Below, piece after piece: positions 1 to 64,000 of a stretch of 64,000 bases of DNA. Position 1 is the first letter of the stretch, and each line of letters starts with the position of its first letter. The translations under genes and the position numbers were made by a program. The DNA is from Rhodovulum visakhapatnamense (GTDB taxonomy: Bacteria > Pseudomonadota > Alphaproteobacteria > Rhodobacterales > Rhodobacteraceae), in NCBI RefSeq assembly GCF_004365965.1, contig NZ_SOEB01000009.1, forward strand, positions 1 through 64,000. Reading direction: 5' to 3'. The notes under the pieces are model-generated. The model did no database searches. It was not told the DNA's origin and saw only the letters and a list, made by a program, of their open reading frames with translations.

Positions 1-2
1 AC

Positions 3-447
3 TCGACGCGGTCACAGCGCCATCATCCTGCGCGGCGCCACGGCGATCATCCCGGTCCGGAAAAACGGCCGGCCATGGACAGAGGACTGCCCTGCGCCGC
101 TCGGCTCTGCTCCCGGACAGATGGCGGATATCGGCTTGCCCCGCAACGAAACCCTGCGCGCCACGCGTTACCATGCCAGCGCGTTCCGGACGCGGCGGAC
201 AGGATACCACGCCCGAAGTCACGCCGAGGCAAAGATGCCCGCGCCGGTTCGCTCGGACCGGTGGCGCTGAACCGGCTCGGCCCCAAGTCCTTCGGAGAGC
301 GCATCGCCGCGAGAGACCCGGACCGCCAAGCCGCCGAAATCCACATCCGCGTCATTCGCCATTGCCGCTCGGACCAATGGCGCGACATGGCTCGTTCATC
401 AGCCGTCTCAACGCTCCGGCACCGCCGAAAGCGTCCGCGTGGCCTGA
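3..447 (+). pseudogene. IS5-family (IS903-like) transposase remnant, 3' part
   Basis: This is the decayed C-terminal part of an insertion-sequence transposase. The frame open from the left edge reads GATAIIPVRKNGRPW, then RNETLRATRYHASAF and TGYHARSHAEAKM, ending at a stop near 250. A second frame carries on with FGERIAARDPDRQAAEIHIR (about 293-350), and a third gives GTAESVRVA before the stop at 445-447. In order these match the C-terminal blocks I know from IS5/IS903-group transposases (the ATAIIP block, RNE..RA.RY, GYH.RSR.E.KM, a terminal ARD.DRQ.AE stretch). At least two frameshifts and the cut at the window edge mean no active enzyme is made. Codons of the catalytic core would lie to the left. 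The family call is from memory of the motifs, not a search. Confidence 0.6.
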
Positions 448-555
448 ACCTGAAGGGGAAAGGGGAAAGGGAAAGCCACGCCTCGGGCCGCCTTTCGGCA
501 ACAATGCCCAGCCATTCCGGTCGAGGCCGACCGATCGGTGAAGCAGCCTCCGCAC

Positions 556-846
556 TCATGCCGCGCTCCGGCCCCTGGCCGCAGAGGCAGCAAGCACGGC
601 CTCGACGATGGCGCGAATCCCCGCGGGCATGTCGGCGTTCAGGCGATAGCGGACCCATTGTGCGTCGCGGCGGTCGGTGACCAGCCCCGCCTGCTTCAGC
701 ACCTTCATGTGCGGCGACATCCTGCTTTGGGTGACATCGAGCCTCGCCATCAATTCGCAGACGCAATGGTCCGATCCGTCGCCGAGCAGGCGCATCGCCT
801 CCAGCCGGGTGGGTTCGGCGAGGGCTGCGAGACTGGATAGCGCCAT
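556..846 (-). CDS. ArsR/SmtB-family metalloregulator
   Basis: A 96-residue winged-helix repressor. The helix-turn-helix covers roughly residues 26-60 (ELMARLDVTQSRMSPHMKVL), followed by the beta wing (LVTDRRDAQWVRYRL). Residues 28-30 are C-V-C at the start of the recognition helix region, the position of the metal(loid)-sensing ELCVCDL motif of ArsR, which suggests thiol sensing of As(III)/Sb(III) or a similar ion. The ATG at 846 has GGAGG five bases upstream and gives the family's usual length; longer in-frame starts have no such support. No arsenic-resistance effector (arsB, arsC, acr3) is beside it: an IS remnant lies downstream, so any partner may have been lost or lie elsewhere. An inverted repeat 15 bp upstream is a likely operator. 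Confidence 0.85.
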   Translation of the reverse strand: MALSSLAALAEPTRLEAMRLLGDGSDHCVCELMARLDVTQSRMSPHMKVLKQAGLVTDRRDAQWVRYRLNADMPAGIRAIVEAVLAASAARGRSAA

Positions 847-1349
847 GACCACCTCCGTACATGCGCATGAGCGCATACGCGGCAGCCTGGGTCGTCGATA
901 TGGGTCAATCCGCGCGGTCCATGCCGGGTCCGCAGCGAAAGATCGGCCGTCGACCGGTCCGCTTCTCCGTCTCATGCGGACTGGACGCCCCGCGCACCAG
1001 GGCCGTGCCCCGTCAGACATCGGCCCGGTCGCATCGCGCCGCGCGAGCCCGGGAGGCAATCATTGCCCCCGGCATCGGGCTTAAGCGACCTAAAGCTTTG
1101 CGCAAAGAGATGACGCTCAAAGAGCCTCTGGCAGGGCAAGGCGGCGTGGCGGCTCCCGCCCGGAACCGCCCATACGGCCACTGCCCCCGGCCACAGGAAC
1201 TTCATGGGCGCAAGAACCGGGGCGGATGCCATGCCGGTTCCTTCGGGCCCCGAATTTTCGCAGAAAATTCGCCCCCTCCGCCCGACCGAACGCGCCCAGG
1301 GATCCGGGGCACGGCTTGCCCGCGCCCCGTTTGCATTGACTCCTCGGGC
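847..1349. other. Intergenic stretch, nothing recognised except the arsR dyad
   Basis: About 500 bp between the arsR start and the ubiK stop. Open frames run through it (one is continuous with lgt on the plus strand), but none gives a recognisable protein, a ribosome-binding site or a sensible start. It may be older mobile-element debris next to the IS remnant; I see no clear evidence either way. Confidence 0.4.
861..876. promoter_or_regulatory. Inverted repeat upstream of arsR, candidate operator
   Basis: ATGCGC-ATGA-GCGCAT is a perfect 6-4-6 dyad centred 23 bp upstream of the arsR start codon. ArsR-family repressors commonly autoregulate through such dyads next to their own promoter, so this is a plausible operator. 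The assignment is by position and symmetry only. Confidence 0.45.
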
Positions 1350-1589
1350 CTATTTCGCCTCCAGCGCCGCGATCTGGGCCTTCAGCGCCTCGTTTTCCTC
1401 GCGCGCCTTCTGGGCCATGGCGCGCACCGCATCGAATTCCTCGCGGGTCACGAAGTTGCGGTCGGCGAGCCAGCGATCGAGCATGCTCTTCATCGCCGTC
1501 TCGGCCTCGTCCTTGGCACCCTGGGCCACGCCCATGGCATTCGTCATCAGCTTCGACATGTCGTCGAGAAATTTGTTGCGGGTCTGCAT
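1350..1589 (-). CDS. ubiK: UbiK-like accessory protein (BMFP domain)
   Basis: A 79-residue, mostly helical protein. The N-terminal half is an amphipathic helix ([20 protein letters not shown]); the C-terminal half is a coiled coil ([17 protein letters not shown]), which is the BMFP / membrane-fusogenic architecture. The family member UbiK in E. coli is an accessory factor of aerobic ubiquinone biosynthesis and trimerises through the coiled coil. The start at 1589 gives the typical MQTRNKF N-terminus; an upstream ATG at 1604 would add five residues. The gene is divergent from lgt, sharing a ~100-bp promoter region. The function is transferred from the family. Confidence 0.8.
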
Positions 1590-1618
1590 GGCGGCCTCTG
1601 GCATTTACATTCGCGCCC

Positions 1619-1647
1619 TATATGGCCCGCAGGCGGCGCAAGCTCAA
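1619..1647 (-). promoter_or_regulatory. Candidate sigma70-type promoter for ubiK
   Basis: On the minus strand TTGAGC (1647-1642) is followed after exactly 17 bp by CATATA (1624-1619), about 30 bp upstream of the ubiK start. The spacing is ideal; the -10 match is only moderate. Confidence 0.35.
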
Positions 1648-1688
1648 GGTTGACTTCGCCGCGCAGCCCAGAGAACAGAAGGCCCAAG

Positions 1689-2579
1689 ATGCAAGCGGTT
1701 CTCCCCTTTCCCGACCTCACCTCCGAGATCTTCTCGATCTCGGTCTTTGGCTTCGACTTCGCCCTGCGCTGGTATGCGCTGGCCTATATCGCCGGGATCG
1801 TGATCGGCTGGCGGCTGGTCGTCGCACTGATGCGGCGCGAGCGGCCCTGGCCCGCCTCCCGCCCGCCGATGAGGCCCGAGCAGGTCGAGGAACTGCTGAC
1901 CTGGATCGTGCTGGGCGTGATCCTCGGCGGACGGCTCGGCTTCGTGCTGTTCTACAAACCGCTCTATTATCTGCAGGCCCCCTGGGAGATCCCGATCCTC
2001 TGGCACGGAGGCATGGCCTTCCATGGCGGCTTGCTGGGGGTCATGGCGGCGGTGCTGCTTTTTACCCGAAAGCACGGCATCCCGCTGCTGCCCGCCGCCG
2101 ACGCGCTGGCGCTGGCCACGCCGCCGGGGCTTTTCTTCGGACGGATCGCGAATTTCATCAATGCAGAGCTCTGGGGCCGCCCCTCCGATCTGCCCTGGGC
2201 CGTCGTCTTCCCCGGCGAGGCCGCGCAATACTGCCCCGGCTGGGACAGCTTTCCCTGCGCCCGTCATCCCTCGCAACTGTACGAGGCCGGGCTCGAAGGG
2301 CTTCTGCTTGGCGCGGTCCTGCTTTGGCTTGCGCTGGCCCGCGGCGCGCTGAAGACGCCCGGACGCATCGCCGGGACCTTCTTTGCGGGCTACGGGCTCG
2401 CGCGCTTTGCCGTCGAATTCGTCCGTCAGCCCGATGCGCAATTCGCAGGCCCGGGCAATCCGCTGGGCCTTGCGCTGCACTGGCAGGGCTACGGGCTGAC
2501 CATGGGGCAGCTTTTGTCGCTGCCGATGATGGCGCTGGGGCTCGGGCTTATCCTGGTCTCGGCGCGGCGACGGGCATGA
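1689..2579 (+). CDS. lgt: Prolipoprotein diacylglyceryl transferase
   Basis: Lgt transfers diacylglycerol from phosphatidylglycerol to the lipobox cysteine of prolipoproteins, the first step of lipoprotein maturation at the inner membrane. The 296-residue product has about seven hydrophobic segments and family blocks: [11 protein letters not shown] near residue 27, [23 protein letters not shown], and the lgt signature around [30 protein letters not shown] and the R-F-x-VEFVRQPD block near the C-terminus are also present. The start at 1689 gives the normal length; the frame is open far upstream but without family similarity. The stop overlaps the next ATG as ATGA, so translation is probably coupled. 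Confidence 0.97.
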
Positions 2580-3649
2580 CCCCGCTTGCACGGCTTCTCG
2601 CCCGGCGGATCGCGGCGACCGGCCCGATCGGCATCGCCGACTTCATGGCCGATTGCCTGATGCATCCCGAGCATGGCTATTACAGCACCCGCGATCCGTT
2701 CGGAGAGGCGGGCGATTTCACCACCGCCCCCGAGATCAGCCAGATGTTCGGCGAGCTTCTGGGACTCTGGCTCGCGCAGGTCTGGCTCGACCAGGGCGCG
2801 CCCGCACCCTTTGCTCTGGCCGACCTCGGCCCCGGGCGCGGTACGCTGATGGCCGATCTCTGGCGTGCCACGAAGCGGGTGCCGGGCTTTCACGCGGGCG
2901 CCCGGCTGCATCTGGTCGAGACCTCGCCCCATCTGCGCGCCCGCCAGCGCCAGGCGTTGCCGGGGCTCGACATCGCCTGGCTCGACAGCGCCGACGCCCT
3001 GCCCGAGGCGCCTCTCTTCGTGATCGCCAACGAGTTCTTCGATGCCCTGCCGATCCGCCAGTTCCAGCGCGATGCCGCGGGCTGGCGCGAGCGCCTGGTC
3101 GGGCTCGAGGACGACAGGCTGACCCTCGGGCTGTCGGCGCCGGTGCCGCTTGCCGCACTGGACCACCGGCTGGCCGATACCGAACCGGGCGACATCGTCG
3201 AGACCTGCGCCCCCGCCTGCGCCATCGTCGAGACCCTGGCCGCGCGGATCGCCGCCCGGGGCGGGGCCGCGCTGATCGTCGATTACGGCGGCTGGCACAG
3301 CCTCGGCGACACGCTGCAGGCCCTGCGCGCGCACCGGCCCGAGCCGCCGCTCGCCCATCCCGGCGAGGCCGATCTGACCGCCCATGTCGATTTCGAGGCG
3401 CTGGCCCGCGCCGCCCGAACCGTCGAGGGCCTCCGCGTCAGCGGCCCGACCCCCCAGGGCGTGCTGCTGGAACGGCTCGGGATTGCGGCGCGCGCCCAGG
3501 CGCTGGCGCAAAACCTCGCCGGTGCGGCGCTGCGAAGCCATATTGCCGCACATCGCCGCTTGACCCACCCCGAGGAAATGGGAACGCTCTTCCAGACACT
3601 CGCGCTGACCCCCGCACGGGCCCCCGATCCCCCAGGACTTCGTTCATGA
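2576..3649 (+). CDS. SAM-dependent methyltransferase, NDUFAF7/DUF185 family
   Basis: A 357-residue class I methyltransferase of the MidA/NDUFAF7 type. Typical blocks are [18 protein letters not shown] near the N-terminus, [22 protein letters not shown], the SAM-binding [32 protein letters not shown] and ALIVDYGG. The mitochondrial homologue dimethylates an arginine of a complex I subunit. A similar role in NADH dehydrogenase assembly is plausible here but not shown by the sequence. It overlaps lgt upstream and pgeF downstream by 4 bp each (ATGA), so lgt, this gene and pgeF are probably one translationally coupled operon, an arrangement I associate with Rhodobacterales. Confidence 0.9.
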
Positions 3650-4401
3650 CTTTGGAAATTCTCACCTCGAACGCACTCGCGCCGCTGCGTCACGGGTTCT
3701 TCACCCGGCAGGGCGGCGCGTCGTCCGGGATTTTCTGGGGGCTCAATTGCGGCGGCGGCTCGTCGGACCTGTCCGAGGCGGTGGCGATCAACCGCAACCG
3801 GGTCGCGGGCGCCATGGGCGTGGACACCGACCGCCTTGTCACCGTGCATCAGGTCCATTCCGCCGCTGTCGCGGTGATCGAGGCCCTGCCAGAAGCTCCG
3901 CTGCGCGCCGATGCCATGGTCACCCGGACCCCCGGGCTGGCGCTGGGCGTGCTGACCGCCGATTGCCAGCCTGTGCTGTTTGCGGACCGCACGGCCGGGG
4001 TGGTGGGCGCCGCCCATGCGGGCTGGAAGGGCGCGCTTGGGGGCATTCTCGAGGCCACGCTCGACGCGATGGAAACGCTCGGCGCCCGGCGCGACGACAC
4101 GGTCGCCGTGATCGGCCCGACCATCAGCCAGCGCGCCTATGAGGTCGGGCCGGAATTCCTCGACACGTTCCTGACCGAGGACCCCGACTCGACGCGGTTC
4201 TTCGCCGCCGGCAAGGGCGACCGCGTCCAGTTCGACCTGCCGGGCTTCAGCCTCGCGCGCCTGCGCGGCGCGGGCATCGGCCAGGCGATCTGGACCCGCC
4301 ATTGCACCTATTCCGACCCGGACCGGTTCTTTTCCTACCGCCGCAGCGTCCATGCGGGCGAGGCCGATTACGGGCGGCTGATCTCGGCGATCCGGCTGTG
4401 A
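3646..4401 (+). CDS. pgeF: Peptidoglycan editing factor PgeF (multicopper-polyphenol-oxidase fold)
   Basis: A 251-residue YfiH/PgeF family protein. The zinc/active-site triad is visible: His71 in TVHQVHS, Cys107 in TADCQPVLF and His124 in AAHAGWKG. FFTRQGGASSG and IGPTISQRAYEVG are further family blocks. PgeF removes mis-incorporated L-Ser from UDP-MurNAc precursors in E. coli, and homologues also show purine nucleoside phosphorylase/adenosine deaminase activity. Its place after lgt suggests an envelope-linked operon. It starts inside the preceding gene's stop (ATGA). Confidence 0.93.
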   Translation: MTLEILTSNALAPLRHGFFTRQGGASSGIFWGLNCGGGSSDLSEAVAINRNRVAGAMGVDTDRLVTVHQVHSAAVAVIEALPEAPLRADAMVTRTPGLALGVLTADCQPVLFADRTAGVVGAAHAGWKGALGGILEATLDAMETLGARRDDTVAVIGPTISQRAYEVGPEFLDTFLTEDPDSTRFFAAGKGDRVQFDLPGFSLARLRGAGIGQAIWTRHCTYSDPDRFFSYRRSVHAGEADYGRLISAIRL

Positions 4402-4408
4402 CCCCGCG

Positions 4409-4888
4409 ATGAGCGCCAAGGACCCGTTCCGCCCGGCCGACGATGCCGCCCGCGCGCTGGCCCGCAAGCTGATCGCCGAGGCGCGGTATGCCGCGCTGGC
4501 GGTTCTGCGCGACGGCGCGCCCTTCGTCACCCGGATCGCGCTGGCGCCGGGGCCGGACGGTCTGCCGGTGACGCTGATCTCGGATCTGGCACCGCATACG
4601 GCGGCGTTGCGCGCCCTGCCCGACTGTTCGCTGCTGGTCGGCGAGCCCGGCCCCAAGGGCGACCCGCTGACCCATCCGCGCCTGACCCTGCAGGCCCGCG
4701 CGGTCTTCGCGACCCGGCCCGCCGAGCGGACGGCGCTGCGCGACCACTATCTCGACCACCAACCGAAGGCCCAGCTTTACGCGGATTTCGCCGATTTCCA
4801 TTTCGTCCGGCTGGTGCCCCATTCGGGCCATCTGAACGGCGGGTTCGGCCAGGCCTTCCGGCTGATGGCCGAAGATCTGGGCGCCTGA
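4409..4888 (+). CDS. Pyridoxamine 5'-phosphate oxidase-like FMN-binding protein (HugZ-like)
   Basis: A 159-residue split-barrel flavin-binding protein. The N-terminal helix (ARALARKLIAEARYAALAVL) leads into the PNPOx barrel (PFVTRIALAPGPDGLPVTLISDLAPHTAAL). LLVGEPGPKGDPLTHPRLTL and FHFVRLVPHSGHLNGGFGQA are typical of the HugZ / heme-utilisation subgroup. HugZ relatives bind or degrade heme, but the usual C-terminal DUF2470 domain is absent, so the substrate is uncertain. It follows pgeF by 7 bp and is likely co-transcribed. Confidence 0.8.
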   Translation: MSAKDPFRPADDAARALARKLIAEARYAALAVLRDGAPFVTRIALAPGPDGLPVTLISDLAPHTAALRALPDCSLLVGEPGPKGDPLTHPRLTLQARAVFATRPAERTALRDHYLDHQPKAQLYADFADFHFVRLVPHSGHLNGGFGQAFRLMAEDLGA

Positions 4889-5056
4889 CGCTCATTTTCG
4901 CAGCCCCGCGACGCCTGACCGCAGCCGCGCGTCGGGCGCAGGGGCGCTGCGCCGCCCGCGCATCTTCCTCTCCTGTCACAAAGGACTAACATCCCGGTTC
5001 TAGGCATCGGATCGGATTCCGGAATCATACGAGTTCAAGGACACGACTTTTCCAGC

Positions 5057-5944
5057 ATGACCTATCGCCTGAAACGCTCGGACAAGAGCACCGAAGCGGC
5101 CCTGCGCCGGATCGCGATCGAGGAAATCGACGCCGCCCTCACCGAACTCGACGACCCGGGGATCGAGCTGCATGAAAAGGTCCACGGCCTGCGCAAGCGC
5201 GCCAAGAAGCTGCGCGGGCTGATCCGCCTCGTGCGCCCCGCCTTCCCGGCCTATGCCCGCGAGAACGGCGCGATCCGGGACGCGGCGCGGCGCCTGTCGG
5301 GGTTGCGCGACCGCGAGGGCATGGTCGAGACCTTCGACAAGCTGGTCGCCGGGGGCCGGCTGGACGGGTTCGAGCCGGTGCGCGCGCATCTGGTCGCGGC
5401 CCGCGACCGCGCCGCCGCCAAGGCCCATGTCGAGGAGGATCTGGCGGCGTTCCGGCTGGACATGCTGGGGCTGCGCGAACGGGCGCGCAGCTGGGCGCTT
5501 TACGGCGGCGGCTTCCGGCCGATGCGGCGCGGGTTGCAGCGCACCTTCGACCGCGCGCGCAAGGGCCGCGCCGCGGCCGCCGAGGCGCCCGAGGTCGCGG
5601 TGATCCACGACTGGCGCAAGCGCGTGAAATATCACTGGTATCACACCCGGCTTCTGCGGCCGATCGAACGCGGGCCGCTGGGGCGCCGGGCGAAGAAGGT
5701 CGAGGAACTGTCCGAGCTTCTGGGCGATCACCACGACCTTGCCGTGCTGGACACCCATCTTGCGGCGACCCCCGACCTGCCGGGCGGGGCCGAGACCCGC
5801 GACGCCCTGCGCGCGCGCATCGCGGCGCGGCAGGCCGATCTGGCCGAGGCCGCGCAGACCCTCGGCGCGCGGCTTTTCGCCAGCCCGGCCAAGGATCTTG
5901 GCCGAAGCTGGAAACGCTGGTGGAAGTCCTGGCACCGGGACTAG
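5057..5944 (+). CDS. CHAD domain-containing protein
   Basis: A 295-residue all-helical protein built of the two CHAD half-repeats. The conserved histidine/basic helices are ELHEKVHGLRKRAKKLRGLI (around residue 40) and VIHDWRKRVKYHWYHTRLL (about 180), plus the LLGDHHDLAVLDTHL block (about 225). CHAD domains bind polyphosphate, and many proteins carrying them localise to polyP granules; the lysine/arginine-rich helices fit that. No CYTH triphosphatase domain is fused, unlike many relatives. A GACAGG-like tract does not precede the ATG; the start was chosen from the domain boundary. It is monocistronic, convergent with lysK. Confidence 0.88.
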   Translation: MTYRLKRSDKSTEAALRRIAIEEIDAALTELDDPGIELHEKVHGLRKRAKKLRGLIRLVRPAFPAYARENGAIRDAARRLSGLRDREGMVETFDKLVAGGRLDGFEPVRAHLVAARDRAAAKAHVEEDLAAFRLDMLGLRERARSWALYGGGFRPMRRGLQRTFDRARKGRAAAAEAPEVAVIHDWRKRVKYHWYHTRLLRPIERGPLGRRAKKVEELSELLGDHHDLAVLDTHLAATPDLPGGAETRDALRARIAARQADLAEAAQTLGARLFASPAKDLGRSWKRWWKSWHRD

Positions 5945-5974
5945 GCGTCCCGGCAGCCGGGCGGCCCGGGCGGC

Positions 5975-7546
5975 TCAGCCCCGGGCCAGCGCGTCCTCGA
6001 TCAGGCGCACGGTCTCGTCGACGCCGTAAAGCGCGATGAACCCGCCGAAGCGCGGCCCCTGGCTCGCGCCCAGCAGCACCTCGTAAAGCGCCTTGAACCA
6101 GTCGCGGAGCGGCTCGAACCCGTGATCCTTGCCGACCGCGAAGACGAGGCTTTGCAGCTCTTCGGCATCGAGCCCGCCGTCCCAGACCTTGAGCCGGGCC
6201 ACCAGATCCTCCATCGCCGCGCGTTCGGTCGCGTCGGGGGCGCGGAACTGGCGCTGCGGGGCCACGAAGTCGTGGAAATAGCGCACCGCGAAGGCCGCCG
6301 CCTGATCGAGATCGGGATGGGTCTCGGGCGAGGCCTCGGGCGCATAGCGCCGGATGAAGCCCCACAGCCCGTCCTTGTCGGTCGCCCCCGCCACCGAGGC
6401 GAGGTTCAGAAGCATCGCGAAGGGCACCACCATCCGGCTTTCGGGCGGGGTGCCGCCATGGATGTGCCAGACCGGGTTGTCGATCTGCGCCTTCAGGTCC
6501 TGCCCCGGGAAGGCGCGCAGCTGCTGGTGGTATTCGTCCACCGCCTTCGGGATCACGTCCCACCAGAGCCGCTTGGCGGTCTTGGGCTTCTGGTACATGA
6601 AATAGCTCAGGCTCTCGGTCGCGGCATAGGTCAGCCATTCGTCGATGGTCAGCCCGTTGCCCTTCGATTTCGAGATCTTCTCGCCGCTTTCGTCGAGGAA
6701 CAGCTCGTAGGTGAAATGCTCGGGCTTCCTGCCGCCGAGGATTTCGCAGATCCGGTCGTAGATCGGCGTGTTGGTCGAATGGTCCTTGCCATACATCTCG
6801 AAATCGACGCCCAGCGCGGCCCAGCGCGCGCCGAAATCGGGCTTCCACTGCAGCTTGACCTTGCCGCCCGTCACCGGCAGCGTCCATTCGCGGCCGTCCT
6901 CGTCGTCGAAGGTGATGGTGTGATTGACCGCATCGACCTGCTTCATCGGCACGTACAGCACGCGCCCGGTCTCGGGATGGATCGGCAGGAAGATCGAATA
7001 GGTCTGCTGACGTTCCTCGCGCAGCGATTTCAGCATCACCGCCATCAGGTCGTCATAGCGTTCGGTCGCCAGCTTCAGCGTGTCGTCGAACCGGCCCGAG
7101 CGGTAGAACTCGGTCGCCGAATAGAATTCGTATTCGAACCCGAAGGTGTCGAGGAACCGCCGCAGCATCGCGTTGTTGTGATGCCCGAAGCTCTCATATT
7201 CGCCGAACGGGTCGGGCACCGAGGTCAGCGGCCGCTGCAGATGTTCGCGCAGCATCTCCTGGTTCGGCACGTTGCCGGGCACCTTGCGCATGCCGTCCAT
7301 GTCGTCCGAGAAACAGATCAGCCGGGTCGGGATGTCCGAGATCGCCTCGAAGGCGCGGCGGATCATCGTCGTGCGCAGAACCTCGCCGAAGGTGCCGATA
7401 TGGGGCAGACCCGAGGGGCCGTAGCCGGTCTCGAACAGGATATAGCCCTTGTCCGAAGCCCCCTTCTCGGCACGCTTGAGCAGCTTCCGGGCCTCTTCGA
7501 AGGGCCAGGCCTTGGAACTCATCGCGGCGTCGCGGAGGTTGGACAT
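5975..7546 (-). CDS. lysK: Lysyl-tRNA synthetase, class I
   Basis: Class I LysRS (archaeal-type, also widespread in alphaproteobacteria) charges tRNA-Lys. The 523-residue protein has the HIGH-equivalent [11 protein letters not shown] near residue 45 and the KMSKS-equivalent [10 protein letters not shown] near residue 295. Between them come the [17 protein letters not shown] and [14 protein letters not shown] blocks typical of class I LysRS. The C-terminal region is the helical anticodon-binding domain. An alternative Met eight codons downstream would also retain everything. No class II lysS is in the window. Confidence 0.96.
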
Positions 7547-7689
7547 CGTTTCGCACTCTCTTCGCTGGACGGGCCCCGGGCCCGGCGCTTCGCTGGCCGG
7601 ACCCCATGCCCGGCAAGGCCCCGACTCCTATTGCCCCCCTTGCGCCACGTCAATATTCTGCGCCGCAACACGACCCCACGGAGGCCCCC

Positions 7690-8112
7690 TTGAGCGAACC
7701 CGAAACGCCCCTTTCCGCCCAGGACGCGCTGGTCGCGATCATGGTCGCGGTCTCCGCCTCGGATGAAACCATCCGCACCGCCGAACTGGTGACCATCGAG
7801 CGGATGGTGAATCACCTGCCGATCTTCGCCGCTTACGATCAGGACCGCATCCGCATCGTGGCCCAGACCGTGTTCGACCTGTTCAGCGAATATGACGGGC
7901 TCGACGCGCTGTTCGGGCTGGTCAACGAGGCGCTGCCCGACAAGCTGCACGAAACCGCCTATGTGCTGGCCTGCGACGTGGCCGCGGCCGATGGCCGCCT
8001 GGGCGAGACCGAATTGCGGCTTCTGGAAGAGATCCGCTACGAGCTGAACATCGACCGGCTGGCGGGCGCGGCCATCGAGCGGGCGGCACGGGCGCGGCAT
8101 ACGGTGCTTTAG
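7690..8112 (+). CDS. TerB-like (tellurite resistance/DUF) helical protein
   Basis: A 140-residue acidic helical protein of the TerB/DjlA-N type: SAQDALVAIMVAVSASDETI, ELVTIERMVNHLPIF and AYVLACDVAAADGRLGETE show the repeated A-x-x-D-x-x-I/L-x-x-x-E metal-binding-like pattern of the superfamily. The start is taken as TTG at 7690 because GGAG sits 6 bp upstream and the preceding in-frame codons lack family character. The role is unknown; such single-domain TerB proteins are common in Rhodobacterales and need not confer tellurite resistance. Its stop is 3 bp from the next start, suggesting coupled translation. Confidence 0.75.
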   Translation: MSEPETPLSAQDALVAIMVAVSASDETIRTAELVTIERMVNHLPIFAAYDQDRIRIVAQTVFDLFSEYDGLDALFGLVNEALPDKLHETAYVLACDVAAADGRLGETELRLLEEIRYELNIDRLAGAAIERAARARHTVL

Positions 8113-8115
8113 CCG

Positions 8116-8484
8116 GTGGTTCCCGTCGATCTGCCCGCGCGGTTCTGGCCCTTCGCCGACCGCTTCGTCGCTGCGGCGGAAATCGTGGTGGACCGGCCCA
8201 GGGGCTCGGCCCATCCGCGCTTTCCCGAACTCGTCTATCCGCTTGATTATGGCTATCTCGACGGGACCCGCGCCATTGACGGCGACGGGGTGGACCTGTG
8301 GCGCGGCAGCCTGCCCGAGCCTCGGGTGACCGGCGTTCTGGCCTCGATGGACCTCAGCAAGCGCGATGCCGAACTGAAGCTGCTCTTGGGCTGCACCGAA
8401 GCCGAAATGGCCGAGATCGACGCCTTTCACAATCAGGCGGGCTTCATCGCGGGGCTGCTGGTGGTCCGGCCCGACGGCGTCTGA
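8116..8484 (+). CDS. Inorganic pyrophosphatase-like protein, short
   Basis: A 122-residue protein related to soluble family I pyrophosphatases. FPELVYPLDYGYLDGTRAIDGDGVDLWRG contains the YP.DYGY block and a D-G-D-x-x-D metal-binding signature; the C-terminal part forms the closing strands and helix. It is much shorter than the ~175 residues of a full Ppa and lacks the N-terminal lysine/glutamate block, so it is more likely a specialised phosphohydrolase or binding protein than the housekeeping enzyme. It starts with GTG three bases after the TerB-like gene, giving a two-gene unit. Confidence 0.75.
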   Translation: MVPVDLPARFWPFADRFVAAAEIVVDRPRGSAHPRFPELVYPLDYGYLDGTRAIDGDGVDLWRGSLPEPRVTGVLASMDLSKRDAELKLLLGCTEAEMAEIDAFHNQAGFIAGLLVVRPDGV

Positions 8485-8493
8485 GACGGCCGG

Positions 8494-9984
8494 TCAGGCA
8501 TACAGGTCCGCCCATCGCCTCAGAAAATCCTGTTGCAGCGCGCGCGAGCGCGAAATCCAGGCCTTGCCGCCTGGCGGGTGTTCCATCTCTTCGGGGCCGA
8601 GCCGCGCGCGGCGTGCCTCGTCGGCCGAGAACATCGCGAAAGCCATCTGCCGCCCGCCGGGCGCGCCGATATAGCCCGCCAGCGCCGAGACGAAATTCAG
8701 CGTGCCGGTCTTGGCCGAGACCTCGACCGGATGCCCGGTCTGCGGCCGTCCCGCGTCGTCGCGGATCGGAATGTCCTTCAGAAGCGGCCGCAGCCGCCCT
8801 TCGGGCGCGGCGATGGCCAGCGTGCGGACCAGTTCCATCGGCGACAGCCGCGAGGCGTCGCCCAGTCCCGAATGATCGACAAACCGCGCCTTGTGCGCGC
8901 CCATGCGGGTCTGCAGCCACTCGGTCATCGCCTGCCCGGACTCGGCCAGGCTTTGCGGCCGGGCGCCGCGCGCGATGGTCGAGGCCAGCCCCACCGCCTC
9001 GGCGGTGACATTGGTCGAGTATTTCAGCATCCCGCGCAGGATCTCGGCCAGAGGCGCGCTGTCGATCCGGCCAAGCTGGATGCCGGCGGGCGCACCGGCC
9101 ACCTCCTGCGGCGTGGCGAGCACGATGCCATGCGAGCGCGCCAGCGTCTGGAACACCTCGGCGCAATACAGCGCCGGTCGGCGCACCGGCAGCCAGCGCG
9201 CGCCCTCGGCCCCAAGCGCGCCCTGGGCCACCGTCCATTCGTCGATGCCCCCGTTCGAGGCATAGGTGTAGACCGGCGTCGCCCGGTCGACGACATGAAT
9301 GCGCGCCACGCCGACCTGGGGCGCATAGCGCCGGGCGCGGGCATCCATCGTCACCGCATAGCCGCCCGCCGCGCGGCGCCATTCGAAATGGACCCGGTTG
9401 AAGTTGAGGTTCAGCCCCGAAATCGCCGGGTTGTAGCCAACCTGCGGCGGCTGGCCCGGATCGATCGCGGGCAGACCCGGCAGCGCCCCCGCATGGTACA
9501 GGAAGCGCCCCCGCACCTCGGTCACCCCGGCGGCCTTCAGCTGGGCAGCCAGATCGCCCAAGAGGTCGGTATCGAGCGTCGGATCGCCGCCCCCCGCCAG
9601 CACCAGATCGCCCTCGAGCCGCCCGCCGGTCACCGGTCCCGTCGCGATCAGCCGGGTGGAGAAGCGAAACTCGGGGCCGAGCGCGTCCAGCGCATAAAGC
9701 GCCGTGACCGACTTCGCGACCGAGGCCGGGGCCAGGCCCAGAAGCGGCTTGTGCGCCTCCAGCAGCGTGCCGGTTTCGACATCGACAAGGGCGAAGGCGA
9801 ACTTGCCCGATAGTCCCGCCGCCTCGATCAGCTGCGCCGCATCGGCGACCCGGCCGCGCAATTCGGGACGCGGCCGCGGCACCGGCGAACGGTCGAGCGG
9901 CGCGCCCAGCGCCGAGGCTGCGGGACCCGCCATAAGACCGGCCAGAAACAGCCGTCGCGAAAGCTGTGAGAGGGGCGTCGTCAT
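8494..9984 (-). CDS. dacB: D-alanyl-D-alanine carboxypeptidase/endopeptidase (PBP4, Tat-exported)
   Basis: A 496-residue peptidase S13 enzyme that trims or cleaves peptidoglycan cross-links in the periplasm. The three penicillin-binding motifs are present: Ser88-x-x-Lys91 in PASVAKS, S-x-N in KYSTNVTAE, and KTG in SAKTGTLNFVSALAGYI. The N-terminus is a twin-arginine signal (SRRLFLAG, then a short hydrophobic run to ALGAP), so export in folded form through Tat is likely. The ATG at 9984 places the RR motif at residues 10-11; a further upstream Met would push it away from the N-terminus. It lies 71 bp upstream of (and is transcribed in the same direction as) nadD in the map. Confidence 0.93.
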   Translation of the reverse strand: MTTPLSQLSRRLFLAGLMAGPAASALGAPLDRSPVPRPRPELRGRVADAAQLIEAAGLSGKFAFALVDVETGTLLEAHKPLLGLAPASVAKSVTALYALDALGPEFRFSTRLIATGPVTGGRLEGDLVLAGGGDPTLDTDLLGDLAAQLKAAGVTEVRGRFLYHAGALPGLPAIDPGQPPQVGYNPAISGLNLNFNRVHFEWRRAAGGYAVTMDARARRYAPQVGVARIHVVDRATPVYTYASNGGIDEWTVAQGALGAEGARWLPVRRPALYCAEVFQTLARSHGIVLATPQEVAGAPAGIQLGRIDSAPLAEILRGMLKYSTNVTAEAVGLASTIARGARPQSLAESGQAMTEWLQTRMGAHKARFVDHSGLGDASRLSPMELVRTLAIAAPEGRLRPLLKDIPIRDDAGRPQTGHPVEVSAKTGTLNFVSALAGYIGAPGGRQMAFAMFSADEARRARLGPEEMEHPPGGKAWISRSRALQQDFLRRWADLYA

Positions 9985-10054
9985 GGGGCGGAGTGAACCA
10001 GACCGGCCCGGTTCGGGCAAGGTGGGAAAGGGTTAATCGCCACAGCCGCCACGC

Positions 10055-10657
10055 CTATCCGCGCCAGTCGCCCCGCGCCCGGATCTCGGAGGACGACAAA
10101 TCCACCATCGGCATGTTCAGATAGCACCAGGCCGGGGGCTGCCGGTCTGCCAGACAAGGCGCGCGATCGGCCGAAAGCCGATAGCGGGCATGGGTGATCG
10201 CGGCCCGCGACCGGCGCGCGGCCACCCCCTGCCCCGGGCGCGCCAGCACGCCCACCGGCACGTTGTCGAGGATCCAGCGCCAGCGGTCCCAGCGGTGAAA
10301 GTCGATCAGATTGTCGGCCCCCATCAGCCAGACGAACCGCACCCCGGGATACAGCGCCATCAGGCGTTTCAGCGTCTGGGCGGTGTAGCGGGTGCCGATC
10401 CGGGCCTCCAGATCGGTGATCTCGACCCGCGGGTGATCCATCACCGCCCGGGCTGCCGCGATCCGCCGCGCCATCGGGGCCGGGCCTTCCGACTTCAGCG
10501 GATTGCCCGGCGAGACCAGCCACCAGACCCGGTCGAGCCCGAACCGTTTCAGGGCCGTGCGCGTGATATGGGCATGGCCCTCATGGGCCGGATCGAAAGA
10601 CCCGCCCAGAAGCCCGATCCGCATCCCGGCCCGCGCCGTCGGAAGCCCCGCCCGCAT
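10055..10657 (-). CDS. nadD: Nicotinate-nucleotide adenylyltransferase
   Basis: NadD adenylates nicotinate mononucleotide to deamido-NAD in NAD synthesis. The 200-residue protein has the nucleotidyltransferase (H/T)xGH motif in [14 protein letters not shown], the LVSPGNPLK block, VWLMGADNL, and the C-terminal SSSEIRARG equivalent of the ISSTxIR motif. A shorter start at 10624 ([12 protein letters not shown]) is possible; the longer one is preferred because the family in this order usually carries a ten-residue extension of the R-x-G-L-P-x-A-R-x-G type. Confidence 0.92.
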
Positions 10658-10779
10658 TCGCCCGTCCCACCGCCTCGTTCGACACAGGGCCGCACGTTAA
10701 CCTGCCCGTCATTGCCCTTGTCCAGCGGAATCGCTATGTGCAGACGCAACTCTTACACCTTTTGCACGAGGCGTTCGCG

Positions 10780-12447
10780 ATGGCTTCCTACCAATATGTC
10801 TACCACATGGACGGCGTGTCCAAGACCTATCCGGGCGGCAAGAAGTGCTTTGAGAACATTCGCCTGAACTTCCTTCCCGGGGTCAAGATCGGGGTCGTGG
10901 GCGTCAACGGCGCCGGGAAATCGACGCTCCTGCGCATCATGGCGGGCTGGGACAAGGACTTCTCGGGCGAGGCCTGGGCCGCCAAGGGCGCCCGCGTCGG
11001 CTATCTGCCGCAGGAACCCGAACTCGACGCCGCGCTGACCGTGCGTGAAAACGTCATGCTGGGCGTGGCCGGGAAGAAGGCCAAGATCGACCGGTTCAAC
11101 GAGATCGCCATGCAGGTCGCCGAGGATTACTCGGACGAGCTGATGGAAGAGATGACGACCCTGCAGGACCAGATCGACGCGGAAAACCTCTGGGATCTCG
11201 ACAGCCAGATCGATGTCGCGATGGAGGCCCTGCGCTGCCCGCCCGACGACGCCCCTGTCGAAACCCTTTCGGGCGGCGAAAAGCGCCGGGTGGCGCTGTG
11301 CAAACTGCTGCTGGAAGCGCCCGACATGCTGCTGCTGGACGAGCCGACAAACCATCTGGACGCCGAGACCATCGCCTGGCTGCAACAGCACCTGATCGAG
11401 TACAAGGGCACGATCCTGATCGTTACCCACGACCGCTATTTCCTCGACGACATCACCGGCTGGATCCTCGAACTGGATCGCGGCCGGGGCATCCCCTACG
11501 AGGGCAACTATTCGAGCTGGCTGGAACAGAAGGCCAAGCGGCTGGAACAGGAAGCCCGCGAGGACAAGGCCAAGCAGAAGCAGCTGGAACGCGAACTGGA
11601 CTGGATCCGCGCGGGCCAGAAGGCGCGGCAGGCGAAATCCAAGGCCCGGATCCAGGCCTATGAGGAACTGGCCGGCCAGTCCGAACGCGAAAAGCTGGGC
11701 CGCGCGCAGATCATCATTCCGAACGGGCCCCGTCTTGGCGGCAAGGTGATCGAGATCGAGGGGCTGAAGAAGGGCTATGGCGACCGGCTGCTGATCGAGG
11801 AGCTGAGCTTCGCCCTGCCCCCGGGCGGCATCGTCGGCGTGATCGGCCCGAACGGCGCCGGGAAATCGACCCTGTTCCGCATGCTGACGGGGCAGGAAAC
11901 GCCCGATGCGGGCGCCATCACCTTCGGCGACACCGTCAAGCTGAGCTATGTCGACCAGTCCCGCGACGCGCTCGACCCCAACAAGACGGTCTGGGAAGAG
12001 ATCTCGGACGGGCTCGACATCGTGGTTCTGGGCGATGCCGAGGTGAACAGCCGCGCCTATTGTTCGTCCTTCAACTTCAAGGGCGGCGATCAGCAGAAGA
12101 AGGTGGGGCTGCTCTCGGGCGGCGAGCGCAACCGCGTCCACATGGCCAAGCTGCTGAAATCGGGCGGCAACGTGCTGCTTCTGGACGAACCGACCAACGA
12201 CCTGGACGTCGAGACCCTGCAGGCGCTGGAAGCCGCGCTGGAAGATTTCGCGGGCTGCGCGGTCATCATCAGCCACGACCGCTTCTTCCTCGACCGGCTT
12301 TGCACCCACATCCTGGCCTTCGAGGGCGAGGCCCATGTGGAATGGTTCGAAGGCAACTTCGAGGCCTATGAGGAAGACAAGATCCGCCGTCTGGGCCCGG
12401 ACTCGGTCGAGCCGAAGCGGGTGAAGTACAAGAAGTTCGCGCGTTAA
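10780..12447 (+). CDS. ettA: Energy-dependent translational throttle protein EttA (ABC-F ATPase)
   Basis: A 555-residue ABC-F protein, the same length as E. coli EttA, which binds the ribosomal E site and gates entry into the elongation cycle according to ATP/ADP. Two ABC cassettes are complete: Walker A GVNGAGKST (about residue 45) and GPNGAGKST (about 360), two LSGGE signatures, and Walker B LLLDEPTNHLD and LLLDEPTNDLD. The arm insertion (DRFNEIAMQVAEDYSDELME) and the charged P-site-tRNA-interaction linker (EQEAREDKAKQKQLEREL) are present. There are no membrane segments. The start at 10780 gives the canonical MASYQYVYHM N-terminus. Confidence 0.96.
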   Translation: MASYQYVYHMDGVSKTYPGGKKCFENIRLNFLPGVKIGVVGVNGAGKSTLLRIMAGWDKDFSGEAWAAKGARVGYLPQEPELDAALTVRENVMLGVAGKKAKIDRFNEIAMQVAEDYSDELMEEMTTLQDQIDAENLWDLDSQIDVAMEALRCPPDDAPVETLSGGEKRRVALCKLLLEAPDMLLLDEPTNHLDAETIAWLQQHLIEYKGTILIVTHDRYFLDDITGWILELDRGRGIPYEGNYSSWLEQKAKRLEQEAREDKAKQKQLERELDWIRAGQKARQAKSKARIQAYEELAGQSEREKLGRAQIIIPNGPRLGGKVIEIEGLKKGYGDRLLIEELSFALPPGGIVGVIGPNGAGKSTLFRMLTGQETPDAGAITFGDTVKLSYVDQSRDALDPNKTVWEEISDGLDIVVLGDAEVNSRAYCSSFNFKGGDQQKKVGLLSGGERNRVHMAKLLKSGGNVLLLDEPTNDLDVETLQALEAALEDFAGCAVIISHDRFFLDRLCTHILAFEGEAHVEWFEGNFEAYEEDKIRRLGPDSVEPKRVKYKKFAR

Positions 12448-12561
12448 ACCGCACCCCCCGCCCGGGGCGCCCGAACCTGCGGGCGTCCCTCGACGGATCG
12501 CCCCCCAAGCATCGCGTCCGCGCGGCGGAGGGTGATCCGGGGCGTGCGCCCCAATCCGGCG

Positions 12562-12595
12562 GGTGAATCCCTGGTTCACCTCTTCGGCGTTCACA
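12562..12595. promoter_or_regulatory. Repeated GTTCAC/GTGAA half-sites in the gap before the NTF2-like gene
   Basis: The 375-bp gap 12448-12822 has no credible gene. Inside it GGTGAA-N7-TTCACC (12562-12580) is a perfect 6-bp dyad, and a further GTTCACA copy follows at 12589-12595. Three copies of one half-site in 34 bp suggest binding of a regulator of the downstream 12823-14114 operon. No regulator can be named. Confidence 0.3.
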
Positions 12596-12822
12596 CCTTT
12601 CGCACATACGGACGCCCGTTCGCCCCTTTGCTCTCGCCCCGTTCGGTCGGGACCGTCTGAGCGGCGCCCAATCTTTCAACGTCCTCTCGACCAGCGCCTG
12701 ACGTCCACGCTTTACGGATCGGCGAAGAGGGCATCAGCCGCCTCAGGCGCTTGCCCAACCCCATGCCGCAGGCGTAGGCATCGCCGAGGCGCCACCCCGC
12801 GCGCCCTATAGCGAGGCTCCCC

Positions 12823-13239
12823 ATGACCGACCCCGCCGCCGAGGCCAAGCGTATCGTCGAGGCCTATCTCGAACGCTCGATGATCCCCGATCCCGAAGGC
12901 GCCGCCGCCTTTCTGGCCGAGGATTTCCGGATGACCTTCACCGGCGGACGGAAATTCGGCGGGCCGGCCGACAGCGCGGGCTTCAACGGCAAGCGCTACG
13001 GATGGGTCAAGAAACGGTTCCTTCGGACCGATGCCGTCACCGATCCCGAAACCGGCGAGGTCCGGGTCTACAATACCGGCCATCTTTACGGCGCATGGCC
13101 CGACGGCACCCCCTTCGACGGCAACCGCTATATCGACATCTTCACCGTCCGGGACGGCAAGATCGTCTCGACCGATGTCTGGAACGACAGCGCCGAGATC
13201 CTGCTGGACCGCGCGGGGCTGGCCGAGGCGCCGCTGTGA
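12823..13239 (+). CDS. Nuclear transport factor 2-like (SnoaL-type) protein
   Basis: A 138-residue cone-shaped NTF2-fold protein: an N-terminal helix pair (EAKRIVEAYLERSMIPD, AAAFLAEDFRMTFTGG) followed by the strand region ending in NRYIDIFTVRDGKIVSTDVWNDSAEILL, the usual SnoaL/NTF2 C-terminal hairpin. Members act as small enzymes (isomerases, dehydratases, hydrolases) or binding proteins. Its last four bases overlap the GTG of the polysaccharide deacetylase-like gene, so the two probably act on a common small-molecule substrate; which one is unknown. Confidence 0.8.
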   Translation: MTDPAAEAKRIVEAYLERSMIPDPEGAAAFLAEDFRMTFTGGRKFGGPADSAGFNGKRYGWVKKRFLRTDAVTDPETGEVRVYNTGHLYGAWPDGTPFDGNRYIDIFTVRDGKIVSTDVWNDSAEILLDRAGLAEAPL

Positions 13240-14114
13240 GCCTGAAGACCCACGGCCGCTACGACTACAGCCCGATCACCGACCGGCCCGATTTCACCTG
13301 GCCCGGAGGCAAACGGCTTGCGGTCTATCTGGGCGTGAACCTCGAACATTTCGCCTTCGGCGAGGGGCTCGGGGCAGAGCTGGCGCCCGGCGGGCCGCAG
13401 CCCGACATCCTGAACCATGCCTGGCGCGACTATGGCAACCGGGTGGGCGCCTGGCGGCTGATCGAGATGCTCGACGCGCTCGACCTGCCCGCGACGGTGC
13501 TGGCCAATTCCGAGATGTACGACCACGCGCCCGAATTGATGGCCGCCCATCGCACCCGGGGCGACGAGATCGCGGGTCATGGGCGCAGCAACAGCGAACG
13601 GCAGGGCACCCTGGACGCGGCCGCCGAACGGGCGCTGATCCGCGAGGCGACAGAGACGCTTGCCCGCGCGGAGGGCAAGGCGCCGCAGGGCTGGCTCAGC
13701 CCATGGATCTCGGAAAGCCCGGCCACGCCGGACCTGCTGGCCGAGGCGGGCTATGGCTACACGCTGAACTGGTGCATGGACGATCAGCCGGTCTGGATGC
13801 GCACCGTCCATGGGCCGCTGCTGGCGGTGCCCTATCCGCAGGAACTGAACGACATTCCCGCCATTGTCGGCCGCAAGGACAGCGCCGAAACCTTCGCCCG
13901 GATGATCGTCGGGAATTTCGACGAAATGCTGGAGCAGTCGGCACACCAGTCGCTGGTGATGGGGATCGCGCTCCATCCCTATATCGTGGGCCAGCCCTAC
14001 CGGCTGAGGGCGCTGCGCCGGGCGCTGGCCCATATCGCCGGGCATCGCGATCGCATCTGGATCACCACCGCAGGCGCCATCTGCGAAAGCTTCGCCGCGC
14101 AGCGGCCCGCCTGA
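13236..14114 (+). CDS. Polysaccharide deacetylase family protein (PuuE/allantoinase-like)
   Basis: A 292-residue NodB-homology protein starting with GTG in a GTGA overlap. WPGGKRLAVYLGVNLEHF, HAWRDYGNRVGAWRLIEML, LPATVLANSEMYDHAPELM, GDEIAGHGRSNSERQG and GWLSPWISESPATPDLLAEAG are the blocks of the PuuE subgroup. That subgroup includes metal-independent allantoinases and cyclic-amide-type hydrolases rather than chitin deacetylases. The strict H-x3-H metal motif of NodB is not evident (GHGRSN takes its place). Pairing with an NTF2-like partner points to a catabolic two-gene operon of unknown substrate. Confidence 0.82.
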   Translation: MSLKTHGRYDYSPITDRPDFTWPGGKRLAVYLGVNLEHFAFGEGLGAELAPGGPQPDILNHAWRDYGNRVGAWRLIEMLDALDLPATVLANSEMYDHAPELMAAHRTRGDEIAGHGRSNSERQGTLDAAAERALIREATETLARAEGKAPQGWLSPWISESPATPDLLAEAGYGYTLNWCMDDQPVWMRTVHGPLLAVPYPQELNDIPAIVGRKDSAETFARMIVGNFDEMLEQSAHQSLVMGIALHPYIVGQPYRLRALRRALAHIAGHRDRIWITTAGAICESFAAQRPA

Positions 14115-14224
14115 TCCATGCGCACAGCCCCGGCGGGTCTTCGCCCATGGCCCCGTCGCAACCGGGCAACGCTGGCGGGATAAGGCGGCCAAGGGTCAGG
14201 AGCCCCCTTGTGGCCGGCTCGAAC

Positions 14225-14244
14225 CCGCCCCATTGAGGGGGCGG
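14225..14244 (+). terminator. GC-rich hairpin after the deacetylase gene
   Basis: CCGCCCC (14225-14231) pairs perfectly with GGGGCGG (14238-14244) across a six-base loop, 110 bp after the deacetylase stop and 28 bp before bactofilin. There is no T run, so it may attenuate rather than terminate. Confidence 0.35.
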
Positions 14245-14272
14245 ACAGAAGACCCAACGTGGAGCGGCGCAC

Positions 14273-14587
14273 ATGGCCCAGGCAATCATCTCGGAAGACC
14301 TGACGATCGAGGGCGATCTCGTCGCCAAGGACAGCGCCGTGATCGTCAACGGCCGGGTCAAGGGCAACATCGCCGCAAAGGCCATCGAGATCAGCGCGAC
14401 CGGACAGGTCACCGGGTCGCTCTCGGCCGAGACCGTCACCATCAGCGGCGAAATCTCGGGCCGGGTCACCTGCACCGACCTGGCGCTGTCGGCCACGGCG
14501 CGGGTTCAGGCCGACCTGACCGCCGAAAGCCTGACCTCGAGCAAGGGCGCGCGGGTTTCCGGCCGGGTCGAAATCACCGGCCGCTGA
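14273..14587 (+). CDS. Bactofilin (polymer-forming cytoskeletal protein)
   Basis: A 104-residue bactofilin. Nearly the whole protein is the repetitive right-handed beta-helix with hydrophobic residues every second position and small turns: DLTIEGDLVAKDSAVIVNG, RVKGNIAAKAIEISATGQV, TGSLSAETVTISGEISGRV, and a last rung ending VSGRVEITGR. Bactofilins polymerise without nucleotide and organise cell-envelope or stalk-forming machinery. The N- and C-terminal tails are almost absent and there is no visible membrane-targeting peptide. Confidence 0.9.
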   Translation: MAQAIISEDLTIEGDLVAKDSAVIVNGRVKGNIAAKAIEISATGQVTGSLSAETVTISGEISGRVTCTDLALSATARVQADLTAESLTSSKGARVSGRVEITGR

Positions 14588-14615
14588 CGCGCAACCTGAA
14601 CGCCCGAGCGGGCCG

Positions 14616-15245
14616 TCAGGCCGCGATCCCGGACAGGGCGGGCAGCACCGGCTCGTCGAAACTGAGAAGCCCCAGCATCAGCGTCGCCTGCGCGTGCAGC
14701 GTGTCGCGCATATCCTCGACCGCGTCATGCGACCCGGGATGTTCCGCCAGAAGCCGCAGATTGGACGACAAGGCCCGCGAGATGGGCTCGCCCGCGTGGC
14801 GCCGGGCCGCGATGTCGGCCTGCCAGTCGAGCGTGCGCAACATGTGGACATTGGCGCCCAGAACAAGCTCCAGCGCCCGGGGCGGGGCGGCGGCGTGGCG
14901 CAGTCCGCTGGCATGGGGCGTCAGCGCGCCATAGGCCAGAAGCCCCGGTGCCGACAGGATTTCCTCCAGCCGGAACAGATCCTGACGCGCCTCGGCCTCG
15001 AGATACCGGCCGGCAAGGCAGACCGGGCGCCCGTCCTCGCCCATGACCACCAGCGCCTCGGCCGGATGCCCGGTGAGCGAACGTCGCCCGAAAGAGATGA
15101 ATCGTTTTACGATACCGATGCACTCGCCTGCCCGGGCGTCGTGCGCCCTGGGAAACAGATCGGCCAGCAAGGCACTTGCGCGCGCGCTGACCAGTCCGCG
15201 CGTCCATGCAAAAGGCACGGGCGCAATTTCTGCGACCTGGGTCAT
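14616..15245 (-). CDS. Hypothetical protein, unrecognised
   Basis: A 209-residue soluble, mostly helical protein that I do not recognise. No signal peptide or transmembrane segment is visible. It contains strand-like EALVVMGEDGRPVCLAGRYL, then long helices (ELVLGANVHMLRTLDWQADI, ALSSNLRLLAEHPGSHDAVE, MRDTLHAQATLMLGLLSFDE). AGGA lies 7 bp upstream of the ATG. Codon usage is as GC-rich as the neighbours, but the 5' region is strikingly AT-rich and carries a promoter with a perfect dyad around its -10 element. The gene is therefore probably a dedicated regulatory target. It is convergent with bactofilin, leaving a 28-bp gap. Confidence 0.65.
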   Translation of the reverse strand: MTQVAEIAPVPFAWTRGLVSARASALLADLFPRAHDARAGECIGIVKRFISFGRRSLTGHPAEALVVMGEDGRPVCLAGRYLEAEARQDLFRLEEILSAPGLLAYGALTPHASGLRHAAAPPRALELVLGANVHMLRTLDWQADIAARRHAGEPISRALSSNLRLLAEHPGSHDAVEDMRDTLHAQATLMLGLLSFDEPVLPALSGIAA

Positions 15246-15276
15246 TTCACGTCCTGCTCGATTTTTTATCTGTTAT

Positions 15277-15313
15277 GCAATTCAGGATAGAATTGCTTTA
15301 AATTTTCGAGCAA
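15277..15313 (-). promoter_or_regulatory. Promoter with perfect 7-6-7 dyad enclosing the -10 box
   Basis: On the minus strand TTGCTC (15313-15308), an 18-bp spacer and TATCCT (15289-15284) form a plausible promoter for the 209-residue gene. The TATCCT is exactly the spacer of the perfect inverted repeat GCAATTC-N6-GAATTGC (15277-15296). A protein bound to the dyad would cover the -10, so repression is the simplest reading. Confidence 0.5.
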
Positions 15314-15418
15314 GCAGAAATTTCATGCCCGCGGGATAGACCGAAAGGTGTTGCAGCGGCGCCGCCCCGGTCAAACCCGGGCGGCCCGCCCGATGCCCGG
15401 CCTTGCGGCCTGTCGGCC

Positions 15419-16132
15419 TCAGCGCGCTTCGGGGTCGCGGGCGACCAGGATCGGCCGCGTCAGGTCGGACAGCCGGACGCGCTGCTGCCCGTCGGCGTCG
15501 AAATTGGCGGGGTCGAGCCAGGTCTGGTAGGCGGCTTTCAGCGCCGGCCATTCCGCGTCGATGGCGGCGAACCAGGCGGTGTCGCGGTTCCGCCCCTTGA
15601 CCACCGTCGCCTGCCGGAAGACGCCCTCGTAGCTCAGCCCGTAGCGTTCGGCCGCCCGGCGCGAGGCCCGGTTCAGCGCGTTGCACTTCCATTCGAGCCG
15701 CCGGTAGCCCAGATCGAAGGCGCGGCCGATCAGCAGCGCGACCGCCTCGGTCGCGGCGGGGCGCCGTTGCAGCGCAGCCGAGAAGTTCACATGGCCGATC
15801 TCGATCGACCCGGCCTCGGGCGCGATCCTCAGATAGCTGAGCACGCCCAGCGCCCGGCCCGACACCGCCTCGCGCACCGCAAAGAACAGCGGGTCCGGGC
15901 CCGGGGCGGCCTGCGCGATCCAGTCGGCCAGCGCAGCTTCGTCCGGGAAGGGGCCGTAGGGCAGATAGGTCCAGATCGAGCCATCGGCCTGATTGGCGGT
16001 GTGCAGCTCGGCGGCATGGTCGCGCGCGAGCGGCTCGAGCCGGCAATAGCGCCCCGAAAGGCTGTCGCGGCCGGGCCGGGGCGGCGGCGTCCAGTGCGCA
16101 AGCGGAGCGCCGAGCGGCAGGTCCTGGGTCAT
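15419..16132 (-). CDS. GNAT family N-acetyltransferase (RimJ/RimL type)
   Basis: A 237-residue acetyltransferase_3 (RimJ/RimL-like) enzyme. The GNAT fold begins at GRYCRLEPLARDHAAELH and has SGRALGVLSYLRI and IEIGHVNFSAALQRRPAATEA, where acetyl-CoA binding is expected. It continues with LGYRRLEWKCNALNRASRRAAERYGLSYEGVFRQ, the family's hallmark N-x-x-S-x-x-x-A-x-x-x-G block. The usual substrate is an N-terminus or a small amine; here it is unknown. The start at 16132 gives the standard N-terminal extension. The gene stands alone. Confidence 0.88.
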   Translation of the reverse strand: MTQDLPLGAPLAHWTPPPRPGRDSLSGRYCRLEPLARDHAAELHTANQADGSIWTYLPYGPFPDEAALADWIAQAAPGPDPLFFAVREAVSGRALGVLSYLRIAPEAGSIEIGHVNFSAALQRRPAATEAVALLIGRAFDLGYRRLEWKCNALNRASRRAAERYGLSYEGVFRQATVVKGRNRDTAWFAAIDAEWPALKAAYQTWLDPANFDADGQQRVRLSDLTRPILVARDPEAR

Positions 16133-16282
16133 GGCGGGGTCCTTTGTGATCGGGACCCGTTTAACCCGGTCCCCGCGCGGGGAAAAGCCGGGAAACCGCC
16201 CCTGCCTCGGGACAGCCCGGCCCGAGTCCCGCCGCATTCGCCCGTTATGACATTGGTAACGATTGACGAGCTAGGATGAAGC

Positions 16283-16384
16283 ATGATGATCGCACGCCTC
16301 AAGACGCTGATCGACCGGACCATCTTCTGGGGCGGCGCCACGTCCTTCACCGTGGCCGCCATCGGTACCCTCTGGCCGCTCTGA
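16283..16384 (+). CDS. Small single-pass membrane protein, 33 residues
   Basis: A short frame encoding MMIARLKTLIDRT followed by a hydrophobic stretch FWGGATSFTVAAIGTLWPL. The charged amphipathic head followed by one membrane-length segment is the form of bacterial small membrane proteins. GGA lies 7 bp upstream of the first ATG, and a second ATG follows at 16286. It sits alone between the GNAT start and the aspS terminator. No family is recognised; the length and ribosome-binding site make it plausible, not certain. Confidence 0.4.
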   Translation: MMIARLKTLIDRTIFWGGATSFTVAAIGTLWPL

Positions 16385-16425
16385 TCCCCCCTGACGGCCG
16401 GACCCAAGTCTGAACGCACCACTCA

Positions 16426-16466
16426 CGAAAAAGAAAAGGCCCCGGCAGAAACGCCAGGGCCTTTTC
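16426..16466 (-). terminator. Rho-independent terminator of aspS
   Basis: GAAAAGGCCC (16433-16442) pairs perfectly with GGGCCTTTTC (16457-16466). Read on the minus strand, the stem is followed by TTTTT, 19 bp after the aspS stop. This is the strongest intrinsic terminator in the window. Confidence 0.85.
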
Positions 16467-16484
16467 GATCGGCCCCGAGGGGCC

Positions 16485-18260
16485 TCACTCCTGCGGGATC
16501 ACACGCAGAGAGAGGTCGCGAAGCTGGTCGTTGCTGGGCTCGGACGGCGCGCCCATCATCAGGTCCTCGGCGCGCTGGTTCATCGGGAACATGATCACCT
16601 CGCGGATGTTCAGCTCGTCCGCCAGCAGCATCACGATCCGGTCGATCCCGGCCGCGCACCCGCCGTGGGGCGGCGGGCCGAAGCGGAAGGCGTTGACAAG
16701 GCTCGGGAAGCGCTTGCGCACCTCGTCCTCGGCATAGCCCGCCAGCGCGAAGGCCTTGAACATGATGTCCAGCCGGTGGTTCCGGATCGCGCCCGAGACC
16801 AGTTCATAGCCGTTGCAGGCCAGGTCGTACTGATAGCCCCGAACCTTGAGCGGGTCGCCCTCCAGCGCCTCGATCCCGCCCTGCGGCATCGAGAAGGGGT
16901 TGTGCTCGAAGTCGATGGCGCCGGTCTCGGCGTCTTTCTCGTACATCGGGAAATCGACGATCCAGCAGAAGGCGAACCGGTCCTTGTCGGTCAGGCCCAG
17001 TTCCTCGCCGATGACGGTGCGCGCCTTGCCCGCGACGGTCTGGAAGGCCGAGGGCTTGCCGCCGAGGAAGAAGGCGGCGTCGCCTACGCCAAGGCCCAGC
17101 TGCTGGCGGATCGCCTCGGTCCGTTCGGGGCCGATATTCTTGGCCAGCGGGCCCGCGGCCTCCATCTGGCCATCGGTCTCGCGCCAGAAGATGTAGCCCA
17201 TCCCGGGCAGCCCTTCCTTCTGGGCAAAGGCGTTCATCCGGTCGCAGAACTTGCGGCTGCCGCCGGTGGGCGCGGGGATCGCGCGGATCTCGGTGCCGTC
17301 CTGTTCCAGCAGTTTCGCGAAGATCGCAAAGCCCGAGCCGCGGAAATGTTCGCTGACGTCCTGCATCCTGATGGGGTTGCGCAGGTCGGGCTTGTCGGTG
17401 CCGTACCACAGCGCCGCATCGGCATAGGAAATCTGCGGCCAGTCGGTATCGACCTTACGGCCGCCGCCGAACTCCTCGAAGATGCCCGCGATCACCGGCT
17501 GGACGGTGTCGAACACGTCCTGCTGCTGCACGAAGCTCATTTCCAGGTCGAGCTGGTAGAAGTCGGTGGGCGAGCGGTCGGCGCGCGGGTCCTCGTCGCG
17601 GAAGCAGGGCGCGATCTGGAAATAGCGGTCGAAGCCCGAGACCATGATCAGCTGCTTGAAGATCTGCGGCGCCTGCGGCAGCGCGTAGAACTTGCCCGGA
17701 TGCAGCCGCGAGGGCACCAGGAAGTCGCGGGCGCCCTCGGGGCTCGAGGCGGTGATGATCGGGGTCTGGAATTCGCGGAAGCCCTTGTCCCACATCCGCC
17801 GCCGGATCGAGGCCACCACGTCCGAGCGCAGCGTCATATTCGCCTGCATGCTCTCGCGGCGCAGGTCGAGATAGCGATAGCGCAGCCGGGTTTCCTCGGG
17901 GTAGTCCTGATCGCCGAAGACCATCAGCGGCAGTTCCTCGGCCTGGCCCAGTACCTCGAGCTCGCGCACGAAGACCTCGATCTCGCCGGTCGGGATCTTG
18001 GCGTTCACAAGGCTCTCGTCGCGCGCCTTCACCACCCCGTCGATGCGGATGCACCATTCGGACCGCACCTTCTCGACATCGGCAAAGGCCGGGCTGTCGG
18101 GATCGGCCAGCACCTGGGTGATGCCGTAATGGTCGCGCAGGTCGATGAACAGGATGCCGCCGTGATCTCGCACCCGATGGACCCAGCCCGACAGGCGCAC
18201 GGTCTCGCCCACATGGGACTTGTTCAGGTCGGCGCAGGTATGGCTGCGATAGGCGTGCAT
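16485..18260 (-). CDS. aspS: Aspartyl-tRNA synthetase
   Basis: Class IIb AspRS, 591 residues, bacterial length. It has the N-terminal OB anticodon-binding domain ([26 protein letters not shown]), class II motif 1/2 blocks ([50 protein letters not shown]), the GAD insertion domain (about 290-420) and motif 3 ([14 protein letters not shown]). The start at 18260 ([12 protein letters not shown]) is the family N-terminus. As in other alphaproteobacteria it may be a non-discriminating enzyme acting with GatCAB; the sequence alone does not decide this. Confidence 0.97.
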
Positions 18261-18445
18261 CGGACGGTCCTCGGGGCTCGTGTCTTGGGTTCGGGCCGAT
18301 ACACCCCCGATGGCCCCCGAAGTCAAGGGGAGCCGAGACACCGCCGCCCCGCAGCCGCTGCTTTATCCGCCCCGAAGCCCTCTGGCCAGCCCCCGGGCCT
18401 CGACGTCCGCCTCACGCCGCGCCGCCGCGCCCCCCGTGAAAGCGC

Positions 18446-18476
18446 AAACCGCCCGGCCGGATGGCCGGGCGGTTTT
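18446..18476. terminator. Strong hairpin downstream of bchJ
   Basis: AACCGCCCGGCC (18447-18458) pairs with GGCCGGGCGGTT (18463-18474) over a GGAT tetraloop, a 12-bp perfect stem 19 bp after the bchJ stop. It is flanked by three to four T on either strand. It most likely ends the bchE-bchJ transcript and insulates aspS. Confidence 0.7.
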
Positions 18477-18494
18477 CCGTGGGACAGGCCCGCT

Positions 18495-19091
18495 CTAGGG
18501 GCGCGCGATCTCGAACCGGCAGACGGCACTGCCGCTGGCCGAACAGGTCAGTTCGCGGGTGCGCAGGCGCCGGTCGACGAGGGTCTGGAACAGCCGGTCG
18601 AACACCGCCTCATGCCAGACGCAGATCGGGTGCGGCGCGGTTTCGTCCCGGATCAGCGGGTTGTCGGTCAGCTCGAAGACCAGCGGCCGGGTCGACACGA
18701 CCCGGAAGGCCCCCGACCCCGCGAAGGTCCAGCTGTGCTTGGCGATGGCTTTGGCCAGAATGGGCGCGGCCAGCGCGGGCGGCAGCAGCTTCAGCACCCG
18801 CTGTGCCATCGGCGGAATGCGATGGGCCAGGATATAGTCCCCGGTCCGCGCCCCGGCCTCGCGCAGCAACTCGGGCGCGCGGCCGGGCAGACGCTGGCGC
18901 AGCGCGCGGTGCATGGCACCCGCCGGGCCCTCGTCCATCAGCCCGGCATCGGACGGAGGGGCCGACAGCCCCGCCGCCCCGAGCATCTCGTCGCGCAGCG
19001 CGCCCCCGCCCGCCGCCTCCAGCACAGGCAGAAGCTGGAGCACGGCATTCGGTCCGATCCGGCCGGAACGGCCGGACAGGTCGTCCTTCAT
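18495..19091 (-). CDS. bchJ: BchJ, V4R-domain protein of bacteriochlorophyll synthesis
   Basis: A 198-residue BchJ. The C-terminal two-thirds is a 4-vinyl-reductase (V4R) domain: HRIPPMAQRVLKLLPPALAAPILAKAIAKHSWTF, then strands, ending with VCRFEIARP. BchJ was first reported as the 8-vinyl (4-vinyl) reductase; later work assigned that activity mainly to BciA/BciB/COR, leaving BchJ an auxiliary, possibly substrate-carrying role. It follows bchE with a 1-bp gap and is surely co-transcribed, under the PpsR/FnrL-type control region upstream of bchE. Expected context in Rhodobacter is the photosynthesis gene cluster beside bchG; here aspS follows instead. Confidence 0.92.
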   Translation of the reverse strand: MKDDLSGRSGRIGPNAVLQLLPVLEAAGGGALRDEMLGAAGLSAPPSDAGLMDEGPAGAMHRALRQRLPGRAPELLREAGARTGDYILAHRIPPMAQRVLKLLPPALAAPILAKAIAKHSWTFAGSGAFRVVSTRPLVFELTDNPLIRDETAPHPICVWHEAVFDRLFQTLVDRRLRTRELTCSASGSAVCRFEIARP

Positions 19092-19092
19092 C

Positions 19093-20730
19093 TCAGACTT
19101 CTTCCATCTGCTGATCGCCGCCCCCGCAGGCCTTCACCTGCGACGGATCGTCGGCGGGCATCTTGAAGCTCGTATCCTTGGACTTGCGCCGCGCAGCCGC
19201 CTGGGCGGCGCGGTCGGCGTTCGATTCCCAGTCCTCGATCTGCGCCGCGGCAGGTTTGCGGGACATGTCGAAATCGAAATGCACCTTGTCCTTCGATTGC
19301 GGGCCCCAGTAGTTGTTCTTGCCGAGGTCATAGAAGGACCGGCCAACGCCCGCCTTGAGGAACGCCTTGAGGCAGCCCAGCAGGTACCGGCGGCGGAAGC
19401 CGCTGCCGCGCCACGGGTAGTGGAGCAGCGCCTTGCGCATGTAGAACCGGCGATAGTTGTGCATCACCCGGTCCAGAAGCTGGGCACGGTCCATCGCCTC
19501 GGGCTTCATGATCGGGTTCACGAAGTTGTAGCGGCTGTAATCGAAGACCTCGACCTTGTTGTGCAGCTCCTGGAAGAGCGGCGTGAACGGCCAGGGCGTA
19601 TACATGGCCCAGTTGGCGAGGTCAGGCTGCCAGTCCCAGCAAAGCTGGAAGGTCTCTTCCAGGGTTTCCTCGGTCTCGTTGTCCATGCCGACGATGAACT
19701 GCGCCTCGGTCAGGATGTCGGCCTCGCGCAGAAGCTGGATCGCGCGCTTGTTGTCCTCGACGCGAGTTTCCTTGTTGAACTGGTCGAGCTTCAGTTGTGC
19801 GGCGGCCTCGGTCCCGAGCGAGATATGGACGAGCCCCGCCTTGCGGTAGAAGGGCAGCAGTTCCTCGTCGCGCAGGATGTCGGTCACCCGGGTGTTGATG
19901 CCCCATTTGACCTTGTCGGGCAGGCCGCGGTCGATCAGCTCCTGGCAGAAGGCGATGAACTTCTTGCGGTTGATGGTGGGTTCCTCGTCGGCGAGGATGA
20001 AGAAGCCCACCTTGTGGTTCACGACCAGATCCTCGATCTCGTCGACGACCTTCTTGGGATCGCGGATCCGGTAGTCGCGCCAGAACTTCCATTGCGAGCA
20101 GAACGAACAGGTGAACGGGCAGCCGCGCGCCATGTTCGGGATCGCGACCCGGCAGTTCAGCGGGATGTAGATGTATTTCTCCCACTCGAGGATGGTCCAG
20201 TCGGGCTTGATCGAATCGACGTCCTTGATGGTGGGCGCGGCGGCGGTCGCCACGATCTCGTCGCCGTCGAGGAATGCCAGACCCTTGATCTCGCGCCGGT
20301 TCTCGGGCCATTTGCCGTCCCGGATCGCGTTCATCAGCTCGACCACGATCTCTTCGCCCTCGCCGCGCACGATGGCGTCGATCCAGGGCGCCTCCGACAG
20401 CACCTGCTTGAACATGAAGGTCGCGTGGATGCCGCCGAGGACACGGATCGCGTCGGGGACCTCTTCCTTGGCGATCTCAAGCAGCCGTTCGGCCGCGTAG
20501 ATCGAGGGCGTGATCGAGGTCGAGGCGATCACGTCGGGCTTCAGCGCCTTCAGCTGCTTGCGGATGTCGTCTTCCGAAATGTTGTTGGTCATCGCGTCGA
20601 TGAACGTGATGTCGTCATATCCCGCAGTCCGCAGCGACCCGGTCAGATACGCGACCCAGGCCGGCGGCCAGTTGCCCGCGATCTCGGCGCCGCCGGACCT
20701 GTAGTTGGGATGAATAAAGACAATGCGCAT
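19093..20730 (-). CDS. bchE: Mg-protoporphyrin IX monomethyl ester oxidative cyclase (anaerobic), BchE
   Basis: A 545-residue B12-dependent radical SAM enzyme that forms the isocyclic ring E of bacteriochlorophyll in the oxygen-independent route. The cobalamin-binding domain occupies about residues 1-150 ([28 protein letters not shown]). The 4Fe-4S motif C-x3-C-x2-C is Cys204-Cys208-Cys211 in [12 protein letters not shown]. The [12 protein letters not shown] block and the long C-terminal domain ([20 protein letters not shown]) are BchE-typical. GGGGAG lies 7 bp before the ATG at 20730, which decides the start over an upstream in-frame GTG-like site. It is the first gene of bchE-bchJ. Confidence 0.96.
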
Positions 20731-20773
20731 GGATCGACTCCCCGTGTTTCGCGGCGGACCATGCCACATCCCC

Positions 20774-20791
20774 TGTCAAGCTGACTTGACA
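20774..20791. promoter_or_regulatory. PpsR/CrtJ-type box upstream of bchE
   Basis: TGTCAAGCTGACTTGACA matches the TGT-N12-ACA consensus exactly and is a near-perfect palindrome, centred about 52 bp upstream of the bchE start. PpsR represses bch/crt/puc genes under oxygen and light in Rhodobacter species. Confidence 0.8.
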
Positions 20792-20799
20792 CAAGTCAA
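20786..20799. promoter_or_regulatory. FNR/FnrL-type box upstream of bchE
   Basis: TTGAC-ACAA-GTCAA is a perfect dyad fitting the FNR/CRP-family pattern TTGAY-N4-RTCAA. It overlaps the last six bases of the PpsR-type box. FnrL activates bchE and other anaerobic tetrapyrrole genes in Rhodobacter. Confidence 0.75.
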
Positions 20800-20830
20800 A
20801 TCGCCGCCACGCGTCTTCTTCGTGTCCGGT

Positions 20831-21508
20831 CTAGAACGGGCGCACCACATTTCCGGAATAGAAAAGGATGCCAAGCCCGCCGATGAACAGGATCCAGCCC
20901 GCCACCGCATGCAGCACCACCGCCAGCGGAAAATTCCGGCGCGCCTCATAGGCCCAGGCGAAGACGATCCCGCCCAGGAAGGTCAGGGCCGAGACCACCA
21001 CGCTCCAGTACATCAGATGGGCAAGCGAGAAGACGGCGGCATTCAGCACGATCGCGTGCCTGAGGCCCGGCAGGATCGGCCCGTAGCGGCGGAAGAACAG
21101 CGCCCGGAAGACGATTTCCTGCGGCAGCGCCGAAAGCGGCGGATAGAACAGCAGGATCGAGCCCAGAAGCGCCGGGTTGGTCCGCACCAGCGCCAGCGCC
21201 TCCTGCGGGACCACCAGCATCGTCAAGGTGCCGACGATCAGGGTCGTGACCGCCGAAAAGCCCAGGACCAGCCAGGGATCGATCCGGCTGAGCCCGCGGA
21301 TCAGATCGGACCAGCGGAAGCCTTCGGTGACCTGCAACAGCAAAAGCCCCATGGCGGTCAGGCTCAGCAGCACCGGAAACAGAGCCTGCGGCGGCATCAG
21401 CAGCGCCATCCCGAGCGGCGTCAACAGATAGAACACCACGAATTCCCCCCAGAGTCGGCCCCGGCTGGGGACGCGGGTTTCAAGGGAAAGATCGAGTGTC
21501 CAGGCCAT
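20831..21508 (-). CDS. CPBP family intramembrane metalloprotease-like protein
   Basis: A 225-residue multi-pass membrane protein of the CPBP/Abi family (PF02517). About seven hydrophobic segments are visible. Motif 1 is PQEIVFRALFFRRYG, motif 2 FSLAHLMY (F-x3-H), motif 3 VVLHAVAGW. The first glutamate of the usual E-E-x3-R is glutamine here, which also occurs in relatives but leaves activity open. Family members act as prenyl-protein proteases (Rce1), bacteriocin-immunity or abortive-infection proteins; none can be chosen. The start at 21508 (MAWTLDLSLETRV) has GAAAGG upstream. It stands alone. Confidence 0.85.
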   Translation of the reverse strand: MAWTLDLSLETRVPSRGRLWGEFVVFYLLTPLGMALLMPPQALFPVLLSLTAMGLLLLQVTEGFRWSDLIRGLSRIDPWLVLGFSAVTTLIVGTLTMLVVPQEALALVRTNPALLGSILLFYPPLSALPQEIVFRALFFRRYGPILPGLRHAIVLNAAVFSLAHLMYWSVVVSALTFLGGIVFAWAYEARRNFPLAVVLHAVAGWILFIGGLGILFYSGNVVRPF

Positions 21509-21819
21509 TCCTTTTTCCTTTCGCCAGATCGCGGTCGGACGCTTGCGCGCGGGACCGCCTGTCGAGGGCCGCCGCGCTCTGGTCCGGCCGGAGAAGATAG
21601 CGCGGGACCCGGGCCTCTCAGCGGCGGCCTCCGGGCAGTATGCTGGCAGATCGTTCACAAATGCGGTAACGCCCGGCGGGTTCCTCCCCGCCCGGCAAAA
21701 CGCCCCGGTCCGCCGGTTTTCCGCCAAAGGGCTGCGCGCGCACCGCTCTTCGACCCCGTCCGAAGGCGCGGACCGCCCCCGCAAGGACCGGCACGTGCCG
21801 AATTTCCCCTCGCCCACCC

Positions 21820-21847
21820 TTGCGCCCCAAGGCCGCTTGGCTATAAC
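21820..21847 (+). promoter_or_regulatory. Candidate promoter of carB
   Basis: TTGCGC (21820-21825), a 16-bp spacer and TATAAC (21842-21847) lie 33 bp upstream of the carB ATG. The -10 matches the sigma70 consensus at five of six positions; the -35 is weak. Confidence 0.45.
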
Positions 21848-21879
21848 GCCCAGCAATTTGCGCAAACTGAGGGCGGGAC

Positions 21880-25173
<3,294 letters not shown>

Positions 25174-25196
25174 GGCCCAGCGCCGCGCAAACGGAC

Positions 25197-25224
25197 CCTC
25201 GGTCGACTTTGCGCTCGACCGAGG
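25197..25224 (+). terminator. Hairpin after carB
   Basis: CCTCGGTCGA (25197-25206) and TCGACCGAGG (25215-25224) form a perfect 10-bp stem with an 8-base loop, 24 bp after the carB stop. The following CCTTGTGCTTTG is only modestly T-rich. Confidence 0.55.
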
Positions 25225-25301
25225 CCTTGTGCTTTGCCCGGACCGCCTCGGACCGGCGTTTCGGCGCCGGGGCCAGCCCTTTTTCAGGGCAGGCCGTGTG
25301 T

Positions 25302-25345
25302 TGAGATGTCTCGTCCGTCGCGCACGGCGGGGCCGCGACATCTCA
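25302..25345. other. Nested inverted repeat in the carB-rplT gap
   Basis: The 466-bp gap between convergent carB and rplT has no recognisable gene. It contains TGAGATGTC (25302-25310) pairing perfectly with GACATCTCA (25337-25345), and inside the 26-base loop a CCGT-N5-ACGG hairpin. The nested stem could be part of an RNA or a protein-binding site; there is no family match from memory. Confidence 0.3.
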
Positions 25346-25517
25346 CGCTCGCCAGCCACGTCGTGACGGCCGGGGAAATGCGGCGCCGGTCAGGGCACGA
25401 GTTCGCATCCGCCGTCAGGCGCCCGTCCCTTCCCAGAGAAGCCTGCCATTCGCCACGGGCGTCCGCTGGCGGCGTCAGGACGGACCGGCTGCCCCTCCTC
25501 CATGACCCGAACAAGCA

Positions 25518-25549
25518 GAAGGCCGCGCAAGCAAGCTTGCGCGGCCTTC
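25518..25549. terminator. Bidirectional-looking terminator between carB and rplT
   Basis: GAAGGCCGCGCAA (25518-25530) pairs with TTGCGCGGCCTTC (25537-25549) over a six-base loop: a 13-bp perfect stem 90 bp after the rplT stop. T-rich sequence (CCTGTCTTTT) follows on the plus strand, so it may also stop read-through from carB. Confidence 0.65.
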
Positions 25550-25639
25550 CTGTCTTTTCCCTGCCCCAGAACCGCCGCCTGCGTCAGGCACGGCCTGTTG
25601 GGCTGACCGGAGGTCTCGCGGCCCCCGGACGGCGCGGCC

Positions 25640-26002
25640 TCAGGCCAGCGCGGCCTTGGCTTTCTCTACGATGGCACCGAAGGCTTCGGGCTCGTTCACG
25701 GCGAGATCGGCCAGCACCTTGCGGTCGACCTCGATCCCGGCGACGGCCAGGGCATTGATGAAGCGCGAATAGGTCAGCGATTCGTCATGGGCGCGAACGG
25801 CCGCGTTGATCCGCTGGATCCAGAGCGCGCGGAAGTTGCGCTTGCGCTGCTTGCGGTCGCGGGTCGCGTACTGGTTGGCCTTGTCGACCGCCTGGGTCGC
25901 GGTGCGGAAGGCATTGCCGCGGCGGCCGTAATAGCCTTTCGCAGCCTTGATGACCTTCTTGTGACGGGCGTGGGTGGTGGTGCCGCCTTTGACTCGGGAC
26001 AT
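25640..26002 (-). CDS. rplT: Ribosomal protein bL20
   Basis: The 120-residue bL20 binds 23S rRNA early in 50S assembly. The long basic N-terminal helix ([20 protein letters not shown]) and [38 protein letters not shown] are diagnostic. The frame and start are canonical (MSRVKGG). It follows rpmI with a 14-bp gap, the conserved rpmI-rplT pair. In many bacteria L20 autoregulates the operon by binding its leader; the >400-bp leader upstream of rpmI could hold such a site. infC is not adjacent. Confidence 0.98.
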
Positions 26003-26016
26003 GGATCAGGCCTCCG

Positions 26017-26217
26017 TTAGCGCGAATAGGGCATGTAGGACTTGGCGAGCTTCTCGTCCGGAGCCGAGAGCATCGTCGTCCCGCGCGCGTCGCGGATGAA
26101 CTTGGTGGTCCGCTTGATCATGCCGTGGCGTTTGCCGGCCTGACCCGCCTTGACCCGGCCGGTGGCCGTGACCTTGAAGCGCTTCTTGGCGCTCGACTTG
26201 GTTTTCATCTTGGGCAT
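26017..26217 (-). CDS. rpmI: Ribosomal protein bL35
   Basis: A 66-residue bL35 of normal length and composition: [20 protein letters not shown] at the N-terminus, then the [16 protein letters not shown] block. The ATG at 26217 gives the invariant MPKMKT start, and GGAG lies a few bases upstream. It is the first gene of rpmI-rplT. Confidence 0.97.
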
Positions 26218-26628
26218 TTCCGTCTCCTTTCGGGCGGTGAAGGCGCGACTCGGCATGCCACAACGGCCGGTCGCACCAGGTGAGTGGCGAGCGTATAGAA
26301 AGCCCGGGGCCCGCATGCAAGGAGAAATCGCCTCGGGTCGTGTCGCGATGGACGTCGCGGGCCACCACATCGGGAAACCGCCCAAGCCGATCGCCGCGCG
26401 GGGTTTCGCCAACGGCCAGCGAGACCAGGCCGCCGCCGATCGTCACCGGAATGGCCGGGGCGCCCGGCCATAGGCCACGGCCGCGAAAAGCGCCGGGATC
26501 GCGATCAGGCAGATGGCGTTCCCGATCACGAAACAGAGGTCGGATGGCCTGCGGCCTCCGGACAGCCCAACCCTGCCCCCCGGGGTCAGTTTCGATGACC
26601 GGGTATCGCGCCCGAAGGCGAACGCGCC
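26218..26628. other. Leader/intergenic region between pyk and rpmI
   Basis: About 410 bp. The rpmI promoter and a possible L20-responsive leader are expected here. The only coding hint is on the minus strand in frame with pyk after its stop: a GTG at 26529 could open a 28-residue hydrophobic peptide (MIGNAICLIAIPALFAAVAYG, stop at 26443), but no ribosome-binding site is evident. I do not call it a gene. Confidence 0.35.
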
Positions 26629-28074
26629 CTATTCGGGTTCCAGATTGAAAATCAGCCGCTCTTCGCAGGGCGCCACGCGCAGGATGTTGGTCGATCCGGG
26701 GATGTTGAAGGGCAGACCCGCGATCACGATGATCTTGTCCTCGCCCTCGCCATAGCCGCCCGATCGGGCCGCGCGGGCGGCGCTGACCACGGCCATTTTG
26801 AACCGCTCGACCTTCTCGTTGTAATAGCAGTTGATGCCCCAGCTGAGGCACAGCCGCCGCCCCGTCGCCGGAAACGGCGTCAGCGCCACGATCGGCACGC
26901 GCGGCCGTTCGCGCGAGGTCTTGAGCGCGGTCGTCCCGGATTCGGTGAAGCAGCAGATCGCCTTGATGTCGGTCGTCTCCGCGATCTCGCGCGCGGCGGA
27001 CACGATGCCGTCGGCCACGGTCGAACGTTCGGCCTGGCGGCTGGCCTCGATCACCGAGCGGTAGGTCGGGTCGCTTTCGACCTCGACCGCGACATTGTCC
27101 ATCATCGTCACCGCCTCGACCGGATAGCGCCCGGCGGCGGATTCGGCCGACAGCATCACCGCGTCCGCCCCCTCGTAGATCGCCGAGGCCACGTCGGACA
27201 CCTCGGCCCGGGTCGGCATCGGGCTTTCGATCATCGATTCCAGCATCTGCGTCGCCACGATCACCGGCTTGGCCGCCGCCCGGCAGGAGCGCACCAGCCG
27301 CTTCTGGATCGGCGGCACGCTTTGCACCGGCAACTCGACCCCCAGATCGCCGCGGGCGACCATGATGCCGTCCGAGACCGCAAGGATCGCGTCGAAGGCC
27401 TTGACCGCCGCGGGCTTCTCGATCTTCGACAGGATCGCGGCGCGTGTGCCCACGATCTCGCGCGCCTCGATCACGTCCTCGGGGCGCTGCACGAAGCTCA
27501 GCGCGACCCAGTCGACGCCCAGATCCAGCGCGAAATGCAGGTCGTCGCGGTCCTTTTCGGACAAGGCCGCCAGCGGCAGCACCACATCGGGCACGTTCAC
27601 GCCCTTGCGGTTCGAGATGGTGCCGCCGACGATCACCTCGCAATCGGCGAAATCGGGGCCATGGTCCTTCACCCGCAGCCGCAGCTTGCCGTCATTGACC
27701 AGAAGCGTCGCGCCCGGTTCGAGCGCATCGAAGATTTCCTTGTGGGGCAGTTGCACCCGATGTGCCTCGCCCGGGGTCGGATCGAGGTCGAAGCGAAAGA
27801 TCTGCCCGTCTTCCAGCTCGGCCGCGCCGTTGGCGAATTGCCCGCAGCGCAGCTTGGGCCCCTGCAGATCGGCGAGGATCGCGATCGGACGGCCGGTATC
27901 GGCCTCGATCTGGCGGATCGTCGCGTGGCGCTGCGCGATTTCCTCGTGGCTGCCATGGCTCATGTTCAGCCGGAACACATCGGCCCCGGCCTCGAACAGT
28001 GCCCGGATCGTCGGGTAGTCGTTCGAGGACGGCCCCAGCGTGGCCACGATCTTGAGGTTGCGTAGACGTCTCAT
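26629..28074 (-). CDS. pyk: Pyruvate kinase
   Basis: A 481-residue pyruvate kinase making pyruvate and ATP from PEP and ADP. Blocks are KIVATLGPSSNDYPTIRALF, DVFRLNMSHGSHEE, the ILADLQGPKLR substrate loop, and the active-site AAILSKIEKPAAVKAFD containing the catalytic Lys. Then come MVARGDLGVELPVQ and the VATQMLESMIESPMPTRAEVSDVA signature. The C-terminal allosteric domain (AICCFTESGTTALKTSRERP) is complete. It faces the N-formylglutamate amidohydrolase gene across a 138-bp divergent promoter region. Confidence 0.97.
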   Translation of the reverse strand: MRRLRNLKIVATLGPSSNDYPTIRALFEAGADVFRLNMSHGSHEEIAQRHATIRQIEADTGRPIAILADLQGPKLRCGQFANGAAELEDGQIFRFDLDPTPGEAHRVQLPHKEIFDALEPGATLLVNDGKLRLRVKDHGPDFADCEVIVGGTISNRKGVNVPDVVLPLAALSEKDRDDLHFALDLGVDWVALSFVQRPEDVIEAREIVGTRAAILSKIEKPAAVKAFDAILAVSDGIMVARGDLGVELPVQSVPPIQKRLVRSCRAAAKPVIVATQMLESMIESPMPTRAEVSDVASAIYEGADAVMLSAESAAGRYPVEAVTMMDNVAVEVESDPTYRSVIEASRQAERSTVADGIVSAAREIAETTDIKAICCFTESGTTALKTSRERPRVPIVALTPFPATGRRLCLSWGINCYYNEKVERFKMAVVSAARAARSGGYGEGEDKIIVIAGLPFNIPGSTNILRVAPCEERLIFNLEPE

Positions 28075-28212
28075 CCTGCCCTATCTGTCTTCAGATGACC
28101 CATGCGCAGTATGCGCCGGTGTACAATCTCTCCTTCTAGGCCGAAGCCCCCGGCGAGACAACTGGCACCTGCGTAAGGGTCTGCGCAAAAGGATGTGACG
28201 CGAAAAGGTGAC

Positions 28213-28959
28213 ATGTCGATGAACGACCGGCCATTCGAGACCGTGGGCGAGGCGCGCGGCGGGCGCTGGCTGGTCACCTGCGATCACGCCACCAACATCG
28301 TGCCGCCCTGCGTGAACGGCGGCAGCCTCGGGATCTCGCCGGCCGACATGGTCCGCCACATCGCCTGGGACCCGGGCGCGGCGGGCGTGGCCCGGGCGGT
28401 GGCCGAGGCGCTGGACGCGCCGCTGGTGCTCAGCCGCTTCTCGCGGCTGGTGATCGACCCGAACCGGGGCGAGGACGATCCGACCCTGGTGATGCGGGTC
28501 TATGACGGCACCGTGATCCCCGCGAACCGCGCCATTGCCGAGGCCGAGATCGACCGCCGCATCCGGACCTTCTGGCGGCCCTATCACACCGAGGTCGCGC
28601 GGCTTGCGGCGCGGCGGCCCGATACGGTCCTGCTGGCCATCCACAGCTTCACGCCGCAACTGAAAGGGCGCCCGCCCCGGCCTTGGCAGATCGGCATCCT
28701 GCATGCCGCCGACGACCGGCTGGCGCGGCCGCTGATCGCGCGGCTGCGCGCCGAGGGCGATCTTTGCGTCGGCGAGAACGAGCCCTATGGCGGGCATCTG
28801 CCGGGCGATTCCGTCGACCGCCATGCCGAGGCCTTCGGCCGACCGAACGTGCTGATCGAGCTGCGCAACGACGTCATCGCCTTGCCTGCCGATCAGGCCG
28901 CCTGGGGCGCGCGGCTGGCCCCGATCCTGACGGCCGCACTGGCCGAGACCGGCGCCTGA
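28213..28959 (+). CDS. N-formylglutamate amidohydrolase family protein
   Basis: A 248-residue HutG-like zinc amidohydrolase. WLVTCDHATNIVPP, the LVLSRFSRLVIDPNRGEDDPTLV block, LLAIHSFTPQLKG and the GHLPGDSVDRHAEAFGRPNVLIELRND tail contain the conserved His/Asp/Glu residues. HutG hydrolyses N-formylglutamate in histidine degradation, but no hut genes are nearby, so the physiological substrate may be another N-formyl amino acid. The ATG at 28213 has AAGG 6 bp upstream and is preferred over the GTG at 28195. Confidence 0.88.
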   Translation: MSMNDRPFETVGEARGGRWLVTCDHATNIVPPCVNGGSLGISPADMVRHIAWDPGAAGVARAVAEALDAPLVLSRFSRLVIDPNRGEDDPTLVMRVYDGTVIPANRAIAEAEIDRRIRTFWRPYHTEVARLAARRPDTVLLAIHSFTPQLKGRPPRPWQIGILHAADDRLARPLIARLRAEGDLCVGENEPYGGHLPGDSVDRHAEAFGRPNVLIELRNDVIALPADQAAWGARLAPILTAALAETGA

Positions 28960-28992
28960 GCGCCGCCCGCCCACCGCGAAGGGAGACCCGCC

Positions 28993-29310
28993 ATGGACGA
29001 CGCCACCCGCACCGAGATCGAGGCCGCCGCCTTCCGGCGGCTCCGGCGCCACCTGATGGAGGACCGGCCCGAGGTCCAGAACATCGACCTGATGACCCTG
29101 GCCGGGTTCTGCCGCAACTGCCTGTCGCGCTGGATGGCCGAGGCCGCCGCCGAGCGCGGCGTCGCGCTGACCGAGGCCGAGGCGCGCGAGGCCTTCTATG
29201 GCATGCCCTATGCCGAGTGGAAGGCCGCCCATCAGACCGAGGCGAGCCCCGAGCAGACGGCGGCCTTCGACAGAGCCTTCGCCGTCAATGTCGGCCCGCG
29301 CAAGGACTGA
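28993..29310 (+). CDS. DUF1244 family protein
   Basis: A 105-residue conserved alphaproteobacterial protein. The DUF1244 core reads AAFRRLRRHLMEDRPEVQNI, DLMTLAGFCRNCLSRWMAEAA and the YGMPYAEWKAAHQTEAS tail. The Cys-Arg-Asn-Cys pair may bind a metal; function is unknown. GAAGGGAG precedes the ATG. It follows the amidohydrolase gene by 33 bp, an arrangement common in this order, so co-transcription is likely. Confidence 0.9.
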   Translation: MDDATRTEIEAAAFRRLRRHLMEDRPEVQNIDLMTLAGFCRNCLSRWMAEAAAERGVALTEAEAREAFYGMPYAEWKAAHQTEASPEQTAAFDRAFAVNVGPRKD

Positions 29311-29539
29311 CCCGCCCGGCCCCGGACGCGGCGGTCGCCCCTGTCGTCCCCCGTGTCCCTGGCTCACGGCTGCCGGTCAGCGGACCTCGTTGCCAGAGGC
29401 AACGCAAGAAAGCGGTCGCATTCGCCCCCCGGATCGGGAGTAGACTGCGCCGCGACTCATGACACCGCCTTGCCGGGCGCGCCTCTTCGGGCGCGGGCCG
29501 TCCGTTGGTGCCGCGACCCGAGACCGACGGAGGCAGACG

Positions 29540-31180
29540 ATGACCCCAACCAGCGGCCCGATGCTGCAATTCACCCCGAAGCTACTGACCGTTCTGGCCG
29601 AGGGCTACGGGCTGCGCGCCTTCCGCGCCGATCTGGTGGCCGGGCTGACCGTGGCGGTGGTGGCGCTGCCCCTGTCGCTGGCCATCGCCATCGCCTCGGG
29701 CGTGCCGCCGGATCGCGGCCTGATCACCGCCATCGTCGGCGGCTTTCTGGTCTCGGCGCTGGGGGGCAGCCGGTTCCAGATCGGCGGCCCGGCGGGGGCC
29801 TTCATCGTGCTGGTGCTGGCGACGGTCCAGCGCCACGGGCTGGACGGGCTGGCGCTTGCGACCTTCCTGTCGGGGATCTTCCTCGCCCTGGCCGGGGTGC
29901 TCCGCTTGGGCAGTTTCGTCAAGTTCATCCCCTACCCCGTCACCGTCGGTTTCACCGCCGGGATCGGCGTCATCATCCTGGCAAGCCAGATGCGGCCGTT
30001 TCTGGGGCTGACCCTCGACGGCCCCGAACCCGGCCCCTTCCTCGAGAAGATCCCCGCGCTCTGGGCCGCGCTGCCGACGCTGAGCCTGCTCGATCTGGCG
30101 ATGGGCATCGGCACCTTCGGCTTCATCCTCGCCCAGCGCCGCTATGCGCCGCGCTTTCCGGGCATGCTGATGGCGATCGCGCTGGCGGGGCTGACGGTGT
30201 GGCTGTTCGACCTTCCGGTGCCCACCATCGGCAGCGCCTATGGCGGCATCGCCTCCAGCCTGCCCGCGCCGCATCTTCCGCCGCTCGGGCTCGAGAAAAT
30301 CCGCGCCGTCCTGCCCGACGCGCTGGCCTTCACCCTTCTGGGCGCCATCGAGTCGCTGCTGTCGGCCGTTGTCGCGGATTCGATGACCGGGCGGCGGCAC
30401 CGGTCGAACGCCGAACTGATCGGACAGGGGGCGGCCAACATGGCCTCGGCCTGTTTCGGCGGCTTCTGCGTGACCGGCACCATCGCCCGGACCGCCACCA
30501 ACGTGCGCGCGGGCGCCCATGGCCCGGTTGCGGGCATGATCCATGCGCTGGCGCTGCTGGGCATGGTGCTGCTGTTGGCGCCGCTGGCCTCGGCCATTCC
30601 GCTGGCGGCGTTGGCGGGGGTGCTTGTGTCGGTCTCGCTGCACATGATCGACCTCCGCGCGATCCGGACGCTGGCGCGCACCGCCCGGGCCGAGGTCGTG
30701 GTGTTGCTGGCCACGCTGGCGATGACCGTGCTGCGCGATCTGACCGAGGCCATCGTGACCGGCCTTGCGCTGGGCGCGCTGGTCTTCCTGCACCGGCTGG
30801 CCCAGATGAGCGGGGTCGACGCGATGCTGGACGAGAGCGACACCGAAAGCCGCCCCGAGGACCGCGGCCAGAGCCGCCAGACCGTCGTTCTGCGCCTGAC
30901 CGGGGCCTATTTCTTCGGCTCGGCGCCGGTGATCGAAAGCGTGCTCGACCGGATCGCGGCGCGGCCGCGCCACCTGATCCTCGACATGGCCGATGTGCCG
31001 CTGCTGGACATGACCGGCGCGCACAGCCTGACGGGCTTCGTGCGCAAGGCGCTCGATCAGGGGATGGCGGTGACGCTGGCGGGCACGAGGCCGCCGCATA
31101 TGACGATGCTGCAGGCGGCAGGCCTGCCCGCGGAGGCCCGGAGCGCGCCCGATGTGTCGGCCGCCCGGGCTGCGGCCTGA
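29540..31180 (+). CDS. SulP family anion transporter with STAS domain
   Basis: A 546-residue inner-membrane transporter. The Sulfate_transp domain (about residues 15-415) shows 10-14 membrane segments with the family motifs LRAFRADLVAGLTVAVVALP, FQIGGPAGAFIVLV and the ADSMTGRRHRSNAELIGQGAANM block. A cytoplasmic STAS domain follows (about 430-546; VVLRLTGAYFFGSAPVIE, HLILDMADVPLLDMTGAHSL). Substrates in the family include sulfate, bicarbonate, nitrate and dicarboxylates. GGAGG lies 7 bp before the ATG at 29540, which decides the start against an in-frame upstream ATG. The binding-protein-dependent sulfate importer is elsewhere in the window (45.7 kb). Confidence 0.93.
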   Translation: MTPTSGPMLQFTPKLLTVLAEGYGLRAFRADLVAGLTVAVVALPLSLAIAIASGVPPDRGLITAIVGGFLVSALGGSRFQIGGPAGAFIVLVLATVQRHGLDGLALATFLSGIFLALAGVLRLGSFVKFIPYPVTVGFTAGIGVIILASQMRPFLGLTLDGPEPGPFLEKIPALWAALPTLSLLDLAMGIGTFGFILAQRRYAPRFPGMLMAIALAGLTVWLFDLPVPTIGSAYGGIASSLPAPHLPPLGLEKIRAVLPDALAFTLLGAIESLLSAVVADSMTGRRHRSNAELIGQGAANMASACFGGFCVTGTIARTATNVRAGAHGPVAGMIHALALLGMVLLLAPLASAIPLAALAGVLVSVSLHMIDLRAIRTLARTARAEVVVLLATLAMTVLRDLTEAIVTGLALGALVFLHRLAQMSGVDAMLDESDTESRPEDRGQSRQTVVLRLTGAYFFGSAPVIESVLDRIAARPRHLILDMADVPLLDMTGAHSLTGFVRKALDQGMAVTLAGTRPPHMTMLQAAGLPAEARSAPDVSAARAAA

Positions 31181-31198
31181 CCCCTCGGGGCCAAACGC

Positions 31199-32857
31199 TC
31201 AGCGGTTGGCGCGCGCCAACAGGCCGACCGCGACGAGCCCCACCAGACAGACCAGAAGCGCCGCGGGCGAGGCATCGCCGAGGTTCTCTAAGCTCGCCTT
31301 GTCATAGACCCGCGTCGCCAGCGTGTTGTAGTTGAACGGCCGCAGCAGCAGCGTCGCCGGAAGCTCCTTGACGCAATCGACGAACACCAAGAGCAGCGCG
31401 GTACCGATCGAGGTGCGGATCAGCGGCAGGTACACCGATGTCAGCGTGCCCCGCGCGGTCCGGCCCAGCGACCGCGCCGCCATCGGCAGGCTGGGCGCGA
31501 TCCGCCCCATCGCGGCATCGGCCGCGCCTTGCGCGATGGCGAAGAAGCGCACCCCATAGGCATAGACGATGGCAAAGGCCGACCCGGTCATCAACAGCCC
31601 CGGATCGGCGCCGAAGAGCCAGACCCAGGCATCGGCCAGCGCATTGTCGGCCGCGGCCATCGGGATCAGAAGCCCGACCCCGAGCACCGCGCCGGGCGCC
31701 GCATAGCCGATGGTGGTGACCGGTAACAGAATCCGGGGCAGCGTCCGGCCGGTCAGCCGCACACCATAGACCAGGAAAAGCCCTGCCGCGACGGTCAGCG
31801 CGGCGGCGATGCCGCCCACCGTCAGGGTGTGCAGCAGCGCCCGGATCAGCCCCGGATCGGCCCAGCCCTCGGGATTGGCCAGCGCGTGGCTGAGGATCAC
31901 CCCCACCGGCAGCGCGAAACCGACCGCGACCGGCAGCGCGCAGGCCAGCGTCGCGACCCATCCGGCGATACCCTCAAGCTGCACCGGGACCAGCGGGCGG
32001 TGATGCCGGCCGAGCGCATGAAAGCGCAGGTTCCGGCGGCTGACCTTCTCCAGCGCGACCAGCGCCAGGATCACCGCCAGGATCACCCCCGCGATCTGCG
32101 CGGCGCCGCCCGCATTGCCGCCCTCCAGCCAGACCGAGAAGATCCCGGCGGTCAGGGTCTGCACCGCGAAATATTCAACCACGCCGAAATCGTTCACAGT
32201 CTCCATCATCGCGATGGCCGCGCCCGCGGCGATGGCGGGTCGCGCCAGCGGCAGGCCGACCCGCCAGAACAGCCCGACCGGCCCCGCCCCCAGCGCCCGC
32301 GCCACCTCGTAGGCCGCGCCCGACTGTTCGCGAAACGCCGCCCGCGCAAGCAGATAGACGTAGGGATACAGCGCAGCGGACAGCACCAGAACCGCCGCGC
32401 CGCGCGACCGGATCTCGGGGAACCAGTAGTCCCGCGCGTTCTGCCAGCCGAACAGCGACCGCAGCACGGTCTGCACCGGCCCCGCATATTCCAGGAAATC
32501 GACCAGCGCATAGGCGCCGACATAGGCAGGGATCGCCAGCGGCAGCAGCAGCAGCCATTCCAGCCAGCGCGCGCCCGGAAAGCGGTACATCGACACCAGC
32601 CAGGCCGCGCCCGCCCCCACCGCCGAGGCCAGCACCGCCACCCCGCCCATCATCGCCAGCGTATTGGTCAGATAGCGCGGCAGCGTGGTCGCGATCAGAT
32701 GCGGCCAGATGTTCTCGTCGGGGGTCAGCGCCAGAACGACCACCGACAGGATCGGCAGCAGCACCAGCGCCGCGATCGCCAGCGCTCCGGCCGACCAGGG
32801 ATCGGGCCGCAGCCTAAGCGGCCGCCGCCGGTTAACTTGAGCAATTTGGTCAGCCAT
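31199..32857 (-). CDS. Iron(III)-type ABC transporter permease, two-domain (FbpB/SfuB-like)
   Basis: A 552-residue fused permease: two BPD_transp_1 units, each with about six membrane segments. EAA loops are visible in each half (EVARALGAGPVGLFWRVGLPLARP near residue 195; AARSLGRTARGTLTSVYLPL near 460). Such fused permeases import ferric iron complexes, or thiamine in ThiP. IPAYVGAYALVDFLEYAGPV and ELPATLLLRPFNYNTLATRVY fit the iron group. No binding protein or ATPase gene is adjacent, so it must partner with proteins encoded elsewhere. The start at 32857 (MADQIAQVNRRR) is the domain-supported one. Confidence 0.88.
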   Translation of the reverse strand: MADQIAQVNRRRPLRLRPDPWSAGALAIAALVLLPILSVVVLALTPDENIWPHLIATTLPRYLTNTLAMMGGVAVLASAVGAGAAWLVSMYRFPGARWLEWLLLLPLAIPAYVGAYALVDFLEYAGPVQTVLRSLFGWQNARDYWFPEIRSRGAAVLVLSAALYPYVYLLARAAFREQSGAAYEVARALGAGPVGLFWRVGLPLARPAIAAGAAIAMMETVNDFGVVEYFAVQTLTAGIFSVWLEGGNAGGAAQIAGVILAVILALVALEKVSRRNLRFHALGRHHRPLVPVQLEGIAGWVATLACALPVAVGFALPVGVILSHALANPEGWADPGLIRALLHTLTVGGIAAALTVAAGLFLVYGVRLTGRTLPRILLPVTTIGYAAPGAVLGVGLLIPMAAADNALADAWVWLFGADPGLLMTGSAFAIVYAYGVRFFAIAQGAADAAMGRIAPSLPMAARSLGRTARGTLTSVYLPLIRTSIGTALLLVFVDCVKELPATLLLRPFNYNTLATRVYDKASLENLGDASPAALLVCLVGLVAVGLLARANR

Positions 32858-32975
32858 GACGCCGTGGGTAGCGCAAAGCGAAATTTCTGTCCAGAATATG
32901 CCGCGCGGGTCTGCCGGAAGGGTCAGGCCTCGAAAGGCCCGCCCTGGCCCCGGCATCGCCCGGGGAAAAACCGCC

Positions 32976-33035
32976 AGAAGGCAGGCCGGAAGGCAGGCCG
33001 GAAGGCAGGCCAGAAGGCAGGAACGAGAAGGCAGG
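32976..33035. repeat. 12-bp tandem repeat (minisatellite)
   Basis: The unit (A/G)GAAGGCAGGCC recurs head to tail: 32976-32987, 32988-32999, 33000-33011 and a partial fourth from 33012. After AACG there is one more AGAAGGCAGG at 33026-33035. It lies between the divergent permease start and the disrupted gene at 33.05 kb. Copy number is likely to vary between strains. Confidence 0.85.
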
Positions 33036-33045
33036 GGCAGGAAGG

Positions 33046-33909
33046 ATGCCGTCTTTCCTATCGGGACGCATCGCACGGATGACGGCCTGCTGGTCCGCAG
33101 CCTGATCCGCAACCGCGGGACCCCGGCCGCGCATGGCGTGGCGGGACCCGATCCGCGAAGCTATCGCCCGGTGCTGCGCGAGATGCCGGTGGCGCTGCGC
33201 GGCGCGCCCGCCACCGACAAGATGCAAACGGCCATGCTGCAGGCCGCGCTGGACGGCGCGACGGCCGAACGGCTGGTGCTGACCAACCCCTCGTTCCTGT
33301 GCATGCCGCAGAAGGCGCTGGCCCAGCACATGCTGTATCCGATGGCGGGGGAAAAGGCGCATTGGCTGGCCCAGTTCTTTCCCGGCGCCCGCCAGTGCTT
33401 CCTGTCCGGGCTGCGCAATCCGGCGATCTTCGTTCCGGCGCTGTTCGCCCTGCCGAGAGAGCGCGACCTCGCGGCCTTCATCGCAGGCGCGGACCCGGTG
33501 CGGCCCTCGTGGAAGGATCCCGTCCAGCGCATCCGCAATGCCCTGCCCGGGGCCGAGCTGACGGTCTGGTGCAACGAGGATACGCCGCTGATCCGGCCCG
33601 ATGTGATGCGGGTCGCGGCAAGCGGCGGGGCCACGGACCTTGCCGGGGGCGACGCGGTTCTTGCCAAGGTCATCACCCCGGCCGGTCTTGCCCGGCTCAA
33701 CGGGTTCCTGGCCGACAGTCCGGCGCTCGACCCGGCGGCCCGGCGGCCCGGCGGCCTTTCTCGACAAATACGCGATCCCCGAGGCGGTGGAGGAAGAGAC
33801 CGACCTGCCGGGCTGGGCCGGCGGGCAGATCGAGACGAGAACCGACCGCTATGCCGAAGACAACGCCGCCATTGCCGCGATGCCCGGCATCCGCTTTCTC
33901 GCCGCCTGA
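33046..33909 (+). pseudogene. Disrupted Rhodobacterales hypothetical gene (HIGxH N-terminus type)
   Basis: The reading frames together spell a ~270-280-residue protein I associate with a Rhodobacterales hypothetical family whose N-terminus resembles sulfotransferase-like F-x-IG-x-H proteins. The pieces are VFPIGTHRTDDGLLVRSLIR, YRPVLREMPVALRGAP, FLCMPQKALAQHMLYPMAGE, FLSGLRNPAIFVPALF and the C-terminal FLDKYAIPEAVEEETD. The ATG at 33046, preceded by GGAAGG, is out of frame with the body by one base. The body then shifts frame at 33732-33755, where an 8-bp unit is triplicated; with one copy the frame reads DPAAFLDKY without interruption. Function is unknown. It may be a pseudogene or a phase-variable gene in its off state. 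Confidence 0.75.
33732..33755 (+). repeat. Triplicated 8-bp unit causing a frameshift
   Basis: CCGGCGGC occurs three times in a row (33732-33739, 33740-33747, 33748-33755). One copy, or four, would keep the host gene in frame. Two extra copies add 16 bp and shift it by one base. This is the classical slipped-strand configuration. Confidence 0.9.
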
Positions 33910-33945
33910 TCCCGGGACGCCCGCCCCAAAAGGGGCGGCGCGCGG

Positions 33946-34227
33946 TCAGGCCATGCCCAGCGCTTCCTTGTAAAGTTCGAGGATCGCCTCTTCCTCGGCG
34001 ATGTCGTCCTTGTCGCGCTTGCGCAGAGAAATCACCTTGCGCATCACCTTGGTGTCGTAGCCGCGCGCCTTGGCTTCGGCCATCACCTCTTTCTGCTGGT
34101 CCGCGAGGTCCTTCTTCTCGGCCTCGAGCCGCTCGAACCGCTCGATGAACTGCCGCAGCTCGCCGGCGGTGACGCGGTACGTGCTGTCGGCAGAGCGGGT
34201 GTCGTCCTGCTCGTCCTCGATCTCCAT
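33946..34227 (-). CDS. gapR: GapR family nucleoid-associated protein (DUF2312)
   Basis: A 93-residue DUF2312 protein. The N-terminal coiled coil (TAGELRQFIERFERLEAEKKDL) and KEVMAEAKARGYDTKVMRKV, then RKRDKDDIAEEEAILELYKEALG, are the GapR pattern. In Caulobacter GapR tetramers clamp overtwisted DNA ahead of forks and transcription and stimulate gyrase/topoisomerase IV. Length and lysine-rich C-terminal helix agree. It is convergent with the disrupted gene and has its own promoter region upstream. Confidence 0.93.
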   Translation of the reverse strand: MEIEDEQDDTRSADSTYRVTAGELRQFIERFERLEAEKKDLADQQKEVMAEAKARGYDTKVMRKVISLRKRDKDDIAEEEAILELYKEALGMA

Positions 34228-34379
34228 CGGGTCCTTGTCCTTCTGTCTGCTCGGGCTGTCTGCCCCGGCTGTCTGCCCGGGGTCCTGACGTAGCGAAGCG
34301 CCCCCTCTGCCGCAAGACCCTTGCGCGCCGGAAGAGGTTGGACTAGGCGCGGGTGCGCCAAGCCAAGGAGGAGGATGCG

Positions 34380-34595
34380 ATGGACGCGTTGATCTGGGCC
34401 GGAGCGGCCGTGTCGGTGATGGGGCTGGCCGGTATCGTCTGGTGCATCCGCAACATGCTGAGCGCGCGTGGCGCCAACCTGCCCGAGCCCGAGATGCGCG
34501 CCCGGCTGCAAAAGGCGGTGGCCCAGAACATGGCCGCGCTCGCTTTGTCGGCGGTGGGGCTGATGATGGTCGTCATCGGCATCATGCTGGGCTGA
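34380..34595 (+). CDS. Small two-pass membrane protein, conserved hypothetical
   Basis: A 71-residue protein with two hydrophobic segments (LIWAGAAVSVMGLAGIVWCI and ALALSAVGLMMVVIGIMLG) separated by a charged loop (LPEPEMRARLQKAVAQN). AAGGAGGAGG ends 5 bp upstream of the ATG at 34380, a very strong ribosome-binding site. I recognise the form from Rhodobacterales genomes but not a function. Its last 14 bp overlap the 3' end of the convergent FadJ-like gene. Confidence 0.75.
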   Translation: MDALIWAGAAVSVMGLAGIVWCIRNMLSARGANLPEPEMRARLQKAVAQNMAALALSAVGLMMVVIGIMLG

Positions 34596-36699
34596 GCGCG
34601 CCCCGGCCCGGCGCCTCGATCCGCGACAGCGCGCGCCCGGTCTTGATCGCCTCGGCGATCAGCGGATCGAGGTCCCAAAGCCCGCCCTGCGGCCGCCCGG
34701 CCGCCATGTGGCGCAGGGTCTTGCGCAGCGACAGGAGCCCGGCCTCGTCGGCTGCCCGCATCGGCCCGCCGCGCCAGCGCGCGACGCCCAGCCCATGGAC
34801 CGCCGCAAGGTCCAGATCGGCGGCCCGGCGCACCACCCCGCGCCCCAGCATCGCCGCCCCGGCCTGCACCATCCCGGCCAGAACGCGCGCCTGGATCGCG
34901 GCCCGGGAAAAGCTGCGCGGCGGGACCGCGCCCAGCACCTCGCGGGCCGCAGCGGCGATCTCGGCCACCTGCGGATCGGGGTCGGCCGCGCCTCCGGGGC
35001 CGTACCGATAATACCCGCGCCCGGCGAGATAGCCGTCGCGCCCCTCGCGCACCAGCTGGCCCAGAATCAGCGTCGGCCGCGCCTCGGGATCGTCGCCGCC
35101 GGGCTGGCGCCGACGCAGCGCCAGCAGCATCGGCAGACCGACGCGGTCGGCCATGCGGTAAGGCCCATGGGCCATGCCCCAGGCCTGCATCGCCGCATCG
35201 ACCTCGGCCGGGGCAGCCCCGGCCTCGACCGTCGCATCGGCCGCGTCGAGCGCCCCCAGCAAAAGCCCCAGCGTCGGGCTTTCGGTCTCGGAGACCAGAA
35301 CCAGCCGTTCCAGCCGCCGCGCCAGGTCGCACAGCACGGCTGTCGCGCGCGGGCCGGTGCGGGGCGAGCGCACGATCTCGGCCAGGCGGGTGCCCGGCAC
35401 CGCGTCGGGCAGATGAAACCAGAGCGTGTCAGCCTCGCGCCCCGCCGGAGCCCCCAGGGCCGAGGGGCTCGCCAGCACCCCGGTCGCGGCCAGCACCGCC
35501 CCCGGTGCGGCCGTGCGCGCAAGATCGGGGAAGCGCGCCTGCCGATCGCTCATCCGCCCGCCCCCGGCCTCGATCAAAAGCTCGCAGCCCGACAGTGCGG
35601 CGGGGCCGACCCCGCCCGACAGCCGCGACCGGTAGCGGACCCGCGTCGCCTCGTCCCACCCGGCCGCTGTCCGGGCCCCATCCAGAAGCGCCTCGACCTC
35701 GGCGATGACGCGGTCCAGCGCGGCGGCGTCGGGGGCCCCCAGCCGCACCGCCGGCCCGGTCGCCAGAAGCGCTGCCCCCAGCGCGGCCGCCCCCGGCCCC
35801 CAGCCCCAAAGCCCGATCCGCCGGGGCAGGATGGCGGGATCGGCCACCGCCCGCATTTCGTCCCGCACGCGCCGCTCGGCCCGCGCCAGATGGCAGAGCG
35901 CGCGATGCGCGGCACTGTCGCGGCAATCCTCGACCGCCGCCGCCTCATAGGCCAGCGCCGCCTCGAAGGGCAACAACGCCGCCGCCTCGACGCAATCGAG
36001 AATGGCCCCCCGTGCGCGCAGCGGCCCGCCGGGGTCGAGCGCCCCCTTCAGACGTTGCACCGCCGCCTGCAGGGACCGGAAATCGGGCAGCGGCCGCGAC
36101 GGCGCGGGCCGCGGCCCCGCATGTTCGGCCAGAAGCCCCAGCGCGAAGCGCAGGCCCGCCGCATCGACATCGCCATCGACCACCGCATCGAAAAGCCCGG
36201 CCTGACGTGCGCGGGCCGACGGCACCGCCCGGCCCGACAGCATCATGTCGAGCGCGGTCGCCGGATCGGTCAGACGCGGCAGGCGCAGCGTCGTGCCCGC
36301 CTGCGGCGGCAGCTCCAGCGCGATGTCGGGCAGCCACAGCTCGGCCTCGCGCGCGGCGACGCGGTAATGGCAGGCCAGCGCCAGTTCGCAGCCCCCGCCC
36401 GAGGCCGGCCCCGGCAAAAGCGCCACCACCGGCACCGCGGCCGTGTCGATGAGTTCCGCGATCGCGCCCAGCGGAACTGCGGGGCCACCCTCGTCCTGCG
36501 CATCGGGAAGGCCCATGGAAAACACCGCCCCGCGCGCCGCGATCAGGACCGCGCGGGTGTTGCGGGCCGCAAGCGCCGCAGTCAGCGCGGCCTCCAGCGC
36601 GTCGCGCAGCGGTGCGGTCAGGGCGTTGTCGGGCGGTGCGTCCAGCACCAGGCGCACCACGCCCGGAGCCGGATGTTCTGCTGTCACAGGGCGCGTCAT
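34582..36699 (-). CDS. FadB/FadJ-like enoyl-CoA hydratase / 3-hydroxyacyl-CoA dehydrogenase fusion, divergent
   Basis: A 705-residue fusion: crotonase domain (about 1-190), dehydrogenase NAD-binding domain (about 290-460) and two C-terminal dehydrogenase repeats (about 465-690). The crotonase oxyanion region reads GPASGGGCELALACHYRVA and keeps LELPPQAGTTLRLPRL. The dehydrogenase is unusual: the G-x-G-x-x-G NAD loop is GLWGWGPGAAALG, and the catalytic His block reads WFHLPDAVPGTRLAEIVRS instead of HFFNPV-like. It may be a low-activity or specialised beta-oxidation paralogue. The thiolase partner (fadA) is absent nearby. The C-terminus overlaps the facing small gene by 14 bp. Confidence 0.85.
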   Translation of the reverse strand: MTRPVTAEHPAPGVVRLVLDAPPDNALTAPLRDALEAALTAALAARNTRAVLIAARGAVFSMGLPDAQDEGGPAVPLGAIAELIDTAAVPVVALLPGPASGGGCELALACHYRVAAREAELWLPDIALELPPQAGTTLRLPRLTDPATALDMMLSGRAVPSARARQAGLFDAVVDGDVDAAGLRFALGLLAEHAGPRPAPSRPLPDFRSLQAAVQRLKGALDPGGPLRARGAILDCVEAAALLPFEAALAYEAAAVEDCRDSAAHRALCHLARAERRVRDEMRAVADPAILPRRIGLWGWGPGAAALGAALLATGPAVRLGAPDAAALDRVIAEVEALLDGARTAAGWDEATRVRYRSRLSGGVGPAALSGCELLIEAGGGRMSDRQARFPDLARTAAPGAVLAATGVLASPSALGAPAGREADTLWFHLPDAVPGTRLAEIVRSPRTGPRATAVLCDLARRLERLVLVSETESPTLGLLLGALDAADATVEAGAAPAEVDAAMQAWGMAHGPYRMADRVGLPMLLALRRRQPGGDDPEARPTLILGQLVREGRDGYLAGRGYYRYGPGGAADPDPQVAEIAAAAREVLGAVPPRSFSRAAIQARVLAGMVQAGAAMLGRGVVRRAADLDLAAVHGLGVARWRGGPMRAADEAGLLSLRKTLRHMAAGRPQGGLWDLDPLIAEAIKTGRALSRIEAPGRGALSPA

Positions 36700-36835
36700 C
36701 GCTCGGTCCCCCGTCCGGCCGGACCCGGCGCGACGGCAGCGCGCAAGGACCCGGGATCATCCCGGGGCCATTTGGGACAAGCGTGAGCCGAAACGCAATA
36801 TCCGGAAGACGCGCGCCCTTGTCCGGGCCCGGGCC

Positions 36836-37048
36836 TCAGACCGGCATGTCGTCGTAGAGATCGTCGGAATCGTCGTCCTCGAGTTCCTGCTCGAGCCGCA
36901 GGATGTCCTCGGGAACCGGCAGGCCCAGCGCATGCATCTCGGCGATCTTGCCGCGCAGTTCTTCCTGCAGGACGTGACGGTCCTCGGGCCGTTTCTCGAT
37001 CTCTTCGAGGATCAGAGCGATCCCTGCCTTGAGTTGTTCGAACGCCAT
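36836..37048 (-). CDS. Small acidic hypothetical protein
   Basis: A 70-residue protein with two predicted helices (AFEQLKAGIALILEEIEKRPE; VLQEELRGKIAEMHALG) and a very acidic tail (LEDDDSDDLYDDMPV). The ACAGGGAGACACGG stretch upstream of the ATG at 37048 supplies a ribosome-binding site. No family or function is recognised. Its start overlaps the 3' end of the next minus-strand frame, and it lies in the same direction as the TraR-type gene at 37.3-37.6 kb. Confidence 0.7.
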   Translation of the reverse strand: MAFEQLKAGIALILEEIEKRPEDRHVLQEELRGKIAEMHALGLPVPEDILRLEQELEDDDSDDLYDDMPV

Positions 37049-37302
37049 CCGTGTCTCCCTGTCATGGTTCTGCAGGTCTGCGCGGTCTCGCAGGCCGCCC
37101 GATCATCCTCGCCCGCCGAGGCCGAGGCAAGGGCCCACGGACTGTGGCAGCCCTTGGTCCTGAGCTGACGGTTGACCTGGCTGGCCACCGCTCCGCTGGT
37201 CAGAAGGTTCTCGATCCGGGCCCGGATCAGGGCGCGGGTTTCCTCGGGGACGGCGCTGTTGGAAAATCCTGGCATACGGCTGGTTCGGCTCGCTTGGCTC
37301 AT
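37012..37302 (-). CDS. Small hypothetical protein overlapping the acidic protein gene
   Basis: A 96-residue frame. The first ~77 codons have strong G/C third positions and protein-like content (VPEETRALIRARIENLLTSG, VASQVNRQLRTKG). In the last ~19 codons, which overlap the 36836-37048 gene by 37 bp, codon use deteriorates. The true product may end earlier after a lost stop or a frameshift. A second Met at residue 10 is an alternative start. It is unrecognised, and placed 24 bp downstream of the TraR-type gene, so co-transcription is likely if it is real. Confidence 0.4.
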   Translation of the reverse strand: MSQASRTSRMPGFSNSAVPEETRALIRARIENLLTSGAVASQVNRQLRTKGCHSPWALASASAGEDDRAACETAQTCRTMTGRHGWRSNNSRQGSL

Positions 37303-37326
37303 GGGGCGGGTCCTATACAGCGGCCG

Positions 37327-37644
37327 TTACCGGGCGCAGATGCGACAAAATGGCGTTGCGGGCACGAGATCCAGCCGCTCTGCGGAGATCTCGTCGCCGC
37401 AGCGCACACAGAAACCGTAGCTGCCATCTTCGAGTCGCGCGAGGGCTGCGCGGATCTGCCGGACCTTGGCCAGGCCCGAACTGCCCATGCCCTGCAACAC
37501 CTCGTCTTCCTCGCGCTCGACCGCAAGCTCCCCCCAATCTTTCGACTGATGGGTGTCGAGTTCGGCCTCGATGTCCTGCAGCCGACCGTCGAGTTCGGCC
37601 AGCCGTTTCAGCAACTGGCGCTTTCTGTCCTGAAGCGTTGCCAT
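37327..37644 (-). CDS. TraR/DksA-type zinc finger protein
   Basis: A 105-residue DksA/TraR family protein. The N-terminal coiled coil (RKRQLLKRLAELDGRLQDIE) leads to the C4 zinc finger with Cys79-x2-Cys82 and Cys100-x2-Cys103 (GFCVRCGDEIS; FCRICAR). It also has the family's LARLEDGSYGFC block. DksA relatives bind the RNA polymerase secondary channel and, with ppGpp, modulate initiation. It is shorter than DksA proper (~150), closer to the short alphaproteobacterial paralogues. The start at 37644 is taken at the family N-terminus. Confidence 0.88.
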   Translation of the reverse strand: MATLQDRKRQLLKRLAELDGRLQDIEAELDTHQSKDWGELAVEREEDEVLQGMGSSGLAKVRQIRAALARLEDGSYGFCVRCGDEISAERLDLVPATPFCRICAR

Positions 37645-37801
37645 GGTCCCCCCCCAGGATGGCCAATCCCATGACTGTGGCATTATGGCAGAATTCGGGC
37701 ATTGACACATATCAAATCGACCTGAACGCGCATTGATCCTGACCCGGAAAGCCGCGAATGTGGGGGACGAACGATTCCCCCCAGGAAGGAGAAGTCCAGC
37801 G

Positions 37802-38272
37802 ATGGCAAAGACTTTCAAAGGCATCGCCCAGGGACTGGACCTGCCGCCCATGGTTTGGCTCTCCGACGATTTCGCGGCGGCGCCACAACCCGGGATTGAA
37901 TCGCTCGCGGAACTGGCCGAGGCAGGGTTTCGCTCGATCCTCTGCAACCGGCCGGACGAGGAGGTGGCCCCGTCCGAGAACTCGGCTGCAATGGCCGCGG
38001 CGGCCGAGGCGGTCGGGCTGGGGTTCGCGGCGATTCCCGTCAGCCATGCCCCGATCACGCCCGCGATGATCGCGGTCCAGGCCCGCGCGATGGACGATCT
38101 GCCCGGCCCCTATTTCGCCTATTGCCGGGCCGGGTTCCGGTCCTCGGTCATCTGGGCGCTGACCCAGGCCGGGCGCCGCCCGACTTCGGAAATCGTGGGG
38201 GCCCTGGAACGGGCGGGCTTTGCCCTGCCCGGCCTGCGCGTGCAGATCGAGGCGCTGGCCGCCGGCCGCTGA
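37802..38272 (+). CDS. TIGR01244 family sulfur transferase/phosphatase
   Basis: A 156-residue protein of the BLH phosphatase/DUF442 fold, related to the dual-specificity phosphatases found fused to beta-lactamase-like persulfide dioxygenases. The P-loop is YCRAGFRSS (C-x5-R-S, near residue 125), with the general-acid-region block FRSILCNRPDEE earlier. AAGGAGAAG sits 11 bp upstream of the ATG at 37802. Possible roles are phosphatase or sulfurtransferase in sulfide detoxification; no persulfide dioxygenase gene is next to it. Confidence 0.88.
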   Translation: MAKTFKGIAQGLDLPPMVWLSDDFAAAPQPGIESLAELAEAGFRSILCNRPDEEVAPSENSAAMAAAAEAVGLGFAAIPVSHAPITPAMIAVQARAMDDLPGPYFAYCRAGFRSSVIWALTQAGRRPTSEIVGALERAGFALPGLRVQIEALAAGR

Positions 38273-38410
38273 GCAGCGGCCCTCGGGCCGGACGCGCCCG
38301 TCCTCCCGCCGCGGCGCGGCCGGCGCCCTGCCTGTGCGCGCCACCAAACGGCCCATTGATTTTCGCCACGGCCTGGCCCAAACCGCTCGGGCAAAACCCG
38401 GAGGACGCCC

Positions 38411-39202
38411 ATGACCCGCATCAACGCCAAATTCGCCGCGCTGAAGGCGGAGAACCGCAAGGCTTTCGTGGCCTATGTGATGGCGGGCGACCCCGATTTC
38501 GCGACCTCGCTGGAGATCGTGAAGGGTCTTCCCGGCGCGGGCGTCGACATCATCGAGCTGGGCCTGCCCTTCACCGACCCTATGGCCGACGGCCCGACCA
38601 TCCAGCTGGCGGGGCAACGCGCGCTCGATGCCGGCCAGACCCTGCAGAAGACGCTGGATCTGGCCCGCGCCTTCCGCCAGACCGACGACACCACCCCGAT
38701 CGTGATGATGGGCTATTTCAACCCGATCTATTCGCGCGGGGTCGAGACCTTCCTGACCGATGCGAAGGCCGCCGGGATCGACGGGCTGATCGTCGTGGAC
38801 CTGCCCCCCGAGGAAGATAGCGAACTTTGCCTGCCCGCGCAGGCCGCCGGTCTGAACTTCATCCGCCTCGCGACGCCCACGACCGATGACAAGCGCCTGC
38901 CGAAGGTGCTGCAGAATACCAGCGGCTTCGTCTATTACGTCTCGATCACCGGCATCACCGGCGCCGCCTCGGCCGAAGCCAGCGATGTCGCCCCCGAGGT
39001 CGCGCGCATCAAGGCCAAGACCGACCTGCCGGTGATCGTGGGCTTCGGCATCCGCACGCCCGAAACCGCGCGGTCCATCGCCTCGGTCGCCGATGGCGCG
39101 GTGGTCGGCTCGGCCATCGTCAAGCAGGTCGAGGAGAAAAAGCCCGTGGCCGAGATCCTGGCCTATGTCAAAGGCCTCGCCGAGGGTGCGCACAGCGCCT
39201 GA
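38411..39202 (+). CDS. trpA: Tryptophan synthase alpha chain
   Basis: A 263-residue TrpA, cleaving indole-3-glycerol phosphate to indole and GAP. Catalytic Glu49 ([17 protein letters not shown]) and Asp60 fall at exactly the textbook numbers. Phosphate-binding [13 protein letters not shown] and [12 protein letters not shown] are present. trpB, normally overlapping upstream, is not adjacent: trpA is preceded by the phosphatase-like gene and followed by the convergent ABC-2 permease, so the trp genes are split in this genome. Confidence 0.97.
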
Positions 39203-39243
39203 AGCCCCTCGGCCTGACGCTGGCGGCGCGCCCCGCGCGGCTC

Positions 39244-40044
39244 TCAGGCCTTCATCCGGTAGCCGGTCCGGAACCAGTGCCAGCACAGCGCCATGACCAG
39301 CAGGGTCGCCAGGGTGCAGACCCCGAGCCCGAGCCAGGGCGAGCTGTCGGACTGGCCGATGACGCCGTAGCGCACCCCGTCGATCAGGTAGAAGACGGGG
39401 TTCACATGGGTCGCGATCTGCATCCCCAGCGGCAGCCGCTCGATCGAGTAGAAGGTGCCCGACAGGAAACTCAGCGGCGTGATGATGAAATTGGTGATCG
39501 CCGCCATCTGGTCGAACTTGTTCGACAGGATCGCCGCCATGATCCCCAGCGCCGACAGGAAGGCCGAGCCCAGCAGCACGAAGACCAGCGCCCAGAGCGG
39601 ATGGGCGATGCCCATGCCCAGCACGGTCAGCATCAAGAGCCCCACGGCCACCGCCACCAGCAGCCCGCGCGCGACGCCGCCGGCTGTATAGCCCAGCAAA
39701 AGCTCGGTCGGCGACAGGGGCGGCATCAGCGTGTCGACGATATTGCCCTGCACCTTCGAGATCAGGATCGACGACGAGGTATTGGCAAAGGCGTTCTGGA
39801 TCACCGTCATCATCAGGATGCCGGGCGCCAGGAAATGCACGAAGGGCACCCCCATCACCTCGCCCCGCGACGGGCCGATGGCCAGCGAAAAGACGCCGAG
39901 GAAAAGCCCTGCCGTGGCCAGGGGGGCTGCCAGCGTCTGGGTCCAGACCGCCAGGAACCGCTGGATCTCTCGCGCGCTCAGGGTATAGAGCCCCAGCCAG
40001 TTGACCTGCCCGAAACGGCGCACGCCCATACCGGTTGCGTTCAT
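39244..40044 (-). CDS. ABC-2 type transporter permease
   Basis: A 266-residue integral membrane protein with six segments. LGLYTLSAREIQRFLAVWTQ at the N-terminus, HFLAPGILMMTVIQNAFANTSSSI, VDTLMPPLSPTELLLGYTAG, and SFLSGTFYSIERLPLGMQI followed by NPVFYLIDGVRYG are typical of the ABC2_membrane/NodJ-YadH group. The group exports drugs, polysaccharides or lipids. The cognate ATPase gene is not adjacent. CAT at 40042-40044 is the start used. Confidence 0.92.
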   Translation of the reverse strand: MNATGMGVRRFGQVNWLGLYTLSAREIQRFLAVWTQTLAAPLATAGLFLGVFSLAIGPSRGEVMGVPFVHFLAPGILMMTVIQNAFANTSSSILISKVQGNIVDTLMPPLSPTELLLGYTAGGVARGLLVAVAVGLLMLTVLGMGIAHPLWALVFVLLGSAFLSALGIMAAILSNKFDQMAAITNFIITPLSFLSGTFYSIERLPLGMQIATHVNPVFYLIDGVRYGVIGQSDSSPWLGLGVCTLATLLVMALCWHWFRTGYRMKA

Positions 40045-40187
40045 ACGTCCTGCCTCCTTGATCTGCCTTGCGCTTGTATCCCCGAAGCCGCCCGGATTAG
40101 AATAGGGCCTTGTCGGATTTCTCCAAGGCGTCGGGCGCCGGGGCCAAGGGGCCTTACGCCTGTACTGCCGCGAGCCAAGGGAATGTC

Positions 40188-40826
40188 ATGTCCTGGACGG
40201 ATGAACGTGTCGAAACGCTGAAACGCATGTGGGCCGAAGGCCAGTCGGCGAGCCAGATCGCCAAGGAACTGGGCGGCGTGACCCGCAACGCGGTGATCGG
40301 CAAGGTGCACCGGCTGGGCCTGTCGAACCGCGCGGGCGCGGCGCCCGCACGCCCGGCCCCGGCGGCCGCGGCGGCCGCGGCGGCTCCGGCCGCCAAGGAC
40401 AAGCCCGCGCCCAAACCCGAGGCCGAACAGCCCGCGGCCGCCGCCGCACCGGCCCCGCAACCCGAACCGGCCCCCGCAAGCCGCCCGGCCGCCGCAAGCC
40501 CTGCCCCGGAGGCGCAAAGCGCGGCCCCGCCGCCGCCTGCGCCGCGCAAGGCCATCGTGCCCGCGGGCCAGCCGCTGCCGCCGCAACCCTCGGCCAATGA
40601 AATTAGCCCCGAGGCGCTGGCCTCGGTGCGCGAGGTGGAAAAGACCGCCAAGCGGCTGACCCTGATGGAGCTGACCGAGCGCACCTGCAAATGGCCCATC
40701 GGCGATCCCGCGACCGACGATTTCTGGTTCTGCGGGCTGCCGGTCCAGCAGGGCAAACCCTATTGCGAGGCCCATGTGGGCGTCGCCTTCCAGCCGATGA
40801 GCGCCCGGCGCGACCGCAAGCGCTAG
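40188..40826 (+). CDS. gcrA: Cell-cycle regulator GcrA
   Basis: A 212-residue GcrA. The DNA-binding N-terminus reads MSWTDERVETLKRMWAEGQS, ASQIAKELGGVTRNAVIGKV and HRLGLSNR. The middle is a long Ala/Pro linker (about 50-145, low complexity), and the C-terminal RNA-polymerase-sigma2-binding domain contains LTERTCKWPIGDPATDDFWF, CGLPVQQGKPYCEAHVGVAF. GcrA recruits sigma70 holoenzyme to CcrM-methylated (GANTC) promoters. The start at 40188 has AAGGGA upstream. It is divergent from the ABC-2 permease. Confidence 0.96.
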   Translation: MSWTDERVETLKRMWAEGQSASQIAKELGGVTRNAVIGKVHRLGLSNRAGAAPARPAPAAAAAAAAPAAKDKPAPKPEAEQPAAAAAPAPQPEPAPASRPAAASPAPEAQSAAPPPPAPRKAIVPAGQPLPPQPSANEISPEALASVREVEKTAKRLTLMELTERTCKWPIGDPATDDFWFCGLPVQQGKPYCEAHVGVAFQPMSARRDRKR

Positions 40827-40888
40827 GCGCCGCCCGCGCGCGCCCCCGGGGTCCGGGGGCGCGCGCGGTCCGGCCGATCAATCCCCGA

Positions 40889-42904
40889 TCAATCCCCGAA
40901 AAGCTTCCGCAACCCCTTGGACGCCTCTTCGCCCAACCGGCGCCGGGCCGCATCCTCGAGGCTTTCGTCGCTTCCCGCGCCCAGCTCCTCGGCGGCGCGC
41001 TCGCGCGCCTTCTGTTCCAGCGCCTCGCGCTCCTGCTTCAGCCGTGCCTCGGCCAGGGCCTCGACATCGAGCCGGACATTCGGCGCGGCCCAGGGGCCGG
41101 TGATCCTCAGCGGCACGCTGACGCCGCCGCTCTCGGCCCCCGGCAAGGCGGTCGGCACGATGGTATAGTCAAGCGTCCGCGCCGCAAGGCCCACATGACC
41201 GCTGCCCCTGGCGGTCAGCAGCGGCGCCGAGATGCTGAGATCGGAATTCGACAGAACGCCCCGGTCGATGGTGAAGCTCGCCGAAATCGAGTCGAAGATC
41301 GTCCGCGCCCCCGCGCCCATATAGGACGGGTCGAGATTTACCAGCATCCCCGCCAGATCGAGCCCGCGAAACTCGCCCTGCCCGAAGCCAAGCGCCCCGC
41401 CCCCCGACAGCGACCCCATCAGCGCCGACACGGAATTGCCCGAGGCCGTGAGATCGACCTGCAGATCGGCCGAGGTCACCAGCCGGTCGAACCCGGCGAA
41501 ATCGCTCAGCAGCGTTTGGACCGACACCCCCGCAATATCGAGATCGCCCGCCAGCGACAGCCCCTCCCGGCCATTTGCCGCCACGGTGCCGGTGACATTG
41601 CCCGCATAGGCCTGCAGCTCGTGCAGATCGACCGCCAGCCGCCGGTCTTCCAGCCGCGCGTCAAGCCGCACCGGCCCCAGCCGCACCTTGCCGGCATTGA
41701 TGGCCTCGGCCTTGAACCCGATTTCGGCATCGAGCGCACCGAGCCAGCCCGCATCGATCGGGGCCGTCGACCAGCCCCCGCTGCTGGCCTCGCCCGATGA
41801 ACCGCCCCCGCCCGTGGCAGAGGCCGACCCGCTGCCGCCGACCGAAAAGGCCGTGAGGTCCAGCGTTCCGGCCGAAAGCTGCGCCTCCAGATGCGGCCGG
41901 GGGTCGGCGGGCGCGAAGGCCAGGTTGCCGGTCAGGGTATTGCCGTCCTGCCGAAGGCTCGCGCGGTCGAGACGGATCGCGCCTTCGGGCGTGTAGGCCG
42001 CCTGCCCCTCCAGCACCAGCCGCTGGCCGACACCGGGCGGCAGATCGGGCGGCGTGGCCCCCGCGGCGGCGAAGATCGCCCGCAGATCCGACAGGTCGGC
42101 GTAAAGCTTGCCCTCGGCCGAAAGGGGCGCAAGGTCCAGTTGACCGTCGAAGGCAAGGCTGGCCCGGCCCAGCGCACTTTCGAGCGTCAGCCGCGTCGGG
42201 TCCCCCGCCGCCAGCGCGGCGGCATGGCCCAGCCGCGCCGACAGCCCGATCTCCTGCCCGTTCAGCACCGCCGTCAGCTTGAGATCGGCGGGGCCGTCCC
42301 GGTCGGGCAGCGCGATGGTGGCATCGACGCCCGAAAGCTCGGTCCGCGCGCCGCTGGCGTGATCGAGATAGACCAGATCGCCATCCGAGATCTCGCCCCG
42401 GTCAAGGGTCAGCCCGGCCAGCGCGCCGGGGCCCTGGTCCGCATCCGGCCCGGTCGCATCCGGGGCGGCGTCGGACACGGCGTCGGGTACGGCCGGGTCG
42501 GCCGCCGCCAGCGTTCCAGCGGAAAAGTCCCAGTTGACCCGCCCGTCGGCGGCCCGTTCCAGCAAGATGCGCGGCGCCAGCACCGTGACCTCGCGCACCG
42601 CGATTTCGCCCCGCAGAAGTGCTGACAGATCGATGCCCACCGCAAGGCCCTCGGCCGACAGCATCGGCCCGGCCTCGGACCAGTCGGCATTGGCCAGCGT
42701 GACGGCGCCGGTCTCGACCCCGATCTCGGGCCAGAGCGAGGGCCGGACCCCGCCCGCGACCGTCAGGCTGCGCCCGGTGGCTTTCTGCACCTGATCGGCG
42801 GCCAGCCGCGCCACCCGGTCCGCGGGCATCAGCAGCACCGCCGCCACCGCCAGCCCGATGAGAACCGCCACTCCCAGAAGACCCCGGATCACCCAGCGCA
42901 TCAT
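40889..42904 (-). CDS. AsmA family protein
   Basis: A 671-residue envelope protein. One N-terminal signal anchor (RWVIRGLLGVAVLIGLAVAAVLL) is followed by the periplasmic AsmA_2-type beta-rich body: MLSAEGLAVGIDLSALLRGE, a Gly/Ser-rich linker (SVGGSGSASATGGGGSSG, around residue 365), LHELQAYAGNVTGTVAANG. The tail is helical and charged (LKQEREALEQKARERAAEEL). AsmA-like proteins are now thought to bridge the membranes and move phospholipids to the outer membrane. The first of two adjacent Met codons (42904) is taken as start. It faces gcrA tail to tail. Confidence 0.88.
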   Translation of the reverse strand: MMRWVIRGLLGVAVLIGLAVAAVLLMPADRVARLAADQVQKATGRSLTVAGGVRPSLWPEIGVETGAVTLANADWSEAGPMLSAEGLAVGIDLSALLRGEIAVREVTVLAPRILLERAADGRVNWDFSAGTLAAADPAVPDAVSDAAPDATGPDADQGPGALAGLTLDRGEISDGDLVYLDHASGARTELSGVDATIALPDRDGPADLKLTAVLNGQEIGLSARLGHAAALAAGDPTRLTLESALGRASLAFDGQLDLAPLSAEGKLYADLSDLRAIFAAAGATPPDLPPGVGQRLVLEGQAAYTPEGAIRLDRASLRQDGNTLTGNLAFAPADPRPHLEAQLSAGTLDLTAFSVGGSGSASATGGGGSSGEASSGGWSTAPIDAGWLGALDAEIGFKAEAINAGKVRLGPVRLDARLEDRRLAVDLHELQAYAGNVTGTVAANGREGLSLAGDLDIAGVSVQTLLSDFAGFDRLVTSADLQVDLTASGNSVSALMGSLSGGGALGFGQGEFRGLDLAGMLVNLDPSYMGAGARTIFDSISASFTIDRGVLSNSDLSISAPLLTARGSGHVGLAARTLDYTIVPTALPGAESGGVSVPLRITGPWAAPNVRLDVEALAEARLKQEREALEQKARERAAEELGAGSDESLEDAARRRLGEEASKGLRKLFGD

Positions 42905-43037
42905 ATCCCCCGCCCGACGATGAAATCCATGACCCGAGCCTAGGCCGCCCGGACGCCCGCAACAACCCGCTCCGGCATCGGGCGGTGGCTTTCGCGACCG
43001 CTTCCCAGATTGGGCGCTCTGGCGTATAGGCTCGCCC

Positions 43038-44426
43038 ATGTCCCAGCCCAGATCGCCGAACCCGCCCGACCTGCGTCCCGACCTGGCGCCCCGCGCCCGG
43101 ATCGAGATGCCTGCCCGCCCCGGCCAGCCGACCATCGGCATGGTGTCGCTCGGCTGTCCCAAGGCGCTGGTCGACAGCGAACGCATCCTGACCCGGCTTC
43201 GGGCCGAGGGCTATGCGATCTCGCCCGATTACGCGGGCGCCGATGCGGTGATCGTGAACACCTGCGGCTTTCTCGACAGCGCCAAGGCCGAAAGCCTCGA
43301 GGCCATCGGCGAGGCGCTGAAGGAGAACGGCCGGGTGATCGTCACCGGCTGTCTGGGCGCCGAGCCGGGCTATATCACGGGCGCGCATCCGACGGTGCTG
43401 GCCGTCACGGGGCCGCACCAATACGAACAGGTGCTGGACGCGGTTCATGGCGCGGTGCCGCCCGCGCCCGACCCGTTCGTCGACCTGTTGCCCGCCTCGG
43501 GCGTCAGCCTGACCCCGCGCCATTACAGCTATCTGAAGATTTCCGAGGGCTGCAACCACCACTGCCGCTTCTGCATCATCCCCGACATGCGCGGCCGACT
43601 GGCGTCCCGCCCGGCCCATGCGGTCCTCCGCGAGGCCGGGAAGCTGGCCGAAGCCGGGGTGAAGGAGCTTCTGGTCATCAGCCAGGACACCTCGGCCTAC
43701 GGGGTGGACCTGAAGCACGCGACCGAAAAGGGCCACCGGGCGCATATCACCGATCTGGCGCGCGATCTGGGATCGCTCGGGATCTGGGTGCGGCTGCATT
43801 ACGTCTATCCCTACCCGCATGTGCGCGAGCTGATCCCGCTGATGGCCGAGGGGCTGATCCTGCCCTATCTGGACATCCCGTTCCAGCACGCCCACCCGGA
43901 CACGCTGAGACGCATGGCCCGGCCCGCGGCGGCCGCGAAGACGCTGGACGAGATCGCCGCCTGGCGCGCGGTCTGTCCCGATCTGGCGCTGCGCTCGACC
44001 TTCATCGTCGGCTATCCCGGCGAGACCGAGGCCGAGTTCCAGACCCTGCTGGACTGGCTCGACGAGGCGCAACTGGACCGGGTCGGCTGCTTTCAATACG
44101 AAAACGTCGCAGGGGCGGCGGCCAACGACCTGCCCGATCATGTGCCCGCCGAGGTCAAGCAGGACCGCTGGGAGCGGTTCATGGAAAAGGCCCAGGCCAT
44201 TTCCGAGGCGAAGCTGGCGGCCAAGGTCGGCCAGCGCATCGAGGTCATCGTCGACGAGATCGACGCCGACGGCATCGCCACCTGCCGCACGAAGGCCGAT
44301 GCCCCCGAAATCGACGGCAGTCTTTTCATCGACGAGGGCACCGGGGGGCTCGCGCCGGGCGATCTGGTAACGGTGGAGGTCGAAGAGGCGGGCGAATACG
44401 ACCTCTGGGGTCGTCCGGCGGCCTGA
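43038..44426 (+). CDS. rimO: Ribosomal protein uS12 methylthiotransferase
   Basis: A 462-residue MTTase radical SAM enzyme methylthiolating Asp of S12. The UPF0004 domain carries its three cluster cysteines in [24 protein letters not shown] and TGCLGAEPG. The radical SAM C-x3-C-x2-C is in [18 protein letters not shown], followed by a C-terminal TRAM domain ([17 protein letters not shown] through [17 protein letters not shown]). The D-x-x-G spacing and LYVYPYPH-like [12 protein letters not shown] separate RimO from MiaB. Confidence 0.96.
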
Positions 44427-44549
44427 GCCCCTCGCGCGCCTGTCTTCCGCGCCTGTCCCGGTGAAGGCACCGGATCTGCCTTCGGACATGCCCAGGCCCG
44501 AGGCGCTTTTGGCGGGACGCTGCGACCGATCGGCAGCGTGCCCCTCGGG

Positions 44550-45038
44550 CTATGACCGGGCCTCGATCCCCGCCCCGCAGGCGGACAGCGGCAGGGCCGT
44601 CTCGGCCCTCAGGCATTCCAGCGCAAAGATCGAGTTCACGCTGCGCAATCGCACCCCGGCCGTCAGCTCCTCATAGAACCGGTCGAACGCGGGCATGTCC
44701 GCCACGACGACCCGCAGCAGGAAATCGTAGGTCCCGGCAAGCCGGTACACACCGCGGACCGCCTCCAGTCTCTCGATGACGGCCAGAAAGCCCGCGCGCC
44801 AGTCGGGCGTATGCTCGACCGCCTCCACCAGGACGAAGACGGTCATCGACAGCCCAAGCGCGTCGGGATCCAGCAGCGCCACACGGGCGCGGATCACGCC
44901 AGCCTCCTCGTGTTTCTGGATGCGCTTCCAGCAGGGGGTCTGCGAGAGCCCGACCTGATCGGCGATACGGGCAACCGGCACGGTCGCATCGCGCTGGAGG
45001 ATATCGAGGATCTTCAGGTCGATCCGGTCGAACGTCAT
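44550..45038 (-). CDS. Lrp/AsnC family transcriptional regulator
   Basis: A 162-residue Lrp-type regulator. An N-terminal HTH (FDRIDLKILDILQRDATVP, VARIADQVGLSQTPCWKRIQ) precedes the RAM/AsnC ligand-binding beta-alpha-beta domain (TVFVLVEAVEHTPDWRAGFL; GVYRLAGTYDFLLRVVVADM). The start at 45038 is preceded by GAAGGAGG. The usual effectors are amino acids; there is no neighbouring target gene to suggest which one. An AT-rich segment with a dyad lies 54-80 bp upstream and may be its own operator. Confidence 0.93.
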   Translation of the reverse strand: MTFDRIDLKILDILQRDATVPVARIADQVGLSQTPCWKRIQKHEEAGVIRARVALLDPDALGLSMTVFVLVEAVEHTPDWRAGFLAVIERLEAVRGVYRLAGTYDFLLRVVVADMPAFDRFYEELTAGVRLRSVNSIFALECLRAETALPLSACGAGIEARS

Positions 45039-45091
45039 CGCGCCTCCTTCCGGCCTGGGACGGCCATAGCTGACGAGTCGATGCGAGCATG

Positions 45092-45118
45092 CCAAATTTA
45101 TACCTAATGTCCATTTGG
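45092..45118. promoter_or_regulatory. AT-rich dyad upstream of the Lrp-type gene
   Basis: CCAAAT (45092-45097) and ATTTGG (45113-45118) are inverted 15 bp apart, in an AT-rich patch that contrasts with the surroundings. Size and position fit autoregulation by the Lrp protein. Confidence 0.35.
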
Positions 45119-45746
45119 TTTATCGTCTTTTATCGGAGAACGCCGCGATGCCTGTGACGTCCGGTCGGTCCGTCGCACGGTTGGTCATGCCTAGGGACGA
45201 ACGATCCGCTGCTGGACCGGATCGGCGATCCGGGCGCTGACGGGGTTCTCTTGCAAGGCCGCCGTCGACGCCGGGGCATGGATTCCCGCCAACGGGGAGG
45301 ATGCGTCCGGGTGGCTGCCGAGAAGCCCCGAAGCCTGCCGCCGCCCTGCGCGCAAACCCGTCCGCAAGGTCGGCCGAGTTTCGAAACGGCCATCGGCCGC
45401 TTGAGCCCTCGGAGACTCGTCAAGCCGCACATCCCTTCGCTCTGCCGAGCCCACCGCCCGCCCGGCCCGGACCATGAGATCGAATCGCCGCCCCCTGCCG
45501 CTCCGAGGCAAGGCGCCCGGTCCGGCGCGGGCCTCGCCTGTCCGCAGTCCTTCCCGGGAGAAGGATCTTCCAAAATCACGACAGAAAAGAGCGAGCTTCT
45601 TTCCTTGTTATTCACGATTATTCCTGTCGTTATTATGGGGTCAGGCGGCACCGGCGGCGCGACCGCGCGGTTTCACCCCCCGCGACAGGCGCTCTGCCCC
45701 GCTGGCCTGACACCAGAATTCAACGGGGACCAGCAGAGGACCGGAC
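45119..45746 (+). other. Long gap before the sulfate operon with AT-rich promoter region
   Basis: About 630 bp without a convincing gene. Frames through it lack family similarity. From 45570 to 45640 base composition turns AT-rich, with TTGTTA (45605-45610) and TATTAT (45631-45636) separated by 20 bp, so a promoter of the sulfate importer operon is likely here or close by. The remaining ~450 bp hold nothing I can interpret. Confidence 0.4.
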
Positions 45747-46877
45747 ATGTTTCGACCCATAGAAATCGACACAAGCAGGTGTGCCCAGGGCGCTTTCCGC
45801 CGACGGTCCGGCGACGGCCCGACCGAACGCGATGCGGGTCCTGCGCAAGTCGCAAGCCTTCAGGCCGAGCCGCGCACCAGCCGTCTGACAGGCATCCTGC
45901 GGGCCGCCGCCATCGGTCTGGCCGTCGGCGGGCCGCTTCCGGCCGCCGCACAGGAGACTGTCGAGATCCTCAACGTGTCCTACGACCCGACGCGGGAATT
46001 CTACCGCGCCTACAACGAGCTTTTCAGCGCCTGGTGGATCGCGCAGGGCCACGCGCCGGTCACCCTCCGGCAGTCGCACGGGGGTGCGGGCGCGCAGGCC
46101 CGGGCCGTGATCGACGGGCTCGAGGCGACGGTGGTGACGCTGGCGCTGTCCGCGGATATCGACCAGATCGCCGAGCGCACGGGCCGCATCCCGGCCGACT
46201 GGCAATCGCGCCTGCCGCACAACTCATCGCCCTATACCTCGACCATCGTGTTCCTCGTGCGCGAGGGCAATCCGCGCGGCATCAAGGATTGGGACGACCT
46301 CGTCGCCGACGGGGTGCAGGTCATCACCCCCAACCCCAAGACTTCGGGCGGCGCGCGCTGGAACTTCCTCGCGGCCTGGGCCTATGCCGAGCGCAACGGC
46401 CTCGATCCGCGCGACTTCGTCGGCGCGCTTTATCGCAACGTGCCGGTGCTGGATACCGGCGCGCGCGGATCGACCACGACCTTCACCCAGCGCGGCATCG
46501 GCGACGTGCTGCTGGCCTGGGAGAACGAAGCCTTCCTCGCCCTTGAAAGCCTCGGCGACGATGCCTTCGACATCGTGGTGCCGTCGGTCTCGATCCTCGC
46601 CGAGCCGCCGGTGACGCTGGTCGACGGAAATATCGCGTCGGACGCCCAGCGCGAGGTGGCGGAGGCCTATCTCGACCATCTCTACAGCCCCGAGGCACAG
46701 GCGCTGGCGCTGCACCACTACTACCGCGCCTGGGACCCGTCGCTGGCCGCGCCCGAAGATGTCGCGCGCCTCCCCGATCTCGATCTTGTCACCATCGCCG
46801 ATTTTGGCGGCTGGCCCGTGGTGCAGCCGAAATACTTCGGCGAAGGCGGCATCTTCGACCAGATCTACGAGGACTGA
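45747..46877 (+). CDS. Sulfate/thiosulfate ABC transporter substrate-binding protein
   Basis: A 376-residue periplasmic Sbp/CysP family protein that delivers sulfate or thiosulfate to CysTWA. Family blocks are [59 protein letters not shown] and the [21 protein letters not shown] anion-binding region. The signal peptide ([23 protein letters not shown], cleavage before ETVEIL) starts only at about residue 45. No start codon lies closer to it, so the precursor carries an unusual polar extension. It is the first gene of the operon, 3 bp from cysT. Confidence 0.93.
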
Positions 46878-46880
46878 GCC

Positions 46881-47720
46881 ATGAAGGCGCCCCTTCTCCG
46901 CGCGCCCTCTCCCCTTCCGGGGTTCGGGCCGAGCTTCGGGATCGCGCTTGCGATGCTGTCCGTCGTGGTCCTGCTTCCCATCGGCGCGCTGCTGGGGCGG
47001 GGCCTCATGATCGGCCCGGCAGAGCTGTGGGGGATGGTGAACACGCGCCGGGTCTGGTCGGCCCTGGCGCTGTCGTTTCGCGCGGCGCTGATCGCGTCGC
47101 TTTTCAACCTGGTCTTCGGGCTGGTGCTGGCCTGGGTGCTGGTGCGTTACCGCTTCTGGGGCCGCCGCCTCATCGACGCCGCGGTGGATCTGCCCTTCGC
47201 GCTGCCGACCGCGGTCGCGGGCATCGCGCTGACCGCGCTTTATGCTCCGAACGGCCCCTTCGGACAGGCGCTGGCGCCGTTCGGCCTTCGGATCGCCTAT
47301 ACCGAGGCCGGCATCTGGCTGGCGCTTGTCTTCATCGGCCTGCCCTTCGTGGTGCGCACCGTCCAGCCGGTGATCGAGGAACTGGACCCCGATATCGAGG
47401 AGGCCAGCGCCACGCTGGGCGCCCGCCGGTTCCACACCCTGCGCCGGGTGATCCTGCCGACGCTGACGCCCGCGCTGCTGACCGGCTTCGCCCTCGCGCT
47501 GGCGCGGTCGGTGGGCGAATACGGCTCGGTCATCTTCATCGCGGGCAACATCCCCGGCCTGACCGAAATCGCGCCGCTGCTGATCGTGATCCGGCTCGAG
47601 GAATACAATTCCGACGCCGCCGCGGCCATCGGGATCGCCATGCTGCTGATCTCGTTCGCCATGCTGCTGGCCATCAACGCAATCCAGATCTGGAGCAGAC
47701 GGAGGATCGGCCTTGTCTGA
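46881..47720 (+). CDS. cysT: Sulfate ABC transporter permease CysT
   Basis: A 279-residue inner-membrane permease (CysU/CysT) with six segments. The cytoplasmic EAA loop is EEASATLGARRFHTLRRVIL. DLPFALPTAVAGIALTALY and ARSVGEYGSVIFIAGNIPG are diagnostic for the sulfate subgroup. It forms the channel with CysW. It starts four bases after the binding protein's stop, and its end overlaps the TTG start of cysW by 8 bp, so the operon is tightly coupled. Confidence 0.95.
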   Translation: MKAPLLRAPSPLPGFGPSFGIALAMLSVVVLLPIGALLGRGLMIGPAELWGMVNTRRVWSALALSFRAALIASLFNLVFGLVLAWVLVRYRFWGRRLIDAAVDLPFALPTAVAGIALTALYAPNGPFGQALAPFGLRIAYTEAGIWLALVFIGLPFVVRTVQPVIEELDPDIEEASATLGARRFHTLRRVILPTLTPALLTGFALALARSVGEYGSVIFIAGNIPGLTEIAPLLIVIRLEEYNSDAAAAIGIAMLLISFAMLLAINAIQIWSRRRIGLV

Positions 47721-48576
47721 CATCGTCCTTTCGCGACCCGTCCCGGTAACGACCGAACCGCAGCTTGCCCGGGCGCTTCTGGTGGGTCTCGCCGTCCTCT
47801 TCGCGGCGCTCTTTCTCTTCGCGCCGCTTGCGACGGTCTTCGCCGAAGCGCTGGCCGAGGGCTGGCAGGGCGCCATCGCCGCGCTTTCCTTGCCCGATGC
47901 GCAGGCGGCAATCCGCATGACCCTGAGCATCGCCGCCATCGCCGTGCCGCTCAACGCCGTCTTCGGCATCGCAGCCGCCTGGGCCATCGCCAAGTTCGAC
48001 TTCCGCGGCAAGGCTTTCCTGATCACCCTGATCGATCTTCCGTTCTCGGTCTCTCCGGTCGTGGCGGGCCTGATGCTGGTGCTGCTTTTCGGGGCGAACT
48101 CGTCGTTCGGCGCCTGGCTGATGGCCCATGACATCCGCATCGTCTTCGCCTTCCCGGGGATCGTGCTGGCCACGCTTTTCGTGACCTTTCCCTTCGTCGC
48201 GCGCGAACTGATCCCGGTGATGATCGAACAGGGCCGCACCGAGGAGGAAGCCGCGCTGACGCTGGGCGCGTCGGGCTGGCGCACCTTCTTCACCGTGACG
48301 CTGCCCAACATCCGCTGGGCGCTGCTGTACGGCGTGCTGCTGTGCAATGCCCGCGCCATGGGCGAGTTCGGCGCGGTCGCCGTCGTGTCCGGCAAGATCC
48401 GGGGCGAAACGGCGACGATGCCGACCATGATCGAGATGTTCTTCAACGAATACCTCTCTGTCGCGGCCTTCACGCTGGCCGCGGTGCTGGCGATGCTGGC
48501 GCTTCTGACCCTGCTGCTCAAATCCCTGCTCGAATGGCGCCATGCGGATCTGCTGGCAGCCACGCGGCGTCATTGA
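47713..48576 (+). CDS. cysW: Sulfate ABC transporter permease CysW
   Basis: A 287-residue permease with six segments. The EAA loop is [40 protein letters not shown] and [20 protein letters not shown] identify CysW. TTG at 47713 is used as start because it has GGAGGA upstream and keeps the N-terminus at family length. It is the partner of CysT and CysA in sulfate/thiosulfate uptake. Confidence 0.95.
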
Positions 48577-48589
48577 GAAAGGACGGCCC

Positions 48590-49309
48590 ATGAATATCGA
48601 ACTCGAGGAACTCGCGAAGGAATTCGGCACCGAACGGGCGCTGCATCCGGTGTCGCTGTTCATTCCCTCGGGCGCGCTCGTCGCGCTGCTGGGACCCTCC
48701 GGATCGGGCAAGACGACGCTTCTGCGCATCCTCGCGGGGCTTGAATTTCCCACCTCGGGGCGGGTGCGGTTCGACGGGGGCGACGCGACCGGGCTTTCGG
48801 TGCAGGATCGCCGTGCGGGCTTCGTCTTCCAGCACTACGCGCTTTTCCGGCACATGACCGTGTTCGAGAACGTGGCCTATGGCCTGCGCGCGCGGCGGCG
48901 GACAGAACGTCCCACCGAGGCCGAGATCGGCCGACGCGTGACCCGGCTTCTCGACCTGATCCAGTTGCCCGACATCGGCGCGCGCTATCCCAACCAGCTT
49001 TCGGGCGGCCAGCGGCAACGCGTGGCACTGGCCCGTGCGCTGGCAATCGAGCCGCGGATGCTGCTGCTGGACGAGCCCTTCGGCGCGCTCGATGCCAAGG
49101 TGCGCAAGGAGTTGCGCCAGGGCCTGCGCGAAATCCATGACACGACCGGCCTGACCACCGTCTTCGTGACCCATGATCAGGAAGAGGCGATGGAACTGGC
49201 CGACCTTGTGGTCGTCATGTCGATGGGGCGGATCGAACAGGTGGGCAAACCGGCCGAGATCCGCGCGAAGCCCGCGACCGAGTTCGTGCGGACCTTCACC
49301 GCAGCATGA
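48590..49309 (+). CDS. cysA: Sulfate ABC transporter ATP-binding protein CysA, short form
   Basis: A 239-residue ABC ATPase energising CysTW. Walker A is [11 protein letters not shown] (about residue 37), the Q-loop [21 protein letters not shown], the signature [15 protein letters not shown], Walker [14 protein letters not shown], and the H-loop [15 protein letters not shown]. Typical CysA proteins have ~340-360 residues with a C-terminal TOBE-like regulatory domain. This one stops right after the ATPase core (VRTFTAA), so sulfur-pool feedback through that domain cannot occur. GAAAGGAC precedes the ATG at 48590. Confidence 0.95.
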
Positions 49310-49635
49310 CCGAGCCCGCGGCCCGGACAGGCCGCCCCCTTCCCGGCTGTTCCTGTCGTGTCCCCGGGTAGACGGGATCGGGTCCGGCCGGGCCTGCGAC
49401 GGGCCTCCTGTCGCCGGGACCCGGGACCCGGGGCCCGGAGGCCGAAGGCGGGTCTTGCAGGACGGCCCGTGCCGCGGTTTCGGCGCGGCGCGAAGGGCGG
49501 TTTCCAAGGCCGGATCTTCCCGGTATGAGCTTGCGTAGGGGCCGCAAGGCCACCGGGGCTGGCCAGAGGTGCGACCGGTGACCGGAGACGTCTCTCGCAC
49601 CCGTCCTCTAGCGTTTAGAACCCGACCGTCCGACC
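49310..49635. other. Intergenic after the sulfate operon; nothing recognised
   Basis: About 325 bp. It contains a short self-complementary, GGGACCC-rich patch (49397-49440: repeated GGGACCC/GGGCCC units) that could act as a terminator for cysA, although without a T run. No gene is supported. Confidence 0.4.
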
Positions 49636-50991
49636 GTGACCCCTGCCGCTCGCCTGCAAGCCGCCCTCGATCTTCTGTGTGACATCGACAGCGCCATGCG
49701 CCCCGCCGATGCCGTCGTCGCGGCCTGGCTGCGCCCCCGGCGCCATATCGGCGACAGGGACCGGGGGGCGATCCTCGATCTGATGCAGGCGCTGCTGCGT
49801 CATCAGGCGCGGCTTGGGTGGTGGCTGACCAAGCACGGGCGCAACGATGCGCCCCGCGACCGGATGCTGGTCTGGCTCGCGCTCGCCGAGGGCAGGACGC
49901 CCGACCAGATCAGGCGTCTTTTCAATGGGGCGAAGGCCGCGCCCGCCGCGCTGACCGAGCCAGAGCACGCGCTTCTGACCGGATTGCGGGGCTGCACCCT
50001 TGTTCATCCGGCCATGCCCGACGAGGTGCGCCTTGAATGCCCGGCCTGGGCGGCAGCCCCCCTTCGGCGGCGCTTCGGGGCGACCTTCGAGGCAGAGATG
50101 GCGGCCCTTCTGACCCCGCCCCCGCTCGATCTGCGGGTCAATCCGCTAAGATCGTCGCGCGCGGCCGTGCTTGGCGGGCTGAAGGATCTTGGCCTTCACG
50201 CGGAGGCCTCAAGGCTTGCGCCCCACGGCATCCGGGTGCCGGAACGCCTGTCGCTTGCCCGCCTCGAAGGGCTCAGGACCGGCGAGATCGAGATCCAGGA
50301 CGAGGGCTCGCAGCTGGTCGCCCTGCTGGTCGATGCCCGGCCCGGAGAGCGCGTGGCCGATTTCTGCGCCGGGGCCGGTGGCAAGACCCTGGCGATCGCG
50401 GCCCAGATGGCCAACAAGGGCCGCCTTGTCGCCTGCGATGTCAGCGAAGGCCGCCTGAAACGCTGTGCCGAGCGCCTCCGGCGCGCGGGCGTGCAGAATA
50501 CCGAAACCCGTCTGCTGACCAGCGAAACCGACCGCTGGGTCAAGCGCCAGAAGGGCAGCTTCGATCGCGTCCTGGTCGACGCGCCCTGCAGCGGCACGGG
50601 CACCTGGCGGCGCAATCCCGATGCCCGCTGGCGCGCGCCGGAAGAACGCGGGCTGGACGGTCTGGTGGCGCTGCAGGGCCGGATCCTCGCGAGTGCCGCG
50701 CGGCTGGTGAAACCCGGCGGCCGGCTGGTCTATGCGACCTGCTCGATGCTGATCGAGGAGAACGAGGACCAGGTGGCCGCCTTCCTCTCGGCGCATCCCG
50801 GGTTTCGCGTCGTGCCGCCGCGCGAGGCCGCGCCCGGACTGGCGCCCGGGCTGGCGACTGTGGCCGGGGGCGCGTACCTGTCGCTGACCCCCGCGCGCCA
50901 CGATACCGACGGCTTCTTTGCCGCCGTCCTTCGGCGCGAGGATCCCGCGCCAGCCGCGGAGGGCGAGAACCGCCCGCCCCACGGCACCTGA
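49636..50991 (+). CDS. RsmB/NOP family 16S rRNA m5C methyltransferase
   Basis: A 451-residue rRNA (cytosine-C5) methyltransferase. An N-terminal NusB-like helical region (LQAALDLLCDIDSAMRPADA) precedes the SAM domain: motif I ADFCAGAGGKTLAIAAQM, motif IV DAPCSGTGTWRRNPDARW with one catalytic Cys, motif VI YATCSMLIEENEDQVAAFL with the other. E. coli RsmB methylates C967; the exact position is inferred. Start is GTG at 49636. It is 11 bp from the facing YgiQ gene, in a convergent arrangement. Confidence 0.92.
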   Translation: MTPAARLQAALDLLCDIDSAMRPADAVVAAWLRPRRHIGDRDRGAILDLMQALLRHQARLGWWLTKHGRNDAPRDRMLVWLALAEGRTPDQIRRLFNGAKAAPAALTEPEHALLTGLRGCTLVHPAMPDEVRLECPAWAAAPLRRRFGATFEAEMAALLTPPPLDLRVNPLRSSRAAVLGGLKDLGLHAEASRLAPHGIRVPERLSLARLEGLRTGEIEIQDEGSQLVALLVDARPGERVADFCAGAGGKTLAIAAQMANKGRLVACDVSEGRLKRCAERLRRAGVQNTETRLLTSETDRWVKRQKGSFDRVLVDAPCSGTGTWRRNPDARWRAPEERGLDGLVALQGRILASAARLVKPGGRLVYATCSMLIEENEDQVAAFLSAHPGFRVVPPREAAPGLAPGLATVAGGAYLSLTPARHDTDGFFAAVLRREDPAPAAEGENRPPHGT

Positions 50992-51000
50992 GCGCGCGGC

Positions 51001-53025
51001 CTATTTCCGGGGCAGCGGCACGCCCTTGGTGGTGAAGGTCTGCCCCCTGAAGCCGCCGCGCGCGGGACGTTTCTTGGCGGCAGTCTTTGCGGTTCCGGGC
51101 GGCTGAGACGCGGGCACAAGCTGATCGGGGCGCGGGCCGATGAGGTCCGCACGCCCCATGGATCTCAGAGCCTCGCGCAGAAGCGGCCAGTTTTCGGGGT
51201 CGTGATAGCGCAAAAAGGCCTTGTGCAGGCGGCGCTGCCGCCCGCCGCGCACGGTCTCGACCGGTTCGGAGGCGCCCCGGCGCACGGCTTTCAGCGTGTT
51301 GATGCCGGTGTGGTACATGGCCGAGGCCGTGGCCATGGGCGACGGCAGGAAGGTCTGCACCTGATCCGCGCGATAGCGGTTCTTCTTCAGCCAGAGCGCG
51401 AGGTTCAGCATGTCCTCGTCGGTGGTGCCGGGATGGGCGGCGATGAAATAGGGAATGAGGTAATATTTCTTGCCCGCTTCCCTTGCGGCGGCATCGAACA
51501 TCTCCTTGAAGCGGTCATAGGTGCCGATGCCGGGCTTCATCATCAGTTCGAGCGGCCCGCGCTCGGTATGTTCGGGCGCAATCTTGAGATAGCCGCCCAC
51601 ATGGTGGGTGACGAGTTCCCTGATATAGTCAGGGCTCCGGACGGCCAGGTCGTAGCGCACGCCGGAGGCGACCATCACCTTCTTGACGCCCTCGACCTCG
51701 CGGACCTTGCGGTACAGCCGGATCAGGTCGTCATGCGAGGTATCGAGATTGGGGCAGATCTCCGGAAAGACGCAGGACGGCAGGCGGCAGGCGGCCTCGA
51801 CCTTCGGGTCCTTGCAGGCCATCCGGTACATGTTGGCAGTCGGCCCGCCGATATCCGAGATCACGCCGGAAAATCCCGGGGTCTTGTCGCGGATATGCTC
51901 GATCTCGCGCAGGATCGAGGCCTCGGACCGGCTCTGGATCTTGCGGCCTTCATGTTCGGTGATCGAGCAGAAGGTGCAGCCGCCGAAGCAGCCGCGCATC
52001 ACCGTGACCGAGAACTTGATCATGTCCCAGGCGGGGATCTTGGCATCGCCATAGGACGGATGCGGCGCGCGCGCGTAAGGCAGGTCGTAGACCGCATCCA
52101 TTTCGGTACTGGTCAGCGGGACAGGCGGCGGATTGAGCCAGAGGTCGCGGTCGCCATGGCGCTGGACAAGCGGGCGGGCATTGCCCGGATTGGCCTCGCG
52201 GTGCAGCACGCGCGACGCCCGCGCATAGGCCTCGCGGTCGCTTGTAACCTCCTCGAAGGATGGCAGCCGGATGACGGTGTCGCCGGACTTGCGGCTGGCG
52301 CCCTCATCGGCAGAGGCAAGATCGTCGGCCCGCAATTCCTGGCACTCGGCGGGCACCGGGCGGAACAGGGCGACGCCCCGGATCGTGTCGAGATCGCGGG
52401 CCGCCTCGCCGGCTGCCAGCCGGTGCGCGACCTCGACGACGGCGCGCTCGGCATTGCCGTAAAGCAGCAGGTCGGCCTTGGCATCGGCCAGGATCGACCG
52501 GCGCACCTTGTCGGACCAGTAATCGTAATGCGCGATGCGCCGCAACGAGGCCTCGATGCCGCCCAGCACCACCGGCACGTCCTTGTAGGCTTCGCGGCAG
52601 CGCTGCGTGTAGACGATGGTGCAGCGGTCCGGCCGCTTGCCGCCCTCGCCGCCCGCGGTATAGGCGTCGTCATGGCGCAGCCTGCGGTCCGAGGTATAGC
52701 GGTTGACCATCGAATCGAGATTGCCGCCGGTCACGCCAAAGAAGAGCCGCGGGCGCCCCAGCGCCCTGAACGGCTCGGCCGATTGCCAGTCGGGCTGCGA
52801 GATGATGCCGACGCGGTATCCTTGGGCCTCGAGCAGGCGGCCGATGATCGCCATGCCAAAGCTCGGATGATCCACATAGGCGTCGCCGGTCACGACGATG
52901 ACATCGCATTCGTCCCAGCCAAGCGCCGCCATCTCGGCCCTGCTCATCGGCAGGAACGGCGCGGCAGGCCGGCCGGAAGAGGGTCGGCGCGATGGCGAAA
53001 AAAGGGGAGGAACAGAGCTGCGCAT
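51001..53025 (-). CDS. YgiQ family radical SAM protein
   Basis: A 674-residue radical SAM protein of the UPF0313/YgiQ group. The N-terminal cobalamin-like fold includes [20 protein letters not shown] and [11 protein letters not shown]. The 4Fe-4S motif is in [19 protein letters not shown]. Long family blocks follow, [19 protein letters not shown], and the C-terminal DUF3362 region ([39 protein letters not shown]). The substrate is unknown. The Lys/Arg-rich tail may bind nucleic acid. The start (53025) gives the usual N-terminus. Confidence 0.93.
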
Positions 53026-53142
53026 GATCTTCGCCTATAGTCCGGGTGCCGTACAAATTCAAATCAACTCGCTTTGGCGGCCGGTCCGGTCATGCCTCGA
53101 TGCTGGCACGCCCCGGAACCGCCCTGCCCGTCTCGCGACGCG

Positions 53143-53184
53143 CCCGCCCTGCCTGACCCGCCTTGCCTGACCCGCCTTGCCTGA
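53143..53184. repeat. Three tandem 14-bp repeats
   Basis: CCCGCC(C/T)TGCCTGA occurs three times in succession at 53143-53156, 53157-53170 and 53171-53184, the last two identical. They lie in the 210-bp gap between ygiQ (start 53025) and the transpeptidase-like gene's stop. Confidence 0.85.
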
Positions 53185-53236
53185 AGAGACGCGGCCAGCA
53201 CCGCGGACCCCGGGCGGCGCGGGACCTGCAAATGCC

Positions 53237-54211
53237 TCACTTGCAGATCGGCAGCTCCTGCGGCGCGAGTTTCGGCAGGGACGCGCGCCAGTCGTCGATG
53301 ATCGGCCGGAGCGTCTCTTTCGGCCAGAACCGGGGCGCGCGGATGGTCCGCAGGCAGGTGTCATTCCAGTAAAGACCGGCGCGCGACAAGGATCTGCCGG
53401 CCGTCACTGCGGCCGCAACGGCGTCGATATCGCCCGATGCCGGATAGATATAAAGCGTGGTCGGGTCGTCCTCGACCAGCGCGAGAATCTCCTCGGACGC
53501 GGTCTCCGACCAGGTGGTGCAGCCATTGCTGCGGCCGCCGGTATAGTTGACCAGTCGTCCATAGGGGACAAAGCCCTCCGCGTCGGCATGGGTGCTTTCC
53601 GGGTTCCGGAACCGGCACTGCCATCTCACCAGAACGGCCGGATGTCCGCCAATGGCCCGTTCCCGGGCATTCGCCGTCTCGCCTTCGCCGTCATACAGCA
53701 GAAACGTGCGGTAGAAGGGGACGCGCCGGTTCGCCGCACCGACATAGCCCTTGAAGGAGGTCCGGGTTTCGGCGGTCACATAGGGGCCGCCCGCAGTCAG
53801 CTTGGACCCTTCGGCATTGCTGAAATGCCGTGCGCAGTCGCGGTCGTTCGAGAAATCCGCGCGCCGCAGCTTGCGCCCGTTGCCATGACCCGACGACACC
53901 GCGCGAAAGGACTTCTGGGCTTCGCAGATGACATAGAACCGGCGGCCCGGCGTGCCGCCGCGCGCGGTGCTTGGGCGCGTTGCGTCCATGGCCAGGTAGC
54001 AGGGATTGCGCACCGTGCCCTGCCGCAGTTTCTCCAGGTAGAGCGCGCGCGCCCTGTCCAGAACCACCGGGGCGATCTGGCCCTCGCCGGTGCCCAGATG
54101 CGCCTGCAGCCAGGCCGGAACCTCCGGGGTCTCGGCGCGCGAGGGGGACGGGCCGCCCTGCACGGCCACCACACCGGCCGCAAGGGCGACGCAGAGCGAC
54201 CTGAACCGCAA
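53237..54211 (-). CDS. L,D-transpeptidase-like catalytic domain protein (YkuD_2 type), secreted
   Basis: A 324-residue exported protein with a signal peptide (FRSLCVALAAGVVAVQGG, cleavage near SRA-ETP). SSGHGNGRKLRRADFSNDRD, HFSNAEGSKLTAGGPYVTAE and GGHPAVLVRW match the murein L,D-transpeptidase catalytic family (PF13645). The expected S-x-G-C nucleophile appears as GRSNGCTTWS (Cys near 53520). Possible roles are peptidoglycan cross-linking or anchoring. TTG at 54211 is preferred because AAGGAGAGG precedes it and the signal peptide then begins at once; an in-frame ATG at 54250 would add 13 residues. It is divergent from the GGDEF-EAL gene. Confidence 0.82.
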   Translation of the reverse strand: MRFRSLCVALAAGVVAVQGGPSPSRAETPEVPAWLQAHLGTGEGQIAPVVLDRARALYLEKLRQGTVRNPCYLAMDATRPSTARGGTPGRRFYVICEAQKSFRAVSSGHGNGRKLRRADFSNDRDCARHFSNAEGSKLTAGGPYVTAETRTSFKGYVGAANRRVPFYRTFLLYDGEGETANARERAIGGHPAVLVRWQCRFRNPESTHADAEGFVPYGRLVNYTGGRSNGCTTWSETASEEILALVEDDPTTLYIYPASGDIDAVAAAVTAGRSLSRAGLYWNDTCLRTIRAPRFWPKETLRPIIDDWRASLPKLAPQELPICK

Positions 54212-54462
54212 TGTGAACCTCTCCTTCTCGACCGTCGTCGTCGCGAGCATAGCACAGCTTCGTCCCCGGCGGGGATCGGGCTCCGCACCTGCAGATAAGC
54301 CGTCGCCCGCCCCCGGCCTTGCCCCCCGCAGAACCATCCGGTCCGATCGCGCGGCATGGGACCAATCCGATAAGATTGAATCGGTTCTTTTTTTCGCAGT
54401 TGGGACCGAGTTTACGACTGTCGTGCCATGGGAATGAAGGGGGAACGATGAATTGAGGAGCA

Positions 54463-56433
54463 ATGCGCCAAATGGCGGTCTCCGTTCTGGCGCCGATCCG
54501 GTCGGCATTGACCAAACATCCAAGCCCCGAGGATGCCGCAAGCGTGGTCCACGGAACGCCGGTCGGCGCCCTGGTCACCGCATTCAACGCAATCGCCTTT
54601 GCCGCCAGTTCCTTTCAGGACGGCAACGCGGTCTTCCTGGCTTTCTGGCTGCCCGCGGTGCTGGCGCTGTGCCTGACCATGATCCGGAAGTCGCGCAAAG
54701 CCGCCAGGCGCAGGGTGTCGCGGGTTTCTCGACGGGCGGCCCGCATCCTGACCCGCGCATCCGCCTCGCTTGCCCTGCCCTGGGCCGCGCTGGTGGTCTA
54801 TGTCTTCGCCGCCCACGGGCCGGGCGACCCGATGATCGTCCTGCTGGTCTGCGTCGGCATGCTGTCGGGCGGGGCTTTCATGCTGCACCGGGCCTTCGTC
54901 GCGGCGCTGACCTATATGCTGACAATTCTCGTGCCAGTGATCTTTTCCGTCCATTTCGGCGGCTGGGCTCAGGCCTGGTCAGTGACCGCCTTCGCCACGG
55001 CATATGGCGGCTTCCTGGCCTATTTCGCCTTCACGGCAGGCGAAACCGCGCGTCAGCGCGACGACTCGGTCGCAGCCCTGTCGGATGCCGTGGCGCGCCT
55101 GAAAAGGGTGCATGACGAGAATTTCCTGCTGGCCAATGTCGACGACGTGACCGGGCTTCTCAACCGCAAGGCCTTCAACGACCGGCTGCGTCAGGCCGTC
55201 GACAGGCAGCAGGCGGGCGGATGCAGTTTCTCGCTGCTTCTGATGGATCTCGACCGCTTCAAGAACGTGAACGACCTTTTCGGGCATGGCGTGGGCGACG
55301 AGCTTCTGGCCGAGGTGTCGCGACGGCTGCGGGCCAACCTGTCCGAAGGGGATCTGATCGGCCGACTGGGGGGCGACGAATTCTGCGTCCTGCTGCCAGG
55401 CGCCACGGACGAGGCCGCGATCCAGTCAATTGCGGGACGTCTGCTCAGGGTTCTGAATGGTCCGGCCCGGCTCACCGGAGGCGTTGTCTATCCCGGGGCA
55501 TCCTTCGGCGCAGCGATCTGTCCCGACGATGCCGCCGATCCGGTCGACCTGCTTCTTCGGGCCGACCTTGCCCTCAACCACGCGAAGGAAACCGGGCGCG
55601 GCCAGTGCGTCACCTTCAACGACCAGCTCCGTCAGCAGCTGATCGCCAGCGACGAGATCGAGGCGGGCCTGCGCATCGCGCTCAAGGAAGACCGGCTGAG
55701 CATTGCCTATCAGCCCAAGATCTCGCTGCACGACGGACGGGCCGTCGGTGCCGAGGCGCTGGTCCGCTGGAAGACCGCCGAGGGCGAGAACATTCCGCCC
55801 GACCGTTTTCTGTCCATCGCCGCCGAACGCGGCGTGCTGCCCGATCTTTCGCGCCATATCGCCGGGATGATCGCCGGGCATATCCTGACCTGGCGCCGGG
55901 CCGCGCTGAGACCGGGCAAGGTCGCCCTGAACATCCATCCCGACGACCTGAAATCGCCCGAATTCCTCATGGCCACCATCGCGATGTTCGAGGCGCAGGG
56001 GATCGACGGCAAGGACCTTCTGCTGGAGATCACCGAGGGCTGTTTCATCGGCCGCGGCACCGACATGGCGGCTATGGTGCTGGAGTCGCTGGCAGATCGG
56101 GGCTACGAGCTGTCGCTTGACGATTTCGGCACCGGGCACGCCTCGCTGTCGCATCTGAAGAAGATCCCGGTCAGCGAGGTCAAGATCGACCGCAGCTTCG
56201 TCGCGGGTCTTGGCGTTCGGCGCGACGACCGGGCCATCGTTGCGGCGATTGCCGAGATCGCCAAGGGCATGGGGATCCGCTCCGTCGCCGAAGGGGTCGA
56301 GGACGACACCCAGCGCGCGATCCTGACAGAGATGGGCATCGACCTCGGTCAGGGCCATCTGTGGTCGAGGCCCATCGCCGCCGAGCAATACGCAAGCTTT
56401 CTGGGCAAGGGCGGGGTTAAACGCCGCGCGTGA
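54463..56433 (+). CDS. Membrane-anchored GGDEF-EAL bifunctional c-di-GMP protein
   Basis: A 656-residue protein with five or so membrane segments in the first ~190 residues (LVTAFNAIAFAASSFQDG, LTMI; WAALVVYVFAAHG; MIVLLVCVGMLSGG; LTYMLTILVPVIFSV). A GGDEF domain (about 225-385; RLGGDEFCVLL intact) and an EAL domain (about 400-645) follow. EAL residues are kept: EALVRW, LNIHPDD, LLLEITEG, LDDFGTGHASL, VKIDRSFV and AEGVEDD, so diguanylate cyclase and phosphodiesterase activity are both possible. GAGGAG precedes the ATG. It probably controls motility or biofilm; there is no obvious partner except the divergent L,D-transpeptidase. Confidence 0.95.
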   Translation: MRQMAVSVLAPIRSALTKHPSPEDAASVVHGTPVGALVTAFNAIAFAASSFQDGNAVFLAFWLPAVLALCLTMIRKSRKAARRRVSRVSRRAARILTRASASLALPWAALVVYVFAAHGPGDPMIVLLVCVGMLSGGAFMLHRAFVAALTYMLTILVPVIFSVHFGGWAQAWSVTAFATAYGGFLAYFAFTAGETARQRDDSVAALSDAVARLKRVHDENFLLANVDDVTGLLNRKAFNDRLRQAVDRQQAGGCSFSLLLMDLDRFKNVNDLFGHGVGDELLAEVSRRLRANLSEGDLIGRLGGDEFCVLLPGATDEAAIQSIAGRLLRVLNGPARLTGGVVYPGASFGAAICPDDAADPVDLLLRADLALNHAKETGRGQCVTFNDQLRQQLIASDEIEAGLRIALKEDRLSIAYQPKISLHDGRAVGAEALVRWKTAEGENIPPDRFLSIAAERGVLPDLSRHIAGMIAGHILTWRRAALRPGKVALNIHPDDLKSPEFLMATIAMFEAQGIDGKDLLLEITEGCFIGRGTDMAAMVLESLADRGYELSLDDFGTGHASLSHLKKIPVSEVKIDRSFVAGLGVRRDDRAIVAAIAEIAKGMGIRSVAEGVEDDTQRAILTEMGIDLGQGHLWSRPIAAEQYASFLGKGGVKRRA

Positions 56434-56520
56434 GCCTGTCTCGCCGCCGTGACGGTCGGGTGGGTCCGGCGCCGGAACGCCGCCCCCATGGGCGGGCCTC
56501 CATCCGGCCGGGGCGCCGCT

Positions 56521-57457
56521 GAATTTCCGGGTCTCGCCGGTTTTCAGCCGGGCGAAACAGGAAGTCACCTCCCTGCGCACGATCGGCACCAACACGCAAG
56601 GCGCCGCGTTGTTCACCGCCGCCATCGAGAAAACCGCCGCGTCCGAAAAGCCGATCACCGGACCCGGGCTGGCCGAGCCCCGATCACGACGAAGATGCAG
56701 AAGGTGACCTTGAAGATCCGCTCCTGCAGCCTGCCCCCGCCGAAAAGGCAGGCGGCCGCAAAGACGATGCCGGCGATCCAGCCCGGATCATCGCCGACAA
56801 GGCCAGAGATTTGCGCATGGGCCCGATTGGCCCGGACCATGTTGCCGCCGCCAAGCGCCCCGAGGATGCAAAAGACCGAGAACAGCTCCGCGAGACTGCG
56901 GCCGCCCTTCTTGCCGCGTTCGACAAAGCCCTTTTTCGTGGAGTACATCGGCCCGCCCGAGACGGTCCCGTCGGGGTATTCGTTGCGGTATTTGACCCCC
57001 AGCGTGCATTCTGTGAAACTTCGACGCCATTCCCGGAAGACCGGCAAGGAACATCCAGAACGCGGCCCCGGACCCGTCGATGCCGACGGCAACCGCCACG
57101 CCCGCGATATTGCCAGCCCGACAGCGCCGTGTCGAGCGCCTGGAAATGGCTGACCTCCCCGGCATCGTTCGGATCGGAATAATCGCCCCGGACCAGCGCA
57201 ATGGCGTGAAAGAAGGCGCGCACCTGGATCAGCCGGAAATACCAGGTGAAGACCGAGGCGGCCACCACCAGCCAGAGCACGATCCATGGAAAGCCGACGA
57301 ACGGGATCGGCGCGAAGATCAGCGCCACGAAGGGGCCGGTGACCGCGGCAAAGGCCTCGTTCACCCTGGCGTCGGCGGTTGCGGCCTTATGGGCAAAGGA
57401 CATCGCCGGGATCGTCGTCGCGGCTGCGAGGGCGGGGATGAATGTCGATCTGGTCAT
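56521..57457 (-). pseudogene. AGCS sodium:alanine symporter, decayed with internal deletion
   Basis: Pieces of one AGCS family gene lie in order on the minus strand in several frames. First come a leader and first segments (MTRSTFIPALAAATTIPAMS; FVALIFAPIPFVGFPWIVLW) and EVSHFQALDTALSG. A shift leads to GNIAGVAVAVGIDGSGAAFW, and another to TECTLGVKYRNEYPDGTVSG and LGGGNMVRANRAHAQISGLV. After GIVFAAA the sequence jumps to FKVTFCIFVVIG, a C-terminal block; roughly half of the normal ~500+ residues is missing. A third shift gives PVIGFSDAAVFSMAAVN and the end FARLKTGETRKF. Block order is from knowledge of the family. It no longer encodes a transporter. Confidence 0.8.
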
Positions 57458-57468
57458 CGCGGATCTCC

Positions 57469-57908
57469 TCAGCCGGCGACGGTGACGGGGATGGTCAAAT
57501 ACATCGCGAGGTTCACGCCGGACGAGCCGAAAAGCCGCTGGCTGAACCCGCCTTTCGAGGCGCGGCCGATCGCGATCAGGTCGGCGCCGTTTTCCTCGGC
57601 CAGCCGGTGCAGCTTGTCCGCGACATCGCCGTGATGGACGAACCCCGAGGCCGTGACCCCGGCCTTTGCGAGCGCCGCCACGGCCGGATCGACGATGCGG
57701 TCCTGCGCCGCCACGACCTCTTCCAGCCGCCGCTTGTGCCGCTCCGCGTTTTCCTCTGCCGTCTGAAAGGAATGGGGCGACCAGCCGATGACATAGACGA
57801 CAAGCAGGGCGGCGTCCTCCATCGCCGCGGTCAGTCGCTTTGCATGATCGAGCGCCCATCCGCCCGTCTCATGCCCATCTGATCCCACGAGAGCCTTCTT
57901 TGGGTCAT
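57469..57908 (-). pseudogene. Universal stress protein with frameshift at the start
   Basis: The frame ending at 57469 encodes a UspA-type protein: KKALVGSDGHETGGWALDHA, LVVYVIGWSPHSFQTAEENA, and the ATP-binding GRASKGGFSQRLFGSSGVN. The likely original start, ATG at 57908 with GGAGGG upstream, would begin M-T in this family. Yet it is out of frame with the body by one base and meets a stop after 25 codons. An in-frame start exists only farther upstream (57975), giving an odd N-terminal extension. The gene lies directly upstream of the AGCS pseudogene, an arrangement seen intact elsewhere, so the unit probably decayed together. It could still be expressed from another start. Confidence 0.6.
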
Positions 57909-58193
57909 CCCTCCGCTGTCGGTTTCTCCTGGTCGTTTTGGGTCGCGCATGTCCCGAAACGGCAGGCCGGATCATCACAAAAACGAAACTACTTGTTAAC
58001 GACCCCTGATGGCTCGCCCGCCACCTGCGGGAAAATGCGGTCAAACCGTGCAGGCGTCGGCCCTGTCGCCGCCAAGGCGGAGGGCGAAACACAGCGAGGG
58101 TTTCGTCGGGTGCAAGGCGCGGACTGACGGCAGGCGATGCCGCCGGGAACGGTACGTCCAATCGAACCGCGGCGCCGCCTGGCGCATCGCAAT

Positions 58194-58206
58194 TGACCTT
58201 AGGTCA
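58194..58206. promoter_or_regulatory. Perfect 13-bp palindrome in the divergent gap
   Basis: TGACCT-T-AGGTCA is a perfect 6-1-6 palindrome in the 411-bp gap between the divergent stress-protein start and the gene at 58320. The gap otherwise holds only an AT-rich patch (about 57975-58003) and no gene. It is a plausible operator for a dimeric regulator. Confidence 0.4.
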
Positions 58207-58319
58207 CCTTCGGCGCGTCACTCGGGTATTTCGCGGCCGCGTTTCTTTTCAGTGCGTTCAAGTAAGCCTCGCCGTCCGAGGCCCTTTTGACCCAAATCCT
58301 CTTTCCCCGGGAGGCGCCG

Positions 58320-59823
58320 ATGCCCGGCCCCGCAATGCATCGCATGATCGCCGACCGCCTGAAGGCCGCCATCCAAAGCGGGCGCGGGCTCGGCGAGGGT
58401 CCGGGACCGGACGAGTTCCAGAAACTGCAGGCCCTTCTGGCCGACCCGAAGAACCTGCCCTGCCTCTTTTCGGCTGCCACCGGCCGGACCCGTTCTTCTT
58501 CAACACCAGGGACCTGAACCCGACGGTCGGCAAGCTGGTCGAGATCTGTAACGACGTCGGCGACGTCATCGACGACTTCAAGGAGGCGCTGCTGTCGGTG
58601 GTCCCGCAGCGGGTTCCGGACGCGCTCAGGCCTTCGACGAGGCCGTGGACGAGGCGATCGAGGATTCCGCGCTGCTGAGCGAGCGGGAGCAGACCTTCAA
58701 TGACATCAACAACGTGCTGGTCGGGTTGCAGGCGACGCTGGCCGAGGCGCTGAAGGCCTTCGTGTCCGACTTCAACCTCTTCGACCGGATCTCGCCCCCC
58801 TGTCGCGACGGCGCCGCAGAGGGCGAGCGGCGGTGGTTCGACGCGATGCATTACCGCAAGACCGGGCGCATGGCCGAAGGGCTGCTGACCTCGACCCGCG
58901 ACATGTCCTCGCCGCATCACCTCTATGCGCTGGGCTACCTGCCCCACGACCGCGCCACCGGTGTGCGGCCGTTCTCGGGGATCACCTTCTGGCATTCGCC
59001 CGACCTGATGCTGTCGCCGGTCACCAATCTCGGCACCGCGAAGGTCGAGCATTTCCTTGTCGATCCGACCATCGGCTTTTCCACCCAGTTCGCCGAGAAC
59101 CTGACGCTTGCGAGGGTACCCCAGGCCTTCGTGCCGGCGCTGGGGGCTGCCGAAACCCGGTTCGTCTGGACCGTTCCGCCCAGCCAGTCGGGCCATAAAT
59201 GCCTGTTCGCACGGGTCTTCTCGTTCTCGCCGCTGGATCTGCCGGTCGACGATGTCGCGCTCGATCCCCGGCTCGACCGCCATGTCGCCCAGCTGAACCT
59301 CGACATCCTCGGGCAGGCGCAGGCGGTCAATTTCAACCTCGTGCACCGGGCCAATGCCCGGATCGACCTGACGATCCGCGCCTTGCAACCGACCGAGCTG
59401 ATGGCCCTGCGGCATCCGGCGCTGGCCGGGATCGCGCCCTTCCCAGACATTCCCAAACGCGGATGGGCCGAGCTGAGGCTTCGCAAGGGCGGGGGCGAGG
59501 TCAAGGCCGAACCCATGCCCGAGGGCCTGCGGCTGTCGATCACCGGGCGCGGCATATCGCTTGACGACCAGAAGCAATTGGGCGGAGCGATGCGCGCGGT
59601 GCTGAGGGCGATCGGCGCGGGCAAGACCCAGGCCTTGGCCCATCGCGATCTCTTCGCGCGGTTCCGCGAGATGACGCGCGAGGCCAGGCAAACCCGGCTC
59701 TCGCTGCGGACCCCGCGGCTGGGCATCCCGAAGGGCCAGGCCATCGGCGTCGAGGTGATCGGGATCGATCAGGTCGCGGGCGACGGACCGATGGGCGGGC
59801 TGACGCTGGTCGTGTCCGGCTGA
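58320..59823 (+). pseudogene. Large hypothetical (MPGPAMH-type N-terminus) with two frameshifts
   Basis: The combined translation (~500 residues) begins MPGPAMHRMIADRLKAAIQ after a GGGAGG ribosome-binding site. The first frame is lost near 58475 in CTCTTTTCGGC. The second frame supplies DPFFFNTRDLNPTVGKLVEI and DVIDDFKEALLSVVPQRVPD. From about 58625 a third frame carries on as EAIEDSALLSEREQTFNDIN and the 390-residue remainder (WFDAMHYRKTGRMAEGLLTS, GYLPHDRATGVRPFSGITFW). Each shift looks like a single-base change. I know the N-terminal pattern from large uncharacterised bacterial proteins but no function. No catalytic motif is assigned with confidence; HYRKTG and H-x-P-D patches could hold a metal site. 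The 3' frame is still fully open. Confidence 0.65.
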
Positions 59824-59827
59824 CCCA

Positions 59828-59852
59828 TCCGGGCCCGCCTCAAGGCGGCCCG
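59828..59852. terminator. Hairpin between the converging genes
   Basis: CCGGGC plus CGCC pair with GGCG plus GCCCGG around a TCAA loop, with one unpaired C in the left arm. It lies between the plus-strand stop at 59823 and overlaps the helicase stop at 59840. No T run is present on either side. Confidence 0.4.
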
Positions 59853-62800
59853 GGCCTTGCGGGTGCGCCCGATGCCAGCAGGTCCTGCCTGCGGAATACC
59901 AGTTCGGGCAGGATCGTCTCCCATTCGTCGCGGCGGATATAGGTCTGGAAGGCCTCGTCGTTGTCGGTTTTGCGCCAGCGTATGACCGCCCCGACCCTTC
60001 CCGAGACCAGACCGGTGCCCTCGGGCGGCGCCCAGGTCCTGGCCATGCAGCCCAGCACCCGGCCCTGCCCGTCGAGGATCCTCCATTTCCCGCCTTGCAG
60101 GTCCAGCGTGACCGGGTCGCCGACCTTGGCCGCGGCGATGGCGCCAAGGGTCGCGTTCCCGTCGCGCAGACGCCCGGCATAGGACAGATCGACCGAGGCC
60201 AAGTCCGGCACCTGATACTGGTCGGGCTCGGGCAGATCGAGCCTGCGCGGCATCTCGACCTTGCGCAGCACCTCGCTTTCGGAATCCGCAATCACGAAGG
60301 CATGCGCCCCGCTGGTCACCACCGCGAGGCTGCGCCGCGCGCGGGTCATGGCGACGTAGAAAAGGCGGCGTGGCGCCTCGCCGTCCTCGCCGCGCGACAG
60401 CGCCTTCCAGCCGCCGTTCAGGATCACCACATGGTCGAATTCCAGCCCCTTGGACCGATGCGCGGTCAGCAGCAAAAGGCCTTGTTGCGCCTCGCGGATA
60501 TCCCGCGCCCATTCGGCCAGCCATTCGATGGCGTCGGGAACCGGGATGGTCTTGCCGCCCAGCTCGCGCGCGAGGCCGCCGATGCCTTCGGCCAGCAGAT
60601 CGACCCAACGGTTCGGCGCCTCGGCGTTCAGCAGATCGAGGATGTCCTGGATCGACAGCATCGCCGTCGGGCGGGCGCGCAACCCCGCCACGAGGCGCTG
60701 CATCTCGCGCAAGCGCCAGACGCTTGGCAGTTTTTCGTTGGCCATCTCGACCGGCACCCCAAGCCTTTCGGCATAGGCGCGCACCGGGCCAAGCCGCCGC
60801 CAGTCCCGCGAGACGATGGCGCAGCGGCCCCAGTTGAAATCGGGGTCGAGCCGCGAGATCCGGACCAGTTCGTCGACCGCCGCCACCGCCTGGGCCCGGT
60901 CGTCCTCGGCCACGTCGAGGAACTGCACCCGCCCACGGCCCACCGGGTCGTGGCCCGCCATTGCGCCGCCGCCGGGGTCGAGACGGCGGGCAGTGTCCAC
61001 GGTGATCTCGTGCCCGGCCTTCATCCGGCCCCGCGCGGGTTCGATCACCTGATTGGCCGCGTCGATGATGTACCGGGTCGAGCGGTAATTCTCGGTCAGG
61101 AACTTGGGCTTCGCGCGGTAGTCTTCCTCGAACTGGCGGATGTAGGAAATCGAGGCCCCGGCAAAGGCATAGATGTTCTGGTCGTCATCGCCCACGGCAA
61201 AAAGGCTCAGGCGCTGGTCGGGGTCCTCGAGCGAGCGACCGGCGACGGCGGCGATCAGCGCATATTCCTCTGGGCCGATATCCTGGTATTCGTCGACGAG
61301 GATCCAGCGGTAGCCCTGGATCAGCGCCTCGCGCTGCGCCTCGGCCTCGGACCGGCTGAGGCCCTCGCCGGTGATCTGGCGCACCGCCTCCAGCAGGATC
61401 CCGTCGAAATCGCGCGTCTCGGCCGCGCTGTCGGCGAAACTGGCCCCGACCAGCCGCATCGCCAGCGCATGACAGGTCGACACGGTGACCCGCGCCGCAT
61501 CCTCGCCGACCAGACCGCGCAGACGGGTGCGGATCTCGGCCGCGGCATGGCGGTTATAGGTCAGCACAAGGATCCCTTGCGGATCCTCGCGCTTGACGCG
61601 CAGCAGATAGGCGATGCGATGCACCAGAACCCGCGTCTTGCCCGAGCCGGGCCCGGCCAGCACCAGCACATTGGTCTCTTCGCGGTCGTCGGCCACGATC
61701 TCTTGCTGGACCGGATTGCCCAGATCCTCGACGATCTGCTTCCAGGCCTTGCCGGTGGTCTGACGGCGGATCTCGATGCCGCGGCCGGGCATCCAGCGTT
61801 GCAGAAAGCGGTCCTGGTCCAGCGCGAAATAGTCTTCCGACAGGCGCACCGCCTCGTCGATGCGGTCCAGCCCCCTGTCGGCATAGGCCGCCATCACATG
61901 GGTCTGAAGCGTCTGTTCGCGGTAATGTTCCTCCAGCGGCAGGAAGTCCTTCCTGGTGAAGCCCGCCCGCCCGGGCTTGAGCTCGATGGTCATGGCCGAC
62001 CGGAACACCGTCAGCCCCTTGCCCAGCACCACCGCCTGCTGTTCGTGCAGCCACAACAGCGCGCGTTCCATGAGCTTGGTCATGTCCTTCACGCCCGCGT
62101 CCCGGATCAGCGCATCGCCGGTCAGCGCCCCCAGCAGCGCGCCCGCGGTCGTCTCGACCTGAATATCCTTGCCTTTCGTGCCGGGCGGCACCTTGGCGAT
62201 CAGCAGATCCAGAAGCTTTTCGGCCGCCATCCAGCGCACCGAAGCCGTCTGTTCCACGACCCGCCACGTTCGCTGAAGCACCACCTCCAGCGTCTTGGCG
62301 GACAGCTTGCGCAGCCGGATATTGCCGAAGCCCCCGTCGCTGTCGCGCCCGTCCCGTTCGATGCTGCGCAAGAGCCTTTCCAGAACATGGGGGCTTGCCT
62401 CCTCATGGCCTTCGCCGCGCAGACACTGGCTGGCCGCCGCCAGATCGAGCGGCGCGCCATCGCCCACTCCGGTGTCGGGCGCAAGCTCGCGCATCCGGGC
62501 GACCAGCGCCTCTTCCAGCCGCATCGCGCGCCTCATGCGCTGGCGCGACTGGTTCTCGACGCCGACATGCACCGAAACGGTGATGGCGATGTCGTTGCGC
62601 GCAATCCCCAGCGTTTCGAGATCCGCCATCGCCTTGCTCAGCGCCCGGTGCGTCAGCCCGCTGATCCCGGTCAGCTCGTCGGTGGTAATCCCCCGGTCGG
62701 GCGGCGTCGCCATCACATGGCGCACGATGCTCAGAAGCTGGTCGCGCCGCGTCGTGCTGATGTCGTCCCGGGTCAGGCGGGTTTCGGCCTCGGCCAGGGT

Positions 62801-64000
62801 GCGCACCAGGAGCGACGAGGGAAACACCTGCACCCGGTTTTCCTCGCGCGAGACCAGAGCCGCCTCTTCCAGCCACGAGACGGCCGTCTTGATGCGGGTG
62901 TCATCGGTCGCGCTGTCGCGCACGAAGTCGCGCTCCTTTTCCTCGCGCATGATTTCGCCCGGGGTCGCGACCACCCTGCCGCTGTTGCGGGTATGTTCGT
63001 CGATCCGGCGCAGGGCCCTGAGAATGGCGCCGATTTCCCGCTGCGTGAGGCGCGAGCGCGCGGTCAGCGTGAACTGCCGTTCGACATCGTCCGACAGGTA
63101 CAGCAACACACAATCGGCCGGATCGCGGTCGCGCCCCGCCCGCCCGGCCTCCTGCAGGTAGTTCTCCAGCGATCCGGGAATGTCGGCATGGACCACCAGG
63201 CGAATGTCGGGCTTGTCGATGCCCATGCCGAAAGCGTTGGTCGCCGCGATCACCCGCAACGCGCCCCGGCGAAACCGGTCCTGCACCGCCAGCTTGTCGT
63301 CGGCGGTCAGACCTGCGTGAAAATGCGCGGCGGCAAGCCCCTGATCCTTGAGAAACTGCGCCACGCGTTCGGTTTCGTTTCGGGTGGCGCAATAGACCAC
63401 CGCGCCCGACGTGTCGCCCTTGGGCAATCGGTCGGACAGGACCGTCAGGATGTCACTCAGCTTGCTTTCCTTGCCGGTCGGCTGCACCGAGAAGGTCAGG
63501 TTGGTCCGCGTGGCCCCGCCATCGAACAGCCGCAGCTCGACGCCCAGCCGGTCGCGGAAATGGTCGGTGATGTCGCGCACCACCTCGGGTTTCGCGGTGG
63601 CCGTCAGGCACAGCACCGGCGCGGGTGCGGCATCGCCCGAAAACTCGCGGACGAAGCGCCCGACATAGCGGTAGTCCGGCCGGAAATCGTGCCCCCATTT
63701 CGAAACGCAATGCGCCTCGTCCAGCACCCAGAGCCCGACCTCGCGCTGCGCCAGCACCGACCGGACCGAGACGCTGCGCAGTTGCTCGGGCGAAATCAGA
63801 AGGATCGCCGCCTGCCCCAGCCGCACCCGGTCCAGCGCGTCCTGCCGTTCGGGCATCGACAGCATCCCGTTGACGGTCACCGCGGACGAGATCCCGGCCC
63901 GTTCCATCCCCTGCACCTGGTCGGCCATCAGCGCCACCAGAGGCGAGATCACCACCGTCAGCGCGCCGGTCTTCTCGTAAAGGCTGAGCGCCGGAACCTG
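59840..64000 (-). CDS. RecQ-UvrD fused helicase, partial (5' end beyond the window)
   Basis: At least 1386 residues are visible; the N-terminus with the first Walker A is off the right edge. Part 1 is a RecQ helicase: ISPLVALMADQVQGMERAGI, the DEAH box VLDEAHCVSKWGHDFRPDY, and HAGLTADDKLAVQDRFRRGA. Part 1 ends with NAFGMGIDKPDIRLVVHADIP and the Q-E-x-G-RAGRD motif. A middle region (winged-helix-like, about 62.9-61.8 kb) has no family I can name. Part 2 is a complete SF1 UvrD helicase: AGPGSGKTRVLVHRIAYLL, ILVDEYQDIGPEEYALI, GDDDQNIYAFAGASISYIRQ, LTENYRSTRYI, LLTAHRSKGLEFDHVVI and FYVAMTRARRSL. Both engines in one chain are unusual and are found in genomic islands. Function in repair or defence is inferred. 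Confidence 0.9.
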   Translation of the reverse strand, partial: QVPALSLYEKTGALTVVISPLVALMADQVQGMERAGISSAVTVNGMLSMPERQDALDRVRLGQAAILLISPEQLRSVSVRSVLAQREVGLWVLDEAHCVSKWGHDFRPDYRYVGRFVREFSGDAAPAPVLCLTATAKPEVVRDITDHFRDRLGVELRLFDGGATRTNLTFSVQPTGKESKLSDILTVLSDRLPKGDTSGAVVYCATRNETERVAQFLKDQGLAAAHFHAGLTADDKLAVQDRFRRGALRVIAATNAFGMGIDKPDIRLVVHADIPGSLENYLQEAGRAGRDRDPADCVLLYLSDDVERQFTLTARSRLTQREIGAILRALRRIDEHTRNSGRVVATPGEIMREEKERDFVRDSATDDTRIKTAVSWLEEAALVSREENRVQVFPSSLLVRTLAEAETRLTRDDISTTRRDQLLSIVRHVMATPPDRGITTDELTGISGLTHRALSKAMADLETLGIARNDIAITVSVHVGVENQSRQRMRRAMRLEEALVARMRELAPDTGVGDGAPLDLAAASQCLRGEGHEEASPHVLERLLRSIERDGRDSDGGFGNIRLRKLSAKTLEVVLQRTWRVVEQTASVRWMAAEKLLDLLIAKVPPGTKGKDIQVETTAGALLGALTGDALIRDAGVKDMTKLMERALLWLHEQQAVVLGKGLTVFRSAMTIELKPGRAGFTRKDFLPLEEHYREQTLQTHVMAAYADRGLDRIDEAVRLSEDYFALDQDRFLQRWMPGRGIEIRRQTTGKAWKQIVEDLGNPVQQEIVADDREETNVLVLAGPGSGKTRVLVHRIAYLLRVKREDPQGILVLTYNRHAAAEIRTRLRGLVGEDAARVTVSTCHALAMRLVGASFADSAAETRDFDGILLEAVRQITGEGLSRSEAEAQREALIQGYRWILVDEYQDIGPEEYALIAAVAGRSLEDPDQRLSLFAVGDDDQNIYAFAGASISYIRQFEEDYRAKPKFLTENYRSTRYIIDAANQVIEPARGRMKAGHEITVDTARRLDPGGGAMAGHDPVGRGRVQFLDVAEDDRAQAVAAVDELVRISRLDPDFNWGRCAIVSRDWRRLGPVRAYAERLGVPVEMANEKLPSVWRLREMQRLVAGLRARPTAMLSIQDILDLLNAEAPNRWVDLLAEGIGGLARELGGKTIPVPDAIEWLAEWARDIREAQQGLLLLTAHRSKGLEFDHVVILNGGWKALSRGEDGEAPRRLFYVAMTRARRSLAVVTSGAHAFVIADSESEVLRKVEMPRRLDLPEPDQYQVPDLASVDLSYAGRLRDGNATLGAIAAAKVGDPVTLDLQGGKWRILDGQGRVLGCMARTWAPPEGTGLVSGRVGAVIRWRKTDNDEAFQTYIRRDEWETILPELVFRRQDLLASGAPARPGPP

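Follow-up and report, generated by a model that had tools for sequence, protein, structure and literature searches.

The 64,000-nucleotide window, the whole stretch of DNA analysed here (bases 1–64000 of a 148,268-base contig of Rhodovulum visakhapatnamense, G000:C9), ends within a gene for a single chain with a DEDD-exonuclease-like N-terminus, a RecQ-type SF2 motor, a linker of ~440 residues and a UvrD-type SF1 motor, in that order, hereafter Exo-RecQ-UvrD. Our preferred explanation, held by a slight lean, is that this single-chain enzyme is encoded by a horizontally spread, stand-alone accessory gene and attacks invading or abnormally replicating DNA. Its architecture is defined and its motifs are intact, its distribution is patchy and mobile, it is under purifying selection, and part of its relatives repeatedly lie close to defence genes. 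The fusion is not named in the available portions of the literature found, and it may represent an unnamed defence or DNA-processing enzyme.

Overall architecture

In the window the gene forms an uninterrupted frame of 1386 codons on the minus strand, extending from 59840 to the window edge at 64000 in an ORF check. These are the 3′ (C-terminal) 1386 of 1724 codons; the full gene, running from an ATG at contig base 65014 down to 59840 on the minus strand (L005:3841-9015:-), is intact and encodes 1724 amino acids. The initial annotation, which described a RecQ-UvrD fusion in one chain of more than 1386 residues with its start beyond position 64000, is thus borne out on both points, with both motors recognized by Pfam and NCBIfam. 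The N-terminal exonuclease-like domain falls outside the window and is absent from that description. Pfam places DEAD (308–479), Helicase_C (530–628), UvrD-helicase (best stretch 1099–1192) and UvrD_C (1510–1565) in the one chain. Comparison with the Rhodovulum tesquicola copy over 1716 codons gives a dN/dS of 0.19, which identifies a protein under selection and excludes a chance frame. All three centres retain their key catalytic residues in each of the 69 full-length proteins, apart from the exonuclease's usual His, which is replaced by Asn.

The RecQ-type motor spans residues about 289–655, of which those from 339 onward lie within the window (63050–64000, minus strand), as delimited by Pfam, NCBIfam and conservation. 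It carries a DEAH box (432–435), an SKWGHDFRPDY loop and a QEAGRAGRD motif VI. The Walker Lys, the DEAH box, Q621 and R628 are kept in 69 of 69 proteins, and G624 and R625 in 68 of 69 (one gap). The score against the NCBIfam RecQ-family model recq_fam (TIGR00614; 296 bits, cut-off 220) assigns the motor to the RecQ family of SF2, while that against the equivalog model DNA helicase RecQ (TIGR01389; 352 bits) stays below its cut-off of 640.

The UvrD-type motor (residues about 1099–1565; 60320–61720, minus strand; Pfam and conservation) contains GPGSGKT, DEYQD, NYRST, TAHRSKGLEF and FYVAMTRAR motifs, and none of the 69 full-length proteins lacks Walker A or DEYQD. PF00580 (142.6 bits) and PF13361 (52.1 bits) both score above their cut-offs, placing it in UvrD/Rep (SF1A). 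The linker between the motors (residues about 656–1098; 61721–63049, minus strand) has no Pfam family above cut-off, and its model (mean pLDDT 67.4) finds no fold match better than E 0.029, none being below E 0.001. From such weak matches, one guess is that it might comprise several winged helices. The C-terminal 159 residues (59843–60319, minus strand) have no family match and are among the least conserved parts.

The N-terminal domain

The N-terminal domain has no Pfam match, and its AlphaFold model (pLDDT 83.6) shows a strand-helix order that fits an RNase H-like fold, although none of 251 fold matches reaches E 0.001 and TM-scores are low. The best 50 of these 251 are mostly proteins with DEDD 3′-5′ exonuclease domains; E. 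coli Pol II, S. aureus DinG, a TREX1 homolog and T7 DNA polymerase are among those listed. These matches are weak, with E values no better than 0.02 and query-length TM-scores of at most 0.35, and are not significant alone. Searching PDB sequences with an exonuclease-domain profile returned nothing significant (best E 0.29).

Four acidic residues, D25, E27, D82 and D139, which we assign to the three Exo motifs, are present in 69 of 69 full-length proteins and in all 14 of a cross-phylum alignment. All 14 of these, which range from Proteobacteria to Deinococcus, also share the DxE, GHNxxxxD and NxxxxD patterns. DEDDh nucleases have a His five positions before the last Asp, and DEDDy nucleases a Tyr. 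Neither is found here: position 134 is Asn in every full-length (69/69) and cross-phylum (14/14) protein, and Ser in one partial relative (L049, alignment A2). Replacement of the catalytic His by Asn points to an exonuclease that is slow or gated, or to a 3′-end sensor, rather than to a constitutive nuclease, and poses a direct question of how DEDD nucleases can be tuned.

Distribution

The family occurs in 5 of 16 genomes of the genus, the host included, with one further decayed copy (G014); a linker match is missing from the other 11, whereas a separate RecQ-sized frame is present in all 16. Carriers in other species hold the gene at different loci. The family, which numbers at least 579 relatives, is found on chromosomes, plasmids and viral contigs or prophage-like DNA, across five phyla or classes. 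Carriers as distant as Alphaproteobacteria and Deinococcus share the architecture, which most sampled genomes of the host's genus and class nevertheless lack. Such wide conservation combined with such frequent absence is typical of a defence or selfish-element gene. A conserved core helicase was rejected because FtsX is present in 15 of 16 genus genomes and the linker in only 5. The initial annotation had set against a defence role the case of a solitary helicase gene, kept at one locus in all relatives and flanked by core genes; here the gene does stand alone, yet most of the genus lacks it and carriers in other species have it elsewhere. Its patchy presence and varying loci support an accessory status.

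Carriage on mobile DNA also fits an aid to replication or recombination, and an improbable alternative is a helicase that replicates or maintains the plasmid or prophage itself. At least 80% of the protein is matched in 19 plasmid records, the gene on viral contig L173 lies one gene after a phage replication initiator O-like gene, and a replication initiator gene adjoins it on Deinococcus p96k. However, some copies are chromosomal, as in G178 with its single 4.19-Mb contig, and nine annotated plasmid stretches examined reveal no constant replication partner. Among 50,697 phage records, 25 match and none covers 80% of the query; the 15 matches listed cover the RecQ part.

Genomic neighbourhood

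A zinc-ribbon gene and ftsEX lie on one side of the R. visakhapatnamense gene and damaged genes on the other, which fits the proposed position bordering a decayed region. Of the three accessory genes initially described as damaged, two are broken. The sodium:alanine symporter gene (about 56.5–57.9 kb; fragment at 56655–57287, minus strand) matches its G014 counterpart in several different frames. The same holds for the convergent gene at 58193–59823 (plus strand), which is broken into three frames (largest piece 58645–59823), has no assigned function and is also split in G014. The third, a universal stress protein gene (57469–58161, minus strand), need not be damaged, as its Pfam Usp domain is matched over 3–139 of 141 positions, nearly the whole gene.

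Scanning the neighbours of the window copy revealed no defence gene. Among proteins encoded beside relatives of the gene, PADLOC defence models at E ≤ 1e-100 matched 8–10 of 218, compared with 1 of 218 control proteins (Fisher p 0.011–0.037, from 10 down to 8 matching proteins), and many loci have no neighbour of this kind. This enrichment is modest, draws on 20 of the 42 eligible loci and on 16 of the 20 control regions (controls from other genomes of the class), and bears on an idea that arose from the same 80 loci. For the window locus, we infer the proposed defence island from those relatives.

Four recurring defence-like neighbour families touch 25 of the 80 loci. The commonest neighbour families are ABC transporter genes (assigned by eye; 10 loci), PLD-helicase (9), an insertion-sequence gene (by eye; 8) and HNH (7), so that a constant operon partner is ruled out. 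Nearest neighbours are otherwise very varied, and the closeness to defence genes may be no more than a by-product of accessory genes accumulating in islands. Two neighbour proteins at locus L134 had no match in the PDB. A defence role is plausible rather than proven.

The 55 loci with none of the four families are compatible with an accessory function in DNA repair or recombination, in which a WRN-like exonuclease-RecQ unit and a UvrD motor would act on stalled forks or in break resection and would owe their mobility to a benefit for hosts with damaged DNA. Each of the three activities is one used in DNA repair. The Werner exonuclease-helicase WRN likewise places a RecQ motor after an N-terminal exonuclease of the DEDD type, and WRN chains match residues 273–650. 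WRN's exonuclease is DEDDy and it is not known to carry a UvrD motor, whereas Exo-RecQ-UvrD has Asn at the DEDDy position and a UvrD motor. We consider this function unlikely, given the absence from most of a genus whose 16 genomes all hold a separate RecQ-sized frame, the varying loci, the decay in G014 and the excess of defence-model matches over the control.

A Shango-like system, raised by the initial annotation, is not supported and is highly improbable. Like the Shango helicase SngC, a large defence helicase, Exo-RecQ-UvrD is large and lies in an accessory region. However, Pfam, PADLOC and NCBIfam scans of neighbouring genes found neither a TerB-domain gene (SngA) nor a partner ATPase (SngB), the two partners described in the accessible part of PMC10250203; the ATPase nearby is FtsE-like, divergent and beyond the zinc-ribbon gene. 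PMC10250203 also mentions a 'large multi-domain helicase', PA14_RS11730, next to Shango in P. aeruginosa cDHS1. No operon with TerB and an SngB-type ATPase accompanies the gene in the annotated stretches of relatives examined. The linker and the N- and C-terminal parts outside the motors match no PADLOC family at E ≤ 1, and SngC is absent from the best 25 of 89 PADLOC matches of the whole protein. In the available section of PMC12278908, SngC groups with BrxHI, DruE and DpdJ, in an SF2 clade other than that of the RecQ-type motor here.

Proposed mode of action

For an enzyme attacking invading or abnormally replicating DNA, the motors, both of families that move 3′ to 5′, would load on single-stranded ends or forks of phage, plasmid or abnormally replicating DNA. 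Having unwound this DNA, they would deliver its 3′ end to the N-terminal DEDD site or keep it there, thereby dismantling the invader's replication or recombination intermediates. In most hosts the enzyme probably works without partners; in some lineages it may pair with nucleases (HNH, DUF4011-MTES_1575). A more specific version is possible but doubtful: an unnamed cross-phylum, single-gene immune enzyme whose two motors serve a new DEDD subclass, marked by Asn, that senses or slowly trims 3′ ends; it would act alone in most hosts and, in some lineages, be drawn into two-gene systems with one or other of those nucleases. With SF2 and SF1 motors and an exonuclease-like domain united in one chain, a single gene would supply an equivalent of resection machines that, like RecBCD, are built from several subunits.

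Comparison with known systems

In PADLOC the RecQ half matches the DpdF and PsyrT profiles and the UvrD half GajB; the matches are confined to the motors, and partners of those systems are not seen near Exo-RecQ-UvrD. Staphylococcus aureus DinG, among the best fold matches, also fuses a DEDD exonuclease to an SF2 motor (PMC12345164), but its site is DEDDh, the DinG-type motor is reported to move 5′-3′ and there is no second motor. PMC13381803 describes the anti-phage system Hna as a 3′-5′ exonuclease of ssDNA that also has ATPase activity and serves in defence, a likeness at the level of published activity. Within the accessible text of each source, a giant plasmid protein combines UvrD-like and SWI2/SNF2 helicases rather than RecQ and UvrD (PMC5512222), a UvrD helicase carries an RNase domain (ArmD; PMC12458937), and RecQ appears in the reference list only (PMC9122126).

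The annotated records examined carry the family as 'RecQ' or 'UvrD'. Those of RefSeq/PGAP are named from the RecQ half only and give no function; one of them, a 'RecQ family ATP-dependent DNA helicase' of ~1700 amino acids on Cereibacter plasmid pORIO1 (WP_238823584.1), is of the same family, length and architecture.

Domain architecture and conservation

The Exo-RecQ-UvrD gene is real, intact and mobile, and its product is a new variant among helicase-nuclease proteins. The reading frame at 59840-64000 (reverse strand) runs without a stop over 1386 codons to the window edge. The contig has 148,268 bases, of which the window is the first 64,000. The complete product has 1724 residues and its start codon is an ATG at contig base 65014, so the start lies beyond position 64000, as the initial annotation had expected. 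The RecQ and UvrD units it had placed in one chain are borne out by Pfam, with DEAD (residues 308-479), Helicase_C (530-628), the best stretch of the UvrD N-terminal family (1099-1192) and UvrD_C (1510-1565) all within this single frame. At the NCBIfam subfamily level, the label that passes its cut-off is 'RecQ family ATP-dependent DNA helicase'. Residues 1-285, 650-1095 and 1575-1724 gave no Pfam family above cut-off, the linker between the motors yielding one chance-level match (E 0.24), and no PADLOC match at E ≤ 1. At E ≤ 1e-20 the PDB gave 46 sequences, each matching best within residues 273-665 (RecQ, RECQ1, RECQ4, RECQ5, BLM, WRN) or 1099-1332 (UvrD, PcrA, Rep), and not one of them is listed as a fusion.

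Key residues of both motors are conserved in 69 of 69 aligned full-length proteins, which comprise the window protein and 68 of 80 relatives, all from Alphaproteobacteria except one record titled Exiguobacterium. The RecQ motor retains the Walker A Lys, DEAH and R628 of motif VI, and the UvrD motor retains Walker A, DEYQD, the motif IV Arg and R1558 of motif VI; some flanking positions, such as T330, T332 and R1560, are variable. Between the window copy and that of R. tesquicola, dN/dS is 0.19 over the whole gene; by part, it comes to about 0.15 (RecQ), 0.13 (UvrD) and 0.21 (exonuclease-like). In the exceptional record (L083, Exiguobacterium profundum), the helicase nests among Rhodobacteraceae, and the assembly is probably mislabelled.

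The N-terminal domain was missed initially because it is encoded past base 64000. It features D25-L-E27, G-H-N77-x4-D82 and N134-x4-D139, which we take, from the usual patterns, to be motifs Exo I, II and III of DEDD exonucleases; DEDDh enzymes, in contrast, have His at the position of Asn134. The acidic residues and this Asn are identical in all 69 full-length proteins and likewise in 14 of 14 aligned proteins from a set including Thiothrix, Allochromatium, Scytonema, Bacteroides and Deinococcus. In L049, a partial relative, Ser replaces this Asn. The R. tesquicola domain, modelled with AlphaFold from 50 sequences, reaches a mean pLDDT of 83.6. Its fold matches, judged on the 50 listed of 251 matches to solved structures, are weak (E 0.02 or worse, query-length TM-scores 0.35 or less) and mostly to proteins with DEDD exonuclease domains, including E. 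coli Pol II, archaeal B-family polymerases, S. aureus DinG, a TREX1 homolog and T7 DNA polymerase; the list also contains one Pol theta chain, retroviral integrases and a bridge-RNA recombinase. A profile search of PDB sequences with this domain returned nothing significant. Cys 212, 271, 276 and 279, invariant in the 69 proteins, would fit a zinc site; the Scytonema and Deinococcus proteins of the 14-protein alignment lack them.

Movement in the 3' to 5' direction is established for the RecQ and UvrD families. Two such motors in one chain could processively open forks or ends, where the DEDD domain would meet the 3' end, and with Asn in place of His hydrolysis would be slower, making the domain a gated nuclease or a sensor of ends. 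Published precedents are Hna, a defence protein that combines ATPase and 3'-5' ssDNA exonuclease sites (PMC13381803), and S. aureus DinG, in which an exonuclease is fused to a helicase (PMC12345164).

Distribution and mobility

The family is widespread, and we found no name for it. A one-genome-per-species search gave at least 579 stretches encoding a relative among 595 candidates listed; 80 were kept, with the whole architecture in a single frame in 68 and the other 12 split, truncated or ended by contig ends. At L010 / L068, the helicase match extends to residue 712 and then stops within 90 bases of a contig end, which would fit an inserted repeat at that point. In the class survey, 11 of 385 genomes match at E ≤ 1e-82. 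Within the genus, the linker is matched in 5 of 16 genomes, including its own (the G005 copy only as far as the contig end), and each of the 16 has, separately, a frame of 684-762 codons with a RecQ match.

Plasmid records matching the helicase number 185 of 72,556, with 19 holding at least 80% of it. Among viral contigs, 4 of 23 candidate stretches encode it, three of them almost completely and the fourth as far as a contig end. Portal and terminase genes lie beside it in L174, and an O-like replication initiator lies one gene away in L173, where (1928-4004) a phage endonuclease-like gene, the initiator and a phrog_9306 gene precede the helicase; by eye, a gene similar to the one before the L173 helicase also precedes that of L064. 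Given the arrangement in L173 and L064, the helicase gene can be prophage cargo.

The window copy sits where synteny ends, next to a core block. To its right lie an MJ0042 zinc-ribbon gene, FtsE- and FtsX-like genes, two open reading frames of no clear family and metabolic genes. To its left lie a broken open reading frame, a Usp gene, a broken symporter gene, a GGDEF-EAL gene and a YkuD_2 gene; of the three accessory genes initially described as damaged, the open reading frame and the symporter gene are indeed broken, but the Usp gene may be undamaged. The broken frame (58193-59823) is convergent with the helicase, has no assigned function and is split in G014 too. Seven other genus genomes (G014, G001, G015, G013, G005, G003 and G007) were compared at their FtsX locus; of these, only G014 has helicase sequence there, as a shrunken remnant at the same locus as in the window (L163 9296-10808, G014:C3) that retains pieces of residues 1-104, 192-382, 470-564 and 1555-1720 among decayed neighbours. 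The helicase stretches of G008, G004 and G178 contain 0 of 13 other genes compared (E 1e-8, >35% identity). Its absence from this locus in six of seven genomes and its different neighbours elsewhere indicate that the gene moves.

Association with defence genes

A relation of the gene to defence is plausible, not proven. As for the suggested defence-island role, no defence gene was found in scans around the window copy, but relatives' loci are richer in PADLOC matches than control regions. We compared 20 of 42 eligible helicase loci, drawn at random (218 proteins), with 16 of 20 random regions from class genomes (218 proteins). At E ≤ 1e-25, PADLOC families matched were 39 and 32 in the helicase loci versus 4 and 9 in the controls. 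At E ≤ 1e-100, 15 families were matched in the helicase loci, corresponding to 8-10 proteins, a range given because the PADLOC search leaves member proteins unnamed, versus one family in one protein in the controls (Fisher p 0.011, 0.020 and 0.037 for 10, 9 and 8 proteins, respectively). Matches at the test loci include type III Mod and Res, a type IV-like REase, Septu PtuA, Lamassu LmuA/B/C, DrmD, Upx, PDC-S06 and PDC-S37; those in the controls are PDC-S36, PDC-M41B, PDC-M30B, mad2, a type II methyltransferase, DrmA, PDC-M37B, DolB and MzaA. Helicase sequence is present elsewhere in three of the control genomes (G014, G178 and G285).

The helicase may instead serve DNA repair or, possibly, replication of its mobile element. 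Against defence, the enrichment was measured in the loci that prompted the idea, with controls drawn from other genomes; the nearest neighbours across the 80 loci are highly varied, and most of these loci lack every recurring defence-like family. Clustering of the neighbours revealed no universal partner. Four recurring defence-like families, each identified via one representative, together occupy 25 of the 80 loci, leaving a majority (55) with none of them. These are a PLD-ResIII-DUF3427 helicase resembling the PADLOC type IV restriction model (9 loci), an HNH nuclease (7, in four of them 11 bp before the helicase open frame), a DUF4011-MTES_1575-DUF3320 protein matching PDC-S37 (6, lying 0 or 81 bp ahead of that frame in three) and a WYL regulator (5). 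On a quick helicase tree, the HNH, PLD and DUF4011 labels (7, 7 and 5 rows) require 3, 4 and 3 changes, and these pairings were therefore gained or lost more than once. A divergent gene of 196-197 residues, which by eye looks like a SAM methyltransferase, is nearest upstream of the helicase in L098, L100, L101, L108 and L119, all of which also carry the PLD helicase; L108 has Dsr1 in addition.

The gene is not Shango, to which it had been likened. Shango is described as three genes encoding TerB, an ATPase and a helicase, with a separate 'large multi-domain helicase' adjoining it in PA14 (PMC10250203). Scans around the window copy found no TerB or other partner, and SngC is reported to cluster with BrxHI, DruE and DpdJ (PMC12278908).

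Among plasmids, no gene near the helicase is named as defence in the annotation of the Microvirga, Bacteroides and Deinococcus records, and two further records carry no annotation. The Cereibacter, Sulfitobacter and Rhizobium plasmids have toxin-antitoxin-type genes near it, the Allochromatium plasmid has a type I restriction operon, and the Thiothrix plasmid has CRISPR type I-D genes approximately 4 kb away. On the Scytonema plasmid (L177 1-7661), a DISARM-like set of DrmA-, DrmB- and phospholipase D-like genes is followed by two genes and then the helicase, all on one strand, with DrmA at E 4e-167 (partial query) and DrmB at E 5e-97 against solved structures.
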